From the NCBI GenBank assembly GCA_025774555.1, contig JALGVT010000009.1, positions 28,732 through 92,731 on the forward strand: a DNA stretch of 64,000 nucleotides, read 5' to 3'. Within the stretch, counting starts at the first letter, position 1, and the number at the start of each line of letters is the position of its first letter. The DNA comes from a candidate division LCP-89 bacterium (GTDB taxonomy: Bacteria; Electryoneota; B3-LCP). This document shows positions 1 to 64,000 of the stretch, one piece after another. Position numbers and translations under genes: made by a program. The notes under the pieces were generated by a model. The model ran no database searches. It had not been told where the DNA came from and saw nothing but the letters and a program-made list of their open reading frames with translations.

Positions 1-784
1 GAAAGTTAACGTATGGTATTCCATTCTTAAGGTCTCTGTAGTCTTTTACAATCCAAGCCATATATTTACCATCTTTGAGCGAGATATGGAGCTTTCGCAT
101 AATTATTTTGATATTATTGAAGAAATCCTGGTATTCAAGATTACCTAAATCTCCTTTTCTATTTGAGTATGGCTTTGGGTTTGCAATACTAGTTATTCTC
201 GAATGCTCTTTCCACTTGTAAGCGAAATTATTTTTCACTTTTTTAAGAAGGCTTGCATACGGTGGGCTCGTCAGAACAAAATCTATACTATCAGGTTGAA
301 TATGCTTATCTAAATTAGCGGCATCTTGAGTATATATCTTATAATTATATTTACTATCTTTGGGAAAATCCCCTCTCGCCTCCCGCGCAAATCCCACATT
401 TATTTCAAATCCTATACAACTTCTCTCTAATTTAATGCAGGCATCGTGTGTTGTGCCAACTCCAGTAAATGGATCAAAAACTATATCCCCTCTCTTGGTA
501 TATTTTTGTATATATTGACTAGCTAAAGAAACAGGATAACAAGCTCCGTGATTACGCTGTTTATCTGATCGTGTATCAGCATATACTTGGACGCTTAAAC
601 TATATTTTGCCCATTCTGCACCTTTGAGGTCATTAAGTTCTTTTGGTCTTTTATCTTTTTTCTTCCCAAAGCACTTTCTACAAATTTGCTCTGAGTACCG
701 TAATGTACCTGTGATAGCGTTCGTCGTATCACCGCATTTCCTACATTTATACGTGATTCTTCTTTCTCTCTCTTCTGTAATCAT
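1..784 (-). CDS. DNA methyltransferase (SPPY type), N-terminal 261 codons, cut by the window edge
   Basis: Reading the minus strand from the ATG at 784 gives an open frame to base 1, so the gene continues off the left edge. Residues 14-17 and 35-38 are two CxxC pairs, a likely zinc ribbon. Residues 104-110 read DPFTGVG (the S-adenosylmethionine-binding FxGxG motif) and 172-176 read TSPPY (the catalytic motif of N4-cytosine/N6-adenine amino methyltransferases). The motif order, FxGxG before SPPY with no long insert, is seen in the frame. The role is transfer of a methyl group from SAM to a base in DNA, either as part of a restriction-modification set or as an orphan enzyme; no nuclease is visible. 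Its start overlaps the stop of the upstream ribbon-helix-helix gene by ATGA, so the two are translationally coupled. It is visibly AT-richer than the genes from 1.5 kb onward, suggesting acquisition by transfer. Confidence 0.85.
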   Translation of the reverse strand, partial: MITEERERRITYKCRKCGDTTNAITGTLRYSEQICRKCFGKKKDKRPKELNDLKGAEWAKYSLSVQVYADTRSDKQRNHGACYPVSLASQYIQKYTKRGDIVFDPFTGVGTTHDACIKLERSCIGFEINVGFAREARGDFPKDSKYNYKIYTQDAANLDKHIQPDSIDFVLTSPPYASLLKKVKNNFAYKWKEHSRITSIANPKPYSNRKGDLGNLEYQDFFNNIKIIMRKLHISLKDGKYMAWIVKDYRDLKNGIPYVNF

Positions 785-1041
785 CTTTTATTCTTCTTTG
801 AATCACTCATTTTATTACTCTCGTATTCTGCTTTCATTTCAGCAACTTTAGGAAGTCTATATTCTTCTTTATTAAGGTTACCGAATAGATTTGGCTGACG
901 AATATCTCCTAATAGTATCTCTACCCTACGGAGAAACCACTCCTTCAGCGTCAATCCCTCCATCGCTAACGCTTTGTATAACTCATCTTTTTTAGTAGGA
1001 TCTATTTCAATGACTATCCTACCTGATTTTCCTCGAGCCAT
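781..1041 (-). CDS. Small ribbon-helix-helix-like protein coupled to the methyltransferase
   Basis: 86 residues. The segment GRIVIEIDPTKKDELYKALA followed by EGLTLKEWFLRRVEILLG has the short beta-strand then two helices expected of a ribbon-helix-helix fold, as in small DNA-binding regulators and antitoxins. Similar small proteins are often found next to DNA methyltransferases. The stop overlaps the methyltransferase ATG by four bases. No Shine-Dalgarno sequence precedes the ATG at 1041, so it may be leaderless. A perfect palindrome lies 18 bases upstream and could be its own operator (inference). Function beyond probable DNA binding is unknown. Confidence 0.65.
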   Translation of the reverse strand: MARGKSGRIVIEIDPTKKDELYKALAMEGLTLKEWFLRRVEILLGDIRQPNLFGNLNKEEYRLPKVAEMKAEYESNKMSDSKKNKR

Positions 1042-1058
1042 GAATATAATGTAACATA

Positions 1059-1070
1059 TGTAATATTACA
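1059..1070. promoter_or_regulatory. Palindromic operator candidate upstream of the ribbon-helix-helix gene
   Basis: TGTAATATTACA is a perfect 12-base palindrome 18 bases before the ATG of the regulator-like gene. Ribbon-helix-helix proteins commonly bind short palindromes in their own promoters, so autoregulation is plausible, but only the palindrome itself is seen. Confidence 0.35.
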
Positions 1071-1172
1071 TGCAACCATTTTTTTACTTATTTTTCACCT
1101 GTGCTTTTTCGTTGCTAATAACATTCTCTACACTATTTAAAGCTCCTCTATTTCATATATCCAACATATCAC

Positions 1173-1201
1173 TTGACATTCGAGTATCTATGTTGTATAT
1201 T
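1173..1201 (+). promoter_or_regulatory. Near-consensus sigma-70 promoter with an operator-like dyad
   Basis: TTGACA at 1173-1178, a 17-base spacer, and TATATT at 1196-1201. An inverted repeat AGTATCTA (1183-1190) / TAGATACT (1207-1214) flanks the -10 box, the layout of a repressible promoter. No convincing protein gene follows on this strand; a terminator-like hairpin lies about 80 bases downstream. Confidence 0.5.
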
Positions 1202-1207
1202 ATATGT

Positions 1208-1298
1208 AGATACTTGAATCAGCACCGTAACAATCCGCGTAATCCTTTCAAATCCGCGCAACCTGTCCGGCTGCCGACGGATCCGTGATCCTCTTTTT
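1208..1298 (+). ncRNA. Candidate small RNA between a strong promoter and a terminator
   Basis: The interval runs from the predicted start point of the promoter at 1173-1201 to a short intrinsic-terminator-like hairpin (GGATC 1279-1283, loop CGT, GATCC 1287-1291, then TCTTTTT to 1298). It holds no plausible reading frame and includes the direct repeat AATCCGCG twice. A transcript of about 90 nt is inferred; it matches no RNA family that I recognise. It lies upstream of, and transcribed away from, the methyltransferase pair. Confidence 0.35.
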
Positions 1299-1552
1299 AC
1301 CAGCAACCACCTTTTCTTGACAACCGCAATATTTGTCACCCACGACATGTATGTCCGACACACTAAATCGCATAATAACATTCACATAATCATGAAAAAC
1401 GACAATTATGACGAAAATTCAAATTCTAAGCACGGATGGCGTTACAAAACGTCGCTTTCGTGCTTAACAATCCACGATAAACGACACCGTTACCGTCATT
1501 TATGTCGCACTCCCAGAGTGTAAAATAATGCTTCTTTCGCTTCTTGCATTAT
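1299..1552. other. Intergenic, no gene recognised
   Basis: No reading frame here has a ribosome binding site or protein-like composition. The only structure seen is an imperfect inverted repeat with arms AAGCACG (1428-1434) and CGTGCTT (1459-1465). The stretch separates the AT-rich methyltransferase fragment from the envelope operon that ends at 1553. Confidence 0.5.
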
Positions 1553-2359
1553 TCACTTATCTAACAGTTTTCCTGCTTCGTACTTCTTCAAGTATGCTGT
1601 TATCGACCCTATCAAAATCTTACTTGACATCTTCACCGGCAGATGGCGTTCATCATCCGTGAACCAGATCCAGATTCTCCCTTTCGATTTGAAGATGCCC
1701 GCGGATTCCAGGACCGGTTCTACTTTTATACAATCGAAATTCCCGGCAGGCGTTTCGACTCTCTCCTTGCCCTGTATCTCGATTTTCATCGGATAGGTTT
1801 TGCGGATGTCGTGGACATTTATATCAATCGTCTTTCCAATTTCCAATGGCTGCAATCGAAAATAAAAGAGAGCGCTTATAGCATCCTGAACGAACATGGT
1901 GATTTCGGATGTATCTTCAGGAACGCCGTCGTTGGTCATAGTCGCGAAGCCGGAGCGCTGATCATAATCGATGATCTTGACGTCATGATACTTGCCTTCG
2001 TTCAGACGCTTCTCAAAGCGCCAGGTAAAGATGCCTCTGGTATCCATGTATGCATAGATGTCATCTTCGACTTTGAAGAAGAGTTTAAACGCCTTTGCAG
2101 ACCTCGCCCAGGTGTGAATCTGATAGCAGGGCGCCTGGCGGTAATTGATTACTTCCGGTAGCAATTCTATTCCGGCTTTGCCTGCTGGAATTACGCCGAA
2201 ATAGACGTCATATTCCAATCGTTCACCAGGACCGAATATATTATTTTCCAACACTCTGACTTCAAAACCTGTCGAATCCGTGATAAATACTTCCTGAGCG
2301 GAACATAGCGTTGCAAATACGAGCAGGGCAATGAGGGCTTGGCAAGTTCGATATTTCAT
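1553..2359 (-). CDS. DUF3108-like exported protein
   Basis: 268 residues with a clear Sec signal peptide (MKYRTCQALIALLVFATLCS, cleavage near AQ at about 21). The mature part begins with the GPGERLEYDVYFGVIPAGKA pattern typical of DUF3108 proteins and continues with conserved beta-rich segments (VETPAGNFDCIKVEP; the RIWIWFTDDERHLPVKM region). DUF3108 proteins are periplasmic or outer-membrane-associated beta proteins of unknown biochemical role, often near cell envelope genes. It follows the glycosyltransferase run by only 6 bases and is the last gene of that operon, consistent with an envelope task. Start chosen at the ATG giving the signal peptide. Confidence 0.8.
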   Translation of the reverse strand: MKYRTCQALIALLVFATLCSAQEVFITDSTGFEVRVLENNIFGPGERLEYDVYFGVIPAGKAGIELLPEVINYRQAPCYQIHTWARSAKAFKLFFKVEDDIYAYMDTRGIFTWRFEKRLNEGKYHDVKIIDYDQRSGFATMTNDGVPEDTSEITMFVQDAISALFYFRLQPLEIGKTIDINVHDIRKTYPMKIEIQGKERVETPAGNFDCIKVEPVLESAGIFKSKGRIWIWFTDDERHLPVKMSSKILIGSITAYLKKYEAGKLLDK

Positions 2360-2365
2360 TTCTCT

Positions 2366-3382
2366 TTATTGTTTATTCAGTATGGATATGATTTTCTCAA
2401 ATACTAAGTCAACGGGTATATCGCTCATAGCGCCTCGTTCAGGAGGCATCAGCACGTTATCCCGCATCAGGTATGGTCCCCAACGTACTGGCGACATGGC
2501 ATGATCGCGTGGGAACAGACCGATGACCTTCGATCCGACGGCTCTTGCCAGGTGCAGCGGTCCCGTGCTGTTGGTGATCAGCAGATCTACCTTCTGGTAA
2601 AACGCCGCCAGTTCCGACAGGGTCATAGCGCCGCACAGATTGTGCGAATGCGAACCGATAATCTCCTGCACGTGATTACACAAGTTTATCTCTGCTGATC
2701 CACCTGTCAAGGCAACCGTAAGGTGTTCTAACTTCGCCAACTCACTTCCGAGTTCACCATAAGATTCCCAGCGCCAGACATTAGCCGACCCACCGCCGCC
2801 GGGGTGAATTGCCACCAACCTCTTTCCATCAGGATTCATATCTGCGATACGCTCTGAAACATTGCGCAACAGCTCTTCAGGAAACTTCAAATCCAGCGGA
2901 AATATGCTTTCTGAGGGCAGTTTATCCTCCCAACGACCACCGATATTTAAAGCTGCATAAGTAAGTGAGAGATTATACTCGAGTTCATGCTTAACGTTCT
3001 TCTTGCGGTGTTCGCGGTGTCGGTAATTGAAAAGCGGTGAATACCAGCGATAAGCGATGCCTGCTCTAAGCGGAATTTTTGCCATACGCAGCGCTTTTGC
3101 CAGCCGATATTCGGGATAGAGCGCTATGGCGGCGTCGATCTGTTGACCTCTTAGCAGCCCTGCCAGCGACCGAACCGGCATACCTGGTTCCGCTACGATC
3201 ACTTCGTCAATCTCTTTAATCAGCTTAACGAGAGGCGCGGTATAGGGCTGCGCTAAGAAACTAACCCGGCATTGCGGATATAGCCGCTTGACTAAAAGCG
3301 CACATGGTATTGCCAGAACGACGTCGCCCAGTTTATCGGTGCGGCAGAGGAGAATCCTTGCGGGTGCGGAGGCAGGCTTCAC
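2366..3382 (-). CDS. Heptosyltransferase-like glycosyltransferase (GT9)
   Basis: 338 residues. The N-terminal RILLCRTDKLGDVVLAIP, the HPGGGG loop mid-protein and NSTGPLHLARAVG near the C-terminus are the hallmarks of family GT9 (ADP-heptose:LPS heptosyltransferases such as WaaC/WaaF). The family transfers heptose or a similar sugar onto the lipid A-core on the cytoplasmic face of the inner membrane. The start is GTG at 3382, overlapping the stop of the upstream family 2 glycosyltransferase as GTGA. It is one of three GT9 paralogues in this operon (with 5282-6325 and 6327-7349), so a multi-step core assembly pathway is likely. The actual sugar donor cannot be read from sequence. Confidence 0.87.
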   Translation of the reverse strand: MKPASAPARILLCRTDKLGDVVLAIPCALLVKRLYPQCRVSFLAQPYTAPLVKLIKEIDEVIVAEPGMPVRSLAGLLRGQQIDAAIALYPEYRLAKALRMAKIPLRAGIAYRWYSPLFNYRHREHRKKNVKHELEYNLSLTYAALNIGGRWEDKLPSESIFPLDLKFPEELLRNVSERIADMNPDGKRLVAIHPGGGGSANVWRWESYGELGSELAKLEHLTVALTGGSAEINLCNHVQEIIGSHSHNLCGAMTLSELAAFYQKVDLLITNSTGPLHLARAVGSKVIGLFPRDHAMSPVRWGPYLMRDNVLMPPERGAMSDIPVDLVFEKIISILNKQ

Positions 3383-4149
3383 GGCTTATTCTCCTTATCA
3401 GCCATCTCCCGTAAGCGCCTGTATCTCAGCCGAAAATTGGACGTATCCAGCTTGATCGCCTCCCATCCAGCTCTGCCATCCAAAAATCCAAGTTTGATAA
3501 TATAGCGACGTACAAATCGCAGCAGAGGCATCCAATAGAGGAAGTACGCCGCTTTCAATATCGAAGGACGGACACCGTTAGTATAAAGGTGTCTGGCTTC
3601 AAAATCAGCGTATCGAACCAGTTTTTCCCGGCATTCTTCAGTGGATTGATATGTAAAGTGATCCATCGGCTGTTTTAATCTTCCAATAGATCCATCCACC
3701 CGTATCCTTTCGTGGACGTGCTTTTCGGGAAATCTCGCCTCGCCTCTTTTAAAAAGGCGTAATTGCCGATCAGGATAATTGCCACCGTGCTTCAGCCAGC
3801 GTCCGAAGTAATAATTTCGCCGGGGAATAAACCAGGCGGTATGCTGAGGATTATTCTCGATCGTTTCAGCAATTTCGGCTGCCAGATCGGGCGGGATTAC
3901 TTCATCAGCATCGATGCTTAGTATAAAATCACCACATGCTTGATCGAAAGAGAAATTTTTATTAACGTTCAGATTAGGGTTGTTGGAACGGCTATGAACT
4001 TTTGCTCCGAATTGCTCTGCGATCTCTACCGTCCGGTCACTGGATTCGCAGTCGATCAGGATGACTTCGTCTGCAAAGCTGACGCTCTGGAGCGAATTTG
4101 CGATCTTCGCCTCTTCGTTATGGGCAATCATGCAGACAGATAGTTTCAT
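3379..4149 (-). CDS. Glycosyltransferase family 2 (WaaE/KdtX-like)
   Basis: 256 residues. The N-terminal SVCMIAHNEEAKI and the metal/nucleotide-sugar binding D80-A-D82 of SIDADEVIPP mark a GT-A fold family 2 enzyme. The region RQLRLFKRGEARFPEKHVHE and the C-terminal hydrophobic-basic stretch resemble LPS core beta-1,4-glucosyltransferase WaaE and relatives. It probably adds a sugar to the LPS core or a similar glycolipid at the inner leaflet. Four-base overlaps tie it to the genes on both sides (GTGA with the GT9 downstream, ATGA with the GT4 upstream), so it is co-translated with the LPS operon. Confidence 0.87.
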   Translation of the reverse strand: MKLSVCMIAHNEEAKIANSLQSVSFADEVILIDCESSDRTVEIAEQFGAKVHSRSNNPNLNVNKNFSFDQACGDFILSIDADEVIPPDLAAEIAETIENNPQHTAWFIPRRNYYFGRWLKHGGNYPDRQLRLFKRGEARFPEKHVHERIRVDGSIGRLKQPMDHFTYQSTEECREKLVRYADFEARHLYTNGVRPSILKAAYFLYWMPLLRFVRRYIIKLGFLDGRAGWEAIKLDTSNFRLRYRRLREMADKENKP

Positions 4150-5285
4150 TTTCTATCCCCTGTCTTGATCCAATCAGCGCGAAGAACTGCTTCGTAAAAC
4201 GATTCGGTTACTCCCCCGAAGAACTGCATACCATGCCTCTCACGTGCATACGTCGCCGCGTTTTCGCTCATAATCCGGCGTTCCTCATCGTCAAGACACA
4301 ATCTGATAACAGCATCGGCGAGATCATCCGGATTCCCCGGATCGATCAGGAGACCGTTGTATCCGTCCTGTACCATCTCCGGCAGCACGTTCACCTTAGT
4401 AGCAATTACGGGCACGCCAAATGCGAAGAATTCCTGTGCCGCTCTCGAAATTACTTCGGATTCAGTGGAGGCAATCACACCTATATCACAAGCGGCTATT
4501 GCCGGACGGGGATCATCAAGTCTGCCGGTAAAGGTAAAGAAATCGGCAACACCCAAATGCTGAGCATGTTCCCTCAATTCTGAAACGGTTACCTCTTCTT
4601 CTTTACCAACAACTATAAAGGAGGCATGTTCAACTTTCTCAATAACTTTTGCCGCAGCTTCAATAAGAACGCGGTGCCCTTTATTTGGCGAAAGCCGAGC
4701 AACTATGCCGATCCTCGGGGATGGATGCGACAGATAGACATTATCCGTTACCCAATCTCCCGCGGTAAATTCCTCCAGATCGAGAGCGCTGTATATTACC
4801 TTCTCTAAACTGGAATCAAGCTGGAATACGTCGTGATAGCGGTTCATGCACACACGGGCACAATATATATAAGCATCCGTCCATTTACAGTGCAGAATCC
4901 GGTTGAGGAAGTTATCTCTGGGTGAGCGCACGTCGCTCACTGTCCTGATCAATTTTGCTCTCGTGCCAGACACAATGTTTGTCATTGCAAGGAAAAAGTG
5001 ATCTTCGGGACGATGGGGATTAAGTATGTCGTACTTCTCGCTCTCCAGTAACGATCTCAATCTCCCCAGATTTTTAAGGAAAGAGATCGGTCGCGTTGAA
5101 GCAAGGTTTATATCCCCAATGACCTTCAGTCTCAATTCTGAAGCATATCGGTACGCCGGTGTGCTTTCATGCGCCAGCACAGTAACGTCATGTCCCAGAC
5201 GAGCCAGCGCCTGTGCTGCCGTCACGGCATAGTACGCCGATGCGTTCCACCATCTGACATGCGCTGATATTAATATTTTCATCAT
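4146..5285 (-). CDS. Glycosyltransferase family 4
   Basis: 379 residues with a GT-B fold. The N-terminal domain begins MMKILISAHVRWWNASAYYA; the C-terminal domain has IGIVARLSPNKGHRVLIEAA and the E-x7-E type motif around SESEVISRAAQEFFAFGVPVIAT, both standard for family GT4 retaining glycosyltransferases. The role is transfer of a hexose onto LPS core, O-unit or another surface glycan; donor and acceptor are unknown. The ATG at 5285 overlaps the stop of the preceding GT9 gene (ATGA); a second ATG follows directly at 5282. Confidence 0.85.
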   Translation of the reverse strand: MMKILISAHVRWWNASAYYAVTAAQALARLGHDVTVLAHESTPAYRYASELRLKVIGDINLASTRPISFLKNLGRLRSLLESEKYDILNPHRPEDHFFLAMTNIVSGTRAKLIRTVSDVRSPRDNFLNRILHCKWTDAYIYCARVCMNRYHDVFQLDSSLEKVIYSALDLEEFTAGDWVTDNVYLSHPSPRIGIVARLSPNKGHRVLIEAAAKVIEKVEHASFIVVGKEEEVTVSELREHAQHLGVADFFTFTGRLDDPRPAIAACDIGVIASTESEVISRAAQEFFAFGVPVIATKVNVLPEMVQDGYNGLLIDPGNPDDLADAVIRLCLDDEERRIMSENAATYARERHGMQFFGGVTESFYEAVLRADWIKTGDRK

Positions 5286-6325
5286 GAAGCGGTCAAGTCA
5301 GGTAATATACACATATTTTCTATTGCCTCGATCATTATCTCAGGAGTTACATCTTTCATACAGGACATATCATCACATTCACGCAGGGAGCAGTGCAGAC
5401 AATCCAGATCAGCCTGCAGACATACATGCCGGGGATCATCCGGAGGCGTCCACGCTTCAGGGATCGAGGCACCATAAACGGCAATGGTGGGCGTTCCAAC
5501 CGCCACGGCAAAATGTTTGGTTCCACCGCAATTGCAGACCAGCAGGGAGCATCTCTCCATAATCGCCGCGAGCTGCATCAGGGTTGTTCGCGGCGATAAT
5601 TGTCCTGATGGCTGCATGCGATCCGCTACAGACCTTACGGTCTCTTCCTCTCCGGGTCCCCATAGCAATATTACAGAATAACCCCGACTCTGCAAAACAG
5701 ATCCGACCTTTGCGAAGTATTCCAACAGCCATTGCCGAGCCGGATTTTTTGCGGCTGGAGCTATGGCAATGACTTGCTTCGCCGCATCCCATCCCTTCTC
5801 TCTAAAGAGTCTATCCGCCCAGTCTCTATCGTTCTCAGAGATGAATATCTCAGGGTATGGATCGGGATTGGTAATACCCAAAGGTTCTAATAATGACATT
5901 TTCGCCAGCGCGTTATAAATATCAGCTCTGGCTGTCGGCTTGCGATAATTATAAGCAAACCTGCGTCCGGGGAGTTCGTAACCGATGCGGACCGGCGCCC
6001 GGCTGAAATATGTCATCTGCGCGGTCGCTGGAGTGCCGAGGAAATCAATTACTATATCATAGTTATTACGGTATATCTTATAGTAATACTTAAGGGCACC
6101 AATGATATCGTTTTTTTTATAAGGATAGGAAATTACTTCATGGATATTGGGATTATTATGCAAAGATTCAGCAGGAATTGTATTGGCGACAAAATCTATT
6201 TCGGCGTCGGGAAAGCGCTGTTTTACTGCTCGAACAGCAGGGGTGGTCAGCAGGACGTCGCCGATGGCGCGAAGCTGAATCAGCAGAATGCGCTGTGGAT
6301 TCTGTATGATGGAATTAAGAGACAT
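5282..6325 (-). CDS. Heptosyltransferase-like glycosyltransferase (GT9)
   Basis: 347 residues from the ATG at 6325 (MSLNSIIQNPQRILLIQLRA). The open frame extends 44 codons further upstream, but that part overlaps the preceding GT9 gene and has no protein-like character; the 6325 start leaves a 1-base gap after the preceding stop codon. Motifs: ILLIQLRAIGDVLLTTPAVR at the N-terminus, a central APAAKNPARQW loop, and NCGGTKHFAVAVGTPTIAVYG near the C-terminus, all typical of GT9. A Cys-rich tail (CLQADLDCLHCSLRECDDMSC) follows, as in many GT9 enzymes. Predicted to add heptose or a related sugar to LPS core. Confidence 0.86.
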   Translation of the reverse strand: MSLNSIIQNPQRILLIQLRAIGDVLLTTPAVRAVKQRFPDAEIDFVANTIPAESLHNNPNIHEVISYPYKKNDIIGALKYYYKIYRNNYDIVIDFLGTPATAQMTYFSRAPVRIGYELPGRRFAYNYRKPTARADIYNALAKMSLLEPLGITNPDPYPEIFISENDRDWADRLFREKGWDAAKQVIAIAPAAKNPARQWLLEYFAKVGSVLQSRGYSVILLWGPGEEETVRSVADRMQPSGQLSPRTTLMQLAAIMERCSLLVCNCGGTKHFAVAVGTPTIAVYGASIPEAWTPPDDPRHVCLQADLDCLHCSLRECDDMSCMKDVTPEIMIEAIENMCILPDLTAS

Positions 6326-6326
6326 T

Positions 6327-7349
6327 TTATTCCAACAACTTCGTAATCTCCTGAAAAACATATTCCGGTTTAATATCAACCAGGCAGTGCAGATGCTTTT
6401 TCGGGCAGGATTGTTTGCCGTGATCTGTGCAGGGGCGGCAATCCAGTTCAATGCCAAGCGACCTGCCGTTCGGACCGAACGGCGCGAAGCCGAATTCAGG
6501 GACAGTCGATCCGAAGATAGTCAGGACTTTCGTCCCCGCGGCGACTCCCATGTGGGTCGGCGCGCTGTCGTTAGAGATAAGTATTTCACAGCGGCGCAGT
6601 ACTTCTACCGACTGCCTGAGAGTGATTTCATTGGTCAGATTCAGGCACTCTATTCCTAACCCGTTGGCAACGTTCTCACTAAGTATCCGATCCTGTCCGC
6701 CTCCGATCAGAATAACCCTGAAATCCGCATCAACGCACATCTTGCCAAGTTCGACATAGTAATCTTCCAACCAGCGCTTTGTCATCCATACCGATCCCGG
6801 TGCAAAGGCGATCAAGCGCGATCCCTGCACCTTCTCCAGCCGTTCATCGACGACAGCAATATCCTGAGCGGAAGATACAACTTCGGGAAAAGTTGGAGCC
6901 GGCACTTCGCCAAACGGTGACAGCAGCCTTAAATTCCTCTGTATTTCGTGCAATTTATCAGGGTAAGGGATTCGTTTTGAATGAAACAGCAGTCCACCAC
7001 CGCGTTTAAACCCAACGCGGTTTTTTACACCGGATAGATAAGCTATAAATCCACTGCGAAAGGACCGATGCGGCAGAAAGATCAGATCATAATTTGACTC
7101 TTTGATCATCTGAGCAAATTTTTTGACTCCCTTGAAGCCACGGTCTGTCCCATACTTATCGAATATAATGACGGATCGAAGGTAAGGCAGCGTTTCGACT
7201 AAATTATCAGACGGCGGGCGCAGCATAACGTCGATATCCGCATCGGGGAAAAAATCATGAATTGCTTTTAAAAGGGGAGTTACCAGTATGACGTCCCCTA
7301 TAAAGGCGGTCTGGATCACTAAAACAGATCCGGGCAAATCACCTGGCAC
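6327..7349 (-). CDS. Heptosyltransferase II-like glycosyltransferase (GT9)
   Basis: 340 residues. SVLVIQTAFIGDVILVTPLL at the N-terminus, FAPGSVWMTKRW mid-protein and SNDSAPTHMGVAAGTKVLTI are close to WaaF-type ADP-heptose:LPS heptosyltransferase II (the F-A-P-G-S and N-D-S-G/A-P motifs). A Cys-rich tail CRPCTDHGKQSCPKKHLHC near the end is also usual in WaaF. It acts on the cytoplasmic side of the inner membrane in LPS inner-core assembly. It overlaps the phosphatase gene upstream by 11 bases and is followed after 1 base by another GT9. I leave the gene symbol blank because three paralogues are present. Confidence 0.87.
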   Translation of the reverse strand: MPGDLPGSVLVIQTAFIGDVILVTPLLKAIHDFFPDADIDVMLRPPSDNLVETLPYLRSVIIFDKYGTDRGFKGVKKFAQMIKESNYDLIFLPHRSFRSGFIAYLSGVKNRVGFKRGGGLLFHSKRIPYPDKLHEIQRNLRLLSPFGEVPAPTFPEVVSSAQDIAVVDERLEKVQGSRLIAFAPGSVWMTKRWLEDYYVELGKMCVDADFRVILIGGGQDRILSENVANGLGIECLNLTNEITLRQSVEVLRRCEILISNDSAPTHMGVAAGTKVLTIFGSTVPEFGFAPFGPNGRSLGIELDCRPCTDHGKQSCPKKHLHCLVDIKPEYVFQEITKLLE

Positions 7350-7848
7350 GTTCGATTACCTTCTTGAGGTGGGGGATGATGCGGTCTATCTCGTCATCCA
7401 GTTCGCTGTAAACACGGCGATAGACTTCTTCGCTTCCCGAAATGGGATCATCGACGAACGGATCGTAGGTAGAGTCCTCAGGGGAGCGACTAAATTCTTT
7501 CAATAGATAAGTTCTAATCGAAGCGGTTGGATCCAACTGCTTGATGATGTCAATATGAGCCGGTTCCATGGCAAAAATCAGGTCAGACTTGCCGATGAGA
7601 TAGGGTGTCAATGGCTGTGAATTGTGATCATTCAGATTGACGCCGAAATCCTGCGCGACCATCTTAGCGGTGGATGACGCCGGCATACCATCGTAGGCGT
7701 GCGTCCCCGCTGAAACGATATTCGTTTGATGCGCGAGTTCCGGGTCAAGTTTGTGTTTCAGCAGCGCTTCACCCATCGGGCTTCTGCAGATGTTGCCGGT
7801 GCAGACAAACAGGATTTGAACTTTTCCTTTAGGACCTAATGCCATCAT
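7339..7848 (-). CDS. Low-molecular-weight protein tyrosine phosphatase family protein
   Basis: 169 residues. The P-loop C16-TGNI-C-R22-S is the C(X)5R(S/T) signature of low-molecular-weight phosphotyrosine phosphatases (and related arsenate reductases), and DPFVDDP supplies the general-acid aspartate. Such enzymes often sit in polysaccharide gene clusters and dephosphorylate tyrosine kinases or sugar-pathway enzymes; that substrate assignment is inference from context. The ATG at 7848 has a GGAG sequence 7-8 bases upstream. The 3' end overlaps the GT9 gene by 11 bases. Confidence 0.85.
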   Translation of the reverse strand: MMALGPKGKVQILFVCTGNICRSPMGEALLKHKLDPELAHQTNIVSAGTHAYDGMPASSTAKMVAQDFGVNLNDHNSQPLTPYLIGKSDLIFAMEPAHIDIIKQLDPTASIRTYLLKEFSRSPEDSTYDPFVDDPISGSEEVYRRVYSELDDEIDRIIPHLKKVIERAR

Positions 7849-7888
7849 GTTTCTCCGATTGGAATGTTCGTAAAAAATGAATCTATTA

Positions 7889-8512
7889 CTACAAAGCGAC
7901 TCTCAGACCGGTTTTAAGGTAAATATCCTCAACTGTAATCAATCCTTCCCTGACAATTCGGGGTTCATCACCGCACAGGTCCAGCACAGTAGATACTCCG
8001 CCCGCAAGCTGTCCAGCATCCACTATAATGTCTACTTCAGCCGCTAACTTTGGGTCGAGCGTCTCCATCTTTCCGGGCGCAGAACATCCGGTCGGATTGG
8101 CGCTGGTGCTGACCAATCCTTCGGGTAACTGTTTCATCAAATTCTTAACCCACGGATGAGAACTCTGTCGGATACCCACTCCACCTGTATGTCCTATTAG
8201 TCGTGGATGCAATCCGGGTTTTGCTGGCAGTACCAACGTCAGCGCACCGGGCCAAAAACGTTTATGCAATTTCTCCGCTGCGGGAGGTATCCGGCTGCAG
8301 AATCGTTCTAAATCCGCTGCTTCATTTATCAGAACTAAATACGATGCCTCTTGGGAAGAGCCTTTTATAGCTGCAATACGGTCAATGGCTGCTTCCCGAT
8401 CTGCGAGACAGCCTATGCCATAAACGGTCTCGGTTGGATAAATAATCACACCGTCTTTTCTAAGGACGTCTATTACTTCATCCAAACCGCGCGAGTCCGT
8501 GACCATTTTCAT
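7889..8512 (-). CDS. tsaC: L-threonylcarbamoyladenylate synthase (TsaC/Sua5/YwlC family)
   Basis: 207 residues, the length of the single-domain TsaC type. VIIYPTETVYGIGCLADREA, FWPGALTLVLPA, and LVSTSANPTG are the conserved Sua5/YciO/YrdC motifs that bind ATP and bicarbonate/threonine. The enzyme makes threonylcarbamoyl-AMP, the first step of the t6A modification at position 37 of ANN-decoding tRNAs. It lies 4 bases after lptE on the same strand and before the phosphatase and LPS genes, but this grouping is probably just operon packing. Confidence 0.93.
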   Translation of the reverse strand: MKMVTDSRGLDEVIDVLRKDGVIIYPTETVYGIGCLADREAAIDRIAAIKGSSQEASYLVLINEAADLERFCSRIPPAAEKLHKRFWPGALTLVLPAKPGLHPRLIGHTGGVGIRQSSHPWVKNLMKQLPEGLVSTSANPTGCSAPGKMETLDPKLAAEVDIIVDAGQLAGGVSTVLDLCGDEPRIVREGLITVEDIYLKTGLRVAL

Positions 8513-8516
8513 CAGC

Positions 8517-9059
8517 TTACCAGCCCGAAACCGTCATGATCAGGATATCTTCAGCCAGTTTGTCTATCGCTTCCTGAAACCCTTCATTGCGCTCTTCCGG
8601 CGAACCGGTGCTGTGATCGTAAGTTCCCCAGCCTTGCACATTCTCTTTCCAGATAACCTCTTCTTTGGTCAGGTCGTAGTATTCCAGTTCGACGATCAGC
8701 GACAGTTTGTATTCTCCAACGCTGAAACTGCTGGTTTCGCCTTCACCGCCGTAGGTGTAAGGGATGTCTTCCACCCGCTTCAGCCTGCCCCATAACACCG
8801 CGTCTGCGTTGTTTTCGTCAGCAATTTTCAAGGTGTTGTCCTGCTGAAAAGCCAGAATCAAATCATCGGTGATCTGTTCCACAACGCCGTATTCCGCCGT
8901 GGAATTTTCAAACAGCGGAATGGCTATTGTTTTTATATGGCTGGGCCCGGCTCCAGAAAACGAATAGCGGAAACATCCGCACAACCCTGACATAATAAAC
9001 AGTGAAAGGGCAATAATTAACGTCGTCTTAAGGCTGGTTATATTATTTCTATAATCCAT
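8517..9059 (-). CDS. lptE: LptE-like LPS-assembly lipoprotein
   Basis: 180 residues. A hydrophobic leader ends in a lipobox-like LCGC with lipidated C29 likely. The mature start FRYSFSGAGPSHIKTIAIPL and the IPLFENSTAEYGVVEQITDD segment match the LptE family of outer-membrane lipoproteins that plug the LptD barrel and help insert LPS into the outer leaflet. The closing region (EERNEGFQEAIDKLAEDI) is also typical. Its place directly before tsaC and upstream of LPS core genes fits. It overlaps the sigma-54 activator gene by 11 bases. The family is weakly conserved, so assignment is by pattern and context. Confidence 0.75.
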   Translation of the reverse strand: MDYRNNITSLKTTLIIALSLFIMSGLCGCFRYSFSGAGPSHIKTIAIPLFENSTAEYGVVEQITDDLILAFQQDNTLKIADENNADAVLWGRLKRVEDIPYTYGGEGETSSFSVGEYKLSLIVELEYYDLTKEEVIWKENVQGWGTYDHSTGSPEERNEGFQEAIDKLAEDILIMTVSGW

Positions 9060-10164
9060 ATTCCTTGATTTTCCTGTAAAGCGTTCTTTCGCTGATACCC
9101 AATGTGGCTGCCGCCACCCGGCGATTTCCCCTTACTTCCTTTAAAATCCTGATAATCTGATCTTTTTCCATTTCATCTAAGGATACCTGAGACTCAGTTT
9201 GTATAATCTCCCTGCCTGGCATCCAGTGGTTGACTGGCACAGGCGCGCCCAATCCAGAACGGAGCAGCAGTCCTTTGATTTCACTTATATCCCGCTTTAA
9301 TTCCAGCATAAGCGGAACCAGTAGATCGGCATCGATGCCGGATGATCCACGAGGAACATGCACCGGCAGGAAGGCGCCTTCGTGTTCGGAATGCCGCAGA
9401 TGTTCGCCCACTATATCTTCATCTAATGCCCTGCCCCTTTCAAGAATCACCAGACTTTCTAAGAAATGCTTCAATTCGCGCACGTTCCCTTCCCAGTAAG
9501 CGTTTCTCATAAGCGTCATCGCTCCTTCGGTAACCTTGGGAATGGGAATATCGTTTTTCTGGCAGACGTCATCGAGGAAAGCATCGACAAGAAGGTGGAC
9601 GTCATCTTTTCTTTCACGCAGCGTTGGTAAATAAATATTGACCGCTTTCAACCTGAAATAGAGATCCTGGCGAAAATCTCCGCGACTGACTGCTTCAGCC
9701 AGATCCCGATTGGTAGCGACGATGGCGCGCACGTTAACCTTTTCAACCTGCGACGAACCGACCTTCATAAATTCGCCGAGTTCTAAAATACGCAGGATTT
9801 TCGCCTGCGCTTCTAAAGGCATCTCGCCGATTTCGTCCAGGAAGATGGTGCCTCCATGAGCCATTTCAAAGTAGCCCTTGCGCGTCCGGTCGGCGGATGT
9901 GAAGGCTCCCCGGACGTGCCCGAAGACTTCGCTCTCGAAGATCCCTTCCGGTATCGCTCCGCAGTTGACGGTTACGATCTGATGTGCAGCTCTCTTCGAC
10001 AGCTTATGAATGGCATTTGCGACCAGCTCTTTGCCGGTGCCTGATTCACCGCTGATCAAGACGGTAATGTCAGAGGGTGCAACCTGCTGGATGATTCCCT
10101 TGATCTGCCGCATCTGAGGAGTTTCCCCCACCAGACCGTAAAAGTTGTCTAACTTTTTTGCCAT
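9049..10164 (-). CDS. Sigma-54-dependent transcriptional activator without a sensor domain
   Basis: 371 residues: an AAA+ domain starting almost at the N-terminus and a Fis-type helix-turn-helix at the end (RRVAAATLGISERTLYRKIK). Walker A is G39-ESGTG-K45, Walker B FLDE at about 108-111, and the arginine-finger region follows. The sigma-54 contact loop reads GAFTSA at 86-91 instead of the usual GAFTGA. No receiver, GAF or PAS domain is present, so activity must be controlled by another protein or by expression, as with PspF. It overlaps lptE, so it may regulate envelope genes (inference). The target promoters are not visible with confidence. Confidence 0.9.
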   Translation of the reverse strand: MAKKLDNFYGLVGETPQMRQIKGIIQQVAPSDITVLISGESGTGKELVANAIHKLSKRAAHQIVTVNCGAIPEGIFESEVFGHVRGAFTSADRTRKGYFEMAHGGTIFLDEIGEMPLEAQAKILRILELGEFMKVGSSQVEKVNVRAIVATNRDLAEAVSRGDFRQDLYFRLKAVNIYLPTLRERKDDVHLLVDAFLDDVCQKNDIPIPKVTEGAMTLMRNAYWEGNVRELKHFLESLVILERGRALDEDIVGEHLRHSEHEGAFLPVHVPRGSSGIDADLLVPLMLELKRDISEIKGLLLRSGLGAPVPVNHWMPGREIIQTESQVSLDEMEKDQIIRILKEVRGNRRVAAATLGISERTLYRKIKEYGL

Positions 10165-10169
10165 TTTTA

Positions 10170-10934
10170 CTATATTGTAATTTTGTACCTATCACAGGCA
10201 AATTCTATTGCAACGCCGATTTCTCTCGCTCGCGCCTGGAGCCCTTTTAACTGCTCCTTTCGTTCCGGCAGAGCGTGCGTCAATATCAATCGTTTCATTT
10301 CGAACTTCTGCGCCATGTTCAAGACCGCATCGTATTCAATATGCGCTCCTTCTAAGATCAGCAGATCATCTTTTCGCAGGTACGCTTCCACATCGGCGAC
10401 TTCACGGATATCTCCGGAATAGAAGTAAGACTGTTCCGGCGTTACGATCCGAAAAGCGTAGGAGTGTGTTTCGAGTTTGGGAATATCCAATTCGTCCCAA
10501 TGCTTCAAGTGATTGGTGGGGTAGGTCTGCAGATAGACGTCCTCAGTCAACTGATGCTTCTCTTCTAAAGGTTTCAATGAGTAATCAGGATGTATTTCTC
10601 CCGGCACCAGGTAGAGCTGGTTCATGAATTGCTGTGTTACTTCTATAGCTCCGCCGGGGATATAGATTGAAAGTTTATCTTTAAAATATTTGACATGAAG
10701 GTACTGCAGAATCATGAAGACGCCGACACAGTGATCCGGGTGCAGGTGGGTAATGTAAATCGCTTTGAGATGCTCGGGATCGAGGTTTGATCTCAAAAGA
10801 GCAGACGATGCCCCTTCACCAGCATCGAACATCCAGAGATTGCTGCCCTGTGTCAATACCAATGCCGCGTGAGTTCGATCCGCTTCAGGAAGCCCCGAAG
10901 CGGTTCCGAGAATAGTCAGTTCGTATTTATCCAT
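10170..10934 (-). CDS. Metallo-beta-lactamase-fold hydrolase, RNase Z-like
   Basis: 254 residues. The metal site THLHPDH gives H63, H65, D67 and H68; GDIRE provides a later Asp and LILTHA a later His. The N-terminal ELTILGTASGLPEADRTHAA resembles RNase Z/ElaC-like proteins, which cleave tRNA 3' trailers, but the protein is shorter than typical RNase Z (about 300 residues) and the exosite arm is not evident. It is therefore safest to call it a metal-dependent hydrolase. Start overlaps the 3' end of the epimerase gene by 8 bases. Confidence 0.78.
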   Translation of the reverse strand: MDKYELTILGTASGLPEADRTHAALVLTQGSNLWMFDAGEGASSALLRSNLDPEHLKAIYITHLHPDHCVGVFMILQYLHVKYFKDKLSIYIPGGAIEVTQQFMNQLYLVPGEIHPDYSLKPLEEKHQLTEDVYLQTYPTNHLKHWDELDIPKLETHSYAFRIVTPEQSYFYSGDIREVADVEAYLRKDDLLILEGAHIEYDAVLNMAQKFEMKRLILTHALPERKEQLKGLQARAREIGVAIEFACDRYKITI

Positions 10935-11850
10935 GTTTCTTCACGAAATAGTCTAACGTGGTCTTAAGACCATCCTTAAGTTGTACTTTTGGTTCCCATC
11001 CTACCAAATTCTTCGCTTTCTGCCAGTCGATAACGCTGCGCATCTGCTCGCCCTTTTTTGCAGTACCGTGATTTTCCGCCGCGCCGAAATTCCCCGCTTC
11101 ATTCAATGTGCGGAAGATAGCGTTGACGTCGTTCTCAATTGACGTGCCGATGTTCAAAGCGCAGTTAAGGTCGGCTTCCAGAGTAAGCACACTCGCTCTG
11201 GCAACGTCGCCGACGAAGACGTAATCGCGGGTCTGCTTGCCGTCGCCGTTGATAATTGTCTCTTTGCCTTCGATCAACCGGTCGCAGAAGATAGCGACGA
11301 CGCCCGCTTCTCCGTGCGGATTTTGACGAGGACCATAAACGTTGGCATAGCGCATGGCAACGTATTGCAGACCGTGCACCTGATGATAATAATAAAGATA
11401 GCGTTCGATGCTGTGCTTGGCAATGCCGTAAGGCGACAGCGGTCTGATGGGATGATTTTCATCAGCCGGGAAATAATCCTGTTCGCCGTAGAGCGCGCCG
11501 CCCGTCGATGCGAACTGCACCTTCTTGACGCCGTGCTTCAAGCTGTTCTGCAGAATATTCAGACTGCCCAAGATGTTCATGCGGGCATCGAAGATGGGAT
11601 CGTTGACAGAGATGCGCACGTCTATCTGCGCGGCATGGTGGCTGACCGCGTCGGGTTTCTCCGCCGCGAAGACTTCATCGACCTTCGGGTCGGTGATGTC
11701 CATCTCAATCAGCTTAACGCCATACGGGACGTTTTCCTTATTGCCGGTTGACAGGTTATCCAACACGACTACTTCGTGTCCTTTTTCCAAAAACAGATCG
11801 ACGACATGCGATCCGATAAAACCGGCTCCGCCGGTGACGAGGATTTTCAT
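10927..11850 (-). CDS. NAD-dependent sugar epimerase/dehydratase (UDP-glucose 4-epimerase-like)
   Basis: 307 residues of the extended short-chain dehydrogenase family. The NAD-binding G7-GAG-FI-G13 motif, catalytic S115/T116 in FASTGGALYGE, and Y141-x3-K145 (SPYGIAKHSIE) are intact. The sequence is close to bacterial UDP-glucose 4-epimerase-like enzymes (GalE/WbpP type), which supply activated sugars for surface glycans; exact substrate unknown. It is the first gene of the run reading down through the hydrolase and sigma-54 activator. A hairpin-rich repeat lies just upstream. Confidence 0.85.
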   Translation of the reverse strand: MKILVTGGAGFIGSHVVDLFLEKGHEVVVLDNLSTGNKENVPYGVKLIEMDITDPKVDEVFAAEKPDAVSHHAAQIDVRISVNDPIFDARMNILGSLNILQNSLKHGVKKVQFASTGGALYGEQDYFPADENHPIRPLSPYGIAKHSIERYLYYYHQVHGLQYVAMRYANVYGPRQNPHGEAGVVAIFCDRLIEGKETIINGDGKQTRDYVFVGDVARASVLTLEADLNCALNIGTSIENDVNAIFRTLNEAGNFGAAENHGTAKKGEQMRSVIDWQKAKNLVGWEPKVQLKDGLKTTLDYFVKKHG

Positions 11851-11881
11851 TGAGTGTCCTAAATTTAAGTTTACTTTTGTC

Positions 11882-12037
11882 GGGTAGCCCCACCCGGAAA
11901 TTAATTTCCGGGCTATTCATCTGCTGTCCCACTGAAGTAGGACGCTTTTTTTCGTCCGTCTTCAGACGGACTGAAGCATATTAGCTCGGGAATTTCCCAT
12001 AGGGACTCCCTTGGAGCATTCCCGAGTGAAGCTACCC
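11882..12037. repeat. Hairpin-rich repeat element with GGGTAGC/GCTACCC ends
   Basis: Bounded by GGGTAGC (11882-11888) and GCTACCC (12031-12037). Inside are several hairpins: one CCCGGAAAT/ATTTCCGGG pair (11893-11912), one GTCCGTCT/AGACGGAC pair (about 11954-11971) and a longer CTCGGGAAT/ATTCCCGAG pair (about 11985-12025). This layout is that of a non-autonomous, REP-like composite. The purD stop codon TAG falls in the right arm. A related GTCCGTCT...GACGGA...GAAGCAT hairpin occurs at 48050-48072. Confidence 0.65.
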
Positions 12038-13303
12038 ATTACGAGCAATCGCCCGCTGTGCAATATCCTTCCTGAAAAACTTGCCTTCAAATTCGATGGC
12101 ATCTATGCCTGAATATGCCAAATCCAGCGCGTTTTGCAGGGACTCAGACTGCGCGGTAACTCCCAGCACGCGCCCGCCGCTGGTGACAATCTGGTTGTCT
12201 TTTTCAGCAGTGCCCGCGTGAAAGACAATGACGCCTTCGGGAACGCTATCCAGTCCAGTAATCGGTTTGCCTTTTTCGTAACTGCCGGGATAGCCGCCGG
12301 ACGCCAGCACCACGGTAACTGCCGCTCCATCGTGAAATTCCACCTGATGGTCACCCAACCTGCCATCAGTAGTCGCAACCATCAGATCGAGCAGGTCGCT
12401 CTTTAACATAGGCAGCACTGCCTGCGTTTCAGGATCGCCAAAACGGCAATTATATTCCAGCACTTTCGGTCCTGAAGCGGTGATCATTAACCCGATATAC
12501 AGACAGCCGGAATATTCCGAGCCACGCTTCTCTAACCCGGTCAATGTCGGGATTAAAATATCCTCTTCGATCCGCGCCTGCAAGTCCGGCGTGATAACTG
12601 GTGCGGGCGCATAAGCTCCCATACCGCCGGTATTGGGACCTTCATCTCCATCCAGCAGCCGTTTGTGGTCCTGTGACGGCGTCAGACACACGTAATCCCT
12701 GCCGTCCGTGATTGCCAGGATAGAGGCTTCCTCGCCTTCGAGACATTCTTCAATAACCACGCTCGCTCCGGCATCCCCGAAGCGGGAATCAATCATCATC
12801 TCGCACAGCGTTGTTTCCGCTTCATTCCGATCAGCGCAGATGATAACGCCTTTGCCTGCCGCCAAACCGGACGCTTTGATTACTAAGGGAAAGGTATAGT
12901 TACCCAATGCAGATAGCGCTTTGTCATGATCCTGGTAGATACCGAATGATGCAGTCGGAATGTTGTTGCCCGCCATGAACTTTTTAGCGAATGCTTTTGA
13001 CCCTTCAAGCTGCGCGGCATCTTTTAGAGGACCAAACACCCTCAATCCTTCAGCCTGGAATCTATCCACTATTCCGGCGACCAGCGGCGCTTCTGGACCT
13101 ACCACAACCAAATCGATCTCTTCTATTTTACAGAGAGCTTTCAATTCTGAGATATTATCCGCCGATACAGGAACGCATTTGGCAATTCCCGCGATACCAG
13201 CGTTGCCCGGAGCACAATATAATTCATCCAGTTTCCGGCTTTGAGCCAGTTTCCAGCAGAGAGTGTGTTCTCTACCACCAGATCCAACGACTAAAACTTT
13301 CAC
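12032..13303 (-). CDS. purD: Phosphoribosylamine-glycine ligase (GARS)
   Basis: 423 residues, the usual PurD length. [20 protein letters not shown] at the N-terminus, the ATP-grasp segment ([18 protein letters not shown]), [20 protein letters not shown] and [16 protein letters not shown] are diagnostic. It joins phosphoribosylamine and glycine with ATP in step two of purine synthesis. The start is GTG at 13303, overlapping the uvrB stop (GTGA). The stop TAG lies inside the arm of the repeat at 11882-12037, so the last codons and terminator region have been shaped by that element. Confidence 0.97.
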
Positions 13304-15324
13304 TTGATTGCCTCTTCTCCTTTCAGGCGGTTTATCTCATCGCGCAACCGCGCGGCGTTTTCAAATTCCAGAGCTTCAGCGGCTCTCGCCATTTCAGTTT
13401 CTAAACGATCAAGCAGCTCTTCCCGTTCCCAGTCTGTCATAAAATCCAACCGAGATTTCTTGACCAGTTTGGACAGCTTCGCCGAAGCAGACGATTTGGC
13501 GTCGGCAGCCGTGGTTGACTGCATGATTTCTTCGAATGTCTTGGTTATCGTCTTCGGAGTGATACCGTGTGCCTCGTTGTACTCTGCCTGCACTTTCCGG
13601 CGCCGCCCGGTCTCTTCGATCACTTTACGCATCGATTCAGTTACGACGTCGGCGTAGAATATAACCTTTCCCGCCGCATTTCTCGCAGCTCGTCCTGAAG
13701 TCTGCATCAGTGACCGTTCGCTGCGCAGGAATCCTTCCTTGTCGGCATCCAAAATTGCCACCAGCGACACTTCAGGAAGGTCCAGCCCTTCCCTCAGGAG
13801 ATTTATACCCACCAGGACGTCAAATTCAGCGAGACGCAAATCCCGCAGAATCTCGACACGATCCAGTGAGTTTATTTCCGAATGCAGATAGCGCACTCTA
13901 ATTCCCACTCCGTTCAGGTACTCTGTTAAATCTTCAGCCATGCGCTTGGTCAAGGTAGTAACGAGAACGCGCTCTCCCCTATCGACAACGGCTCGGATTT
14001 CGTCAATCAGATCGTCAATCTGTCCTTCCACCGGACGCAGCACGATTTCAGGGTCCATCAGACCGGTCGGTCGGATGATCTGTTCGACGATGACGCCGCC
14101 GCTTTTCTCGAATTCGTAATCTCCCGGTGTGGCGCTGACGAAGAGCACCTTATCTATCAACGATTCCCATTCGTCAAATTTAAGCGGGCGGTTGTCCAGC
14201 GCTGATGGCAGCCGGAATCCGTAATCTACCAGCACCGATTTGCGAGAACGGTCGCCGTTATACATACCTCTGATCTGAGGCGCAGTGGCATGCGATTCAT
14301 CAATAATCATCAAAAAATCATCGGGAAAATAATCAATCAGCGTCCAGGGACGGTCGCCGGGCTCTCTGCGTGCCAGATGACGGCTGTAGTTTTCAATTCC
14401 TGAACAATACCCGACTTCCCGCATCATCTCCAGATCGAATCTGGTGCGCTGTTCGAGGCGTTGAGCTTCTAAGAGCTTCCCTTCATCTTTCAGTTCGCTG
14501 AGACGAACATCCAATTCAACCTGAACATCTTTTATTGCCGCTTTTAAACCGGGCTGCGTGGTGACGAAATGTTTGGCAGGATAGATAGCTGCTTTATCGC
14601 GTTCTTCGATCAGTTCGCCGGATACGATGTTAAACTTCGATATCTTCTCCAGCCTGTCTCCCCAGAATTCAAGGCGGATTGCTTCCTCTTCATACGCGGG
14701 GTGAATCTCGATAAAATCGCCGCGCACCCGGAAAGAACCGCGGGGAAATTCGAGATTGTTGCGGGTATAATAAATATCGACCAGCCGCCCCAGCATCTCC
14801 TTGCGCGGGTATTCCTTACCTTTTTCGAGGAAGAGAAGAAGTTCCCGGTAGTCCTTGGGCGAACCTAGATTATAGATGCAGGAAACAGAGGCTACAACAA
14901 TCACATCGTCCCGCTCCATCAGGGATGATGAGGCTCGCAGACGCAGCCGGTCAATCTCATCGTTGATAGAGGTCTCTTTTTCGATGTACGTATCGGTTGT
15001 CGGGAGATACGCTTCAGGCTGATAGTAATCGTAATAACTTATGAAGAATTCGACGGCATTGTGCGGGAAAAAAGCTTTTAATTCACCATAAAGCTGTGCG
15101 GCAAGCGTTTTATTATGCGACATCACCAGCGTCGGTCTGCCCCATCGTTCGATGACATTCGCCATGGTGAAGGTCTTACCGGAACCGGTCACGCCCAGCA
15201 GAGTCTGGTACTTCTGATCCTGTTCGATACCCCGAACCAGCTCCTCGATAGCCTTGCCCTGATCGCCGCACGGCTGGAAATCGGATACCAGTTGGAAGTT
15301 CGCTTTTGGTCCGTTTTTCTCCAT
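13300..15324 (-). CDS. uvrB: Excinuclease ABC subunit B
   Basis: 674 residues. Walker A GVTGSGKT at 44-51, the beta-hairpin region that clamps DNA ([20 protein letters not shown]), helicase motifs [20 protein letters not shown] and GRAARN, and the C-terminal UVR motif ([20 protein letters not shown]) that binds UvrC are all present. UvrB is the damage-verifying helicase-like component of nucleotide excision repair. It ends in TGA, one of the clear examples of UGA used as a true stop codon here. It is coupled to purD through the GTGA overlap. The ribosome binding site is weak. Confidence 0.98.
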
Positions 15325-15458
15325 CTTTAAATTTACTTCACAGAACCTGAAAAGTCAAGTTAAAAGGCTACGATCTACCGATGATACTGACATTATTCTG
15401 ACGGAATGGCAGGAAGGAAGGATGAAGAGCGGGTAATTTGGGGATTGGGATTGGTTGT

Positions 15459-15562
15459 AAGGGGCTGTCCTAAAAGTCTAATAATGGTTATTGCCCCGTA
15501 GGTACGAAGGGCTCCTGCGGAGGATGCCTTCGGCACGAGACCTAATTATGGCTTTTAACTAA
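15459..15562. repeat. Repeat with GGGGCTGTCC end, copy 1 (one end recognised)
   Basis: AAGGGGCTGTCCTAAAAG at 15459-15476 matches the left ends at 22819 and 60781. Downstream is a nested hairpin built from CGAAGG...CCTTCG with an inner CTCC/GGAG pair (about 15503-15532). No matching GGACAGCCCC right end was found, so this copy looks degenerate or belongs to a variant. Confidence 0.5.
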
Positions 15563-15591
15563 TTAAGTTGACACTTATCACCCCTAACTTC

Positions 15592-15714
15592 ACAGTCTTT
15601 CCGAGAATGTAAATTTGTGTGTCGTCGCACGCCTTCGTGCGACGGAATAACAAGTACTTAACTGTCAGACGGGGGCGTCTGACAGCACGTTTTCGGTATT
15701 CTCGGACAGACTGT
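15592..15714. repeat. Short inverted-repeat element with two internal perfect hairpins
   Basis: Ends ACAGTCTTTCCGAGAAT (15592-15608) and ATTCTCGGACAGACTGT (15698-15714) are inverted repeats with one mismatch. Inside are two perfect hairpins: CGTCGCACG/CGTGCGACG with a 4-base loop (15623-15644) and CTGTCAGACG/CGTCTGACAG with a GGGG loop (15662-15685). It has no reading frame, so it is a MITE-like or REP-like unit. It lies 3' of the beta-helix gene that ends at 15741. Confidence 0.65.
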
Positions 15715-15740
15715 TATGCAATGCTCTATAGGTCAATCAG

Positions 15741-17264
15741 CTATTTGATCAGTATTGCCTTTCCAGTAAGAACCTGATCACCAACAGCAGCGCGATAAAG
15801 GTAGACTCCGGTCGGCAGTGAATTGCCTTCAAGGATGAATTGGTGTCTTCCCGCTTTAAGGTTACCACGATGCAAGGTTGATATCAACCGCCCATTCATA
15901 TCATAGACTACTAATTCAACTGCTGACGCTTCATCGACAATCAGGCTGATAGTAGTAGTCGGATTGAACGGATTGGGATGATTGAACAACCGCATATCAG
16001 CGCATTCGTGTTCAGTATTGCGCCTTGGTTCTTCAACGTCCTCAAAAACGTCATCGAGAAGTTGGCTTATTTCACCGCTATGATCAGAAAGTGCGTTCAT
16101 CCAATGGAAACCCATGTCAATTACGCCTGAATCCAGCATCCAGTCAGTTCGCGTCGTACCGCTGATCATCATCGAAGCTGGATCTCCGGCATTGACACAC
16201 CGACTATCCTGGGATTGACCCGCATCTATCTGGCTCAGGAAAAATAATCCGGTTGGTGGAGTACTGATAAAAAGCGGGTTAGTATTGATGTTCCCGACTC
16301 CAGACCAACCTCCTTCAACACAGCAATAGGTAATATTTGCTGCGCCGCTGATATTCGGATTCGTCGTAGCGCTATTGCCGTGAATGATGTTGTTTTTTCC
16401 TGTTACCGAACCGCTGGAATACGTTCTGATACCTCCACCTGACGATGAACTGGTGGAACTGGTGCAGCGGTTTTTAAACAGGGTATTGTTGATTAAATTT
16501 ACGTTGCAGTTATAAGCGAAAACGCCGCCGCCTTTATAAACTGCGGTATTGGCAATGAAGATGTTATTGATGAGTTGACAGTTAGGTGAGTTATAATAGC
16601 GGATCCCGCCACCTCCACAAGAACCTCATGTACTGGTCGATGAGTTCTTTGCAAAGATAGAATTTTTCACGTTGCAGTCTGGACTGTTGTAAAGATATAC
16701 ACCACCACCATTCCCGGCTGAATTACCGAAGAAGACACAATCAGAAATGTTCACGGTGGCGCCTAAAACATAAATGCCTCCGCCGTAACTGTTATAATTG
16801 TTCTTCATCCAGCAATTGGTTATGCAAACACCATCTTCTTCGATATATACCGCGCCGCCTTTATAATCCGGATAAACGTGATTCTTGGCGTATTCGATAT
16901 AAGCATAACTTAGAGTGCAGTTGCTGGAACCGTTCATGTAGCGGATACCTGCCCATTCGTCCGCCGAAGTCGGATTCTGCCTGGTGAAAATGATGGAATC
17001 CTGCTCGGTCCCCTCGGCTGTCATAGAACCGAAAACTTTGATATGGTAATGACCGGAAAACAGGAATGTCGTGCCCGGCTCGATAACCAGGCTGTTACCG
17101 GCATCGACGGTGCAGTTCCCGGTAACGATGTAGGTCCCCGGTCCCAGCGTACCCGAAATCGAACCGCTCAGGGTCGGCTGGGCATTCGCTGTCAGGACGC
17201 AGAGAACAGCAGATAAAAGTACTATCAGTGAGATTTTCACCTTTATCATGTTACCTCCGTTCAT
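15741..17264 (-). CDS. T9SS-secreted beta-helix protein with one in-frame UGA (candidate selenoprotein), gene A
   Basis: The frame from the ATG at 17264 to 15741 (507 residues) is open except for TGA at 16626-16628 (codon 213). Before it: a signal peptide and right-handed beta-helix strands with GGAVYIEE, GGGIYVLG, GGGVYLYN turns. After it the same fold continues (GSCGGGGIRYYN, GGGVFAYN) to a T9SS sorting domain (NHPNPFNPTTTISL ... LPTGVYLYRAAV ... ILIK). Both sides are needed for a complete exported protein. The UGA sits in T-UGA-G-S-C-G-G-G-G-I-R. The homologous gene at 19407 has UGA at the aligned place (codon 212). Selenocysteine is the leading explanation; alternatives are readthrough by another tRNA or a shared nonsense mutation. 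Divergent from the multihaem cytochrome gene. Confidence 0.7.
16595..16613 (-). promoter_or_regulatory. SECIS-like hairpin downstream of the in-frame UGA of gene A
   Basis: On the minus strand, 20 nt after the UGA, 16613-16606 pairs with 16602-16595 (8 pairs, three of them G-U) around the loop GAU (16605-16603). Bacterial SECIS elements are hairpins just 3' of UGA with a G early in the apical loop and about 16-37 nt spacing, which this meets. The matching hairpin in gene B has a compensatory change (U-A here, A-U there). Confidence 0.45.
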
Positions 17265-17631
17265 TATGATCTGTTTTTGACTCTGCCTGTTAATTCATAC
17301 AATAATAAATTAACAATAAGTATGCCACCGGTGTGTCTGTTGAAGAATTACGATCCATTCACAATTTCTGATTGATAGCAGATAACACAGTAACTACCCA
17401 TAAGGTACAAATATTGCGATGTTTTGGATTAAATTTACAGAACCTTCACCCTTGCATTCAATTCGAGATTTCAGCAATAGTATCCCCACAAAACTCTCGA
17501 TATTGCATTTTTTATGCATGTTGTGCGCAAGTTAATCAGGGGAAAAAACACGAAAAATACAAATAATCTTGTGAAATATTTCGTATATTATTCAGGAATT
17601 TCTTTAAATCTACTTAAGCCATTTTAGCGAA
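17265..17631. other. Divergent promoter region between gene A and the cytochrome gene
   Basis: A 367-base AT-rich gap with no credible gene. It must carry the 5' control regions of the minus-strand beta-helix gene and the plus-strand cytochrome gene. TATATT-like boxes occur near 17585 on the plus strand, but no -35 at good spacing was seen, so no promoter is called. Confidence 0.4.
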
Positions 17632-19368
17632 ATGAAAAAACTCCTGCCGTTCCTTGTGATTATTTTCCCAATTCTTGCTCAGGCTCAGTTATGGTACACC
17701 GGCGACGCATCATGCGTTGGAGGGATGTGCCATAATGTTGAATACTGGGATTATAAAGAATCCGGACACCCGCATCAACTGTATCATAATAACGGCAATC
17801 AGCCATCATCAACCGTTTGGCCCTTCACAGAGGTTCCCCCTTTACCGTCCACGTTCGGAATTCCGGTCGGTTGGTCTTTTGTGCATTATGTTATCGGTAA
17901 TTACTACTGGAAAACCCTGTTCGTAGATTTAAACGGATCAATCATCACTGGAATCCCGGGCGATTCGACTCAATGGAACGTTCAAACTCAAAGCTGGGGT
18001 GAATATCATCCCGGCGAGATGATCGGTTATGACTGCGGCAGATGTCACACCACCGGTTATGATCCGGAAGGCAACAATCCATTATATCCTCAGATGACGG
18101 GAAGCTGGGTTTTCGACGGCGTGCAATGTGAAGCATGCCATGGACCATGCTCGTCGCATTGTATGAATCCGTTTATCCCCACTCCCGGCGGACTTGACTG
18201 TGATGAATGCCATTATCGCGACCCTCAGCAGAGGCTGATATGGAAGGACGGCTTCATACTCGACCAGCAGGAAGCAGTCGAATTAGAAACCGGCGGTATG
18301 GCTGACGTCGAGTGCATCGATTGTCACGATCAACACAAATCGACCGTTTATAATCTGGGCGGCATCCCTTATAACTTCGACTGCAGTTCCTGTGATGGTC
18401 ATTCCCCGGGAGGTCAGTGGATTTCCAAGCCGGACGGTGTGATGGAGGATATTGATTGCATCGAATGCCACATGCCGTATATGGATCGTTCCGCCACAAC
18501 GGAGAACGAATACAAAGCCGATGTGCGGTCACATATCTACGGGATACTGCCCGCTGCGATCACCCGGGAAGAAAACATCTATCAGATCGGCGACACTACA
18601 TTCTGGCAGGTTGACCCCTTCCTCGATAAAGTATTGATCACGCTGGATTACGCCTGCCTCGGTTGTCATGTCGATAACGGTTACCCTATCACCATGGACG
18701 AGGCGGCGGATATGGCTGCGGGATTTCATTCCGATCCGCTGGTGTCCATCAATATCGATCCTGAGGATCCACCGGTCCGTCTTCCAGCAGAAGGCGGCGA
18801 CTTCCATTTTACTATGGAGGTCTTGAACAACGAATCTTATCCGATCAGTATAGATTACTGGGCGGCAATCACAGATACGACCTATTACATCGACACCCTA
18901 ATAATGGTAGAAGATGTGCTTCTTCAACCGGGAGAACAGATACTCATAGATACCACGGGGTGGCTTCCCGGAGACTCACCAGGCGGTCTATACCATCACC
19001 GGGCATACGTGCGGGAACATGTGTACCAGGAGATCTATGACTTTGACGTCTTTCTCGTTTATAAAAACGGTTCTGTCGATGTCTTGGAAGAAAAGTCAGT
19101 CAGCATACCATCCAAAGCTTTCTACAGCGCTCCCAATCCGTTCAATGCTGAAACCAAACTCACTTTCAACCTGCAAAGCAGTAGCGAGGTGAACTTGACG
19201 ATATATGACATACGAGGGAGAACTATCGCTGAATTACTTGACGAAGAATTGCAGCCCGGATTACATCAGATCGCTTATGACGCCGGAAATCTGGGCAGCG
19301 GCGTCTATATTGCCAGACTCGTCACGGATGAGTCAACCGAAACGACTAAACTCGTGCTGATAAGATAA
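17632..19368 (+). CDS. T9SS-exported multihaem c-type cytochrome
   Basis: 578 residues. A Sec signal peptide (MKKLLPFLVIIFPILAQA) leads into haem-binding motifs: CX4CH at C28-C33-H34 and CxxCH at C135, C166, C190, C228, C276 and C342. A further site at C251-x-x-C254 is followed by D-G-H rather than H, so it is degenerate or atypical. The layout resembles cytochrome c554-type multihaem proteins. The C-terminus is a T9SS sorting domain (SAPNPFNAETKLTF ... LGSGVYIARLV ... LVLIR), so the protein is probably carried across the outer membrane and held at the surface. A role in extracellular or periplasmic electron transfer is inferred; the substrate is unknown. Gene B follows by 38 bases, likely co-transcribed. 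Confidence 0.85.
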   Translation: MKKLLPFLVIIFPILAQAQLWYTGDASCVGGMCHNVEYWDYKESGHPHQLYHNNGNQPSSTVWPFTEVPPLPSTFGIPVGWSFVHYVIGNYYWKTLFVDLNGSIITGIPGDSTQWNVQTQSWGEYHPGEMIGYDCGRCHTTGYDPEGNNPLYPQMTGSWVFDGVQCEACHGPCSSHCMNPFIPTPGGLDCDECHYRDPQQRLIWKDGFILDQQEAVELETGGMADVECIDCHDQHKSTVYNLGGIPYNFDCSSCDGHSPGGQWISKPDGVMEDIDCIECHMPYMDRSATTENEYKADVRSHIYGILPAAITREENIYQIGDTTFWQVDPFLDKVLITLDYACLGCHVDNGYPITMDEAADMAAGFHSDPLVSINIDPEDPPVRLPAEGGDFHFTMEVLNNESYPISIDYWAAITDTTYYIDTLIMVEDVLLQPGEQILIDTTGWLPGDSPGGLYHHRAYVREHVYQEIYDFDVFLVYKNGSVDVLEEKSVSIPSKAFYSAPNPFNAETKLTFNLQSSSEVNLTIYDIRGRTIAELLDEELQPGLHQIAYDAGNLGSGVYIARLVTDESTETTKLVLIR

Positions 19369-19406
19369 ACTCTGAATACTGCTAAAGCATCACGATAGAG
19401 GTAACT

Positions 19407-20834
19407 ATGAAGAAACTGCTTAGAGAGATCATGATTCTGACAACAATGGGGGTACTGCTTTCCGGCGCCGCGGCATTAGCTCAGACGCCCATCAGCGGCG
19501 CTCTAACCGGCAGCCTTGGTCCCGACACCTATCTAGTCGAAGGTGACTGCGAGATACCGTCAGGAGAAACGCTCACCATCCAACCCGGGACGACTTTCCT
19601 GTTTTCCGGTCATTATTTTATGTTTATCTACGGCACTCTGATTGCGTCAGGCACGGAGAGTGATTCCATCGTCTTTACGCGTGAGATTCCCACACAATCA
19701 TGCCGCTGGGGCGGATTGCGATTCATGTCGGGCGCTCCCAGCAACAGCTTCGTCAGCTACTGCCTGATAGACAACTGTCTGAACGAACTGTACCCCTACT
19801 TTTATGGCGGCGGAATTCATTCTGACGGCGTCGATTTGATCGTTACAAACACTACTATCCAGAACTGCCAGGCGACCGATGGCGGCGGTTTCTACGGCAC
19901 AACGAGCGCCCATGTTGAATTCAACGATTGCGTCATTGCCAATAATGAAGCGAGCAACGGCGGCGGATTGTACTATCAATATGGAACCTCAGGTGAGATA
20001 AATGGTTGCACGGTTATCAAGAACAACAGCACCGGCACGTGAGGCACCTGCGGTGGAGGCGGGATCCGCCTCGAAAATGCAGACGTTCTGATTACGCATT
20101 GTCTGATAGCAGAAAATATCGCCGAGATTCGCGGCGCCGGTGTTTTAGGTTTTGAAACGGACTATACTTTTATCAACAACACCATCACCCGGAATGAATG
20201 CACCGATCATAATCCGCTGAATCAACCAAATGGCGGCGGGATCTGCATGTATGAAAACATCGGCACAGCGCTGGGCAGGAATAACATTGTATGGGGAAAT
20301 ATGGCTCTGAACAGCCCGAATGTACCTGCCAGTTCAAATTTCAGTTATAGCTGCATTGAAGGCGGCTTGACCGGCACCGGCAATATCGATGAAGACCCAA
20401 TGTTTACCGATCCTGATGAGGGCGATTACACGCTTCAAGCTGATTCACCGTGCATAGACGCGGGCGATCCCTTGTCGCCATTAGATCCCGACAACACCGT
20501 TGCCGATATAGGAGCGTTTTTCTACGATCAGGGTTCAGGCGTCAACGATGATCCTGAAACATTGAAACCCATTGCCTTTTCACTCAGCGGAGCCTACCCC
20601 AACCCCTTTAATCCGACCACAGCAATCAGCTATCAGCTCTCAGCTCTCAGCTTTGTGAACCTGACAGTCTATGATGTACAGGGTCGAATGGTCGCTGAGC
20701 TGGTGAATGGGTGGCGAAATGCTGGGGTGCATGAGGTTATATTCAACGCGTCAGGATTGGCGTCCGGTATCTACCTGTACCAGATGATCACTGGTGACCA
20801 CACCGCCAATGGGAAGATGGTGCTGATGAAATAG
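19407..20834 (+). CDS. T9SS-secreted beta-helix protein with one in-frame UGA (candidate selenoprotein), gene B
   Basis: 475 residues if TGA at 20040-20042 (codon 212) is read through; no other stop interrupts 19407-20834. N-terminal part: signal peptide ending ALAQT, then SGALTGSLGPDTYLVEGDCE and beta-helix repeats with GGGIHSDG, GGGFYGTT, GGGLYYQY. After the UGA: GTCGGGGIRLEN, more strands, and a T9SS sorting domain (GAYPNPFNPTTAISYQL ... LASGIYLYQMI ... MVLMK). Gene A is a paralogue throughout, and its UGA aligns exactly, with T before and G-[S/T]-C-GGGGIR after. A stop here would remove the export signal. UxxC resembles the redox CxxC motif, which favours selenocysteine, but no selenocysteine machinery lies in the window. 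Confidence 0.7.
20056..20072 (+). promoter_or_regulatory. SECIS-like hairpin downstream of the in-frame UGA of gene B
   Basis: GAGGCGG (20056-20062), loop GAU (20063-20065), CCGCCTC (20066-20072): seven perfect pairs, loop starting 20 nt after the UGA. This fits the spacing and loop-G expectation for bacterial SECIS. Part of the sequence is constrained by coding for Gly-Gly-Gly-Ile-Arg, so structure alone is not proof. Confidence 0.45.
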
Positions 20835-20852
20835 TTACAAGATGCAAGTAGA

Positions 20853-20879
20853 GGCGCACGGTGTGCGCCCTTTTCTTTT
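20853..20879 (+). terminator. Intrinsic terminator after gene B
   Basis: GGCGCAC (20853-20859), loop GGT, GTGCGCC (20863-20869), followed by C and TTTTCTTTT. Placed 19 bases after the stop of gene B and before the ppiD promoter. Confidence 0.75.
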
Positions 20880-20901
20880 GCGACAAATCCCACAATATCG
20901 C

Positions 20902-20930
20902 TTGATTTCAGAACGAAATAAATGTATATT
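20902..20930 (+). promoter_or_regulatory. Sigma-70 promoter for the PpiD-like gene
   Basis: TTGATT at 20902-20907, 17-base spacer, TATATT at 20925-20930, about 58 bases before the ATG at 20989. It lies just after the terminator of the preceding gene, as expected for an independent unit. Confidence 0.6.
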
Positions 20931-20988
20931 TAAAGTTCGCTTAAATTAGGATAACTCGGTTCGTTTTAGCCTTGGAGATTAATACGCC

Positions 20989-22794
20989 ATGATGCAGACC
21001 ATGCGTCAGAATATGAAAGGAATCCTCTGGATCCTCATTCTGGCTTTTATAGGAACGATTATTTTTTCCTGGGGAATGGGTGGATTTGAAGGCAGCGGTC
21101 CCAAGCAGGGCATTGTCGCTGTCGTCAACGGGGTCGATATCACCGTCGATTACTTCGAAGATATGATCCAGCAGCGTATCAGTTATGAGCAGAACCAGCA
21201 GGAAGAAGATCTGAACGAACAGCAGATCAGACAGATACGGACTGACGTCTGGGATGAAGTAATCCAGAAGATTCTCACGCAACAGGAAGTAGCCCGGCTC
21301 GGCATCAAGGTTTCCGATAAAGAAATCGCCTTCATGGTGCAGAATAACCCACCTGAATTCCTGCGTCAGAGTGAATACTTCCTGACTGACGGCATGTTTG
21401 ATATGGCGAAGTACCAGGAATTTCTGCGCAATCCGGCAGCCGCAGAACAGATCATGCTAATAGAGCAGAATTACCGGGAAACGCTTCCCAACCAGAAACT
21501 GCTGAACCGTATCCTCGCTTTAGTGACTGTCACCGAGCAGGAAGTCTGGCAGAAATACGTAGATGATAACCTCAAAGGCAAGGCAAACTACATACTCTTT
21601 AACGCTGACGTCAATGAGGTTGACAGTTCCAGCGTTACCGATAAGGAGATCGAGAATTATTACTTTGCACACCGGGATAATTATATAGTGCCTGAAAAGC
21701 GGCGTATCCGCTACGCATTGTTTAAGGAAGAGCCATCTCACGATGATTCAGTTGACGTAATCGATCTGATAAACGAACTGAGAACCGAGATAATAAACGG
21801 CGCTGATTTCGCAGAATTGGCAAAGGAGTACTCTGAGGATCGATCAGGGGAAAATGGCGGCGATCTCGGCTGGTTCGAACGGGGTCGCATGGTGCCTGAA
21901 TTCGAGGAAGCAGCTTTTGCGCTGAAAAAAGGTGAGGTTTCCGAGGCGGTTCAGTCCAAGTTCGGTTATCATCTTATTAAAAAGACCGGCATAAAAACCG
22001 AAGACGGCATTGAAAAAATCCGAGCAAGCCACATTCTCCTCAAAATCGAACCTTCCGCAGACACACGTGATCAAATTCGCGCTCTTGTAAGCGGTTTCGC
22101 AGACGAGGTTCAGGAATCAAGCTTCGATGTTGCTGCGGATGTGTACGAAGTTAAAATTGACACTTCGGAGTTCTTTGAGAAGAAGGATTTCATCCCCGGT
22201 ATCGGCAGACTGCCCGCCGCTGTTGATTTTATCTTCAATCGTCCGGTTGGCGTATCCGGTCCGACTTATACGGTGCGCGAAGGTTTAATTGTCTTCCAGA
22301 TTTTGGACGTTCAGAAAGAATACACTAAGAAACTTGACGAAGTAAGCGACCAGATTTTCGCCGATTTATACCATCAAAAAGCAATCGATGCTTCGGCAGA
22401 AGTTGCGATGGAATTCCGAAGGAGTATTGAAAATTCGGCAGACTTTGCTGTTAAAGCTAAGCATGCCGGATATGAAATTGATGAAACGGCTCGGCTGTTC
22501 ACTCTGGATGCGTATATACGCGGCGTAGGGCGAGACCTTGACTTTAGCGCCGCGGCGCTGGCGCTGGATGTGAATGAAATATCTCGACCGGTTAAGGGTC
22601 AGAAGGGATATTATATCATTCAGTTGACTGAGAAAACAGAGATCGATTCGGCTGATTTCGCGGCAAAAAAAGACGAAATCCGCACCCAGATTCTGCAGAC
22701 CAAGCAGAATCAGTTCTACACGCAGTGGCTGGAAGATTTGAAGGCTGACGCTAAAATCAAAGACTTCAGGTATCTCTATTATAGAGATTACTAA
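20989..22794 (+). CDS. ppiD: PpiD-like peptidyl-prolyl isomerase/periplasmic chaperone
   Basis: 601 residues. A short cytoplasmic N-terminus ([10 protein letters not shown]) and one membrane helix ([18 protein letters not shown], about 11-28) are followed by a SurA-like N-terminal chaperone domain and a parvulin domain ([10 protein letters not shown] ... [20 protein letters not shown] ... [11 protein letters not shown]), then a second degenerate parvulin-like part. This is the PpiD arrangement: a membrane-anchored periplasmic foldase that helps outer-membrane and secreted proteins leave the Sec channel. In a genome with many T9SS and outer-membrane proteins this is a natural housekeeping factor. 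It has its own promoter and no partner in an operon. Confidence 0.87.
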
Positions 22795-22815
22795 GAATAG
22801 ATATTACCTGAAACT

Positions 22816-22969
22816 AAGAAGGGGCTGTCCTAAAAGATTAATATCAAGTCATTGCGAGGAATCAGCCGTCCGGCTGATGACGTGGCAATCTCCTATTTTA
22901 CATGCGCTAAGAGATTACCACACTTCGTTTGTAATGACAGTTTATTGGTTTTTGGGACAGCCCCTTCTT
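22816..22969. repeat. Complete inverted-repeat element with GGGGCTGTCC ends, copy 2
   Basis: Terminal inverted repeats AAGAAGGGGCTGTCCTAAAA (22816-22835) and its complement with one mismatch (22950-22969). Inside, a second inverted repeat: one arm begins GTCATTGCGAGGA (22849) and ends GGCAATCTC; the other runs AGAGATTACC...GTAATGAC (about 22910-22938). One arm carries a further perfect hairpin ATCAGCCG/CGGCTGAT (22861-22878). The whole could fold into a long cruciform. The core GTCATTGCGAG...GGCAATCTC type of palindrome is known from dispersed repeats in many bacteria. No transposase is inside. Confidence 0.8.
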
Positions 22970-23000
22970 ATCAGGCATCTCCTTACGCAGTGGTGGCACG

Positions 23001-24176
23001 TCACACCAACGAGCCCACCCACGGCAGCGCTATCCACAAACCGAGCAGAATCATCGCTCGGTTTTTATTTTTCCCCGTAACATGGTAAGCTCCTATCGCC
23101 AGGAGAATCAGGATAAACGGCAGCGCTGGCATCAGCAACCTCGCTTCGGATTGGAAGTAGCGCAGATTGAGTGAGATAAATCCTATGAGATTCAGTAATA
23201 TAGCAGATGAGAATATCCAGGCTGATGTCCTATCACTTCTGAACAGAGCTTTTAATCCAAAGACGAACAGGATAATAAGTACCAATCCCTCCAGCGGATA
23301 GATAAACATATCTAACAAACCGCCCCACGACTGGTCATACGGAAAGACGAATGAACGTATGAAATAATTAGCAGTATTATAGACGCGGGTGAACACATTT
23401 TGGGTAGATAATGGATCAGCCGCCCCAAATCCCACTTCAACCGGCAGGAACTTCTTATAAAGCGTATAATTCCGCAGATACCAGGGCAGGATTGTCAATA
23501 GTGGCAATGCGAATGATGATACCGCCTGCCAGGGAGAGCCATTCCGCCTTAAAAGCAGCGCTATCGGCAGCAGCGGCAGCAGCAGCAGGAAAGATGCTTT
23601 CGTCCACAGTCCGGCGACGACGACCAGAATACCCATCGAAATCATCCTGCCATCCGGTTTTTCGTGCAGGACATTCAGAATCAGAGCGGCATATAAGCAT
23701 GCAACCGTAAAGAGAAAACTATCGTTGGTAACCACGGAACCAAAGCGTAACGTGATGCCTCCGAAAGCCGCTAAGATCAGCACGGCATCAGCGAGGACGC
23801 TCTCCCGGAAAAAACGCCTTACTGCAAGATAGAGGACGATCAAGCCGGTCATAGAAAAAAGGATGGAGATAAAGCGCACCACAATATGTTCGCTTCCGGG
23901 TATGAGCCGCTGTCCCAGCGTATAGAAAGGTCTGGCTAAACTATAGAAAAGCGGCGGTTGGTAATACTCGAACTCTGCCCGGTTGAAACCGTCCTGAACG
24001 GACGTGGTCTGCACAGGCAGTCGGTTATTTTCAGTAATATATTCCACATATTTCAGATGAGCCTTTTCATCATTGAAATATGGAATGAAGGCGGGATCAT
24101 TGTCCAGCGGAGTGATAACGGAAAACAGCAGCCGCAGCGCCAGCGCGGCGGCGCATACAGTCCAGAAGAATTTCAT
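23001..24176 (-). CDS. Multi-pass membrane glycosyltransferase (GT39/ArnT-like)
   Basis: About 391 residues with many hydrophobic helices. After an N-terminal helix, the first outer loop contains NDEKAHLKYVEYITENNRLP and the EFEYYQPPLFYSLARPF segment, typical of GT-C fold glycosyltransferases that use polyprenyl-phosphate sugars on the periplasmic side. The family includes ArnT and protein O-mannosyltransferases; substrate unknown. I place the start at ATG 24176, which overlaps the preceding radical SAM gene's stop as ATGA; a GTG three codons earlier (24185) is an alternative. The 3' end is close to the repeat at 22816-22969. Confidence 0.78.
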   Translation of the reverse strand: MKFFWTVCAAALALRLLFSVITPLDNDPAFIPYFNDEKAHLKYVEYITENNRLPVQTTSVQDGFNRAEFEYYQPPLFYSLARPFYTLGQRLIPGSEHIVVRFISILFSMTGLIVLYLAVRRFFRESVLADAVLILAAFGGITLRFGSVVTNDSFLFTVACLYAALILNVLHEKPDGRMISMGILVVVAGLWTKASFLLLLPLLPIALLLRRNGSPWQAVSSFALPLLTILPWYLRNYTLYKKFLPVEVGFGAADPLSTQNVFTRVYNTANYFIRSFVFPYDQSWGGLLDMFIYPLEGLVLIILFVFGLKALFRSDRTSAWIFSSAILLNLIGFISLNLRYFQSEARLLMPALPFILILLAIGAYHVTGKNKNRAMILLGLWIALPWVGSLV

Positions 24177-25609
24177 CTCCCCCACCCCGCTCTCTGCAAT
24201 ACCGGCTTGATGAATCTTTTCAACCTTGCAAGTGGACGTTTCGTATGGTAGTTACTCAAGAATTGCCGTTCGAAATCACGCTGGAATGCGAGCAGGTCAG
24301 CGCGCTTCAATTCCGGCGTTTCGATAAGCGGTCGATGGAGCACTTCCGGGTCGGATTGAAAGAGGGCATCGCCGCTGGCGTATGCCTCATCGAGGTATCC
24401 CTTTTCTTTGCATAGATCGTAAAGCTCGGTGCCGGGGAAAGGCGTGGCGATGAAGATACCGATGCCGTCCAGATCCATCGAGAGCGCGAAATCCCGCGTG
24501 GCACGCATCGTCTCTAACGTTTCACCAGGCATGCCAAGAATAAAATAGCCGTTCACGCCGATTCCCACTTCACGACACCACTGTCTGACCAGCTTCCCAT
24601 CTTCGGGATTTATATCTTTCTTCATCACCTCATGCAGAATCCGTTCATCACCCGATTCAAAGGCGAGGTTGACCGAACGACATCCCGCCCGCTTCATCAG
24701 TTTCAAGAGTTCCAAATCGAGGTCTTTTATCGAAACGCCATTGGGTGTTATCCACTGCAGTTTAGGGAAACGCTCGGCGATACCTTCGAATAGCGCTACG
24801 GCTCTCTTCCTGTCAGCCGTCAGGTTATCGTCTTCAAAGGCGATGACCTCCACCTGGTAATTTTTAACCAGTTCGTCAATCTCAGCGAGGACATTTTCAG
24901 CCGAACGACGGCGGTATTTCCTGCCGGCGACTCGGAATGCTGAACAGAAGGTGCAGCGGTAGGGACATCCCCTGCTGGTGATCACGGAGGCTACTTTTAA
25001 TCCCTGACGAATCCAGCGTCCGCCGCTGTGTCTCATATACTCCTTAAAAGGGAGCAGATCGCGGGCGGGAAAGGGTATGTCGTCCAGATCTGTTATATGG
25101 CATGTTTGAGGATTGATCAGAACCTGATTGACCTGACGAACGGCGATGCCATCGACTGAAACAGCGCTGTCTGTACGACTTACATAATCCGGCAGACTCT
25201 GTTCCGCTTCACCGAGGATCACAGCGTTAAATCCTTCCTTCAACAGCGCCTCAGGATCGACAGTAGCGTGCATCCCACCGGCAATGATGGGAATGTCGGG
25301 CAGAACGTCCCTAAGTCCCCTGAATATATCAATCGCAGCTTTGAGCCGTGACGTAAATGGCACAGATATGCCAATAATGTCAGGCTTAATGCCTTTAACT
25401 TTTTCGTTGATTTCCGCGTAATTTAAACCGATTGAAAAGAGGTTTGAGCCAGCTTCTTTCCGCGCCGGTCCCAAGCAGGCATCGAGGATGATCGGATGGT
25501 GATTCGTTCTCCGGAGTACTGCGGCTATATAGCCCAAACCGAGGGGGAACGGTATCGGTTCACCGGGGTTTTCTGATTTAAGCGGCGGGTTGATAAGAAG
25601 TATTTTCAA
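24173..25609 (-). CDS. B12-binding domain radical SAM protein
   Basis: 478 residues. N-terminal cobalamin-binding-like domain (MKILLINPPLKSENPGEPIP ... GISVPFTSRLKAAIDIF ... IIAGGMHATVDPEALL), then a radical SAM core with the 4Fe-4S motif C215-x3-C219-x2-C222, and a C-terminal elongator-like region (GVGINGYFILGMPGETLETM type). Such proteins (BchE/HpnP/P-methylase class) methylate or rearrange unactivated carbons, often in lipids or cell-surface compounds. The substrate cannot be read. The 4-base overlap with the membrane glycosyltransferase suggests a joint role in envelope lipid or glycan modification (inference). Confidence 0.88.
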   Translation of the reverse strand: MKILLINPPLKSENPGEPIPFPLGLGYIAAVLRRTNHHPIILDACLGPARKEAGSNLFSIGLNYAEINEKVKGIKPDIIGISVPFTSRLKAAIDIFRGLRDVLPDIPIIAGGMHATVDPEALLKEGFNAVILGEAEQSLPDYVSRTDSAVSVDGIAVRQVNQVLINPQTCHITDLDDIPFPARDLLPFKEYMRHSGGRWIRQGLKVASVITSRGCPYRCTFCSAFRVAGRKYRRRSAENVLAEIDELVKNYQVEVIAFEDDNLTADRKRAVALFEGIAERFPKLQWITPNGVSIKDLDLELLKLMKRAGCRSVNLAFESGDERILHEVMKKDINPEDGKLVRQWCREVGIGVNGYFILGMPGETLETMRATRDFALSMDLDGIGIFIATPFPGTELYDLCKEKGYLDEAYASGDALFQSDPEVLHRPLIETPELKRADLLAFQRDFERQFLSNYHTKRPLARLKRFIKPVLQRAGWGR

Positions 25610-25630
25610 CTGCGGTGAAAAATTTATTAA

Positions 25631-26662
25631 TCAGGACAGATCAATCGCTAAAGTATCTCTGAAATAGCCTAAGGAACCGAAATTTTCCTTGAATTTAATC
25701 AAGCCGTGGTTAGCTTCCATATTCAGCGTTGAGGTGCCAAAATCGAGGTGGCGGAAGCCGTGTCTGTAAGCCCACTGCATGGTATGATAGATCAGCAGCG
25801 GCACCGGGCGGTATTCCTGATAGTCCCAATCGTGGCAGACGTAGAAAATCAGCAAAACTCGAGCGTTGCAGACAAAATTCAGGATTCCCGCTACGGGGGT
25901 ATCCTTATAATAGACCAGAGAAAGAGACAGTCTATCGCCGATCAGATCGCGAAGTTTTTTCAGTTCATCGAGCGTATGCGTCGGCGTAACACCCAGCCGG
26001 GCTCGATTATCCAGCAGCAGTGGATAGAAAGTTTCCAGGTTGGCGTCGGATAACTCGATGTCTTCGTCGAGCCTCAATTCGGATTTCATCGCTTTGCGGA
26101 CCGCGGTGCGGGTCTTGTTGCAAAGAGTCTTGAAGATGTCGCCGTCAGGATAATAGAGAGGGATTGCCTGTGTAATTTCACGCTTCAGGTAATAAAATCC
26201 ATTCTTGATCAGGTGAAACACAATCACGTCAGCTGGCCAGGTAGAATAAATAGACGGCGGCGGCGTCAATATCAGTTGATCGAATCCTTCACTTTTAGCA
26301 TGCCGGATGAGCGTATTGACCAGATGATCCGCGGCGTTGAAAGACAGACCGGCGGGATAGACCAAACCTCCGTAGGAAGCTCCAGGATAAGACACCAGCG
26401 CCCGTTTTCCATCCACGTCACGCACGGCTCCGGTCATCACGACCCGAGGCTCTTCGCCTACCCAGAAGATGAGGTGATGGTTATCAAACCTCCCCGCGGC
26501 ATGATAATCCAGAAAATCATGCGTTTGAAATAACGTGGCGTTTTCCGCGTGCTGCAACGCTTTTCCCCATGCCACAGCATCCTTTTGACGGTCGAAGCGT
26601 GTGATTTTAAATGGATTCCTTCCCCTTGTGCCGGGAAGAGTTATAGCGATATCAGGGCTCAA
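25631..26662 (-). CDS. FemAB/GNAT-fold acyl- or aminoacyltransferase
   Basis: 343 residues. The pattern YHAAGRFDNHHLIFWVGEEP, YPGASYGGLVYPAGLSFNAA, NKTRTAVRKAMKSELRLDED and YYKDTPVAGILNFVCNARVL, ending with HLDFGTSTLNMEANHGLIKF, is that of FemAB-like peptidoglycan/exopolysaccharide-associated transferases with a double GNAT fold. Family members transfer amino acids or acyl groups to peptidoglycan precursors or polysaccharide. The start is TTG at 26662, supported by AGGAG 7 bases upstream. Neighbouring envelope genes support a cell-surface role. Confidence 0.7.
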   Translation of the reverse strand: MSPDIAITLPGTRGRNPFKITRFDRQKDAVAWGKALQHAENATLFQTHDFLDYHAAGRFDNHHLIFWVGEEPRVVMTGAVRDVDGKRALVSYPGASYGGLVYPAGLSFNAADHLVNTLIRHAKSEGFDQLILTPPPSIYSTWPADVIVFHLIKNGFYYLKREITQAIPLYYPDGDIFKTLCNKTRTAVRKAMKSELRLDEDIELSDANLETFYPLLLDNRARLGVTPTHTLDELKKLRDLIGDRLSLSLVYYKDTPVAGILNFVCNARVLLIFYVCHDWDYQEYRPVPLLIYHTMQWAYRHGFRHLDFGTSTLNMEANHGLIKFKENFGSLGYFRDTLAIDLS

Positions 26663-26703
26663 AAATATCTCCTGCTGAAATAATTCCAGATAATTTCAGT
26701 TTG

Positions 26704-27135
26704 TTATTTTTTGCCGGCATCAAGTAACGCTTCGACTGCCAGGCTGTAACCGATTGATCCCAACCCGGATATCTTCCCCTTGCAGGCAGGCGTGATGTAA
26801 GAGTGATGACGAAAGGATTCACGCGCTTCGGGCAGCGACAGGTGAACCTCGATAACGGGCAGTTCGACCGCTTTAATAGCGTCGAAAAGGGCGATGGAGG
26901 TGTGCGTGTAAGCTCCGGGATTGAATACCACTCCGTCCACTTTGCCTCTCGCATCATGCAGCCGGTCGATCAGCGCACCTTCGGAATTGGATTGGAACGT
27001 CTCGAATTTTACAGCCGGAAACTTCTTCTTCAGGCTTTTGTTTATGTCTTCTAAGGTTTCATAGCCGTAGATTTCCGGTTGGCGCGTTCCCAGCAGATTT
27101 AGATTGGGACCGTTTAAAATCAATATTACGGGCAT
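26704..27135 (-). CDS. aroQ: 3-dehydroquinate dehydratase, type II
   Basis: 143 residues, typical for type II. NGPNLNLLGTRQPEIYG contains the catalytic Tyr (Y23), and EVHLSLPEAREXFRHHS-like sequence around residue 95-110 gives the active-site His. The enzyme converts 3-dehydroquinate to 3-dehydroshikimate in aromatic amino acid synthesis. aroB lies 77 bases upstream on the same strand. GGAG precedes the ATG by 7 bases. Confidence 0.96.
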   Translation of the reverse strand: MPVILILNGPNLNLLGTRQPEIYGYETLEDINKSLKKKFPAVKFETFQSNSEGALIDRLHDARGKVDGVVFNPGAYTHTSIALFDAIKAVELPVIEVHLSLPEARESFRHHSYITPACKGKISGLGSIGYSLAVEALLDAGKK

Positions 27136-27212
27136 ATTATTACTCCACTTTGAATAATCAAGAGAGTGGGATTATTGCTATAAGCAGATGGTATCCTGGC
27201 TGATTTGATAAT

Positions 27213-28325
27213 TCAGCGATCCATCCTGCTTTTCAACTGATTGAGAACTTGATCCAACAGCTCGCTGTCTATCTGATTAGTGATGACCGGTTTGCCGACC
27301 GTTTCAAGCAATACAAAATTTGGTTTACCATCTTTGACTTTCTTATCGCTCAGAATCAGTGCTTGAAGATCATCCACACGAAATTTCAGCGCTGGTATTT
27401 TTTGCAGATAACCAGCTAGATATTCCTGAATTGCATCTGCTTCTCCCGCCGATAATCTTCCCGTTGCAAACGAAAGATCGACGGCGGCAGACATCCCCCA
27501 AAAAACTGCCTCTCCGTGTTTGAGAATAGTGTATTCCCCGGCAGTTTCGAGCGCATGACCTATGGTGTGACCAAAATTGAGAATCCGCCTCAGATCGCTT
27601 TCGCGCTCATCCTTCACCACAACGTCACCTTTGAAACGAACGCACCGCTCGATTATGCGGCAAAGGGCTCCCGAATCTATCCTGGAAATATTATCCGTGG
27701 TGAAACCGGTCAATTCCTCGTACAAATCGGCATCGCCAACCAACGCTGTTTTTACTACTTCGGCATAGCCGGAAAGAAACTCGCGCTCGTCGAGTGTACT
27801 CAGGAAATCTGTATCTATTAACACGAATTGCGGTTGATGGAAGGCACCGACCAGGTTTTTCCCTTCAGGCAGATCCACTCCGGTTTTGCCGCCCACCGAG
27901 GCATCCACCATCGCCAAAAGCGTGGTCGGTATCTGAACAAACGCAACGCCGCGCTGGTAACAGGCTGCCGTAAAACCGACGATATCCCCTACAACTCCGC
28001 CTCCGCACGCGATTAGCGTATCCCCTCGTTCAGCTCCCATATTCAGGAGAATTTGGCAAATTCTCTCAACGGTGGTCAAACGCTTCTGATATTCACCGGG
28101 CGGCAGAATGATAATATCTATTGCCGATTTCGAACACAATCCGCCAAGATCATCGCCCCAGGCGTCTGCGACATTCTTATCCGTCACCCAGAAAGCTCTG
28201 CCCCTGCCGTATTTCTTAAACTGCTCAGAGAAACGGTTGCGAACTCCGGATCCAATCAGAACCGGATAAGGTTTTGAAGGTGAATCCACTTTAACTGTAA
28301 TAATTTCTGTTGCAGGTTGTGCCAC
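27213..28325 (-). CDS. aroB: 3-dehydroquinate synthase
   Basis: 370 residues from GTG 28325, preceded by GAGGA at 8 bases; a TTG five codons earlier (28340) is possible but has a poorer ribosome site. IACGGGVVGDIVGFTAACYQRG, IPTTLLAMVDASVGGKTGVD, and the metal-binding GHTIGHALETA are AroB signatures. The NAD- and zinc/cobalt-dependent enzyme cyclises DAHP to 3-dehydroquinate. It lies directly before aroQ, the next enzyme of the shikimate pathway. Confidence 0.96.
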   Translation of the reverse strand: MAQPATEIITVKVDSPSKPYPVLIGSGVRNRFSEQFKKYGRGRAFWVTDKNVADAWGDDLGGLCSKSAIDIIILPPGEYQKRLTTVERICQILLNMGAERGDTLIACGGGVVGDIVGFTAACYQRGVAFVQIPTTLLAMVDASVGGKTGVDLPEGKNLVGAFHQPQFVLIDTDFLSTLDEREFLSGYAEVVKTALVGDADLYEELTGFTTDNISRIDSGALCRIIERCVRFKGDVVVKDERESDLRRILNFGHTIGHALETAGEYTILKHGEAVFWGMSAAVDLSFATGRLSAGEADAIQEYLAGYLQKIPALKFRVDDLQALILSDKKVKDGKPNFVLLETVGKPVITNQIDSELLDQVLNQLKSRMDR

Positions 28326-28347
28326 TATTGAATTCCTCAATCGATCA

Positions 28348-29319
28348 TCATCTCTTGAAATTAACCAGTACTTTCATTGCGTCAGGCTGGGCGGCATGTT
28401 GTAAAGCTACTTCTATCTCGTCGAACGGATACCATTCATCAATCATATCTTCAGTGGCAATTAATCCCTGCTCAATAAAACGCAACGCCGGCGCAAAAGG
28501 TCCGCAGCGAGAACCCTGCACTCTGATCTCATTGATCACCAGAGGGGTTGCATCAAGCGTCAAGCTTCCCGCATAAGTACTCTTCAGTACAAGCGTGCCT
28601 TTCGGCTTCAAGGCTTCGACGGCGATTTGAAATCCATCAGGTGAACCGGATGCTTCAACAACTATATCATATTTCCCGGGAAATGGCTTATCGTTAAGCA
28701 GGATCGCAATTCCCCACTTCTTCAAAATCCCGAGTTTAGCTTCGGATTTGCCTGCACAGAAAACATCGCAGCCATGAATCTGCAGAATGCGCGCAATCAA
28801 CATGCCCAATTTGCCGTCGCCTACCACGAGAACTTTCTTATCTGGTTCGATATGAACCTGCTCGAGGATTTCCAACGCCGCTGCAATGGGCTCAACAAAT
28901 ACCGCTTCATCATCTATTACATGATCGTGCACCGCGTGAAGGTTCTTCAGCGGCAGAGTCAGATATTCCGCAAAGGCACCATTTCTGCTTGATATTCCGA
29001 GAACAGTGCGATCCGGGCAGTGGCGTTCCATCTCCGAATGGCAAAAACTGCAAACACCGCAGCCGCAATTGATCTCGCCAACAACGCGTTTCCCGATCAG
29101 TCCGCCCTGGTAATCCTTTGCATTGACTTCGACGACCCGCCCCACAAACTCATGCCCGGGAACGCCTTTGAAATCCATGTAACCCTTCATCAACTCTTGA
29201 TCGGTGCGGCATATCCCCGCCATGCGAACCTTAATCAGCGCTTCACCATCCGCTGGAACGGGGTGAGGAATCTCGCGCAAGGCAGCTTCACCCCTTGCGT
29301 TTATAACGAATGCTTTCAA
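28348..29319 (-). CDS. Zinc-dependent alcohol dehydrogenase-like oxidoreductase (MDR family)
   Basis: 323 residues of the medium-chain dehydrogenase/reductase superfamily. MAGICRTDQELMKGY and GVPGHEFVGRVVEV carry the catalytic zinc ligands; CGCGVCSFCHSEMERHC is the four-cysteine structural zinc lobe; VLVVGDGKLGMLIARIL is the dinucleotide-binding turn. It oxidises an alcohol or polyol with NAD(P). Substrate unknown. The start is TTG at 29319, overlapping the gpmI stop as TTGA. Confidence 0.87.
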   Translation of the reverse strand: MKAFVINARGEAALREIPHPVPADGEALIKVRMAGICRTDQELMKGYMDFKGVPGHEFVGRVVEVNAKDYQGGLIGKRVVGEINCGCGVCSFCHSEMERHCPDRTVLGISSRNGAFAEYLTLPLKNLHAVHDHVIDDEAVFVEPIAAALEILEQVHIEPDKKVLVVGDGKLGMLIARILQIHGCDVFCAGKSEAKLGILKKWGIAILLNDKPFPGKYDIVVEASGSPDGFQIAVEALKPKGTLVLKSTYAGSLTLDATPLVINEIRVQGSRCGPFAPALRFIEQGLIATEDMIDEWYPFDEIEVALQHAAQPDAMKVLVNFKR

Positions 29320-30872
29320 ACCGCACAGCCCACGGTTTGCATGATGGAATGACCATCCATTTCTTCGGGCTGTTTTAATCCGAATATTTGCAGGATGGTG
29401 GGAGCGATATCGCAGAGCGCCGCCTCGGGGCGAAGTGTAATTTTGTAATGCTTATCCAGCACAAAGCATGGCACCGGATTGGTCGTGTGAGCGGTGAATG
29501 GCTGTGAGGTTGCCGGATCGACCATCATTTCGCAGTTGCCGTGATCAGCGGTCAGGATCATGGTATAATCATGCGCAAAGGCGGCTCGAAGCACCTGCCA
29601 TACTCCCGTATCTACAGTTTCAACAGCTTTAACCGCCGCTTCGATGATACCGGTATGCCCAACCATATCCGGATTAGCGAAGTTTAACACAATCAGGTTG
29701 TATTGTTCTGATGCAATCGCCTCAACCGTTTTACGCGCTACTTCCGGCGCGCTCATCTCTGGCTGCAAATCATAAGTCGCCACTTTTGGCGAAGGGATCA
29801 ATATCCGATCTTCGCCTTTAAAAACCTTCTCTTCGCCTCCGTTGAAAAAGAAAGTAACGTGAGCATATTTCTCAGTCTCGGCGATGCGCAGTTGCTTGAA
29901 TCCAGCTTTCGAGACAATTTCACCGAGGATATTGGTCAGATGCTGTGGTGGAAACAGAACCGGAAACTTGAAATCCTGCTGATACTGAGTCATGGTTACA
30001 AAGTGCAGATGGAGCGGATTAACCGGGAATTCGGCGAAATCTGGTTCGGTCAGCGCTCTGCTGATTTCTCTGGCGCGATCCGCTCTGAAGTTAAAAAAGA
30101 GGACTGCATCGCCATCCTGCATCGTTGCGATGGGCGCCCCGTTTTCCATGATGACCGAAGGTTCGACAAACTCATCGGTCACGTCGCGTTCATAGCTATC
30201 CTTGATGGCTTCTATCGGATCACTATATTGTCGCCCCTCGCCGTGCACCAAGGCAGCATACGCCTTTGCGACACGTTCCCAGCGGTTATCGCGATCCATA
30301 GCATAGTACCTGCCGATAACCGTCGCAATTTTTCCCAACCCGACCGTGGCACAGAACGATTTCAAGCGTTTCAGATGGTCAATACCTGAGTGAGGCGGCG
30401 TGTCTCTGCCATCCATCAACGCATGAACGACCAATCTGGCGACGCCCTTTTTCTTCGCTTCAGTTATCAGAGCTTCCAGATGATCCAGCGAAGAATGCAC
30501 TCCGCCGTCGCTGACCAGACCGATCAGGTGAAGTGTCGTCTGTTTATCTATCACATGATTAAAAGCGCCATTCAAGGCAACGTTCTCGCGCAGTTCTCCT
30601 CTTTCAATCGCCACATCTATCCGCGTAATGTCCTGATAGACGACGCGTCCGGCTCCGATGTTCTGATGACCAACTTCAGAATTCCCCATCTGCCCTTTCG
30701 GAAGACCCACGGCGCGCCCTGAAGCGTACACTTCACAGAGAGAATTGGCGTCAAATATCCGGTCAAGATGAGGCGTATCAGCCAGCTTAAACGAGTTTGA
30801 ATCGTCGTTGTCGATCTTTGAGAGACCGAAGCCGTCCATGATAACCAGAATTACCCGGTCTCGCTTCAGCAT
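29316..30872 (-). CDS. gpmI: 2,3-bisphosphoglycerate-independent phosphoglycerate mutase
   Basis: 518 residues, normal for the dimetal enzyme. VILVIMDGFGLSK, the phospho-serine site MGNSEVG (S65), VHALMDGRDTPPHSG, and ADHGNCEMM supply the two-metal centre and catalytic residues. Interconverts 3- and 2-phosphoglycerate in glycolysis and gluconeogenesis. The ATG at 30872 has GAGGAAG 6-7 bases upstream. Confidence 0.97.
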   Translation of the reverse strand: MLKRDRVILVIMDGFGLSKIDNDDSNSFKLADTPHLDRIFDANSLCEVYASGRAVGLPKGQMGNSEVGHQNIGAGRVVYQDITRIDVAIERGELRENVALNGAFNHVIDKQTTLHLIGLVSDGGVHSSLDHLEALITEAKKKGVARLVVHALMDGRDTPPHSGIDHLKRLKSFCATVGLGKIATVIGRYYAMDRDNRWERVAKAYAALVHGEGRQYSDPIEAIKDSYERDVTDEFVEPSVIMENGAPIATMQDGDAVLFFNFRADRAREISRALTEPDFAEFPVNPLHLHFVTMTQYQQDFKFPVLFPPQHLTNILGEIVSKAGFKQLRIAETEKYAHVTFFFNGGEEKVFKGEDRILIPSPKVATYDLQPEMSAPEVARKTVEAIASEQYNLIVLNFANPDMVGHTGIIEAAVKAVETVDTGVWQVLRAAFAHDYTMILTADHGNCEMMVDPATSQPFTAHTTNPVPCFVLDKHYKITLRPEAALCDIAPTILQIFGLKQPEEMDGHSIMQTVGCAV

Positions 30873-30908
30873 TGAATCTTCCTCAGCCGTCTTTCTCCCG
30901 ATTCGGGT

Positions 30909-31412
30909 TTAGGTGATTTCATCGTTTTTCCTGCGCCGGGTCGATTTAATAATGAGATACAGTCCGGTTATGATCAGGATAACGGGCCAGAGCTTGCTGA
31001 CCCAATAAAAGATATCGTACCAGCAGAAAGGCACGAAGAGAAGTAAAAATGCGATAGCAATTAACAATATTCCGGGAAGGAGCCTTCCCTTTCTGTCAGT
31101 GTCAAAAATGTAGTGCGCCAGAAATGCAATTCCGAGAAGAAGCAGGATTACGGGCCAAAGTTCCCACCAATCCATTAGAATGATCCGGCTGTTCTTCAGA
31201 CTGAAGAGAAGCCCGAAGAGGAAGAGGAAAGTTCCCGGGAATACTGCGCCGTGATCTTTTTGCAGTATGCCGGCTACGAAGAGTCCGATCCCGATAATCA
31301 TTAAAACCGCCGTCCAATCCAAACTGATCGGATGGTAATGGCTCACCAGAAGGATGGTGCCGATAATCAGCACAATCCACCCAAAAGTTCTTGTTCTTCC
31401 ACGATTTGCCAT
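30909..31412 (-). CDS. Small multi-helix membrane protein (LiaF-TM/DUF5668-like)
   Basis: 167 residues with about six hydrophobic helices arranged as short repeats: WIVLIIGTILLV, DWTAVLMIIGIGLFVAGIL, LWPVILLLLGIAFL, KLWPVILIITGLYLII. The W-P-V-I-L-hydrophobic-G pattern is that of LiaI/LiaF-type transmembrane domains (DUF5668). In other bacteria such proteins are found with PspC genes and sense or dampen envelope stress. Here the double-PspC gene lies 7 bases upstream, so a shared membrane-stress role is inferred. Confidence 0.75.
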   Translation of the reverse strand: MANRGRTRTFGWIVLIIGTILLVSHYHPISLDWTAVLMIIGIGLFVAGILQKDHGAVFPGTFLFLFGLLFSLKNSRIILMDWWELWPVILLLLGIAFLAHYIFDTDRKGRLLPGILLIAIAFLLLFVPFCWYDIFYWVSKLWPVILIITGLYLIIKSTRRRKNDEIT

Positions 31413-31419
31413 GATTACC

Positions 31420-32118
31420 TCAGATTAGTGGTTCTTCAGGAATGACAAAGATAAGAACAATATATACCAGCAGCGCGGCGCCGAACAATCCAAACGCAAA
31501 GAGAATCCAGATAATCCTGATGATGGTAGGGTCAAGGTTGAAATAGTTGCCCAGACCACCGCATATACCGGAAATGACGCGCTGATCGCGAGAGCGGTAC
31601 AGACGCCCCAGTTCAGGCGATGCTGCCGATTCTTCATCAGGCTTTTCGGATGACGAGGCATTCGGTGGAGGAACTGGAGTCGGTCGTGAGTTGCGCGATA
31701 ATGCCAGACCGAGCAACAGACCTAAACCAACGATGATGAAGATTGCTGAAAATGGAAACAGTCCAAACTGCCCGAATGGAAAGCAATAAATATGCAGCCC
31801 GCTCCATGAAAAAATCAGCATTATCCCCAGGATAACCAGAACTATGCCTATGACAAGCCCGGTATGGCTCTTCGGTGGCAAAGGTATTTCGGCGTCTATG
31901 CGCTGGGGGATGATGATCCAGCAGATAAGATATGCAGGGACACCGATGCCTCCCGTTAAGGCGAATAACACCCACAGCACGCGCACGATGACGACGTCGA
32001 TGTTGAAGTATTCTGCGAATCCGCCGCAGACGCCTCCGAACACTTTATAACGCACCGAACGATACAGCCTGCGTATCGTTGCAGGATCTGGTGACTTGGA
32101 TGATTCTTTGTCAGACAT
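31420..32118 (-). CDS. Tandem PspC-domain membrane protein
   Basis: 232 residues with two PspC domains. The first begins RLYRSVRYKVFGGVCGGFAE (about 15-34) and the second RLYRSRDQRVISGICGGLGN (about 165-185); each has the GGxxxYF-N-x-D-x-x-x-x-R motif and a hydrophobic pair ending IIP. Two hydrophobic segments separate them. PspC is a membrane component of the phage-shock envelope-stress response. Most PspC proteins have one domain, so the doubling is a notable variant. Followed by the LiaF-like membrane gene. Confidence 0.85.
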   Translation of the reverse strand: MSDKESSKSPDPATIRRLYRSVRYKVFGGVCGGFAEYFNIDVVIVRVLWVLFALTGGIGVPAYLICWIIIPQRIDAEIPLPPKSHTGLVIGIVLVILGIMLIFSWSGLHIYCFPFGQFGLFPFSAIFIIVGLGLLLGLALSRNSRPTPVPPPNASSSEKPDEESAASPELGRLYRSRDQRVISGICGGLGNYFNLDPTIIRIIWILFAFGLFGAALLVYIVLIFVIPEEPLI

Positions 32119-32130
32119 GATAATCGCCCC

Positions 32131-32607
32131 TTATTCGCGTTTTACGGACAAAATCTCATATTCTAATGTGCCTGCGGGCACCTGTATCGATACCTTATCG
32201 CCTGCCTTTTTCCCTATCAGCGCTTTCCCGACAGGGGATTCGATTGAGATTCGCATTTGATCTACGTCTGCCTCTTCCACAGAGACTAAAGTGTAGGTAA
32301 TCACCCGATCCCGCTTCAGATCCCGCAGTTCGACAGTGCATAACAGGGTGATTTTTTCTGGATCCAAACCTTTCGGATCGAATATCTGGGCACGAGACAA
32401 AGTGCCCTGCAGACGGGCTAAACGATTCTGCAGCATGTGCATCTCCTCTTTTGCCGCGTCATATTCGGCATTCTCGGAGAGATCACCATGTTCACGAGCG
32501 GAAGCCAATTTATTGGAAAGGCGAGGCTGCTCAATTTCGATCAGCTTTTTTAATTCGCTTTTTAGTTTTTCTATCCCCTCGCGGGACATATAGATGAATT
32601 TACTCAT
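32131..32607 (-). CDS. greA: Transcription elongation factor GreA
   Basis: 158 residues. The N-terminal coiled coil (MSREGIEKLKSELKKLIEIE to about residue 75, with ASAREHGDLSENAEYDAAKE holding the acidic tip) and the C-terminal FKBP-like domain (SPVGKALIGKKAGDKVSIQV) are complete. GreA enters the RNA polymerase secondary channel and stimulates cleavage of backtracked transcripts. It overlaps the amidase gene by 8 bases. Confidence 0.96.
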   Translation of the reverse strand: MSKFIYMSREGIEKLKSELKKLIEIEQPRLSNKLASAREHGDLSENAEYDAAKEEMHMLQNRLARLQGTLSRAQIFDPKGLDPEKITLLCTVELRDLKRDRVITYTLVSVEEADVDQMRISIESPVGKALIGKKAGDKVSIQVPAGTLEYEILSVKRE

Positions 32608-34216
32608 TTTGTTTCGACGTGGTTAATGAATGCCATATCGGCTTTTTAATTATGGGTGTTTCGGGATAGTAATATAAAGGGTGATAAACTCTGTCTAAGT
32701 TCAGTCTGGAGGTTTTGAAAAACTCCTTCAAGCCGTCATAAAGCCCTTCGGCAATTGAATCGAGAAAACGATCGTTTCGCAACAGCATCTCTTCCTCTGG
32801 ATGCATCATAAAGGCGCATTCAACGAGCACGGCTAACATCTCCGTCGGTCTGGCAAGCGCCAGGTTTTTGTAATAGAACCCATGATCCGGCAGATCAGTT
32901 GCCTCCAGTAGATTACTGTGCAGAATCCGCGCCAGTTCCCGGCTTTGTGAATGATAATAGTATACTGCGCTGCCCCGATTCTCAAAAGGATTCCTGCCGT
33001 CGGCAACTGCATTGTTGTGAATCGAAAGAATCATCTCCGCCCCATTTGCCGCGGCGAAGTCAATCCGGTCGTAGATTCCAACATTGTTATCTTCTTCTCG
33101 CGTGAGTATCACTTCCGCTCCGGCTTTTTCGAGCAGACGCTGCAAGCGCAGAGTAATTTGCAGATTAACGTCCTTTTCATTCAGACGCGTGGGTCCGATG
33201 GCGCCCAAATTCGATCCTCCATGTCCTGCGTCTAACGCTATTCTTCGCCCTCTTAACGGCTTCCGTTGTATATCTGGAGGATGGCGAAGTTTTAACACCA
33301 GGTTTCTGCCTTCATATCCCATGTCATATCCCCAGATAGTGGAGCTGTTCAGCAAGATATCAAAATGCAGCACATCGTCCCTGATCTGTTGCCATCTGAT
33401 CTCTCGTATCAGCGAATCGCGAGAATCGTAATTCACCTGATCCATTTTTGCCACCGCGCCAAACAGTTCGATTGATATCATTCTGGACTCAGGCAGATCA
33501 TCTATTAAAAAGAGCAGAGGCTCTGAAAGCGGGATTACGATTTTAGTCCATCCCTGTTCCATATATGTTCTAATGTGATTCACAACTGATTTCGGCGCAG
33601 CCGCGCTGCTGGTGTCAATATCAATAAATCGTTCCTCAACCCAGGCGTGCAAGCCATCGGTCAGGCGTACGCGGTAATAGGGATAATCGAGGGAATCTGC
33701 GACCGCCTTACACCCTTGGGGTGGAAATATCCAATATGCCCGGCAGGGAGCCGTTCTCATCACCGCGTGATTTTTCGCAATAGTGATGCGCGCAGGCAGT
33801 CGTTCAGCTTTCATCAAGAGAACAGAATCATCGACTGAAGAGACAGCAGACTCCGGGAACTGAAATGGTATGGAGTCCAGAAGTGTCCTGCCATCCAGAG
33901 CAACAGACTTGAATCGATAAGTCATGGATGCGGTATCGAGAGGGAAATATGCCAAAAACGCGCCGTTTTCCCAGACCTGCGCCTGCACGTCATTCACGAA
34001 GACCTTCGCAGAAGGCAGATTAACCGATCCAAAAGCAAAGGTCGAATCCAGCCGCGGCAGGACAAAGATAGAATCACCCTCTGCTAAGCGAGGGTAAACT
34101 ACATCCATTTTAAAGGGTTCCCACGGAATTTCAAGCGCCCGTCTATCGACGCCTCCGCAGCCGTACAACAGCAATGCGATAAACAACAGCGATAAGCCTG
34201 TTTTGATTATTCTCAT
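32600..34216 (-). CDS. N-acetylmuramoyl-L-alanine amidase (Amidase_3), lipoprotein
   Basis: 538 residues. A lipobox LLYGC (Cys at about 20) predicts membrane anchoring. After a long N-terminal region with SH3-like and AMIN-like beta segments, the catalytic domain begins RRIALDAGHGGSNLGAIGPT and has the zinc His/Glu set: the H of GHGG, a following E, ILSIHNN, and VLVECAFMMHPEEE. The domain cleaves the amide bond between MurNAc and L-Ala during cell separation and peptidoglycan turnover. It is long for an AmiC-type enzyme because of the extra N-terminal domains. Overlaps coaX by one base. Confidence 0.88.
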   Translation of the reverse strand: MRIIKTGLSLLFIALLLYGCGGVDRRALEIPWEPFKMDVVYPRLAEGDSIFVLPRLDSTFAFGSVNLPSAKVFVNDVQAQVWENGAFLAYFPLDTASMTYRFKSVALDGRTLLDSIPFQFPESAVSSVDDSVLLMKAERLPARITIAKNHAVMRTAPCRAYWIFPPQGCKAVADSLDYPYYRVRLTDGLHAWVEERFIDIDTSSAAAPKSVVNHIRTYMEQGWTKIVIPLSEPLLFLIDDLPESRMISIELFGAVAKMDQVNYDSRDSLIREIRWQQIRDDVLHFDILLNSSTIWGYDMGYEGRNLVLKLRHPPDIQRKPLRGRRIALDAGHGGSNLGAIGPTRLNEKDVNLQITLRLQRLLEKAGAEVILTREEDNNVGIYDRIDFAAANGAEMILSIHNNAVADGRNPFENRGSAVYYYHSQSRELARILHSNLLEATDLPDHGFYYKNLALARPTEMLAVLVECAFMMHPEEEMLLRNDRFLDSIAEGLYDGLKEFFKTSRLNLDRVYHPLYYYPETPIIKKPIWHSLTTSKQNE

Positions 34217-35010
34217 CAGCTGTGCCGTTCGTATAAAATGCGCAGCCCTTCCAGAACAAGAAAGGGTTCTACTTTATCTATCATTTTTGAATGTTCTGCA
34301 ATATAAGGGGCTAATCCCCCGGTGAGGATTATCTTGCCACGCTGTCCCAGCTCATCCCAAATACGGCGGCAGAGCCCTTCGAGTTTGTCCACCGCTCCGT
34401 ATAATAATCCCGCCTGTATCGACGTCTCCGTCGTATCGGCGATGACCTTCTCGGGAAAATGCAGTCGCACTTTCGGAAGCCTGGAGGCTCGCTGATGCAG
34501 TATCTTCTGAGCAAGTTCGATACCGGGTGTGATCAAACCGCCTAAGTATTCACCTTCCTCATTGATGACGTCAAACGTGGTGGCGGTGCCGAAATCAACG
34601 ACAATTAAAGGACCGCCATGCTTGGCAAATCCGGCAACCGCATTGCAGATACGATCCGCTCCAACCGCGGAAGGATCACGATAGAGTATCTTTAAAGAGG
34701 GCGTTGTATCAGCTCTTACTTCATAAGGCGTTACCTTGAAGTTATCCCGCACCATATCTGCGAATACTGACGTCATATCAGGCACGACCGAACCGATAGC
34801 AACACCATTTATCCTGCTGACGTCAACCTGTTTCGCCTTGCATAATGAAGAGATTATAATATATGCTTCATCTGCCGTGCGCGAGACGGAAGTTGTCAAC
34901 CGCCAGTTGTGGGTCAACTGACCCTTATCGAAGATTCCCAAAACGACATTGGTGTTTCCAATGTCGATAGTCATCAGCAGATCATAAGTCCCGGTCGAAC
35001 CGTTTTTCAT
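34216..35010 (-). CDS. coaX: Type III pantothenate kinase
   Basis: 264 residues. LMTIDIGNTNVVLGIF (phosphate-1 Asp), YRDPSAVGADRICNAVA and VVDFGTATTFDVINEEGEYL are the ASKHA-fold motifs of CoaX; GLITPGIELAQKILHQRASR follows. Phosphorylates pantothenate, the first step of coenzyme A synthesis. It overlaps birA by 4 bases. The pairing of coaX with birA is common across bacteria. Confidence 0.95.
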   Translation of the reverse strand: MKNGSTGTYDLLMTIDIGNTNVVLGIFDKGQLTHNWRLTTSVSRTADEAYIIISSLCKAKQVDVSRINGVAIGSVVPDMTSVFADMVRDNFKVTPYEVRADTTPSLKILYRDPSAVGADRICNAVAGFAKHGGPLIVVDFGTATTFDVINEEGEYLGGLITPGIELAQKILHQRASRLPKVRLHFPEKVIADTTETSIQAGLLYGAVDKLEGLCRRIWDELGQRGKIILTGGLAPYIAEHSKMIDKVEPFLVLEGLRILYERHS

Positions 35011-35777
35011 TCAGTTATCGTCCTCCGGATGCCGTCTGAACTCGCAATATTTTGAATAGTTCCATCATCCTGCTTTAAAATGATCTCACCGTGTTCGCCT
35101 AATCCAGTAAACACACCAATGCTCTCGCTGTCTCCCTGAGTGATGCAGAGTCTGTCGTTCAAAGCCCAGGCAGATGCGAGCCATAAACTTTTGATTTTAA
35201 TAGGATCCACCGGTTTCAATAGTGGTATCATCTCTTCAGCAGACAGAATCACCTGCTCTAATAGCGCATCGGGTGTGAACCGTTCTCCGGTGATCTCTCG
35301 AAGAGAAATCGCGCTGCCCCGCAGATGAGGCACAAAATCCTGCTCGTGCTGTAAAACATTTATACCGATACCAAGAGCAATAGCCTGACTGTTTTTTGAA
35401 TCGCGCATCACTTCAGCTAAAATCCCGCCCAGTTTACGGTTCGACCACATCAGATCGTTGGGCCATTTCAACAGTATGTTCGAAAGTATTTCATCATTTT
35501 GAACCAATTCTCCGATAGCGTTGCGGATTACCACTCCAGCCCATAAAGATGCCCACCCCCACATCTCTTCGGGTCCCTCAGGCACGATAAGAATAGACGT
35601 CCATAAGCCTTTGCCCGCGGGCGAATCCCACGAGTGTCCCTGTCTGCCTCTGCCGAGCGTCTGCTCACTCGCTGCGATAACCGTGCCCTCAACCGCACCC
35701 TGCTGAAATTGCTCTTTCAAGACTTCCTGTGTCGATGAAACCGATTCCAGCCGGAATATTTTCTTTTTAAAAACCAT
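35007..35777 (-). CDS. birA: Biotin-[acetyl-CoA-carboxylase] ligase
   Basis: 256 residues with no N-terminal helix-turn-helix, so a ligase without repressor function. ASEQTLGRGRQGHSWDSPAG (biotinyl-AMP site), LKWPNDLMWSNRKLGGILAE and IGIGINVLQHEQDF are diagnostic. It attaches biotin to a lysine of carrier proteins. The obvious client is the biotin carrier encoded at 37499-38017 just upstream. It sits 6 bases after the mutase gene. Confidence 0.95.
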   Translation of the reverse strand: MVFKKKIFRLESVSSTQEVLKEQFQQGAVEGTVIAASEQTLGRGRQGHSWDSPAGKGLWTSILIVPEGPEEMWGWASLWAGVVIRNAIGELVQNDEILSNILLKWPNDLMWSNRKLGGILAEVMRDSKNSQAIALGIGINVLQHEQDFVPHLRGSAISLREITGERFTPDALLEQVILSAEEMIPLLKPVDPIKIKSLWLASAWALNDRLCITQGDSESIGVFTGLGEHGEIILKQDDGTIQNIASSDGIRRTITE

Positions 35778-35783
35778 TGCTAT

Positions 35784-37442
35784 CTAAGACGCCACTCCCT
35801 GGTATTCGCCCCAACGCTTCCTGAGAGTATCGGTGATTTCGCCCAGAGTTGCATAGCATTCTGCGGCTTCGAGAATCAGCGGCATCAGGTTCTCGGTTCC
35901 GTCAGCGGCGTTGGCAAGCTTCCCGAGGACACCGTCCACTCTGTCTTGATCTCTTCTTTCTCGCAGTTTTTTCAGCCGCCGAGCCTGTGATTCTCCCAGC
36001 GCTGGATTTACTTTGAGAATTTCATGCGGCGGCTCGTAATCCGCTTTATAGGCGTTCACGCCGATGATGATCTGCTCTTCGTTCTCAATCGCTTTTTGTG
36101 TGCGGTAGGCTGCCGCCGCGATCTCTTGCTGGAAAAATCCCTGTTCAATCGCCTGCACAGATCCGCCCATTTCATCAATTTTCGCTATTAATTGATCAGC
36201 CTTCTCTTCGATGCTGTCCGTCAGGTGTTCGACATAGTATGATCCGGCTAAGGGATCGACAGTGTCTGTCACACCCGATTCGTTGGCGATAACCTGCTGA
36301 GTTCGCAGAGCGACTCTGGCGGAATCCTGCGTGGGAAGCCCCAGCGCTTCGTCACTCGAATTGGTGTGCAGCGACTGTGTGCCGCCCAATGCCGCTGACA
36401 ACGCCTGTAGCGTTACCCGGATCACGTTGTTATCCGGCTGTTGAGCGGTCAGTGTGGATCCTGCGGTCTGCGTATGGAAACGCAGCATCATTGAGCGGGG
36501 ATCTATAGCGCTGAAACGGTACTTCATAACTCTCGCCCAGATGCGGCGCGCGGCGCGGAATTTCGCCACTTCTTCCAGCAGATTATTATGCGCATTAAAG
36601 AAAAATGCCAGACGCGGGGCAAAATCATCGACTGACAGTCCGGCTTCGATTGCCGCTTGAACGTAAGCGATGCCGTTGGAAAGCGTGAAGGCGACTTCCT
36701 GCACCGCCGTTGAACCGGCTTCGCGAATGTGATAACCGGATATGGATATGGTATTCCATGAAGGCAGATTCTCTTTGCACCAGGCAAAGATATCGGTGAT
36801 CAGCCGCATAGAAGGTCGTGGTGGAAAAATATATGTTCCTCGGGCAATGTATTCTTTGAGGACGTCATTCTGGATGGTTCCTGATAGCCTGTTCAGATCA
36901 GCGCCCTGTTTCTTGGCGATGGTAACGTAGAATGCCAGCAGGATCGCCGCAGTCGCATTGATCGTCATCGAAGTGGATACCTTCGCCAGTTCAATCCCTT
37001 TGAAGAGCACTTCCATGTCATCCAGCGAACAGATTGCCACACCGACTTTGCCCACTTCGCCTTCCGCCAGAGTATGATCGCTGTCATAGCCGATCTGTGT
37101 GGGCAAGTCAAAAGCGACAGAAAGCCCGGTCTGTCCCTGATTCAGGAGATAATGATAGCGTTCGTTCGATTCTTCAGCGGAACCGAAACCGGCGTACTGG
37201 CGCATTGTCCAATACCTACCGCGATACATGGTGGGATAAACTCCACGGGTGTACGGATAGCTCCCCGGAAATCCCAATTTGTCAGGATAGTCCTCGATTT
37301 CATCGCCTACCGGCAGATAGAGTCTATCAACAGGTATATCAGAATCGGTATTGAACTCATCCCGCCGCTCTTTTGAACGGGATAGGAATTTCTTCAGAAT
37401 TCCTTCTTCCCACTCTTCCAATGCTTTATGTAGGTCGCTCAT
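35784..37442 (-). CDS. Acyl-CoA (methylmalonyl-CoA) mutase large subunit
   Basis: 552 residues: the TIM-barrel catalytic subunit without a B12-binding domain. [20 protein letters not shown] and [40 protein letters not shown], and the C-terminal [15 protein letters not shown] segment match the archaeal-type/MeaA-related large subunit of methylmalonyl-CoA mutase. It interconverts methylmalonyl-CoA and succinyl-CoA when paired with a separate cobalamin-binding subunit, which is not in the window. Upstream lie the biotin carboxylase and carrier, so a propionyl-CoA to succinyl-CoA route is inferred. Confidence 0.93.
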
Positions 37443-37498
37443 CTCTAAGTCTTATTCTAATGATTATTTACCAACTTAGTATGAATTTGTCATCCGAA

Positions 37499-38017
37499 TC
37501 ATCCAACAACAATGAGAATTTCACCTTTTTCAACCGTCTGCTTCTCAGCGACACGGATTTCCGTCACAGCGCCATTGACAGGTGATTTTATCTCGTTTTC
37601 CATCTTCATAGCTTCGACGATCAGCAGTCCTTCGCCCTTTTTCACTTCCTGCCCGGTTTCGACCAATAGCTTAACGACAAGCCCCGGCATGGGAGCGCGT
37701 ATCTGCCCGATATCCTTCGATCCTGTATCCGCCCCGGCGAATTCCCTGATCCGCATCGACCTTTCATCATCGACCTTTACTTCGTAATCGAAGCCGCTCA
37801 GATGAACGCGGAGCATCGAAGATCCTTCTCCCTGGCGCATCTCGCCATTCTCAATCCAGACCTGGAAAGATCTACCGTTCAATATCAGCGAGAAATGCTC
37901 GGGCTTGCTTCCCCGCTTGATGCTGAAACTTATCGCTTCTCCATCGACGGAGAGATTTTCTTCATCGACTAATTGAATATCGAACTTCTGCTCTTCTATT
38001 TCAGCTTGATACTTCAT
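37499..38017 (-). CDS. Biotin carboxyl carrier protein
   Basis: 172 residues. The C-terminal biotinyl domain has EAMKMEN with the acceptor K138, and APMPGLVVKLLVETGQEVKK just before. The N-terminal half (residues 1-100) is a beta-rich linker domain like that of propionyl-CoA carboxylase or decarboxylase alpha-type carriers. It shuttles CO2 from the biotin carboxylase to a carboxyltransferase. That last subunit is not encoded nearby. BirA, encoded downstream, would load the biotin. Confidence 0.9.
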   Translation of the reverse strand: MKYQAEIEEQKFDIQLVDEENLSVDGEAISFSIKRGSKPEHFSLILNGRSFQVWIENGEMRQGEGSSMLRVHLSGFDYEVKVDDERSMRIREFAGADTGSKDIGQIRAPMPGLVVKLLVETGQEVKKGEGLLIVEAMKMENEIKSPVNGAVTEIRVAEKQTVEKGEILIVVG

Positions 38018-38045
38018 ACAAGATAATCCTCGCTAATCTGCTGCC

Positions 38046-39554
38046 CTATCGAAGTTCAAATCTCCTGCCGGAAGCGAGCCAGTGCGAAACGCCTCCATTT
38101 GTTTCACTACGCGCCACCGCCTTCGTTCCCGGTTTAGCGTCATGCGCCATCACCGCGGCAATTGCCGCAATCTTGCGGAGATCTGTGGGACCTTCCGCCA
38201 TGTCCTCAATCTTAAAATGATCCGAAATAAAGTGAGTGTCATAATCGCCTTCGATAAATTTCGGATGCTCCATCACCAGCAGACAGAAGGGGATGTTGGA
38301 ACGGACGCCGGTGATATGATATTCTTCTAACGCCCGTCGCATCCGCTCAATTGCATCCTTGCGATTCTCACCCCAGGCAACCAGTTTAGAAATCATAGGA
38401 TCATAATATACGCTGATTTCACCGCCTTCGAAGATGCCGGAATCGTTGCGGATCCCTGGACCTGCAGGCGGATGCAGGTACTTGATTACGCCGGTTGACG
38501 GCAGAAAATTGTTCAGCGGATCTTCTGCATAAACGCGGCTTTCTATGGCATGACCCGATATTTTCACGTCTTCCTGTGAATATGACAGTTTCTCACCTGC
38601 GGCAATCCTGAACTGTTCCTTGACGATGTCGATCCCTGTCGTCATTTCAGTGACCGGATGTTCGACCTGCAGGCGTGTGTTCATCTCCATGAAATAGAAG
38701 TTCTTATCACGATCCAGCAGAAATTCAACCGTTCCTGCATTGGTGTAATGGCACGCCCTGGCGGCTTGAACTGCCGCCTGACCGATCTGTTGACGCAACT
38801 CGGGTGTTATTACCGGTGAAGGCGCCTCTTCGATTACCTTCTGATGACGCCGCTGGATGGAACATTCGCGTTCATTCAGGTGAATTACGTTGCCGTGATG
38901 GTCTGCCAAAAGCTGCACTTCAATATGGCGCGGTCCTTCTAAGTACTTTTCGATGTAGATTTGCGGATCGCCGAAGGCGGAAGCGGCTTCCCGGCTGGCG
39001 GCTTCCATCGACTTGGTAAGCTCGTCAGGTTTCTCAACTATGCGCATTCCCTTACCGCCGCCGCCTGAAGCAGCCTTGATCAGGACAGGGTAACCGATCT
39101 GCTTCGCTATTGCTACCGCTTCCTCGTCCGATTTAACCGCTGACTCTGTGCCCGGCGTTACCGGCACGCCTGCGGCGATCATGATCTCACGAGCGCGTGT
39201 TTTCAAACCCATATCGGCTATCGCCTGCGGCGGCGGACCAATAAAAACCAGCCCTTCGTCGGCGACGCGCATAGCGAAGTCAGCATTTTCCGCCAGAAAA
39301 CCATATCCGGGGTGAATCGCTTCCGCGCCGGATGTTTTGGCTGCCTCTATAATCTTGTCAATATCGAGATAACTTTCCCTGGCAGGAGGCTGTCCGATAT
39401 GATAGGCAAAATCAGCGAGTCTGGTGTGCAGGGCTAAACGGTCGGCGTCGGAAAAAACGGCTGCCGACTCGATTCCCATCTCGTTGGCAGCCCGGATAAT
39501 CCGCACGGCGATTTCGCCGCGGTTGGCAATTAAAATTCGTTTAAACATTCTCAT
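38046..39554 (-). CDS. accC: Biotin carboxylase subunit (acetyl-/propionyl-CoA carboxylase)
   Basis: 502 residues. FKRILIANRGEIAVRIIRAA at the N-terminus, the ATP-grasp glycine loop ASGGGGKGMRIV, and EMNTRLQVEHPVTEMTTGID are complete. Length is longer than E. coli AccC (about 450); the last 50 residues form an extra tail, as in propionyl-CoA carboxylase-type enzymes. It carboxylates biotin on the carrier with bicarbonate and ATP. It is the first gene of the operon, 88 bases downstream of a strong promoter, with a terminator-like hairpin in the leader between them. Confidence 0.92.
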   Translation of the reverse strand: MRMFKRILIANRGEIAVRIIRAANEMGIESAAVFSDADRLALHTRLADFAYHIGQPPARESYLDIDKIIEAAKTSGAEAIHPGYGFLAENADFAMRVADEGLVFIGPPPQAIADMGLKTRAREIMIAAGVPVTPGTESAVKSDEEAVAIAKQIGYPVLIKAASGGGGKGMRIVEKPDELTKSMEAASREAASAFGDPQIYIEKYLEGPRHIEVQLLADHHGNVIHLNERECSIQRRHQKVIEEAPSPVITPELRQQIGQAAVQAARACHYTNAGTVEFLLDRDKNFYFMEMNTRLQVEHPVTEMTTGIDIVKEQFRIAAGEKLSYSQEDVKISGHAIESRVYAEDPLNNFLPSTGVIKYLHPPAGPGIRNDSGIFEGGEISVYYDPMISKLVAWGENRKDAIERMRRALEEYHITGVRSNIPFCLLVMEHPKFIEGDYDTHFISDHFKIEDMAEGPTDLRKIAAIAAVMAHDAKPGTKAVARSETNGGVSHWLASGRRFELR

Positions 39555-39591
39555 CTTCAGACTTATCCTGAGACTGTTGGGGCAAACTATG

Positions 39592-39622
39592 AAAAAACAG
39601 CCGTCCCGGCATGCCGGGACGG
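39592..39622 (-). terminator. Leader hairpin with T-run before the biotin carboxylase gene (attenuator candidate)
   Basis: A 22-base perfect palindrome at 39601-39622 (arms CCGTCCCGGCA / TGCCGGGACGG) is followed on the minus strand by CTG and six T (39597-39592). This is an intrinsic-terminator shape. It lies after the promoter at 39642-39670 and 37 bases before the accC ATG, so it should stop most transcripts unless relieved. A similar sequence may instead be a repeat inserted there. Confidence 0.5.
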
Positions 39623-39641
39623 GTTGACTCTGTCAGCGGCA

Positions 39642-39670
39642 AATATAATATAATTTCAAGAATAATGCAA
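39642..39670 (-). promoter_or_regulatory. Sigma-70 promoter for the carboxylase-mutase operon
   Basis: On the minus strand, TTGCAT (39670-39665), a 17-base spacer, TATATT (39647-39642). The predicted start, near 39635, lies about 80 bases before the accC ATG. Confidence 0.6.
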
Positions 39671-39756
39671 CAATTTTATTTTAAATTCGGGTATGATCAC
39701 TATGTAATAAATTTTGCCTTTGAATATGCGGTATAGATAACTGAGACTGTAATAAG

Positions 39757-39785
39757 AAAAAGGCATTCCGCCGCAATAGGATGCC
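39757..39785 (-). terminator. Intrinsic terminator of the FG-GAP-like gene
   Basis: On the minus strand GGCATCCT (39785-39778) pairs with GGAATGCC (39769-39762), with one G-U pair, then TTTTT follows. The same terminator, slightly altered, follows the paralogue at 46126. Confidence 0.7.
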
Positions 39786-39856
39786 TGATAAATTCCCCGT
39801 TGCGTCAGGTCCTGAACGCAGTGGAGACCTGGCGCTTATATTTTAGGCTATGAACT

Positions 39857-41590
39857 CTACTTCGTCAGCAGCAGTTTCTGTACTGAGTGATGATCTCCAG
39901 CCTGACGATAACTGTCGATTAGTGAAACCACCTGTCTGCCAGAGACATTATAGACCGCCAGAGTCACGTGAACGTCTTCAGGCAAGTCGTATACAATGTT
40001 CGTAACTGGATTGAAGGGATTTGGGGAAGCTGAGATTCCAATAGAGTGCGGAAAATCCCCTATGTCTAAGATTGTGAGTTCACCATTGGATTGAGGATCA
40101 AATACAGCCCAAAAGCGGATATACTCGGATTCGACCGATTCGTTCTCCTGAACGTCTAAAGCAGTGATATAGTACCATATTTTATCCGTCACTTCAGGCT
40201 GATGGACATAATAGACGTCCACATCTTCCCAGTAAGTGTTATCATACTCACTGTGGACAAGTGAGAACTCAAGTCTTTGTGGAATCTCGGATTGTGTCAC
40301 GGCTCGATAGATCTTATTGTAGTAGAAATCATCCTCAGTATTCCTCGCCCAAGAAAGTAATGGATGATTATCTGGAGATACATTTACCTCGAAATTTTCT
40401 GGCGGGCAGGGTGGAGGATCATTCAAGTCTTTAAAAACGAAAAATCCATAATTGGCGCCGCTACCATAGCCGGAATAAATAATGCTATTCGCGCCGTAAC
40501 CCTGTAGATCGCCTGAAGTTATTTCATTGCAGTAAAAACCGACAGCGGTATTTCCTTCCCACAGAGGTTCATCGAAATCGAAGTAACCTTCGATATTCTC
40601 ATAAACCGAAACTGTTTGACCAATACCTACAGCTAAATCTGGATAACCATCATAGTTGATTTCAATTAAATCTATTTCCGAACAGTTTATCGCCGCGGTT
40701 TGAATCGGATTGGCGTTGAATTCACCATTCTGCGTATTGTGGTAACATTTAATTCCCTCATTCCCACAGGCAATTATGTCATTACAACCGTCCCCGTTGA
40801 TATCTCCCGTTTCAAAATCAGCAACGCCATTGTATGGAGAGCTATCATCGTAAACTATTTCCTGTAGAGGATCGGGATCGAACACTCCGTTATTGTTGGC
40901 GAAGATAACGATCTTGTTCCATTGGACTACAAACAACTCATGAATTGAATAATTCCAAAAGTAATGGATATCTGCCAACTCGATCTTACTGTTGATACTC
41001 TCTCCTGTGTCAAATCCATCCTGCGGAGTGATTAAAGCCCCATTAGTATTGTTCATATAGACATAGACATAATGATTGAGGGTTTGGTACGGCGAAGCCG
41101 CAATCAGGTCATCATGGGAATTATTATCCACTCTTCCCCATGATATATATTCGAGGTTTCGCTCCGGTGATAGAGTCTGATGAAGGTCCAGACTTCCGTC
41201 GTTATCGTTGTAATAAATCTTTAGCCCTTCCGGAGCTGAATCCATATGAGAGGTGATGGCGAGATCTCTGGGTTGATTCTGTTCGATACGAAGTTGTCCA
41301 GATTTTGCCTCAAGACCGTGAGGCAATGCATTGCCTCTCTGGAATTCACCCGGATTCACGGGAGCGCCGTTAAACCAGCTACTGCCTGAACCTAACCAGA
41401 TATAATCGTAACCACAGACCGTAACTATATCTCTATAGGCGTCGCCGCTTATTCTTTCAATTTCTAAACTGTATCCGCAATCCTGACCGTAATAGGCGTC
41501 TGGTGTCGTTTGCGGTTGCGCTCTGACCTGAATGGTTAAGCATAACGTCAGGGTGAATGTGCTGATAATTAGGAAGGTTCTTTATAACAT
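39857..41590 (-). CDS. Secreted FG-GAP/VCBS-like protein, disrupted at codon 3
   Basis: From the ATG at 41590 (good AAGGAG site 9 bases upstream) the frame reads Met-Leu-stop (TAA at 41582-41584) and then runs open to 39857. After the stop it encodes a perfect signal-peptide core (RTFLIISTFTLTLCLTIQVR then AQ), so the gene was intact until a point mutation such as AAA to TAA. The remainder has repeated beta-propeller-like units (GVADFETGDINGDGCNDIIA; DLAVGIGQTVSVYEN) and a T9SS domain start (ASPNPFNPVTNIVYDLPEDV). The T9SS domain lacks the usual SGxYxxRL strand. The next in-frame start (GTG 41359) would skip the signal peptide. Probable pseudogene, or an assembly error. Confidence 0.6.
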
Positions 41591-41690
41591 GATAAAATAC
41601 TCCTTGTAAGTTTACAGTTTTTCATCAGTAATTACAGAATGTGTGATTATGGTTTTAAGCCGAATTACATCACCTCCTCTCCAGATGAAA

Positions 41691-43523
41691 TTACTTTAAA
41701 AGAACGGCTTTTTTCGATTGCTTCTCCTCGTTTGTCATAAGTCTAATAAGATAAATTCCCGAAGATAACCCTGAAGAGTCCCATTTTATCCCGTATTTTC
41801 CAGGAGCCGCTTCTTTTTCGTTATGCGTAAGCACAATCCTCCCGTTAAGATCGAAAATATCAAGGTGAATGTCGGATGCAGTCATAATTTCATAAGAAAT
41901 TATCGTGGCGTTATTAAATGGATTGGGATAGTTGGCATGAAGTTGAAACGTCTGCGGCGTGTGTTTTATAGGTTCTTTCCAGATACCGGATGTAATCTGC
42001 TCCCAGTCTTGAATACGATTTGGGTAAAATCCACATCCTGGCGCACCCATTATAGCGTTCACTTTATTATCCTGATCTGTATCAAAAAGTACGGGACTGT
42101 GGCAGGCAACACTATCAACCGGTGGGCTACTCCAAAGATAATCAAAAAAGGAATTCGTTCGACCAAATAGAAATAGCTCGGTAACCTGGTAAGTTGTCCA
42201 ATAAACATCCATTGTCATAACAGCGGGGTTATAATCAACTACACCAAAAACGGATTCATTGGGTAATCGTAGTCCACTGGTCGTGTCCAGCCATGTGACC
42301 CGTCCCAGATAAGGTCCTTCAGCCTTCCAGATAAACGCCGACCCGCCATTGGGATAGAGACCACCAGCAAAAAGCTCATTCTCGCTGTCTTCATCGAAAT
42401 TAGCCACGACGGGAGTGGCGCAGGAAAGTGGAATGCCCGTTTCCAGCCAGTGCGAGGTAAAGAATGGAGGTCCGGCGCTGTCATAACGGTAGTAATGAAT
42501 GTCAACAGGATCATAAGTCCATACAGATCCAAAGTTTCCTGAAACCATATCAATCGCTCCATCATTGTCAAAATCGCCGATTGAAAATTGATCATCCTCC
42601 CAATCCTGCCAATTCGACCACAGGGGCATGAAAACGTAAGAGTGCCAGGGGTAAGTGCTTTTATTTGAAAATTCTTCCACTTGATACATAGTGGGGGGAT
42701 TCATGCCATAGTTTGAAGTAACGAATGCAAGCTCGGGTATGCCGTCCTGGTCCACGTCGCAAACCTCTACGTCAACTACGGCGCGAGTGAAATTAATGCT
42801 GCAGTCCCAGGAGATATATTCGCCCGGCCCTGAAAACTCCCATATATAAACCCTTTCGAGAGTATAGACCAATTCTTTTAAACCATTTTGATCCAAATCG
42901 GTTATAAGTATCGCTGTGGCTAACGGACGCCCTGGAGGATTTACATAAAACGGTTCCTCCATGAATAACTCATACTCGTCATCGCCCACACACTTATAGA
43001 TTAGAAACCAGGCAGAATCGGCGGACTCGTTCTCTTTCCAATAAGTCACCAATTCTATTATCCCATCATTATCCAGATCACCGACAGCACAGCGATCCAT
43101 GCCGTAAGGTCGCGGTTCACTTTCCCAGACGATCTCAAAATCCGTCTCAGATACGCGGCGTGGGATTTCGGGTTTTACCGGAGCACCGGGCGTGTCGTTC
43201 AAATCCAGAACACCGCGGCTATGGCAGAAGGTTTTCTCAGAGTTATCCTCAAAGGTCACCACTAAATTATCAATGCCATCCCAGATATTGTCATCGAAAG
43301 TGAGAGATTTTATCGGTTGCATGAAGTTGTTGCCGTTGAAGCGAGCAATGTCGGGATAGCAGTCGCTATTGTAGTTGCCGCATTGGATGTTGTCAGGCGT
43401 ATTGCAGTAATCGACCATCCCGTGCTCCATCAGGGACAAGCCGAAGTCAAGAGGTGATAGGTAGGTTTGGGCGTGAGAGAGGGAGCAGAATGCAAGAACA
43501 AGCAGTGAATATCGGATTCTCAT
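41691..43523 (-). CDS. T9SS-secreted FG-GAP/VCBS-like protein
   Basis: 610 residues. Signal peptide MRIRYSLLVLAFCSLSHA-Q. The body has several calcium-binding-like DLDNDGI, DLDQNGLKELVY, DVDQDGIPELAF and DFDNDGAIDMVS motifs, the FG-GAP/integrin-type beta-propeller pattern. The sorting domain is complete: HANYPNPFNNATIISYEI ... LNGRIVLTHNEKEAAPGKYG ... SSGLSSGIYLIRLM ... KKAVLLK. The function of the exported protein is unknown (adhesion or surface binding is inferred from the fold). Its N-terminal half is highly similar to the gene at 46126-47898, but about 20 residues after NGNN are missing here, an in-frame deletion. Confidence 0.8.
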   Translation of the reverse strand: MRIRYSLLVLAFCSLSHAQTYLSPLDFGLSLMEHGMVDYCNTPDNIQCGNYNSDCYPDIARFNGNNFMQPIKSLTFDDNIWDGIDNLVVTFEDNSEKTFCHSRGVLDLNDTPGAPVKPEIPRRVSETDFEIVWESEPRPYGMDRCAVGDLDNDGIIELVTYWKENESADSAWFLIYKCVGDDEYELFMEEPFYVNPPGRPLATAILITDLDQNGLKELVYTLERVYIWEFSGPGEYISWDCSINFTRAVVDVEVCDVDQDGIPELAFVTSNYGMNPPTMYQVEEFSNKSTYPWHSYVFMPLWSNWQDWEDDQFSIGDFDNDGAIDMVSGNFGSVWTYDPVDIHYYRYDSAGPPFFTSHWLETGIPLSCATPVVANFDEDSENELFAGGLYPNGGSAFIWKAEGPYLGRVTWLDTTSGLRLPNESVFGVVDYNPAVMTMDVYWTTYQVTELFLFGRTNSFFDYLWSSPPVDSVACHSPVLFDTDQDNKVNAIMGAPGCGFYPNRIQDWEQITSGIWKEPIKHTPQTFQLHANYPNPFNNATIISYEIMTASDIHLDIFDLNGRIVLTHNEKEAAPGKYGIKWDSSGLSSGIYLIRLMTNEEKQSKKAVLLK

Positions 43524-43641
43524 AAGTTTACCCTTTTATGAATATATTCTAATATAATGAACTCATATTCTATTGTCAAGTCTTTTTATTTTTTGGATTT
43601 GCTTTATGCAATAAATATAAAAGAGCTGTATCGTGATTACT

Positions 43642-45885
43642 TCAAACTTTTGCCAGTAACTGCTGCAACACAAAGATAGAACCGAACTTGTCAAGCGGTC
43701 GGTTACCGGCGCCGCAGCGCGGAGAATGGATGCACGAAGGACAGCCCTCTTCGCAGGGGCATGCCTGCACCAGCGATAGCGTCCTGCCGATCAAGCCGGA
43801 AAGACGTTCAAAGGCTCGCCGCGATATCCCCAATCCGCCCGGATAGGCGTCGTAGATAAAGACCGCCGGACCATTGACCTGCGGATGGTAAGTGAAAGAT
43901 ATGCCGCCAATATCTCCCCGGTCGCACATCACTTCCAGCGGAAAAACTGAAATCAGAGCGTGCTCTACCGCGTGCAGACTGCCCATGTAATGATACCTGC
44001 GCTCTTCGATTTTCTCCTGCAGTTCATCATCCATCTCCATCCAGAAACCGCGCGTAACCAATATTTGAGGCGGACCATCCAGTTCATGAGTGGAAATCAG
44101 CTCGCCGCTGTGCAATCTGCGCTTCTGGAAACCGGTGACGCGTGAGGTGACCTTTAGTTCGCCTTCTATTGCACTTCCACATCCGGTTTCGATATCGCGC
44201 AGACGCGACAGGATTTCCGTCTCTTTTTCACCCTGTGTCTGTGTGTAATAATCGAGTTCAGTAGGCGTGGCATAAACCACCCGGGCAGCATCATCCAACT
44301 TTTCTACCAGGTACTGTCTAGCGCGATGCATGTAAATCGCCTGAGGATGGCACTCCGTCCAGACGCGCGCCTCGCCAATACTCCCGATCTGCTGACCGTC
44401 TTGTGAATCGTGGATGGAGTATGACGTTCCCATGGAGCGCAAATTGATCCTGCTGTGCGGACGCGGCGTTCCCGGAAACCAGCGTCTCCCCCCCGCTCCG
44501 GGAATCAGAAGGCGATCTGTAATAAGCGGCGGAATCTGCTTCCTCGCCTCAGGCGTGAGGTACGCTTCTTTTTCAGCTAACGGTATCTCCGCTGCCGCGC
44601 AGACCAGGTGTGAACTCAGGATTTCCTGATTCGTGCCATCGACGATGGCGGCTTCGCTGGGACGCAGGAACAGCTCTTCAGGATTACGCATAAAATATTG
44701 GTCTAAAGCGTCTTCACCGGCAATTAGAATCATCAGAGAATCACGCTTCCCTCTGCCGGCGCGTCCCGCTCTCTGCATCATCTGTGAAATCGTACCGGGA
44801 TAACCTAACTGCAGACAGACGTCGATGCCTCCTATGTCCATCCCCAGTTCCAGCGCGCTGGTACTGATGACGCCGGACAGCTTATCGCTTAACAGTCTGT
44901 TCTCAATGTCGCGGCGTTCTTCGGGAAGGAAACCGGCGCGGTAACTGCTCAGTTTTTTCTCCAGTTTGGGATGGGAATCCAATATCCAGCGGTGCAGCAA
45001 TTCAGTGGCGCGGCGCGATTTTGTGAAAGCGATCGTTTTATAACCTTTGTGGATGATTTCCGGCAGGAGGCGGGAGGCTAAAGTGTAAGGGCTGTCAACC
45101 GGATTCAGAAAGAGGAAATGCCTGCCCGACGTAGGCGCGCCGCTCCTCTCGATCAATTTGAAATCTTCACCGGTCAGCTCTTGCGCCAATTCCAGAGGAT
45201 TGCCTATGGTTGCCGACCCGGCAATCCAGCGGGGATTGGATTCATAGAATCTGCAGATACGTCCCAGACGTCGAAGTACCTGCAATACGTGCGATCCGAA
45301 AATGCCCCGGTAGATATGCAGTTCGTCAATGACGATAAACCGCAGTTTTTTAAAGAAGGAAGCCCAGCTCCGGTGTCCAGAAAGAATGCCGTAATGCAGC
45401 ATGTCCGGGTTGGTGAGCATCAGGTTGGGATGGTTTGCCCGCAATCTATCCCGGTCAAGACGTGATGTATCGCCATCGAAAATGGCGGCGCTGCAGCGAT
45501 CTTCCAGACCGGACAGCTTCAGCAACTCCTGCAAGCGTTGATATTGATCCTGCTCAAGAGCTTTCAATGGAAAAATCAACAGTCCGTGAGCTTCGGAATC
45601 ACGCTGCAGTTCTTCCATGATGGCAAGCTGATAGACAAGGCTTTTGCCGGATGCTGTGGGCGTTACAATCAGCGGATTTAAGCCTTTGTGGAATGCGTCT
45701 AAGGCTTCGCTCTGGTGGGAATAGAGGCTCTTTATGCCTGACCCTTCCAGCGCGGATTTTATATCAGGATGGAATTTGCGCGGATTGGTTTCATACTGCG
45801 CTTCCTGTGGAGGAAGATATTTCTTGAACGACGGCGCTCCGCGCAGGAATTCGGGCGAGGTGATATGTTTGATCAGCTTTTTCAT
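43642..45885 (-). CDS. DEAD/DEAH-box helicase with DUF1998 domain (MrfA/YprA-like)
   Basis: 747 residues from ATG 45885; the open frame adds four codons to a TTG at 45897 but the ATG is preferred. Helicase motifs: VTPTASGKSLVYQLA (Walker A), VIDELHIYRGIFGSH (DEXH), GSATIGNPLELA (motif III), STSALELGMDIGGID and MMQRAGRAGRGKR (motifs V-VI). The C-terminal DUF1998 region holds CPCEEGCPSCIHSPRCG, four cysteines for a metal. MrfA-type proteins act in repair of crosslinked or mitomycin-damaged DNA. It lies between the FG-GAP genes, with no functional link evident. Confidence 0.9.
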   Translation of the reverse strand: MKKLIKHITSPEFLRGAPSFKKYLPPQEAQYETNPRKFHPDIKSALEGSGIKSLYSHQSEALDAFHKGLNPLIVTPTASGKSLVYQLAIMEELQRDSEAHGLLIFPLKALEQDQYQRLQELLKLSGLEDRCSAAIFDGDTSRLDRDRLRANHPNLMLTNPDMLHYGILSGHRSWASFFKKLRFIVIDELHIYRGIFGSHVLQVLRRLGRICRFYESNPRWIAGSATIGNPLELAQELTGEDFKLIERSGAPTSGRHFLFLNPVDSPYTLASRLLPEIIHKGYKTIAFTKSRRATELLHRWILDSHPKLEKKLSSYRAGFLPEERRDIENRLLSDKLSGVISTSALELGMDIGGIDVCLQLGYPGTISQMMQRAGRAGRGKRDSLMILIAGEDALDQYFMRNPEELFLRPSEAAIVDGTNQEILSSHLVCAAAEIPLAEKEAYLTPEARKQIPPLITDRLLIPGAGGRRWFPGTPRPHSRINLRSMGTSYSIHDSQDGQQIGSIGEARVWTECHPQAIYMHRARQYLVEKLDDAARVVYATPTELDYYTQTQGEKETEILSRLRDIETGCGSAIEGELKVTSRVTGFQKRRLHSGELISTHELDGPPQILVTRGFWMEMDDELQEKIEERRYHYMGSLHAVEHALISVFPLEVMCDRGDIGGISFTYHPQVNGPAVFIYDAYPGGLGISRRAFERLSGLIGRTLSLVQACPCEEGCPSCIHSPRCGAGNRPLDKFGSIFVLQQLLAKV

Positions 45886-46018
45886 GGGGATAAACAACCA
45901 ACAATGTCATTCCGACTTGTTCGGAATCTGACATTGTATTAATAATGTGATAATTTAATGAAGAAATTGGTGAAGAGCAAGAGAGGTTTGTGCTTAATGC
46001 ATGCACATAATTGCACAT

Positions 46019-46046
46019 AAAAAGGCATCCCGCCCGCTGGGATGCC
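46019..46046 (-). terminator. Intrinsic terminator after the third FG-GAP gene
   Basis: On the minus strand GGCATCCC (46046-46039), 7-base loop, GGGATGCC (46031-46024), then TTTTT. Same terminator as at 39757-39785 with changes, part of a duplicated block. Confidence 0.75.
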
Positions 46047-46125
46047 TGATAGATTCCCCGTTGCGTCAGGTCCTGAACGCAGTGGAGACCTGGCGCTTAT
46101 ATTTTAGGCTATGAACTCTACTTCG

Positions 46126-47898
46126 TCAGCAGCAGTTTCTGTACTGAGTGATGATCTCCAGCCTGACCTTTTTGCCAGAAACGTTATAAACTGCCAGAGA
46201 GACATGAACGTTTGCAGGCAAGTCGTATGTGATGTTCGTGACTGGATTAAACGGATTGGGGTAATTTCTGTAGAGTCTGAAATTTAATACAGATGGATTA
46301 TGCGGCTTATCCCAGACTCCTGCCGATATTTGCTCCCAATCTTTTAACGCCCGTGATCCATAAGAAGACACAACAATGCTTTTTTTGCCATCTTGATCCG
46401 TATCGCAAATGTATGGATTACGATAAGCACAGCAATCATCTACTGTACTCTGCCAAAGATTCTCATAGCTGCTGCCTGTAAATGACCAGAGGAGCAGCAT
46501 CGACGCCTGCGGGTAAATTGGAATAATATGAATACTGCTAATTGATGGGATGTAATCGACTATACCAAAACAACTTTCATTTGGACCATTCGGCGAGCTG
46601 GTTGTGTCCAAATAAGAAACATATCCGACTTCGAAATCCATACCCTCCCATACGAAAGTAGAACCGCCGTTGGGAAACAATCCCCCTGAGAATAGTTCGT
46701 TCTCCCCGTCACCATCAAGATCTTCAATGATTGGGGTTACACAGGAGAGGGGAATACCTGTCTGAAGCCAGTTTTCGCTAAAATTGTCAGGAACGGTGAC
46801 ATCATATCGATAATACAGAATATCTAATGGTTCGTAGCTGGTAACATAGCCTGCATATCCTGGGACCATGTCCGTTGCACCGTCATTATCGAAATCACCT
46901 AATGCCAAATTACATGGTGACCAATTGTTCGAAAAATTTGTGATTTCGTAGAAATAGAAAGAGCTGTCATAACTTATCACCTTAAACCAGAACTCCTTAA
47001 TGATATAAGCTGTCGGCGGGGTTGATCCCGGGCAAATAACGGCTACCTCAGGGATTCCGTTGTTATTGACATCTGTGATTTTCGCATCCTCGACCGCTTT
47101 GGGAATATCATAATTTGAATCCCATATCGTGTATACACCCGGTGATTCAAATTCCCAGATATAGAGCTTATTATACGTATAGATCAGCTCATTCTTGCCA
47201 TTCTGATCCAGGTCTGTAATCAATAAGTACGAAAGCCCAGGCGTATACCCAAGATTATTGTCAAAGGGCTCCTCCATAAATAGTTCGTACTCATCATCAC
47301 CCGCACATTTGTAGATAAGTATCCAGGCAGTGTCAGCGTACTGGCTCTCTTTCCACCAGGTTACTAGTTCAGTTATTCCGTCGTTATCTAAATCACCCAC
47401 AGTACAGCGATTCATCCCATAGGGACGGGGTTCGCTTTCCCATACAATCTCAAAATCTGCTTCACTGACGATGCGGGGGATTTCAGGTTTTACCGGAGCA
47501 CCGGGCGTGCCGTTCAAATCCAGAACACCGCGGCTATGGCAGAAGGTTTTCTCAGATTTATCCTCAAAGGTAACGACTAAATTATCAATGCCATCCCAGA
47601 TGTTGTCATCAAAAGTGAGAGATTTTATCGGCTGTGTGAAGATTCGGGACTGTTGCGGCTCAAGTGTGTAACCCTTCCCCATAAAGAGGAAAATCTCCAG
47701 CTTATTGCCGCTAAAGCGGGCAATGTCGGGGTAGCAGTCGCTGTTGTAGTTGCCAACCTGGATATTGGGTGGAGTGTTGCAGTAATCGACTCTCCCGTGT
47801 TCCATCAGGGACAAGCCGAAGTCAAGAGGTGAGAGGTAGGTTTGGGCGTGGGCAAAGGAGCAGAATGCAAGAATAAGCAATAAATATCGGTAATTCAT
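46126..47898 (-). CDS. FG-GAP/VCBS-like secreted protein with a frameshifted sorting domain
   Basis: 590 residues from ATG 47898, which has AAGGA 7 bases upstream; the open frame extends 18 codons further but without a site. Signal peptide MNYRYLLLILAFCSFAHA-Q. The body is a paralogue of 41691-43523 with DLDNDGITELVT, DLDQNGKNELIY, DVNNNGIPEVAV and DFDNDGATDMVP repeats. The end starts as a T9SS domain (YRNYPNPFNPVTNITYDLP ... YNVSGKK), then reads into the wrong frame (VRLEIITQYRNCC). Compared with the gene at 39857, 31 bases are replaced by 6, a net 25-base loss, so the protein lacks a working sorting signal. It is a hybrid: front like the 41691 gene, tail and terminator like the 39857 gene. 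Confidence 0.7.
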   Translation of the reverse strand: MNYRYLLLILAFCSFAHAQTYLSPLDFGLSLMEHGRVDYCNTPPNIQVGNYNSDCYPDIARFSGNKLEIFLFMGKGYTLEPQQSRIFTQPIKSLTFDDNIWDGIDNLVVTFEDKSEKTFCHSRGVLDLNGTPGAPVKPEIPRIVSEADFEIVWESEPRPYGMNRCTVGDLDNDGITELVTWWKESQYADTAWILIYKCAGDDEYELFMEEPFDNNLGYTPGLSYLLITDLDQNGKNELIYTYNKLYIWEFESPGVYTIWDSNYDIPKAVEDAKITDVNNNGIPEVAVICPGSTPPTAYIIKEFWFKVISYDSSFYFYEITNFSNNWSPCNLALGDFDNDGATDMVPGYAGYVTSYEPLDILYYRYDVTVPDNFSENWLQTGIPLSCVTPIIEDLDGDGENELFSGGLFPNGGSTFVWEGMDFEVGYVSYLDTTSSPNGPNESCFGIVDYIPSISSIHIIPIYPQASMLLLWSFTGSSYENLWQSTVDDCCAYRNPYICDTDQDGKKSIVVSSYGSRALKDWEQISAGVWDKPHNPSVLNFRLYRNYPNPFNPVTNITYDLPANVHVSLAVYNVSGKKVRLEIITQYRNCC

Positions 47899-48263
47899 AG
47901 CAGTATCCTTATAAACATATTTCAATTTAATAAACTTCGCTGCTGTTGTCAAGTCTTATTTTTTTTGAAATTACAATGTTGAGTGAAAATGCGAGCCCTA
48001 TAAAAAGGATCGCATAACAACCCAGACCGCCGGGTGGCATGCTTCTGGTCCGTCTCCTGACGGAACGAAGCATGTCTCAAATAGACACGATGTAGGCGCG
48101 CCGCCGTGCGCCCTTTTTTTGCCCCCCTTTTTTTTCAAGGGGGGATTAAGGGGGGATCAGTCTCCGTATTATCAGCCACGGGTGGAAACCCGTGGGAGAC
48201 GACTCCTGCTCACCGCAATCACGGGACCATCATCGGTTTTGAGTTGCAGGCAATACTACCGGA
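47899..48263. repeat. Intergenic repeat cluster with several hairpins
   Basis: No gene is seen. Hairpins: CATGCTTC/GAAGCATG with an inner CCGTC/GACGG (48038-48074); TGTCT/AGACA (48073-48087); a GC-rich stem near 48095-48113 followed by T7; and a perfect CCACGGGT/ACCCGTGG with GGAA loop (48176-48195). AAGGGGGGATTAAGGGGGGAT at 48138-48157 is a tandem-like G-rich motif. The first hairpin resembles one in the repeat at 11882-12037. This is REP-like intergenic material upstream of argF in map order (argF ends at 48264). Confidence 0.55.
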
Positions 48264-49193
48264 TTATCCTGACCACTCCATCAGGCGGGACATGATAGCT
48301 TTCTGGATGTGCAGGCGGTTTTCAGCTTGATCGAATACCGCGGAATGCGGTCCGTCCATCACCTCATTCGTGATCTCTCTGCCCCGTTCGGCGGGCAGGC
48401 AGTGCAGCACGATATGATTGGGATCAGCGTGCTGTAGCAGCTTCTCATTGACCTGGAAAGCGCTGAGCAGTTTGACTCTCTCGGCAGCTTTATCCTTCTG
48501 CCCCATCGAAGCCCAGACGTCGGTATAAACCACCTGCGCACCCTCGACCGCTTCAACCGGATCGTGGACTATTCGGATTCTGGATAGACCCTCTTCCTTC
48601 ACCGTATTGAAGAGATCCATCTTCGGCATGGTCTCTTCGGACGTGCCAATCGTCAGGTCGAGTTTAATGCGGCGCGCTGCCACCATCCAGGAATTGGCTA
48701 AGTTGTTCCCATCACCCAGGTAGGTGACTTTCATCCCCTCTATTTTATCAAATCTTTCCTGAACTGTCAATAGGTCTCCCATTACCTGGCAGGGATGAGT
48801 ATAATCGGTCAAGGCGTTGATGACCGGCACGCTGGCATGTTTCGCCAGTTTTTCCACGTCTGAATGCGAAAATGTACGGATCACAATCATGCCAAGATAG
48901 CGGGAAAGCACTCTGGCGGCATCTTCGATAGATTCACGCTTGCCAAGATCGATCTCGTCCTTGGTGATGTACAATGATTTACCGCCCAATTCATAAATGC
49001 CAGTTTCAAAGCTGATTCTCGTGCGCAAGGATGCTTTGTGAAAGATGCATCCCACGGTCATCCCTTCCAGTTTGCCGTTAGCAGTTCTGAATTGACCAGT
49101 CTGCCGTCTTTTCTTCAATTCAAGTGCGTAACGGATAGTCTGTACAACCTCATCGCCGCTCATATCTGCAATGGTTAAAAAGTCACGTTTCAT
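48264..49193 (-). CDS. argF: Ornithine carbamoyltransferase
   Basis: 309 residues. KASLRTRISFETGIYELGG holds the carbamoyl-phosphate site (SLRTR form), TDYTHPCQVMGDLLTV the HPxQ motif, and HCLPAERGREITNEVMDGPH the ornithine-binding HCLP motif. It makes citrulline from ornithine and carbamoyl phosphate in arginine synthesis. ASLRTR has Ala where many OTCases have Pro (KPSLRTR), a minor change. Stands alone with no other arg gene nearby. Confidence 0.93.
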   Translation of the reverse strand: MKRDFLTIADMSGDEVVQTIRYALELKKRRQTGQFRTANGKLEGMTVGCIFHKASLRTRISFETGIYELGGKSLYITKDEIDLGKRESIEDAARVLSRYLGMIVIRTFSHSDVEKLAKHASVPVINALTDYTHPCQVMGDLLTVQERFDKIEGMKVTYLGDGNNLANSWMVAARRIKLDLTIGTSEETMPKMDLFNTVKEEGLSRIRIVHDPVEAVEGAQVVYTDVWASMGQKDKAAERVKLLSAFQVNEKLLQHADPNHIVLHCLPAERGREITNEVMDGPHSAVFDQAENRLHIQKAIMSRLMEWSG

Positions 49194-49340
49194 TATCTAC
49201 TCCATATCTGTGAATCTATCAATTGATGCGTTTTTTGTATTGTACCGTAAAATCCCCAAGAAAGTAAATCGATAACAGGGCAAAAACAAGCAAAATGTCA
49301 TCTTTTCAGTTTGCAGGGGTATTCTTAAAGTAATTATTTA

Positions 49341-49369
49341 TTGAAAGACGCCTCTGTTTAGCATATTAT
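49341..49369 (+). promoter_or_regulatory. Sigma-70 promoter for the HDOD-GGDEF gene
   Basis: TTGAAA (49341-49346), 17-base spacer, TATTAT (49364-49369). The ATG of the gene follows about 140 bases later. The 120 bases before this promoter, back to argF, show nothing else. Confidence 0.6.
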
Positions 49370-49511
49370 ACAGTTCAGTGCGTCAAACTAAGCTATTTTT
49401 GCTTATCTCATTGCGCTAATTTCATGATAAGCAGAACACAGGACGGCTCTACTATCGAGTGTTATTTTAGTTAACCAATAATTGAACCATACCAACCCGC
49501 AGGATATTAAA

Positions 49512-51134
49512 ATGTCACCTCCGCAGAGCCAGCGTATTCGTGAAATCATTCGTCTCCTGGACCAAGACCGCGAGCTGCCGACGCTTTCGCCGGTAGTGGA
49601 AAAAATCCTGCGATTAATCAGCGATGAAAAGGTTTCCATCAAGGAACTGGCTGAAGTTATTCAGAACGATGTGTCTCTTAGTTTCAAGATTCTTAAGGTA
49701 GTCAACTCGGCTTTTTATGGATTCACGCGCGAGATATCCACCCTTTCACAGGCGATGGTGATACTCGGTCTTTCAGCGGTGAAGAACCTCGCACTGTCAA
49801 TGTCAATACTGGAGCTGTATGTAGATGGAACAGAGGGTGAAAAAGGGGGCGATGATTTCACGGTTTTCTGGGAGCGATCACTTTTCTCAGCGGTAGCGGC
49901 GCGCAGGCTTGCAACTGAAGCCAAGTACAAGGATGGAGAAGAGGCTTTCATGGCGTCGCTTCTACAAGATATTGGAGTGCTTGTCTTTATAAAATACTAT
50001 CCGGAGGAATATGCGGATATTTTAAAAAGCGCCAAGAAAAACGCGGTTGACATTTCAATTCTCGAAGATCAACACTTTGGAATAAATCACGCATTACTGG
50101 GCGAATTCCTCGCCAATAAATGGCAGCTCCCTCGTTCACTGACTCTACCAATATTACGTCACCATGATCCGGAGGGTATTACACAAGGGCAGAATCACGA
50201 AGATGTCGAAGGCGTTGAAAAGCTCACCCATCTCGTGCACCTCTCGTATCTGATTTCCACTATATTTTACGATGAATATCGTCCTGATCGCCTTGCTTTC
50301 TTAGAAAAACAGGCGAAGAAGTACCTTAATATTGATCGAGACGTCATCGATAAACTGCTAATAAATCTGGCTGAAGAGGTCAAAGAAGTTGCCAAATTCT
50401 TCGGTCTTCACCTTGTTGGAACGAAGAATTATTCCGAACTATTGATGGCTGCTAACATTGAATTAGGCAGGATCAATCTTTCTGTCGAGCAGATGAATAC
50501 TGAATTGGTGTCGGCAAAACGCAGGGCAGAAGAGCTTGCGGCGCAATTAGCGGAGGCAAATCGAAAACTGGAAGAGATGGCAAATCTAGACGGTTTAACC
50601 AAGATATTCAACCGTCGTGTTTTCGAGAACCTTATAACCCGTGAATTCTACCGTTCCAACCGCTATGGTCATCCGCTATCCTGTATTATGATAGATCTCG
50701 ATAATTTCAAGAACGTCAATGACAGCCAGGGACACCTTGTCGGTGACCAGGTGCTGCGCGAGGTCGCGTCTATACTCGATAGTAAGCTGCGAAAAAGTGA
50801 TTTTCTCGCCAGGTATGGCGGTGAGGAGTTTGTAGTTATCTCTCCCGAAGCTAACGCAAAAGCTGCCGCCTTTATAGCAGAAAAGCTCAGAAAAGCAATC
50901 GAAGAGCACGTCTTCGACATTGAGGGCAGGGAGATCCGAATCACCATCTCACTGGGCGTTGCCACCTTGACAAATGCTATGGAAATGGAGCATGAGGAGG
51001 AGCTGATTCAACTGGCAGACAGAAACCTCTATTGCGCCAAAAACAGTGGAAGGAATAGAGCCTGGACGGAGTCAGATACTGCAAAACTTGAAAAAAATAA
51101 TCAGCCTCCCGTAGAAGTAAAAGCTACAGTATAA
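49512..51134 (+). CDS. HDOD domain diguanylate cyclase
   Basis: 540 residues from ATG 49512, preceded by AGGA at 7 bases; the open frame begins 10 codons earlier at a TTG. N-terminal HDOD domain (LPTLSPVVEKILRLISDEKV, VSLSFKILKVVNSAFYGFTR, HHDPEGITQGQN), a coiled-coil linker with RRAEELAAQLAEANRKLEEM, then a GGDEF domain with the active-site GGEEF at 436-440 and an RxxD inhibitory site at R427-D430. It should make cyclic di-GMP, subject to product inhibition. HDOD is a non-catalytic relative of HD domains often found in signalling proteins. The target process is unknown. Confidence 0.92.
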   Translation: MSPPQSQRIREIIRLLDQDRELPTLSPVVEKILRLISDEKVSIKELAEVIQNDVSLSFKILKVVNSAFYGFTREISTLSQAMVILGLSAVKNLALSMSILELYVDGTEGEKGGDDFTVFWERSLFSAVAARRLATEAKYKDGEEAFMASLLQDIGVLVFIKYYPEEYADILKSAKKNAVDISILEDQHFGINHALLGEFLANKWQLPRSLTLPILRHHDPEGITQGQNHEDVEGVEKLTHLVHLSYLISTIFYDEYRPDRLAFLEKQAKKYLNIDRDVIDKLLINLAEEVKEVAKFFGLHLVGTKNYSELLMAANIELGRINLSVEQMNTELVSAKRRAEELAAQLAEANRKLEEMANLDGLTKIFNRRVFENLITREFYRSNRYGHPLSCIMIDLDNFKNVNDSQGHLVGDQVLREVASILDSKLRKSDFLARYGGEEFVVISPEANAKAAAFIAEKLRKAIEEHVFDIEGREIRITISLGVATLTNAMEMEHEEELIQLADRNLYCAKNSGRNRAWTESDTAKLEKNNQPPVEVKATV

Positions 51135-51281
51135 ATATTTTCCCCACTCAATACCTCGGTTAGTCAACCATTTGGTTATCTTCCAGAAATATGCAAGACT
51201 TTGGCGTCGGATTCCTCCGAAAAAGTCACTTCGTGGGGGGAATCCGGGTGTTATCTATTTTAAGTCTAAGTCTATTTGCGC

Positions 51282-51310
51282 TTGCTATTATCGATTTGTT
51301 GTATTATATT
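51282..51310 (+). promoter_or_regulatory. Sigma-70 promoter for the T9SS gene at 51349
   Basis: TTGCTA (51282-51287), 17-base spacer, TATATT (51305-51310), 38 bases before the ATG. Upstream, between 51135 and 51281, is only an inverted GGATTCC/GGAATCC pair (about 51210-51246) which may form a hairpin. Confidence 0.55.
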
Positions 51311-51348
51311 AGCAGACATCTTGTGTCGATATTTCTGGCGGAGTTCAT

Positions 51349-53421
51349 ATGAAACGTCTAATCCAGGTATTAGCGCTAATTACGCTATTCTACCTCAGCG
51401 CATCGGCAGACAGCGGCGGACCGGACGAATTTGGTTATTCCTGGATCGATTCCAACGAACCGGGCGGACCGGTATTTGAATGGATCGACGTCTCTTCGAC
51501 CGGACAGATTATCACCGGTCTCGATGATGACGTCTGCGTGGGACCATTTTCCATCGGTTTCCCTTTTCAGTTCTACTGGTATAACGTCAACACCTTCTAC
51601 ATCGGATCAAACGGGTATATCATATTCGGTGATCCAGCAAATCTGTCTCAACCCTTCCCTGAATCTATTCCCCTGACAGAACCTCCAAATGATTTCATCG
51701 GCGCCTACATTGCCGACTGGATACCCGGACAACCCGGCGGCGAAGACAGCGCCTATTACTGGACAAATGGAATCGATAGCTGCGTGGTGTCATTCATCAA
51801 TTATCCCGCCTATCTGACCGGTGGTTCGCACAGTTTCCAGATCATTCTCTGCGGCGCAGACAGCACAATACTCTGCCAATACGGGGAACAACAGGGGCTG
51901 GTGCTGAACAATGATCTGTTGATCGGCATAGAGAGCCAGACCGGGCATATCGGTCTCGAACATTCCCACGACCAGTATATCGCCTTCGATAATTCCGCAA
52001 TACAATTCTTATATCCTGATAACGTAACTTACGAAGTTCGTGATCTGGCAGCTTATCGTGTAGTAAATAATAACTCAGGCGGGTTTTTTATTCTTAATGA
52101 CGGATATTTTCATCCCAATGGCATCATCAAGAACGTCGGAATTCAGACGGAATACGGCTATGGCGTTTCTTTCGATATCATCAGGGAAACCGGTGAGACG
52201 GTCTATAGTCAAAGTATAACCCCATTCCCTGCAATAAATCCGTGGGAAGAATATGAGAATTATTTCCTGCCCATGTGGATACCGACTGAAACGGGGCAAT
52301 ATATAGTTTCTCTCCGAGTATCCCTGACAGAAGACGTCAACGCCCATAACGACACAATCCGTGCCGAGTGTCGTGTTTTAGAATTGCCGGGCGTTATGAA
52401 ATATGACGACGACAGCGCGGAGCTTGCCTGGAAATGGGAGGGTGGCAGTGGAGGGTTAGCACAGCGCTTTATCCCGCCGTTGTACGATATAAGGCTAGAT
52501 ACTGCTTTCTGCTATATTGCTGAGAATGGAGGGACGTCTCCCTTTACTATACAGATATTGGATGACAGTGGAGAAGAAGGCGCACCGGGCGTCACTCTCT
52601 TTTCTGATGACATTGCCGCGCCTAATGCAGGGTGGTACAGCTTGAATGTAGAAGCCGAGAATATCATCATCGAGGAGGGCGCGTTCTACGTTGCCTGGCA
52701 GATGATTGATGATGGAACGCCGGGTCTGGGCATCGACCAATCCGTCGGGCAGATAGGATCTCGGCAAGCGTGGGAATACACGGGTTTATGGACGCCTTTC
52801 AGGCAGTCTGAAACGTCCGACCCGATGATTCGGTGCGCTGTTTCTGCCATCGAACCTTCCAATCAACCGCCTATGATCGTCGATTACAGTCCCGCCTATC
52901 TTGACACGATAGTCGGTGAAGCAGGAGATTACCTGCTCTGGGCTCACGCTTTTGATCCTGATGACGATCCTTTGAGTTGGGAGTGGCGGTTTGAAGGTTC
53001 GGTTATCAGCAGTGATTCATTCGCTGTCATTCCAATCTATTCCAACGGAGAATATATCGTTCACGCCGCTGTTTCTGATGCGGAGTTCTCCGACAGCCTC
53101 TCCTGGAATATAAATGCCTCATTGCCGGGTGTGGAAGACCATGGGAACCAATTACCGCTTTCCTATACTCTCCATCCTGTTCATCCAAATCCATTTAATC
53201 CGCAAACGGAGATCAACTTCGAATTATCGCAGAGTTCAAAGGTAACGCTCGCTGTCTATGATCTATCTGGACGGGAAGTTATAACCCTGCTTGATACGCG
53301 GCTGGGACGCGGCTGCCACAGGGCTGTATTTGGCGCACATAATTTAGCTTCGGGCATCTATTTAATCAGTCTTGAAGCCGGTTCGTTCAGCGCGATTCAG
53401 AAAGCGGTGCTGTTGAAGTAA
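51349..53421 (+). CDS. T9SS-exported beta-sandwich surface protein
   Basis: 690 residues. Signal peptide MKRLIQVLALITLFYLSASA, cleavage near DSGG. The N-terminal domain (GYSWIDSNEPGGPVFEWIDV ... FPFQFYWYNVNTFYIGSNGY ... PPNDFIGAYIADW) looks like a Nidogen/choice-of-anchor beta fold. Later: a carbohydrate-binding-like beta segment with YDDDSAELAWKWEGGSG, a cadherin/PKD-like domain with AFDPDDDPLSWEWRFEGS, and a complete sorting domain (HPNPFNPQTEINFELSQSSK ... LASGIYLISLEAGSF ... KAVLLK). No catalytic motif is recognised. Exported across the outer membrane by T9SS; adhesive or structural function is inferred. Confidence 0.8.
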   Translation: MKRLIQVLALITLFYLSASADSGGPDEFGYSWIDSNEPGGPVFEWIDVSSTGQIITGLDDDVCVGPFSIGFPFQFYWYNVNTFYIGSNGYIIFGDPANLSQPFPESIPLTEPPNDFIGAYIADWIPGQPGGEDSAYYWTNGIDSCVVSFINYPAYLTGGSHSFQIILCGADSTILCQYGEQQGLVLNNDLLIGIESQTGHIGLEHSHDQYIAFDNSAIQFLYPDNVTYEVRDLAAYRVVNNNSGGFFILNDGYFHPNGIIKNVGIQTEYGYGVSFDIIRETGETVYSQSITPFPAINPWEEYENYFLPMWIPTETGQYIVSLRVSLTEDVNAHNDTIRAECRVLELPGVMKYDDDSAELAWKWEGGSGGLAQRFIPPLYDIRLDTAFCYIAENGGTSPFTIQILDDSGEEGAPGVTLFSDDIAAPNAGWYSLNVEAENIIIEEGAFYVAWQMIDDGTPGLGIDQSVGQIGSRQAWEYTGLWTPFRQSETSDPMIRCAVSAIEPSNQPPMIVDYSPAYLDTIVGEAGDYLLWAHAFDPDDDPLSWEWRFEGSVISSDSFAVIPIYSNGEYIVHAAVSDAEFSDSLSWNINASLPGVEDHGNQLPLSYTLHPVHPNPFNPQTEINFELSQSSKVTLAVYDLSGREVITLLDTRLGRGCHRAVFGAHNLASGIYLISLEAGSFSAIQKAVLLK

Positions 53422-53514
53422 AATATGCTGAGTTTTAAAATCAGGGCATAGATTAATCAATTTTTCGCTTGAATTGTACAAAAGGAATTATAATTTATAA
53501 GGAAGGCGCTTTTG

Positions 53515-54945
53515 ATGAATGAAATAATTTCAGATAGCCACAGGCGTTTGATTGTGGTTTCCAATCGAGCACCTTATTCTTTCAGGAAAAATGGAATAAA
53601 AATTAAACCGATAAAAACCATAGGAGGACTCGTTTCTGCCCTTGAACCAGCAATCATGAATCACAAGGGCGCCTGGGTTGCTTGGGATGCATCCAGCAAG
53701 TCACAGAAGTCTGGAAGTGTTTTTAGTCTTCCCCCGGGCGATCCTCATTATAAATTCTATCCTGTCCCGCTCTCACATAGCGAAATATCTGGTTTTTACT
53801 ACGGCTTTTCCAACAGTGTGCTTTGGCCTCTAATGCACTACTTTACGGATAATCTTGACATTCAGATCGCTGAAAGAAGGGCATATTCCCGGGTAAACAA
53901 TCGCTACGCCGATATCGTTATGAAGATAGCAAATCCGGACGATTTTATCTGGATCCAGGATTATCAATTAGGATTAATGCCGGGAATAATTCGTCATCAG
54001 TTACCGAAATCGAGAATCGGCTCTTTCTGGCATATTCCGTTTCCAAATGTTGATGTGTTCAATATTCTACCCGGCGCGAAAGGCTTTCTCGAAGCGATGC
54101 TTGGCGCTGATAGAATCGGGTTTCACATACCTGGTTATGTTAATAATTTTCTCGAGTCGGTGCATGAACTCACCAAACATGAAGTCGATTTTGATACGGG
54201 AGTGGTGCGTTTAAAAGATCGTACTGTTCAGGTAGGGGCATGGCCGGTATCTGTTGATTTCAGGTCAATTGAAAATGAAGCAGCCAGGGCAATTAAAAGT
54301 GGAAGAACGCAGACTATCAGAAAAAAGATGTCAGCGGATAAGCTGATTATTAGTATAGACAGATTGGATTATACCAAGGGAATACCTGAAAGATTATACG
54401 CCATAGACCGGTTTTTTCTTAAACGTCCCGGTTTCCGTGGCAAAGTTAGTTTTTTAATCGTCACTGCGCCGAGCCGAAGTCATGTCGGTTCATACATTGA
54501 CTTAAAGAAACGCATTGATGGTATCGTCGGTGAAATTAACGGGAAATACTCACAGTTGGGATGGACACCGATCCATTACTTCTATAAAGGATTAAGTTTT
54601 AAGGATGTGCTGAATCTCTATCTTGCTTCCGACATAGCGCTGATTACACCGCTGATTGACGGTATGAACCTTGTAGCTAAAGAATATGTGGCAGCACAGA
54701 TTGATAACACCGGTATCCTGATTCTATCGGAGAGGACAGGAGCGGCAAAGGAACTTAAGGAAGCCATCCAGGTTAATCCCTACGACGTAGAAAATGTCGT
54801 CGATGCCATCACAGAGTCACTGCGCATGTCAAAGCGCGAGGAGCGAAAACGCATGACCGCTTTAAGGAATAGAGTCAAGGCGTGGGATATACACCGCTGG
54901 AGTTCGGCTTTTCTCTCAGGTCAAGAAGCAACATTTGATACCTAA
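53515..54945 (+). CDS. otsA: Trehalose-6-phosphate synthase (GT20)
   Basis: 476 residues from ATG 53515 (GGAAGG 8 bases upstream; TTG one codon earlier is less likely). LIVVSNRAPYSFRKNGIKIK, the GGLVSALEPAI loop (glucose-6-phosphate/nucleotide site), IGSFWHIPFPNVDVFNILPG, IDRLDYTKGIPERL and ITPLIDGMNLVAKEYVA are the GT20 signature. It joins UDP- or ADP-glucose to glucose-6-phosphate. The adjoining phosphatase gene makes trehalose the most likely product; glucosylglycerol-phosphate synthases are close relatives and cannot be fully excluded. First gene of the trehalose operon. Confidence 0.9.
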   Translation: MNEIISDSHRRLIVVSNRAPYSFRKNGIKIKPIKTIGGLVSALEPAIMNHKGAWVAWDASSKSQKSGSVFSLPPGDPHYKFYPVPLSHSEISGFYYGFSNSVLWPLMHYFTDNLDIQIAERRAYSRVNNRYADIVMKIANPDDFIWIQDYQLGLMPGIIRHQLPKSRIGSFWHIPFPNVDVFNILPGAKGFLEAMLGADRIGFHIPGYVNNFLESVHELTKHEVDFDTGVVRLKDRTVQVGAWPVSVDFRSIENEAARAIKSGRTQTIRKKMSADKLIISIDRLDYTKGIPERLYAIDRFFLKRPGFRGKVSFLIVTAPSRSHVGSYIDLKKRIDGIVGEINGKYSQLGWTPIHYFYKGLSFKDVLNLYLASDIALITPLIDGMNLVAKEYVAAQIDNTGILILSERTGAAKELKEAIQVNPYDVENVVDAITESLRMSKREERKRMTALRNRVKAWDIHRWSSAFLSGQEATFDT

Positions 54946-54947
54946 TC

Positions 54948-55772
54948 ATGCTAAAACTGGAGGAACTGACTTATCTCTGGGATAATTGGGAGGCGATAAA
55001 GAGATATATTGAAAGTGCGAAGTGTTGTTTTCTCGCATTCGATTTTGACGGCACACTGGCGCCTATTGTAAATGATCCAGCGAAAGCTTCTATGACTGAG
55101 TGTATCAGGGACTGTTTCTTGCGTTTGCAAGAGGTCAATTGTGTTTCTGTGGCGATTTTATCAGGACGATCTCTTGATGATCTTCAGGATAGAATTCAGG
55201 TGCCGGGTATTGCGCTCGCTGGTGATCATGGATTAAAAGTACAACTGCCAGATGGCAGCAAACACTACCTGGCTGAAAAACCTTCGCGGAACATTTTTCG
55301 ATCTCTTATTGCGGAAGTTGATGAAGCTGTGGATCACATTCCCAATATTCAGATCGAATTGAAGGAATTTTCTCTCACGATCCACTTCAGGGGAGCCAGT
55401 GAAAAGAGAGGCGCTGAATTGGAAGATATCCTCGGCAGAATCGTTGAAAGCACTCCTTACAGGTTGCAACCAGGTCGGATGTGCTGGGAGATCAATCCTG
55501 ATGTCGACTGTGACAAAGGGAAAGCATTCGATTGGATCAAAGAGCGTTTAACAGGCAATAAATCAAATCTATTTCAGCTTTACATCGGGGATGATCGCAC
55601 AGACGAAGACGTTTTTCGTATTATGCCTGATAGTGGGATTTCAGTCCTTGTTGTTTCCGCAGAAATAAAGTCCCGAACGCACGCTGAATATCGCTTAAAT
55701 TCACAACAGGATACAGTAGAGTTTATTGAGAAACTAACAGCTTATTTATCAGGTCAAACAGGGATATCATAA
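54948..55772 (+). CDS. otsB: Trehalose-6-phosphate phosphatase
   Basis: 274 residues of the HAD superfamily. FDFDGTLAPI gives nucleophile D32 and D34; AILSGRSLDDL, LAGDHGLKVQLPDG and GDDRTDEDVFR are typical motifs III-IV of OtsB. It removes the phosphate from trehalose-6-phosphate. It starts 2 bases after otsA and ends 8 bases before the DUF5752 gene, in one operon. Confidence 0.93.
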   Translation: MLKLEELTYLWDNWEAIKRYIESAKCCFLAFDFDGTLAPIVNDPAKASMTECIRDCFLRLQEVNCVSVAILSGRSLDDLQDRIQVPGIALAGDHGLKVQLPDGSKHYLAEKPSRNIFRSLIAEVDEAVDHIPNIQIELKEFSLTIHFRGASEKRGAELEDILGRIVESTPYRLQPGRMCWEINPDVDCDKGKAFDWIKERLTGNKSNLFQLYIGDDRTDEDVFRIMPDSGISVLVVSAEIKSRTHAEYRLNSQQDTVEFIEKLTAYLSGQTGIS

Positions 55773-55780
55773 GGGATATC

Positions 55781-56440
55781 ATGGCAGAACCCTTTCGCTT
55801 CTTCACAGAAACAGGCTTGACAATCCACACCAATTTCAAGGCAGATAGTTTAAAATCTTTGCTCTACGGACTCAAGAAGGTTTCTGGATCATCTATCTTT
55901 TACCATGTCCATCACGCTTTACTCAGAAGGCATTTTGCTACCAGCGATCAGATGAACGATTTTGCCCGCTGGGTGTTGGTACATCTGAGCCAGGCATCTC
56001 TCGCAGAGCGGCTCAGCGCGGTGGATCCAATGGGTTGCAAATCCGTCCGCGAAGCACGTGAACAGTTGATCGACATTGTGAAAGAATATGTGGGTATAGG
56101 AGAACTCTTTTTCCGAGTTTCTGAGGGCAGTGAATTCCATTTCCTGCAAATGCATAGTATGGTACTGCCCCTGAAGTATAAGGCTGACGATCTTGAATCG
56201 TTCTATAAAGGTCTGCGGAATGCATCACTGGGAACGTTTTTCTATCATCTCATCGAAGCGCCGATCCGATTGGGCAAACAATCGAACGACTTCTCCGAAT
56301 GGTTGAGTCATTCGCTTAATGAAGACGATCTGGCAGATGAGATTGCGCGTCTTAATCCCTATGTTTATAACTTATGGGAATTAAAAGCTGAAATACTTCA
56401 GCGCGTCCGGCGGAGACTAAAAACACTTCATACATCATGA
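55781..56440 (+). CDS. DUF5752-like protein with an internal duplication
   Basis: 219 residues, no signal peptide. The protein is two copies of the same unit: first FKADSLKSLLYGLKKVSGSS then SIFYHVHHALL and ...FARWVLVHL (about 19-75); second YKADDLESFYKGLRNASLGT then FFYHLIEAPIR and FSEWLSHSL (about 131-185). DUF5752 proteins are recurrent neighbours of TreT-type trehalose synthases; their role is unknown. Here it lies between otsB and treT and overlaps treT by 4 bases (ATGA), so it is tightly tied to TreT translation. A regulatory or scaffold partner of TreT is my inference. Confidence 0.75.
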   Translation: MAEPFRFFTETGLTIHTNFKADSLKSLLYGLKKVSGSSIFYHVHHALLRRHFATSDQMNDFARWVLVHLSQASLAERLSAVDPMGCKSVREAREQLIDIVKEYVGIGELFFRVSEGSEFHFLQMHSMVLPLKYKADDLESFYKGLRNASLGTFFYHLIEAPIRLGKQSNDFSEWLSHSLNEDDLADEIARLNPYVYNLWELKAEILQRVRRRLKTLHTS

Positions 56441-57666
56441 GAGAACTGGATCGCTATACGCCCATTGTCGGCAAGGCTGAGATTGCTGAAATAAAGCACC
56501 TGGCGAAAAATCTACGCGGCATTAGAGTACACCATATCAATTCAACGAAAGAAGGTGGTGGTGTTGCAGAGATTCTCAATAGGATGGTTCCCCTTATGCA
56601 AAGTCTCGGTATCAACGCAACCTGGGACACCGTAGACGGTAATACCAGGTTCTTCGATGTAACCAAGATGTTCCATAACGCCATGCACGGTCAGGAGATC
56701 AAATGGAAACCTGAATATGCGGACGTCTTGCTGGAGACTAATCTAAAAAACGAGGCGATCTTGAATGACCCTGCCGACGTTACCGTAATTCATGATCCCC
56801 AACCGCTGCCATTGGTTACCTTCAGAGACAAAAAAAAGCGCCCTTTCTGGCTCTGGCGCTGTCATATCGATATGTCAGAAGCGGATTATCATTTCTGGGC
56901 TGCATTGCGAAAGTATGTTGAAGAGTTTGATGGATCCATCTTTCACATGCCAAATTATACAAAAGGTCTGGGGATTCCGCAATACATCGTGCCACCTTCT
57001 ATAGATCCACTATCTGATAAAAATAAAGAACTCACTCCTACGGAGATCAATGATACTGTCAATAGACTCGGTATTGATCCTGAGAAACCTTATGTTCTCC
57101 AGGTATCGAGATTTGACAGGTTTAAGGATCCGGTCGGCGTGATCAAAGCCTTTAAAATGGTTCAGAAGTGGCAAGACGCGCAGCTTGTGTTAGCTGGCGG
57201 TGGAGCGGCGGATGATCCGGAAGGGGCAGCGGTTTTAGAGGAGGTTCGCGAGGTGGCAAACAACGATCCAAATATACATATTCTAGATCTGCCTCCGACG
57301 AGTCATTTTGAAATCAATGCGTTGCAACGCGGAGCCAGAGTAATCGTACAAAAATCTTTACGGGAAGGTTTCGGTCTGGTGGTTACAGAAGCTATGTGGA
57401 AAGGGAAACCTGTGGTCGGTGGAGCTACCGGCGGGATAACGACGCAGATCATACAGAACATATCGGGTTTTCTGGTGCACACTATTGAAGGAACCGCCTT
57501 TCATATCAGGCAGCTTCTCGCTAACCAGGGTCTCGCCGAGCGCCTCGGGACTGCGGCAAAGGAATTTGCAAGGTCTAATTTTTTACTGCCGAGTCATCTG
57601 AAGGCATGGCTTCTCCTTTTGGAGACCAAGCAACACCAGAACGAAAAGATTTCTTTTCTCAAGTAA
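56437..57666 (+). CDS. treT: Trehalose synthase TreT (GT4)
   Basis: 409 residues. VHHINSTKEGGGVAEILNRM, IHDPQPLPLV, RPFWLWRCHIDMSEADYHFW, VLQVSRFDRFKDPVGVIKAF and KSLREGFGLVVTEAMWKGKP are characteristic of archaeal/thermophile TreT, which makes trehalose from a nucleoside-diphosphate glucose and free glucose in one step. This is a second, reversible trehalose route in the same operon as OtsA/OtsB. The reversible reaction could also break trehalose down. The gene is followed by an intrinsic terminator. Confidence 0.9.
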   Translation: MRELDRYTPIVGKAEIAEIKHLAKNLRGIRVHHINSTKEGGGVAEILNRMVPLMQSLGINATWDTVDGNTRFFDVTKMFHNAMHGQEIKWKPEYADVLLETNLKNEAILNDPADVTVIHDPQPLPLVTFRDKKKRPFWLWRCHIDMSEADYHFWAALRKYVEEFDGSIFHMPNYTKGLGIPQYIVPPSIDPLSDKNKELTPTEINDTVNRLGIDPEKPYVLQVSRFDRFKDPVGVIKAFKMVQKWQDAQLVLAGGGAADDPEGAAVLEEVREVANNDPNIHILDLPPTSHFEINALQRGARVIVQKSLREGFGLVVTEAMWKGKPVVGGATGGITTQIIQNISGFLVHTIEGTAFHIRQLLANQGLAERLGTAAKEFARSNFLLPSHLKAWLLLLETKQHQNEKISFLK

Positions 57667-57686
57667 GCACAGCTCCCGACGGGAAG

Positions 57687-57718
57687 GGGGATAATCCTTG
57701 CGGATCATCCCCACTTTT
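57687..57718 (+). terminator. Intrinsic terminator of the trehalose operon
   Basis: GGGGAT-AATCC (57687-57697), loop TTGC, GGAT-C-ATCCCC (57702-57712), then C, A, C and TTTT. Three CCTTTTTA-like repeats follow up to the typA 3' end. Confidence 0.65.
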
Positions 57719-57736
57719 ACCTTTTTACCTTTTTAC

Positions 57737-59566
57737 CTATATCGTTCCTCGCCTCTGCTTCTTGGCTTCGTCCTCGGTTAATACTTTCTTCCTCAGACGG
57801 ATAGATTTCGGCGTAACTTCGACCAGCTCATCCTCTTCGATGAATTCCAGCGCCATCTCCAGCGACATAAGGCGCGGCGGGTGAATGTGATAAGCTTCAT
57901 CGGCGGCGGCGGCACGCATGTTGGTCAGCTTCTTCTCCTTGGTCGGATTGACCCAGATATCCTTCGTCCTCGAATTCTCACCGACGACGCGTCCGGGATA
58001 AACGTCATCACCGGGCGCGATGAACATCACACCGCGTTCCTGCAGGTTTGCCAGAGCGTACGCGGTGGCGCGTCCCTTGCGGTCAGCGACCAGCACGCCG
58101 CTGACTGCGCGACCAAATTCACCAGTATGCGCTTTCCATCCGAGGAAGACGTTGTTGACAATGGCAGTTCCCCTCGAATCGACTATCAGCGCGGCTCGCA
58201 GTCCAATCAATCCCCGCAGAGGAATTTCGTATTCGAGGCGCACCCATCCCGACGCATGGTTCATCATTTTCAGCATTTTCGCTTTGCGCGGACCAAGCAT
58301 CTGCGTTATCGTCCCTAAGTAGGTTTCCGGACAGTCGATGACCAGGTGTTCAAACGGTTCCAGTAGCTGCCCGTCTTCGGTGCGCGTGCGTACGGTCGGC
58401 TTGCCGATGGACATTTCATATCCCTCGCGGCGCATGGTCTCAATCAGAATCGCCATCTGCAATTCGCCGCGTCCGATGACCTTGAAAGCATTGGCGGTAT
58501 CGGTCAGTTCCACCTGCAGAGACGGATTGCCCATCACCTCTTTGAAAAGGCGGTCCTTCAACTGGCGGCTGGTCAGATAAGTGCCTTCTTTTCCTGCAAA
58601 AGGAGACGTATTGATGGAAAAGACCATCTCCAGCGATGGTTCGTCTATCCTGAGCGCCGGCAACGGTTTGGGATTCTCCAGATCGGTCAAAGTGCCGCCC
58701 AGTTTGATCCCTTCGATACCGGCAATGGCGACGATATCACCCGGCAGAGCTTCATTGATGGGAACGCGCTCAAGTCCGGTGAATCCAAACAGCTTGGTGA
58801 TCTTCGCTTTGGTCCCCTCGGTTTCTTCGCCGCTGTCAGTCATTAAAATAGTTTGACCGGTCTTCAAGGTACCGTTGGTCACCCTGCCGATGCCGATTCT
58901 TCCCAGGTAATCGCTGTAATCCAGGGAGGTTATTTGAAGCTGCAGCGGATGATCTTCTTGATATGACGGTGGTGGCACTTGCTCCAAAATAAGCTCAAAT
59001 AAAGGTCGCAGATCCTTGCCGGGAACGTTCATATCCAGAGTTGCCGTGCCCGCTTTTGCTACGGTAAAAACCATCGGGAAATCACACTGTTCTTCGGATG
59101 CGTCCAGATCGAGGAAGAGTTCCAGAACTTCATCCAGTACCTCATCGATGCGCGCATCGGGTCTGTCTATTTTGTTGATCACCACGATGGGCGATAGCCC
59201 GTTGGCTAAGGCGTTCGACAGCACGTAGCGGGTTTGTGGCAACGGTCCTTCAGAGGCGTCCACTAACAGCAGGCAGCCATCCACCATCTTCAAGATGCGC
59301 TGCACTTCACCGCCAAAATCGGCGTGACCCGGCGTATCGACGATATTGATGGTGGCGCCGCGAAAGGGGATAGCGGTGTTCTTTGCCATGATGGTGATGC
59401 CTTTTTCGCGTTCCAGATCCATCGAATCCAGAGCGCGTTCGGCGATCTTTTCCCGTTCGCTGAACAACCCTGACTGGTGCAGCATCCCATCCACTAAGGT
59501 CGTCTTGCCATGATCGACATGAGCGATAATGGCAACGTTTCGTATGTTACCTCGTGTCTTTATCAA
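57737..59566 (-). CDS. typA: Ribosome-associated GTPase TypA/BipA
   Basis: 609 residues. G1 [10 protein letters not shown], switch region [36 protein letters not shown], and NKIDRPDAR are the translation-GTPase motifs; the C-terminal half has TypA-specific [20 protein letters not shown]. It binds the 70S ribosome and helps growth under stress and low temperature. Start is TTG at 59566, since no in-frame ATG precedes the G1 motif; a GAAG sequence lies 6-9 bases upstream. A terminator-like hairpin stands 16 bases upstream. Confidence 0.95.
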
Positions 59567-59581
59567 TTATGCTTCTTTCGT

Positions 59582-59617
59582 AATCTCTAAAACAAACAAA
59601 ACGCTCACAAGAGCGTT
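59582..59617 (-). terminator. Terminator-like hairpin in the typA leader
   Basis: On the minus strand AAACGCTC (59617-59610), loop TTGT, GAGCGTTT (59605-59598), followed by TTGTTTGTTTTAG. It is an intrinsic-terminator shape in the 5' leader of typA, like the one before accC, so it may attenuate typA or be the end of an upstream unit (none recognised). Confidence 0.45.
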
Positions 59618-59777
59618 TCCAGAACACTAATTTAGTGGTATAATTAAGCTTTTGCAAGCCTTATTGAGGGTTTCGGTTTTGAGGTGGTTTTTAGTGTTGC
59701 TCCGACCTGACACAACTGAATGTCGCCCATTTTTAGGCGACATGGGTTGATGTCGCTCTTCTTTTTCCGCCTTTTTT
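59618..59777. other. Intergenic, no gene recognised
   Basis: The stretch contains a palindrome CACTAATTTAGTG (about 59624-59636) and a perfect hairpin TGTCGCC/GGCGACA (59721-59742), with TGTCGC repeated at 59751. No clear promoter or gene. Confidence 0.4.
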
Positions 59778-59960
59778 ATGCTTGGTGAAATTCTCCTCGT
59801 TCTAACCGGATTTATTCCAGAATATACACCTTCAGATCTGGACACAACGAAACAGAAATTCATACCTATCGGATATTATAAAGACAATGAACCGGTCTGC
59901 ATGAGGAAGATTTACCTCAAGGATGACAAAGTAGTTAACGTCGTTGACTGTAAGCCCTAA
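59778..59960 (+). CDS. Short hypothetical protein, doubtful
   Basis: 60 residues. The tail KFIPIGYYKDNEPVCMRKIY then LKDDKVVNVVDCKP looks like real protein sequence, but there is no Shine-Dalgarno sequence before the ATG and no family is recognised. It may be the remnant of a longer gene. It lies in the typA to lipoprotein gap. Confidence 0.3.
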   Translation: MLGEILLVLTGFIPEYTPSDLDTTKQKFIPIGYYKDNEPVCMRKIYLKDDKVVNVVDCKP

Positions 59961-60027
59961 ATCCCACTTACTTCTTGCATTTATCACATTACATCCCATA
60001 TTCTGAAAAATTAACGTGGAGGCAGTT

Positions 60028-60159
60028 ATGGAGAAACGACAGTTCATAACCCAGGGCTACGGGCACTCCATCTGTCTGGTCAGTATTATCACCTTTCTCA
60101 TCTGCCTGGCGGCGCTGGCAAATGCGCTGGTTCTGGATGCGGAAGCTCTCCAGAGCTGA
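60028..60159 (+). CDS. 43-residue putative membrane protein
   Basis: ATG at 60028 with GGAGG 6 bases upstream and TGA at 60157-60159. The peptide starts MEKRQFITQGYGHS then has a single hydrophobic helix (LVSIITFLICLAALANALVL). It is too short for most gene finders. It is followed after 57 bases by a lipoprotein gene on the same strand with a strong ribosome site. Function unknown. Confidence 0.55.
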   Translation: MEKRQFITQGYGHSICLVSIITFLICLAALANALVLDAEALQS

Positions 60160-60216
60160 GGCAACTTAGAGTCCCATCTTTCAATTATATATGAACATCA
60201 ATCAAAGGAGGCTTAA

Positions 60217-60741
60217 ATGAATGCGAGAAAATCTCCCCTGTTCCGGTTCATTCCACTCCTGATTATCCTGCTCCTTATCGGCTGCGCGCAGCCGGATCCG
60301 GCTATCACCTACGGACCGCTCCTCGAGTCGTTTGGCGACGCCTGGAACACGGGCAATTTAGACCAGCTCGACCGCATCTGCGATCCCAATTATGAGAGGC
60401 GCATTACCCCGAATTTTGAAGCCAAAGTAGGATTGGATGAGCTTAAAAGCGTGATTACCTACTGGCGAACCGCTTATCCCGATTTCCACGTCACCATTGA
60501 CGAAGTCTTTTTCACCGAGAACGCCGCGGCAGTACGCTGGACCATCACCGCCACCAACACAGGACCCGGCAAGCACCCTCCCACCGACAAGCAGGTAAAT
60601 ATACCAGGCATGGGTATATTTCACTATGCAGATGGGAAGCTGCTGGACGAGTGGACGTGTGATAATAACCTCCTCTGGGTGACGCAAATTGGTTTTACCC
60701 TCGTTCCGCCAGAATTCCCTGAGGAGGAAGAACAGCCGTAA
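60217..60741 (+). CDS. SnoaL-like (ester cyclase) lipoprotein
   Basis: 174 residues. A lipobox LLIGC (C23) after a hydrophobic leader predicts a lipoprotein. The body SFGDAWNTGNLDQLDRICDP, VITYWRTAYPDFHVTIDEVF, ENAAAVRWTITATNTG and a closing ADGKLLDEWTCDNN is that of the SnoaL/NTF2-like fold, as in polyketide cyclases and many small ligand-binding proteins. The ligand is unknown. AAGGAGG lies 6 bases before the ATG. Downstream lies the repeat copy at 60781. Confidence 0.8.
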   Translation: MNARKSPLFRFIPLLIILLLIGCAQPDPAITYGPLLESFGDAWNTGNLDQLDRICDPNYERRITPNFEAKVGLDELKSVITYWRTAYPDFHVTIDEVFFTENAAAVRWTITATNTGPGKHPPTDKQVNIPGMGIFHYADGKLLDEWTCDNNLLWVTQIGFTLVPPEFPEEEEQP

Positions 60742-60780
60742 AAGCGATAAACCAGAGTCCTTTCAACCGAAGTGATAAAA

Positions 60781-60895
60781 AAGGGGCTGTCCCAAAAGAG
60801 GAATATCGAGTCATTGCGAGGAACGTAGTGACGTGGCAATCTCCTATATTACAAGCACTAAGAGATTACCACACTTCGTTCGTAATGACAGTTCG
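60781..60895. repeat. Inverted-repeat element with GGGGCTGTCC end, copy 3, running into msrBA
   Basis: AAGGGGCTGTCCCAAAAG at 60781-60798 matches copies 1 and 2. The internal pair GTCATTGCGAGGAACG (60811) and CGTTCGTAATGACAG (60878-60892) is the same as in copy 2 without the extra hairpin. The right-hand GGACAGCCCC end is absent; instead the msrBA reading frame runs into the right arm and stops there (TAG at 60858-60860). Confidence 0.75.
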
Positions 60896-61823
60896 GTGTC
60901 TGTCCGTTATTCTGATAATAGTCCTGATGATATTCTTCCGCTTTCCAGAAGGTGTCGGCTTCGACTAATTCAGTGGCAACCTTATAGCCTTTATCCTTCA
61001 GAATATTGATCAACTTCTCAGAGGCTCGTTTCTGTTTATCGTCCGTATAGTAAACCGCTGACCGGTACTGGTCACCGACGTCCGGACCCTGTCGATCTAC
61101 TTGCGTCGGATCGTGGATTTCAAAGAACAGCTTCGCCATTGTTTCGTAATTCGTTCTGGATGGATCGTAGAGCACTTCTATCGCTTCGGCGTGACCGGTG
61201 GCGCTGGAACAGACTTCCTTATAGGTTGGATCGTCCTTGTGTCCGCCCATATACCCAACAGTAGTTTCAATGACGCCTTCAGCCTTCTGGAAGAAGTATT
61301 CCAAGCCCCAGAAGCAGCCTCCTGCGAAATAGGCTTTTTCGGTCTTCACAGCTACAATTTCCGGGATGAATTCCATCGAAATAGAATTGACGCAGTGGCG
61401 GGTGTTTTTATCAGTATAACCTTCGCCCAAGAAAACGTGCCCCAGGTGCCCTCCGCAGTTGCTGCAGATGATTTCTGTTCGCACGCCGTCCGCATCGGAG
61501 ACGCGCTTGACTGCGCCGGGGATTTCATCATCGAAGCTGGGCCAACCGCAGTGCGAATCGAACTTATCTTCTGATCTGTACAGAAGCGCATCGCACTGTT
61601 TGCAGGTATAAGCGCCCTGCTCTTTATTATCGGTGTATTTACCGGTGAAAGCTTTCTCAGTGCCCTTATGAAGAATGACCCTCTCTTCTTCTGGCGTCAA
61701 CGTATTATATTTCATGTTTTTTCCCAGTGATTGAGAACTGTAATCCATTGGTATAGCGGCTAAAACGAGGAGTATCAGCCAAATCCATGATAATTGCATT
61801 ATTTTTATAAATCGATTCAGCAC
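60858..61823 (-). CDS. msrBA: MsrB-MsrA fusion, exported methionine sulfoxide reductase
   Basis: 321 residues. An N-terminal hydrophobic segment (MQLSWIWLILLVLAAIP) predicts export or anchoring. The MsrB domain comes first: zinc cysteines C74, C77, C120, C123 and catalytic C144 (RHCVNS). The MsrA domain follows with catalytic C170 in GGCFWG and later GHAEAIEVLYDP and AEEYHQDYYQ. It reduces both epimers of oxidised methionine in periplasmic proteins. The last ten residues (CHYERSVVIS) are encoded by the repeat at 60781-60895, so the natural C-terminus is replaced. The Cys in that tail might act as a resolving cysteine, but this is speculative. Start GTG at 61823. Confidence 0.9.
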   Translation of the reverse strand: MLNRFIKIMQLSWIWLILLVLAAIPMDYSSQSLGKNMKYNTLTPEEERVILHKGTEKAFTGKYTDNKEQGAYTCKQCDALLYRSEDKFDSHCGWPSFDDEIPGAVKRVSDADGVRTEIICSNCGGHLGHVFLGEGYTDKNTRHCVNSISMEFIPEIVAVKTEKAYFAGGCFWGLEYFFQKAEGVIETTVGYMGGHKDDPTYKEVCSSATGHAEAIEVLYDPSRTNYETMAKLFFEIHDPTQVDRQGPDVGDQYRSAVYYTDDKQKRASEKLINILKDKGYKVATELVEADTFWKAEEYHQDYYQNNGQTPNCHYERSVVIS

Positions 61824-61965
61824 AGCAATCTCAAGATTTACAACTCTGACGGTAATACGAAAATTTAGATGATAATGATGGAAGTGGCTGCGAATCGCCG
61901 TCAGGAGAATTTGATTCTGTAGTTATGGCGGTAGGTACCGAGTCGCGGTAGGCGACTGTGATTCA

Positions 61966-62604
61966 TCAGGAATCCGGTTTCAACCCGCGGATGACAACGA
62001 ACGAACCTTCACCATACCCTTCTTTTACAGGTTCAGGCTCGGATATTTCCTTCAGCGGGCGAAATATCGTTTGCATGAATTTAAAATCCGTAAATCCAGT
62101 ATCTTGCAATAGACCGGTTACCTGATCAACGGAGAAGAATTCGGAGATACTGTAAAACAAATTTTCGTGCTTGTGTTTTTGATAGGATTGTCCGATCAGG
62201 CTGTCCTTGTCGATCAATCCGATGATTAGATATCCACTGGGTTTCAATACCCGGTATGCTTCTTTCAGGCTGATTTCGGCATCATCGACGAAACAGATGG
62301 TAGTGACCATCAGGGCAAAATCAAAAGAGGCATTATCCAGGGGAAGTTTTTCAGCTATTCCATCGACTACCCGGATACCTCTACTACTGGCGATATCCCG
62401 CATCCTTTGGGAAGGATCGACGCCGAATTTTATTCCCAGAGGAGCCGCAAATCGCCCGCTCCCCACACCGATTTCAAATCCTTCACCAGTTTCTGGCAAG
62501 ATCGCCCTAACGGCTCGAAGCTCTGATTGATAGACATGCTTATTATCGTCAAACCAGGTTTCATACCGTATGGAGTTTTTTTCAAATGGTTCTATTTTTG
62601 GCAT
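61966..62604 (-). CDS. Class I SAM-dependent methyltransferase
   Basis: 212 residues. FEIGVGSGRFAAPLGIKFGV is the SAM-binding motif I, followed by RVVDGIAEKLPLDNASFDFA and VLKPSGYLIIGLID, the methyltransferase-11 pattern. Substrate unknown (small molecule or quinone-like methylation is typical). The gene stands alone between msrBA and the tRNA fragment. Confidence 0.85.
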   Translation of the reverse strand: MPKIEPFEKNSIRYETWFDDNKHVYQSELRAVRAILPETGEGFEIGVGSGRFAAPLGIKFGVDPSQRMRDIASSRGIRVVDGIAEKLPLDNASFDFALMVTTICFVDDAEISLKEAYRVLKPSGYLIIGLIDKDSLIGQSYQKHKHENLFYSISEFFSVDQVTGLLQDTGFTDFKFMQTIFRPLKEISEPEPVKEGYGEGSFVVIRGLKPDS

Positions 62605-62751
62605 GGAAGTATTAAGCAGGTTAAATGATTCATCAATTACCTCATGAATAAAGGTACATATAGAATTAAATACAACTGTTATTTTACTAAAAGTTTAGCG
62701 AAACACTGGATATTCATCATGTTTGATTATAATACACAAGAGTATTAGAAT

Positions 62752-62784
62752 AAAAAAATCATTCCCGTTCTGGCAGGAATGATT
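62752..62784 (-). terminator. Intrinsic terminator, probably of the tRNA transcript
   Basis: On the minus strand AATCATTCC (62784-62776), 10-base loop, GGAATGATT (62765-62757), then seven T (62758-62752). It lies 34 bases after the tRNA 3' end at 62818, as expected for the terminator of the original tRNA gene. Confidence 0.75.
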
Positions 62785-62817
62785 AAATAATGAGATCTCA
62801 ATGGTTCCATTATAACG

Positions 62818-62862
62818 TAGCGGCGGAGGGACTCGAACCCCCGACACGCGGATTATGATTCC
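62818..62862 (-). other. 3' fragment of a tRNA gene with anticodon CAT (attachment site)
   Basis: The minus strand reads from within the anticodon stem (anticodon CAT at 62857-62855) through the variable loop, T-arm (GGGGG, TTCGAGT loop, CCCTC) and acceptor strand to A at 62818; CCA is not encoded. The 5' half is absent, since the bases above 62862 do not match a tRNA. This is the classical displaced 3' end left by site-specific integration into a tRNA. The neighbouring tyrosine integrase fits. The amino acid (Met, initiator Met or Ile2) cannot be decided. Confidence 0.75.
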
Positions 62863-62905
62863 AATAAGCGCATAATAAAAATAATGAATTACGGTAGCGG
62901 ATTGT

Positions 62906-63955
62906 CTATTTTCGCACCCAAGGGAGATTGTGTGCGTTCGCTAAGTGGAAATATCTATTGGTCGTGACTATACTGCTGTGTCCCATCAGCGCTTTTAGCG
63001 TCATAGGATCTGTTCCATTTATGGCGTGATGCGTTGCGAATGTATGTCTTAAAGTGTGAGGATGGCACTTTTCTCTCTCTTCGATACCTGCTTTTTTGGC
63101 GTAATATCTCACCGCAAGATAAATGCCAGATTCATTATGAAGGAATACCCTTCCATCAGTATCTTTTCGGTAGGCATTCAGCTGCTTAGATAGATCTATG
63201 CTGAAATTTACAGCCCTGTTTTTCCGAGACTTCGTTTTTCTAAATATGACAATCCTTCTCGTGGTATTCAAATCTTTCCATTCCAGATTTACAGCCTCTC
63301 CAATACGGGCGCCTGTCTCAAGGAAAAAGCTGAAAAGCATGTGCCAATACCGTTTATAGTAATCCTCATCTCGATTTTGGTCGAAACTGAATCTACGCAC
63401 TGGCGATTCAAGCGTAGCACTCAATAAAGCAGTAACCTCATCCTCTTCTAAAAATGATGGGATTCTCTCTTCGTCATTCTCCTTGATCAACTGTATTTTG
63501 ACTCTATTGCATAATGGAGGAGATTGCTGCGCACCCCAGTTGAAAGTGGATGAAAGGTGTCTGATTTCAACGTTCATACCACCGGGTGATATTCCTGTTT
63601 CAAATCTATGTCTTTTATATGCTTCAAAATCTGTCAGTGATGGAGTTTTATGGAAATTGTCGCCCATGAAATCACGGAAATTCCGGTGGATAATATCTTC
63701 GCGCCTGATGGTCCCCCAGGAGTAATTATAGCGTTCGAGATATTCGATTCGAAGGCGGAATAAGTCAATGAGCGGCGTGGGCACTGGTCTATCAGGGTGA
63801 TCCCGGCGGTCTTCAAGCTCCAGCTCTTTTTTCAGCCGGCAGCGTTCAGCGCGTCTGAGGTCCTTTGTCCTGGTGGATTCCGAATGCCGCACTCCATTGC
63901 GATCGTACCAGCGAACCTGAATGTTACCTTTCTTTGCTTTGACCAGCCATGCCAT
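62906..63955 (-). CDS. Tyrosine-type site-specific integrase
   Basis: 349 residues. N-terminal arm and SAM-like core-binding domain, then the catalytic domain with R217 (GARIGEAVNLEW), K241/K243, H300-x2-R303 (PHTLRHTFAT), H326 (GHSSIVTTNRYFH) and nucleophile Y335. All key residues are present, so it should be active. It cuts and joins DNA at att sites. The start ATG 63955 has AGGAAG at 7 bases. It stops 44 bases from the tRNA fragment, so it belongs to the mobile element that continues to the right of the window. Confidence 0.93.
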   Translation of the reverse strand: MAWLVKAKKGNIQVRWYDRNGVRHSESTRTKDLRRAERCRLKKELELEDRRDHPDRPVPTPLIDLFRLRIEYLERYNYSWGTIRREDIIHRNFRDFMGDNFHKTPSLTDFEAYKRHRFETGISPGGMNVEIRHLSSTFNWGAQQSPPLCNRVKIQLIKENDEERIPSFLEEDEVTALLSATLESPVRRFSFDQNRDEDYYKRYWHMLFSFFLETGARIGEAVNLEWKDLNTTRRIVIFRKTKSRKNRAVNFSIDLSKQLNAYRKDTDGRVFLHNESGIYLAVRYYAKKAGIEEREKCHPHTLRHTFATHHAINGTDPMTLKALMGHSSIVTTNRYFHLANAHNLPWVRK

Positions 63956-64000
63956 GAGATTACTTCCTGAGCGCCGGGTGCCACCAGAGACAGCCGGGAT

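Follow-up and report, generated by a model that had tools for sequence, protein, structure and literature searches.

Two genes for predicted exported beta-helix proteins share a single in-frame UGA

The window, a stretch of 64,000 nucleotides from a candidate division LCP-89 bacterium, contains two related genes that are each interrupted by one in-frame UGA. Gene A (15741..17264, minus strand) and gene B (19407..20834, plus strand) encode predicted exported beta-helix proteins of 507 and 475 aa, respectively, when the UGA is read as selenocysteine (Sec). In agreement with the preliminary description of the locus, there is a single internal TGA per gene, at codon 213 in gene A (U213; 16626..16628, minus) and at codon 212 in gene B (U212; 20040..20042, plus), and the translations agree. 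The UGA is found in the context NSSTST-U-GSCGGGGIRY in gene A and NNSTGT-U-GTCGGGGIRL in gene B, which gives a shared context of T-U-G-[ST]-C-G-G-G-G-I-R. With the UGA read through, the two proteins are 38% identical over their full length (E 1e-96). The T9SS C-terminal sorting domains expected at the ends of the read-through frames were recovered by profile at 15753..15977 (minus) in gene A and at 20595..20819 (plus) in gene B, with Por_Secre_tail scores of 30.6 and 35.0 bits (cut-off 27). The neighbour lying between the two genes is a multihaem cytochrome c with a T9SS tail (17632..19368, plus).

Elsewhere in the window UGA acts as an ordinary stop, as had also been claimed: TGA ends 20 of the 47 other open reading frames of at least 150 aa, and hence the genetic code is not reassigned. 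Open stretches of at least 150 codons split by one stop occur seven times in the window; the remaining five splits, one of which is a TGA, are ORF ends, i.e. boundaries between separate genes.

The UGA recurs in related genomes and in databases

The pattern TGA-GG-NNNN-TGY-GG-GG-GG-GG was run on 39 genomes of the phylum, the genomes compared being metagenome bins. It gave 21 matches in 8 of the 39, as opposed to 1 match for a reversed-pattern control; the shared UGA context is thus not due to chance. All 21 matches have an open frame of at least 217 codons 3′ of the UGA and, after the UGA, carry GGCGGGATCCGC, which is not part of the search pattern. More than 200 codons are open 5′ of the UGA in 19 of them, the other two (20 and 73 codons) being incomplete upstream. 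A core pattern raised the number of genes to 35 and a frame scan contributed 3 more, for a total of 38 genes in 8 genomes, with TGA at the site required in all family searches, the frame scan included. The window's own genome holds two more paralogues, on contigs C26 and C38, in which the TGA is likewise found at this position. The latter, the fourth copy in the genome (L341 12518-15102), has a frame break 5′ of its UGA, and one copy in genome G010 is without its upstream half.

Database homologues of the truncated frame show the same position from the other side: 25 of 28 end no more than two residues from the aligned UGA, and in both of the truncated homologues whose DNA was examined (2 among the 28) the stop codon is TGA. 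One of the truncated entries is CEE37_02400 of LCP-89 bacterium B3_LCP, and the public record of that organism, NJBN01000001.1, contains the hairpin described below. The database members of the beta-helix family are fragments of 200-220 residues.

Sequencing errors or pseudogenes could be suspected in metagenome bins, and in a family where one copy has a frame break. Such an origin is nevertheless scarcely credible: six genera of one bacterial family and two further bacterial families share the UGA codon, the database homologues end at that very position, and among aligned family members conservation continues past the UGA as far as the tail. The original proposal, which rested on two genes, that the shared UGA defines a selenoprotein family is supported on sequence evidence by its recurrence across the 38 genes, and by the hairpin and the Sec machinery described below.

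A covarying hairpin follows the UGA

In both genes a 7-bp hairpin with a GAU loop is predicted to begin 13 nt 3′ of the UGA (gene A, 16596..16612, minus; gene B, 20056..20072, plus). Lying just 3′ of the UGA and inside the coding region, the predicted fold is SECIS-like when compared with the general bSECIS consensus. The hairpin covaries over 31 aligned family members that share the same spacing: 99.1% of the stem is paired, against 94.9% in shuffles, none of which (0/500) reached as high a value. One stem pair is C-G in 17 genes, U-G in 6, A-U in 5, U-A in 2 and unpaired in 1; the genes share ancestry, so that these counts are not of independent events. The four apical pairs are invariant in the 31 genes, and they are part of the selecting (core) pattern for 10 of these genes and not for the other 21. 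In a gene from the frame scan (L330 1374) A-U stands in place of an apical-side G-C pair, and at L313 10023 several pairs are changed; the loop is intact in both.

A cysteine accompanies the UGA, and is mostly absent from relatives without it

Cys is found at +3 or +4 from the UGA in 36 of the 38 genes, and in 15 of 17 among the genes that were not selected for Cys; two of the 38 are without it. The aligned Cys looked for in relatives that have no UGA is mostly absent. Among 120 such relatives there is one possible exception, P0091, which has CGVCGGGI; the site is occupied by M and E in the two closest relatives that could be read, and by L in P0004. A Cys version of the search pattern gave five matches in the 39 genomes, none of them in a beta-helix frame. 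Replacement of Sec by Cys in relatives is usual for selenoproteins, although not obligatory, and the scarcity of Cys in the non-UGA relatives is unusual for a selenoprotein and counts as a point against the Sec reading. Homologues with neither Cys nor UGA, which the preliminary description had listed as a refuting outcome, were not taken as refuting it, given that the UGA itself is conserved together with its hairpin.

The genome encodes two divergent sets of Sec-decoding machinery

With a size of 3.37 Mb, completeness of 94% and contamination of 1.5%, the genome contains selA, selB, selD and tRNA-Sec with anticodon TCA, the machinery that the preliminary description had called for. There are two tRNA-Sec genes, both with anticodon TCA, two SelB (348 and 341 bits; cut-off 242), two SelA (539 and 528 bits; cut-off 268) and one SelD above cut-off, itself with an in-frame TGA. 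The SelA pair is 39% identical and the SelB pair 35% identical, and in trees the two copies fall in separate clades. These two divergent SelA/SelB/tRNA-Sec sets are located on contigs C21, C80, C11, C12, C52 and C34 (loci L001, L002, L009, L010, L012 and L013).

Two SelA above cut-off are present in all six genomes of the window's bacterial family (hereafter f1), in G037 and in G038, while the other 31 of the 39 genomes of the phylum have at most one each. The distribution of SelB agrees with that of SelA, the second SelB of G012 being a fragment at a contig end. The tRNA-Sec gene is doubled in the six f1 genomes; G037 and G038, with a completeness of 77-79%, yielded a single copy apiece. Contamination as the source of the second set is unlikely, since two SelA occur in all six f1 genomes and in G037 and G038.

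Two side observations concern the same genomes. At L384 (G038 C475, 5328-6254) a second SelD without UGA lies in a 738-codon frame, perhaps as a fusion. Near Sec beta-helix genes there are regulators (L281 10261, L317 5507, L328 3328 and L335 3187) which, from an N-terminal motif, we take to be TrmB-like.

Two unrelated, probably exported families combine a UGA with the GAU loop

A scan for UGA plus a GGATC hairpin, followed by searches with protein motifs, led to two additional families. The first consists of FG-GAP proteins with Y/W-G-U-C, of which there are 10 genes in 5 of the 6 f1 genomes (L263 5807; L266 6249 and 4587; L259 9154 and 10820; L269 2078 and 186; L275 874, 2516 and 4158). They lie near selD and tRNA-Sec 1; one gene is cut, so that nine hairpins were read. 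The second, here called CPGU, is a CarboxypepD_reg protein, some 770 aa long and predicted to be exported, with YCPG-U-GGG (CPG-UGA-GGG plus a GAU-loop hairpin), found near selD in 7/7 Sec-capable genomes of f2, another bacterial family (L376-L382). In each of the two families the three members scanned have a T9SS tail, one of them just below the cut-off (25.9 versus 27). The position of the U in the CPGU protein is covered by none of 26 strong database homologues, which have a later start or another N-terminus. By protein motif alone, 5 of 7 CPGU genes and 4 of 9 FG-GAP genes were found, and all nine have GAU at the place of the loop, with an apical mismatch in two of the FG-GAP genes.

When the hairpins of the three protein families are pooled (n = 53, 34 distinct), 95.1% of cells pair versus 61.8% after shuffling, each of the six pairs shows changes in both of its bases, and slid structures do not exceed 56%; the alignment is centred on GAU and mixes families, and so describes one common form instead of providing an independent test. 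Conserved bases of this kind could in principle reflect the protein only, that is, a GGGGIR turn with no RNA hairpin. The same turn is indeed seen in the non-UGA relatives P0003 and P0005, and in all three families GAU spans a G-ending codon and then an Ile or Met codon, so that the two constraints overlap. However, the third positions are fixed (21/21), the outer paired positions change jointly, and in the unrelated exported proteins the spacing between UGA and loop is identical or almost so, which together make a protein constraint by itself very improbable.

The two additional families also bear on a rival reading, in which the UGA acts as a stop that is leaky or under regulation and is decoded as an ordinary amino acid, with the hairpin aiding readthrough and no Sec involved. 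Hairpins that promote readthrough do exist, and the recurrence at the site concerns TGA and not TAA or TAG, since every family search required TGA. This reading is nonetheless improbable in the face of the Cys at +3 or +4, of the confinement of the family, among the 39 genomes searched, to those with Sec machinery, and of the UGA and GAU-loop hairpins that stand beside selD in two other families.

Which SelB would read the GAU loop

Most likely, the beta-helix hairpin would be read by SelB1 (the L010 type), acting with the L012-type SelA and tRNA-Sec 1. We infer this from f2, whose genomes have only set 1 and yet carry GAU-loop hairpins: in the trees their SelA is exclusively of the L012 type (7/7), and their SelB of the L010 type in the 6 of 7 that were placed (the SelB of G007 having no locus). 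The assignment is not a clean one, because the SelD of f1 adjoins tRNA-Sec 1 and yet shows a GGA loop in most of the folds predicted for it (5 of 6).

It is rather unlikely, though worth weighing, that set 2 (SelA2, SelB2 and tRNA-Sec 2) and not set 1 decodes the beta-helix hairpins. The GGA loop of the f1 SelD would fit such an arrangement, as would the confinement of the beta-helix pattern to 8 of the 39 genomes, namely those with both SelA types. Against this stand the GAU loops in the CPGU protein of all seven f2 genomes with set 1 alone, and the SelD of f3-f6, genomes without set 1, in which GGA or GGU loops were seen in 18/18 read. Furthermore, beside SelB1 and tRNA-Sec 1 of G038 lies a selD in which a CCCAA-GAU-UUGGG hairpin can form; this hairpin is part of the best 48-nt fold, whereas at 42 nt another fold is better by 1.9 kcal/mol. 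A third type of loop, AGUUR, is found in the f2 SelD. A model of the beta-helix hairpin matched none of seven SelD genes; it also failed to pick up the FG-GAP hairpins that lie in those stretches, and hence the failure to match SelD does not separate hairpin classes.

We tentatively raise the possibility, which we hold at somewhat below an even chance, of a dedicated channel. One SelA-SelB-tRNA-Sec set would read the GAU loops of T9SS-secreted selenoproteins, these comprising three or more unrelated folds (beta-helix, FG-GAP propeller and CPGU), the other would serve the housekeeping SelD (GGA), and the cell would operate two SECIS codes.

Fold, export and proposed function

Parallel beta-helix coils were found, and the structure of the gene B protein was modelled. 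The N-terminus is hydrophobic by eye, with a helix at residues 2-23 in the gene B model. Of 26 aligned members, 23 have a T9SS sorting domain that scores above the curated cut-off, and both gene A and gene B belong to these. Pfam matches comprise beta-helix, tail, FlgD_ig and DUF5123 models, and NCBIfam gave the tail only; no named selenoprotein family model was matched in either collection beyond the tail. Rhombotarget A (9cdv) and pectate lyase Pel9A (1ru4) are right-handed parallel beta-helices with 18-19% identity in the aligned part, and sharing a fold with these two shows no function.

The query has 167 matches in the genome, and most among the matches listed cover the T9SS tail only, pointing to a very large exported set; it is therefore likely, judging by these genes, that the genome has a working T9SS. 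Proteins that combine a T9SS tail with a CGGCGGGGG motif close to the N-terminus were also seen at L371 and L372 (G011 and G014).

Five things are read from the sequences: the UGA, a hairpin that covaries, 38 genes in which the arrangement recurs, genes for the Sec machinery, and a T9SS tail. From these we infer that the UGA of genes A and B very probably encodes Sec, giving full-length beta-helix proteins with Sec-x-x-Cys that are likely exported by the T9SS to the cell surface. SelB would bind the GAU-loop hairpin and bring Sec-tRNA to the UGA; were selenium absent, translation would end there and leave a fragment lacking the export tail. The full-length right-handed beta-helix protein would likely pass through the type IX system to the cell surface, where Sec and the Cys three residues on may form a redox pair in a beta-helix turn, outside the cell. 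Its partners in electron exchange would probably be multihaem cytochromes or a small oxidant.

Discussion

The beta-helix family resembles known bacterial selenoproteins in its UGA, the hairpin just 3′ of it, the Cys near the Sec, and the presence of SelA, SelB, SelD and tRNA-Sec. It differs from them in not being thioredoxin-like, in its T9SS tail, in having several paralogues per genome, in the GAU loop with a fixed apical stem, and in the lack of Cys homologues, with the possible exception of P0091. The SelD of the same genomes likewise has an in-frame UGA and hairpin, and is set apart by the GGA loop of most of its predicted folds in f1.

Two Sec systems in one bacterium have a precedent in Photobacterium profundum 3TCK, for which the available portion of PMC5330540 describes two complete Sec operons. 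Going by that portion, the likeness lies in two tRNA-Sec in two sets within one bacterium; the present case is unlike it in that two SelA/SelB lineages are kept in 6/6 genomes of the family, and in that the loops of the selenoprotein hairpins differ.

Bacterial selenoproteins with UGA and bSECIS make up more than 110 prokaryotic families according to the accessible text of a 2026 review (PMC13188914), in which there is no mention of helix, secret- or LCP-89; the accessible text of a 2022 review (PMC9312934) likewise has no mention of helix or secreted. In line with what had been supposed at the outset, no described secreted beta-helix or T9SS selenoprotein was present among the matches listed from openly accessible journal papers. 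As far as the accessible text of PMC12013277 goes, the 2025 deep-Sep survey reported four known and no new selenoprotein genes in B3_LCP, a close relative. To pass the survey's filter a candidate needs a known Sec homologue or Cys homologues, so that the beta-helix family would be expected to drop out; the authors state that families without Cys homologues may be missed.

We consider this a real and conserved family of predicted exported selenoproteins, so far unreported in the literature searched. The case is larger than first described, since two other exported families with this hairpin class and a second Sec-decoding set have been added to it, and it amounts to a set of predicted, probably cell-surface selenoproteins with a hairpin class of their own. 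Selenoproteins have mostly been discovered via their Cys homologues, and here at most one Cys homologue was found, the database members are of fragment length, and the recent survey of a close relative, in its accessible part, gave no new selenoprotein. If true, the finding adds a class of selenoproteins that are exported, beta-helical and present in multiple copies, with some encoded beside multihaem cytochromes. It also makes testable the question of whether each of two SelB in the same cell reads a hairpin loop of its own.
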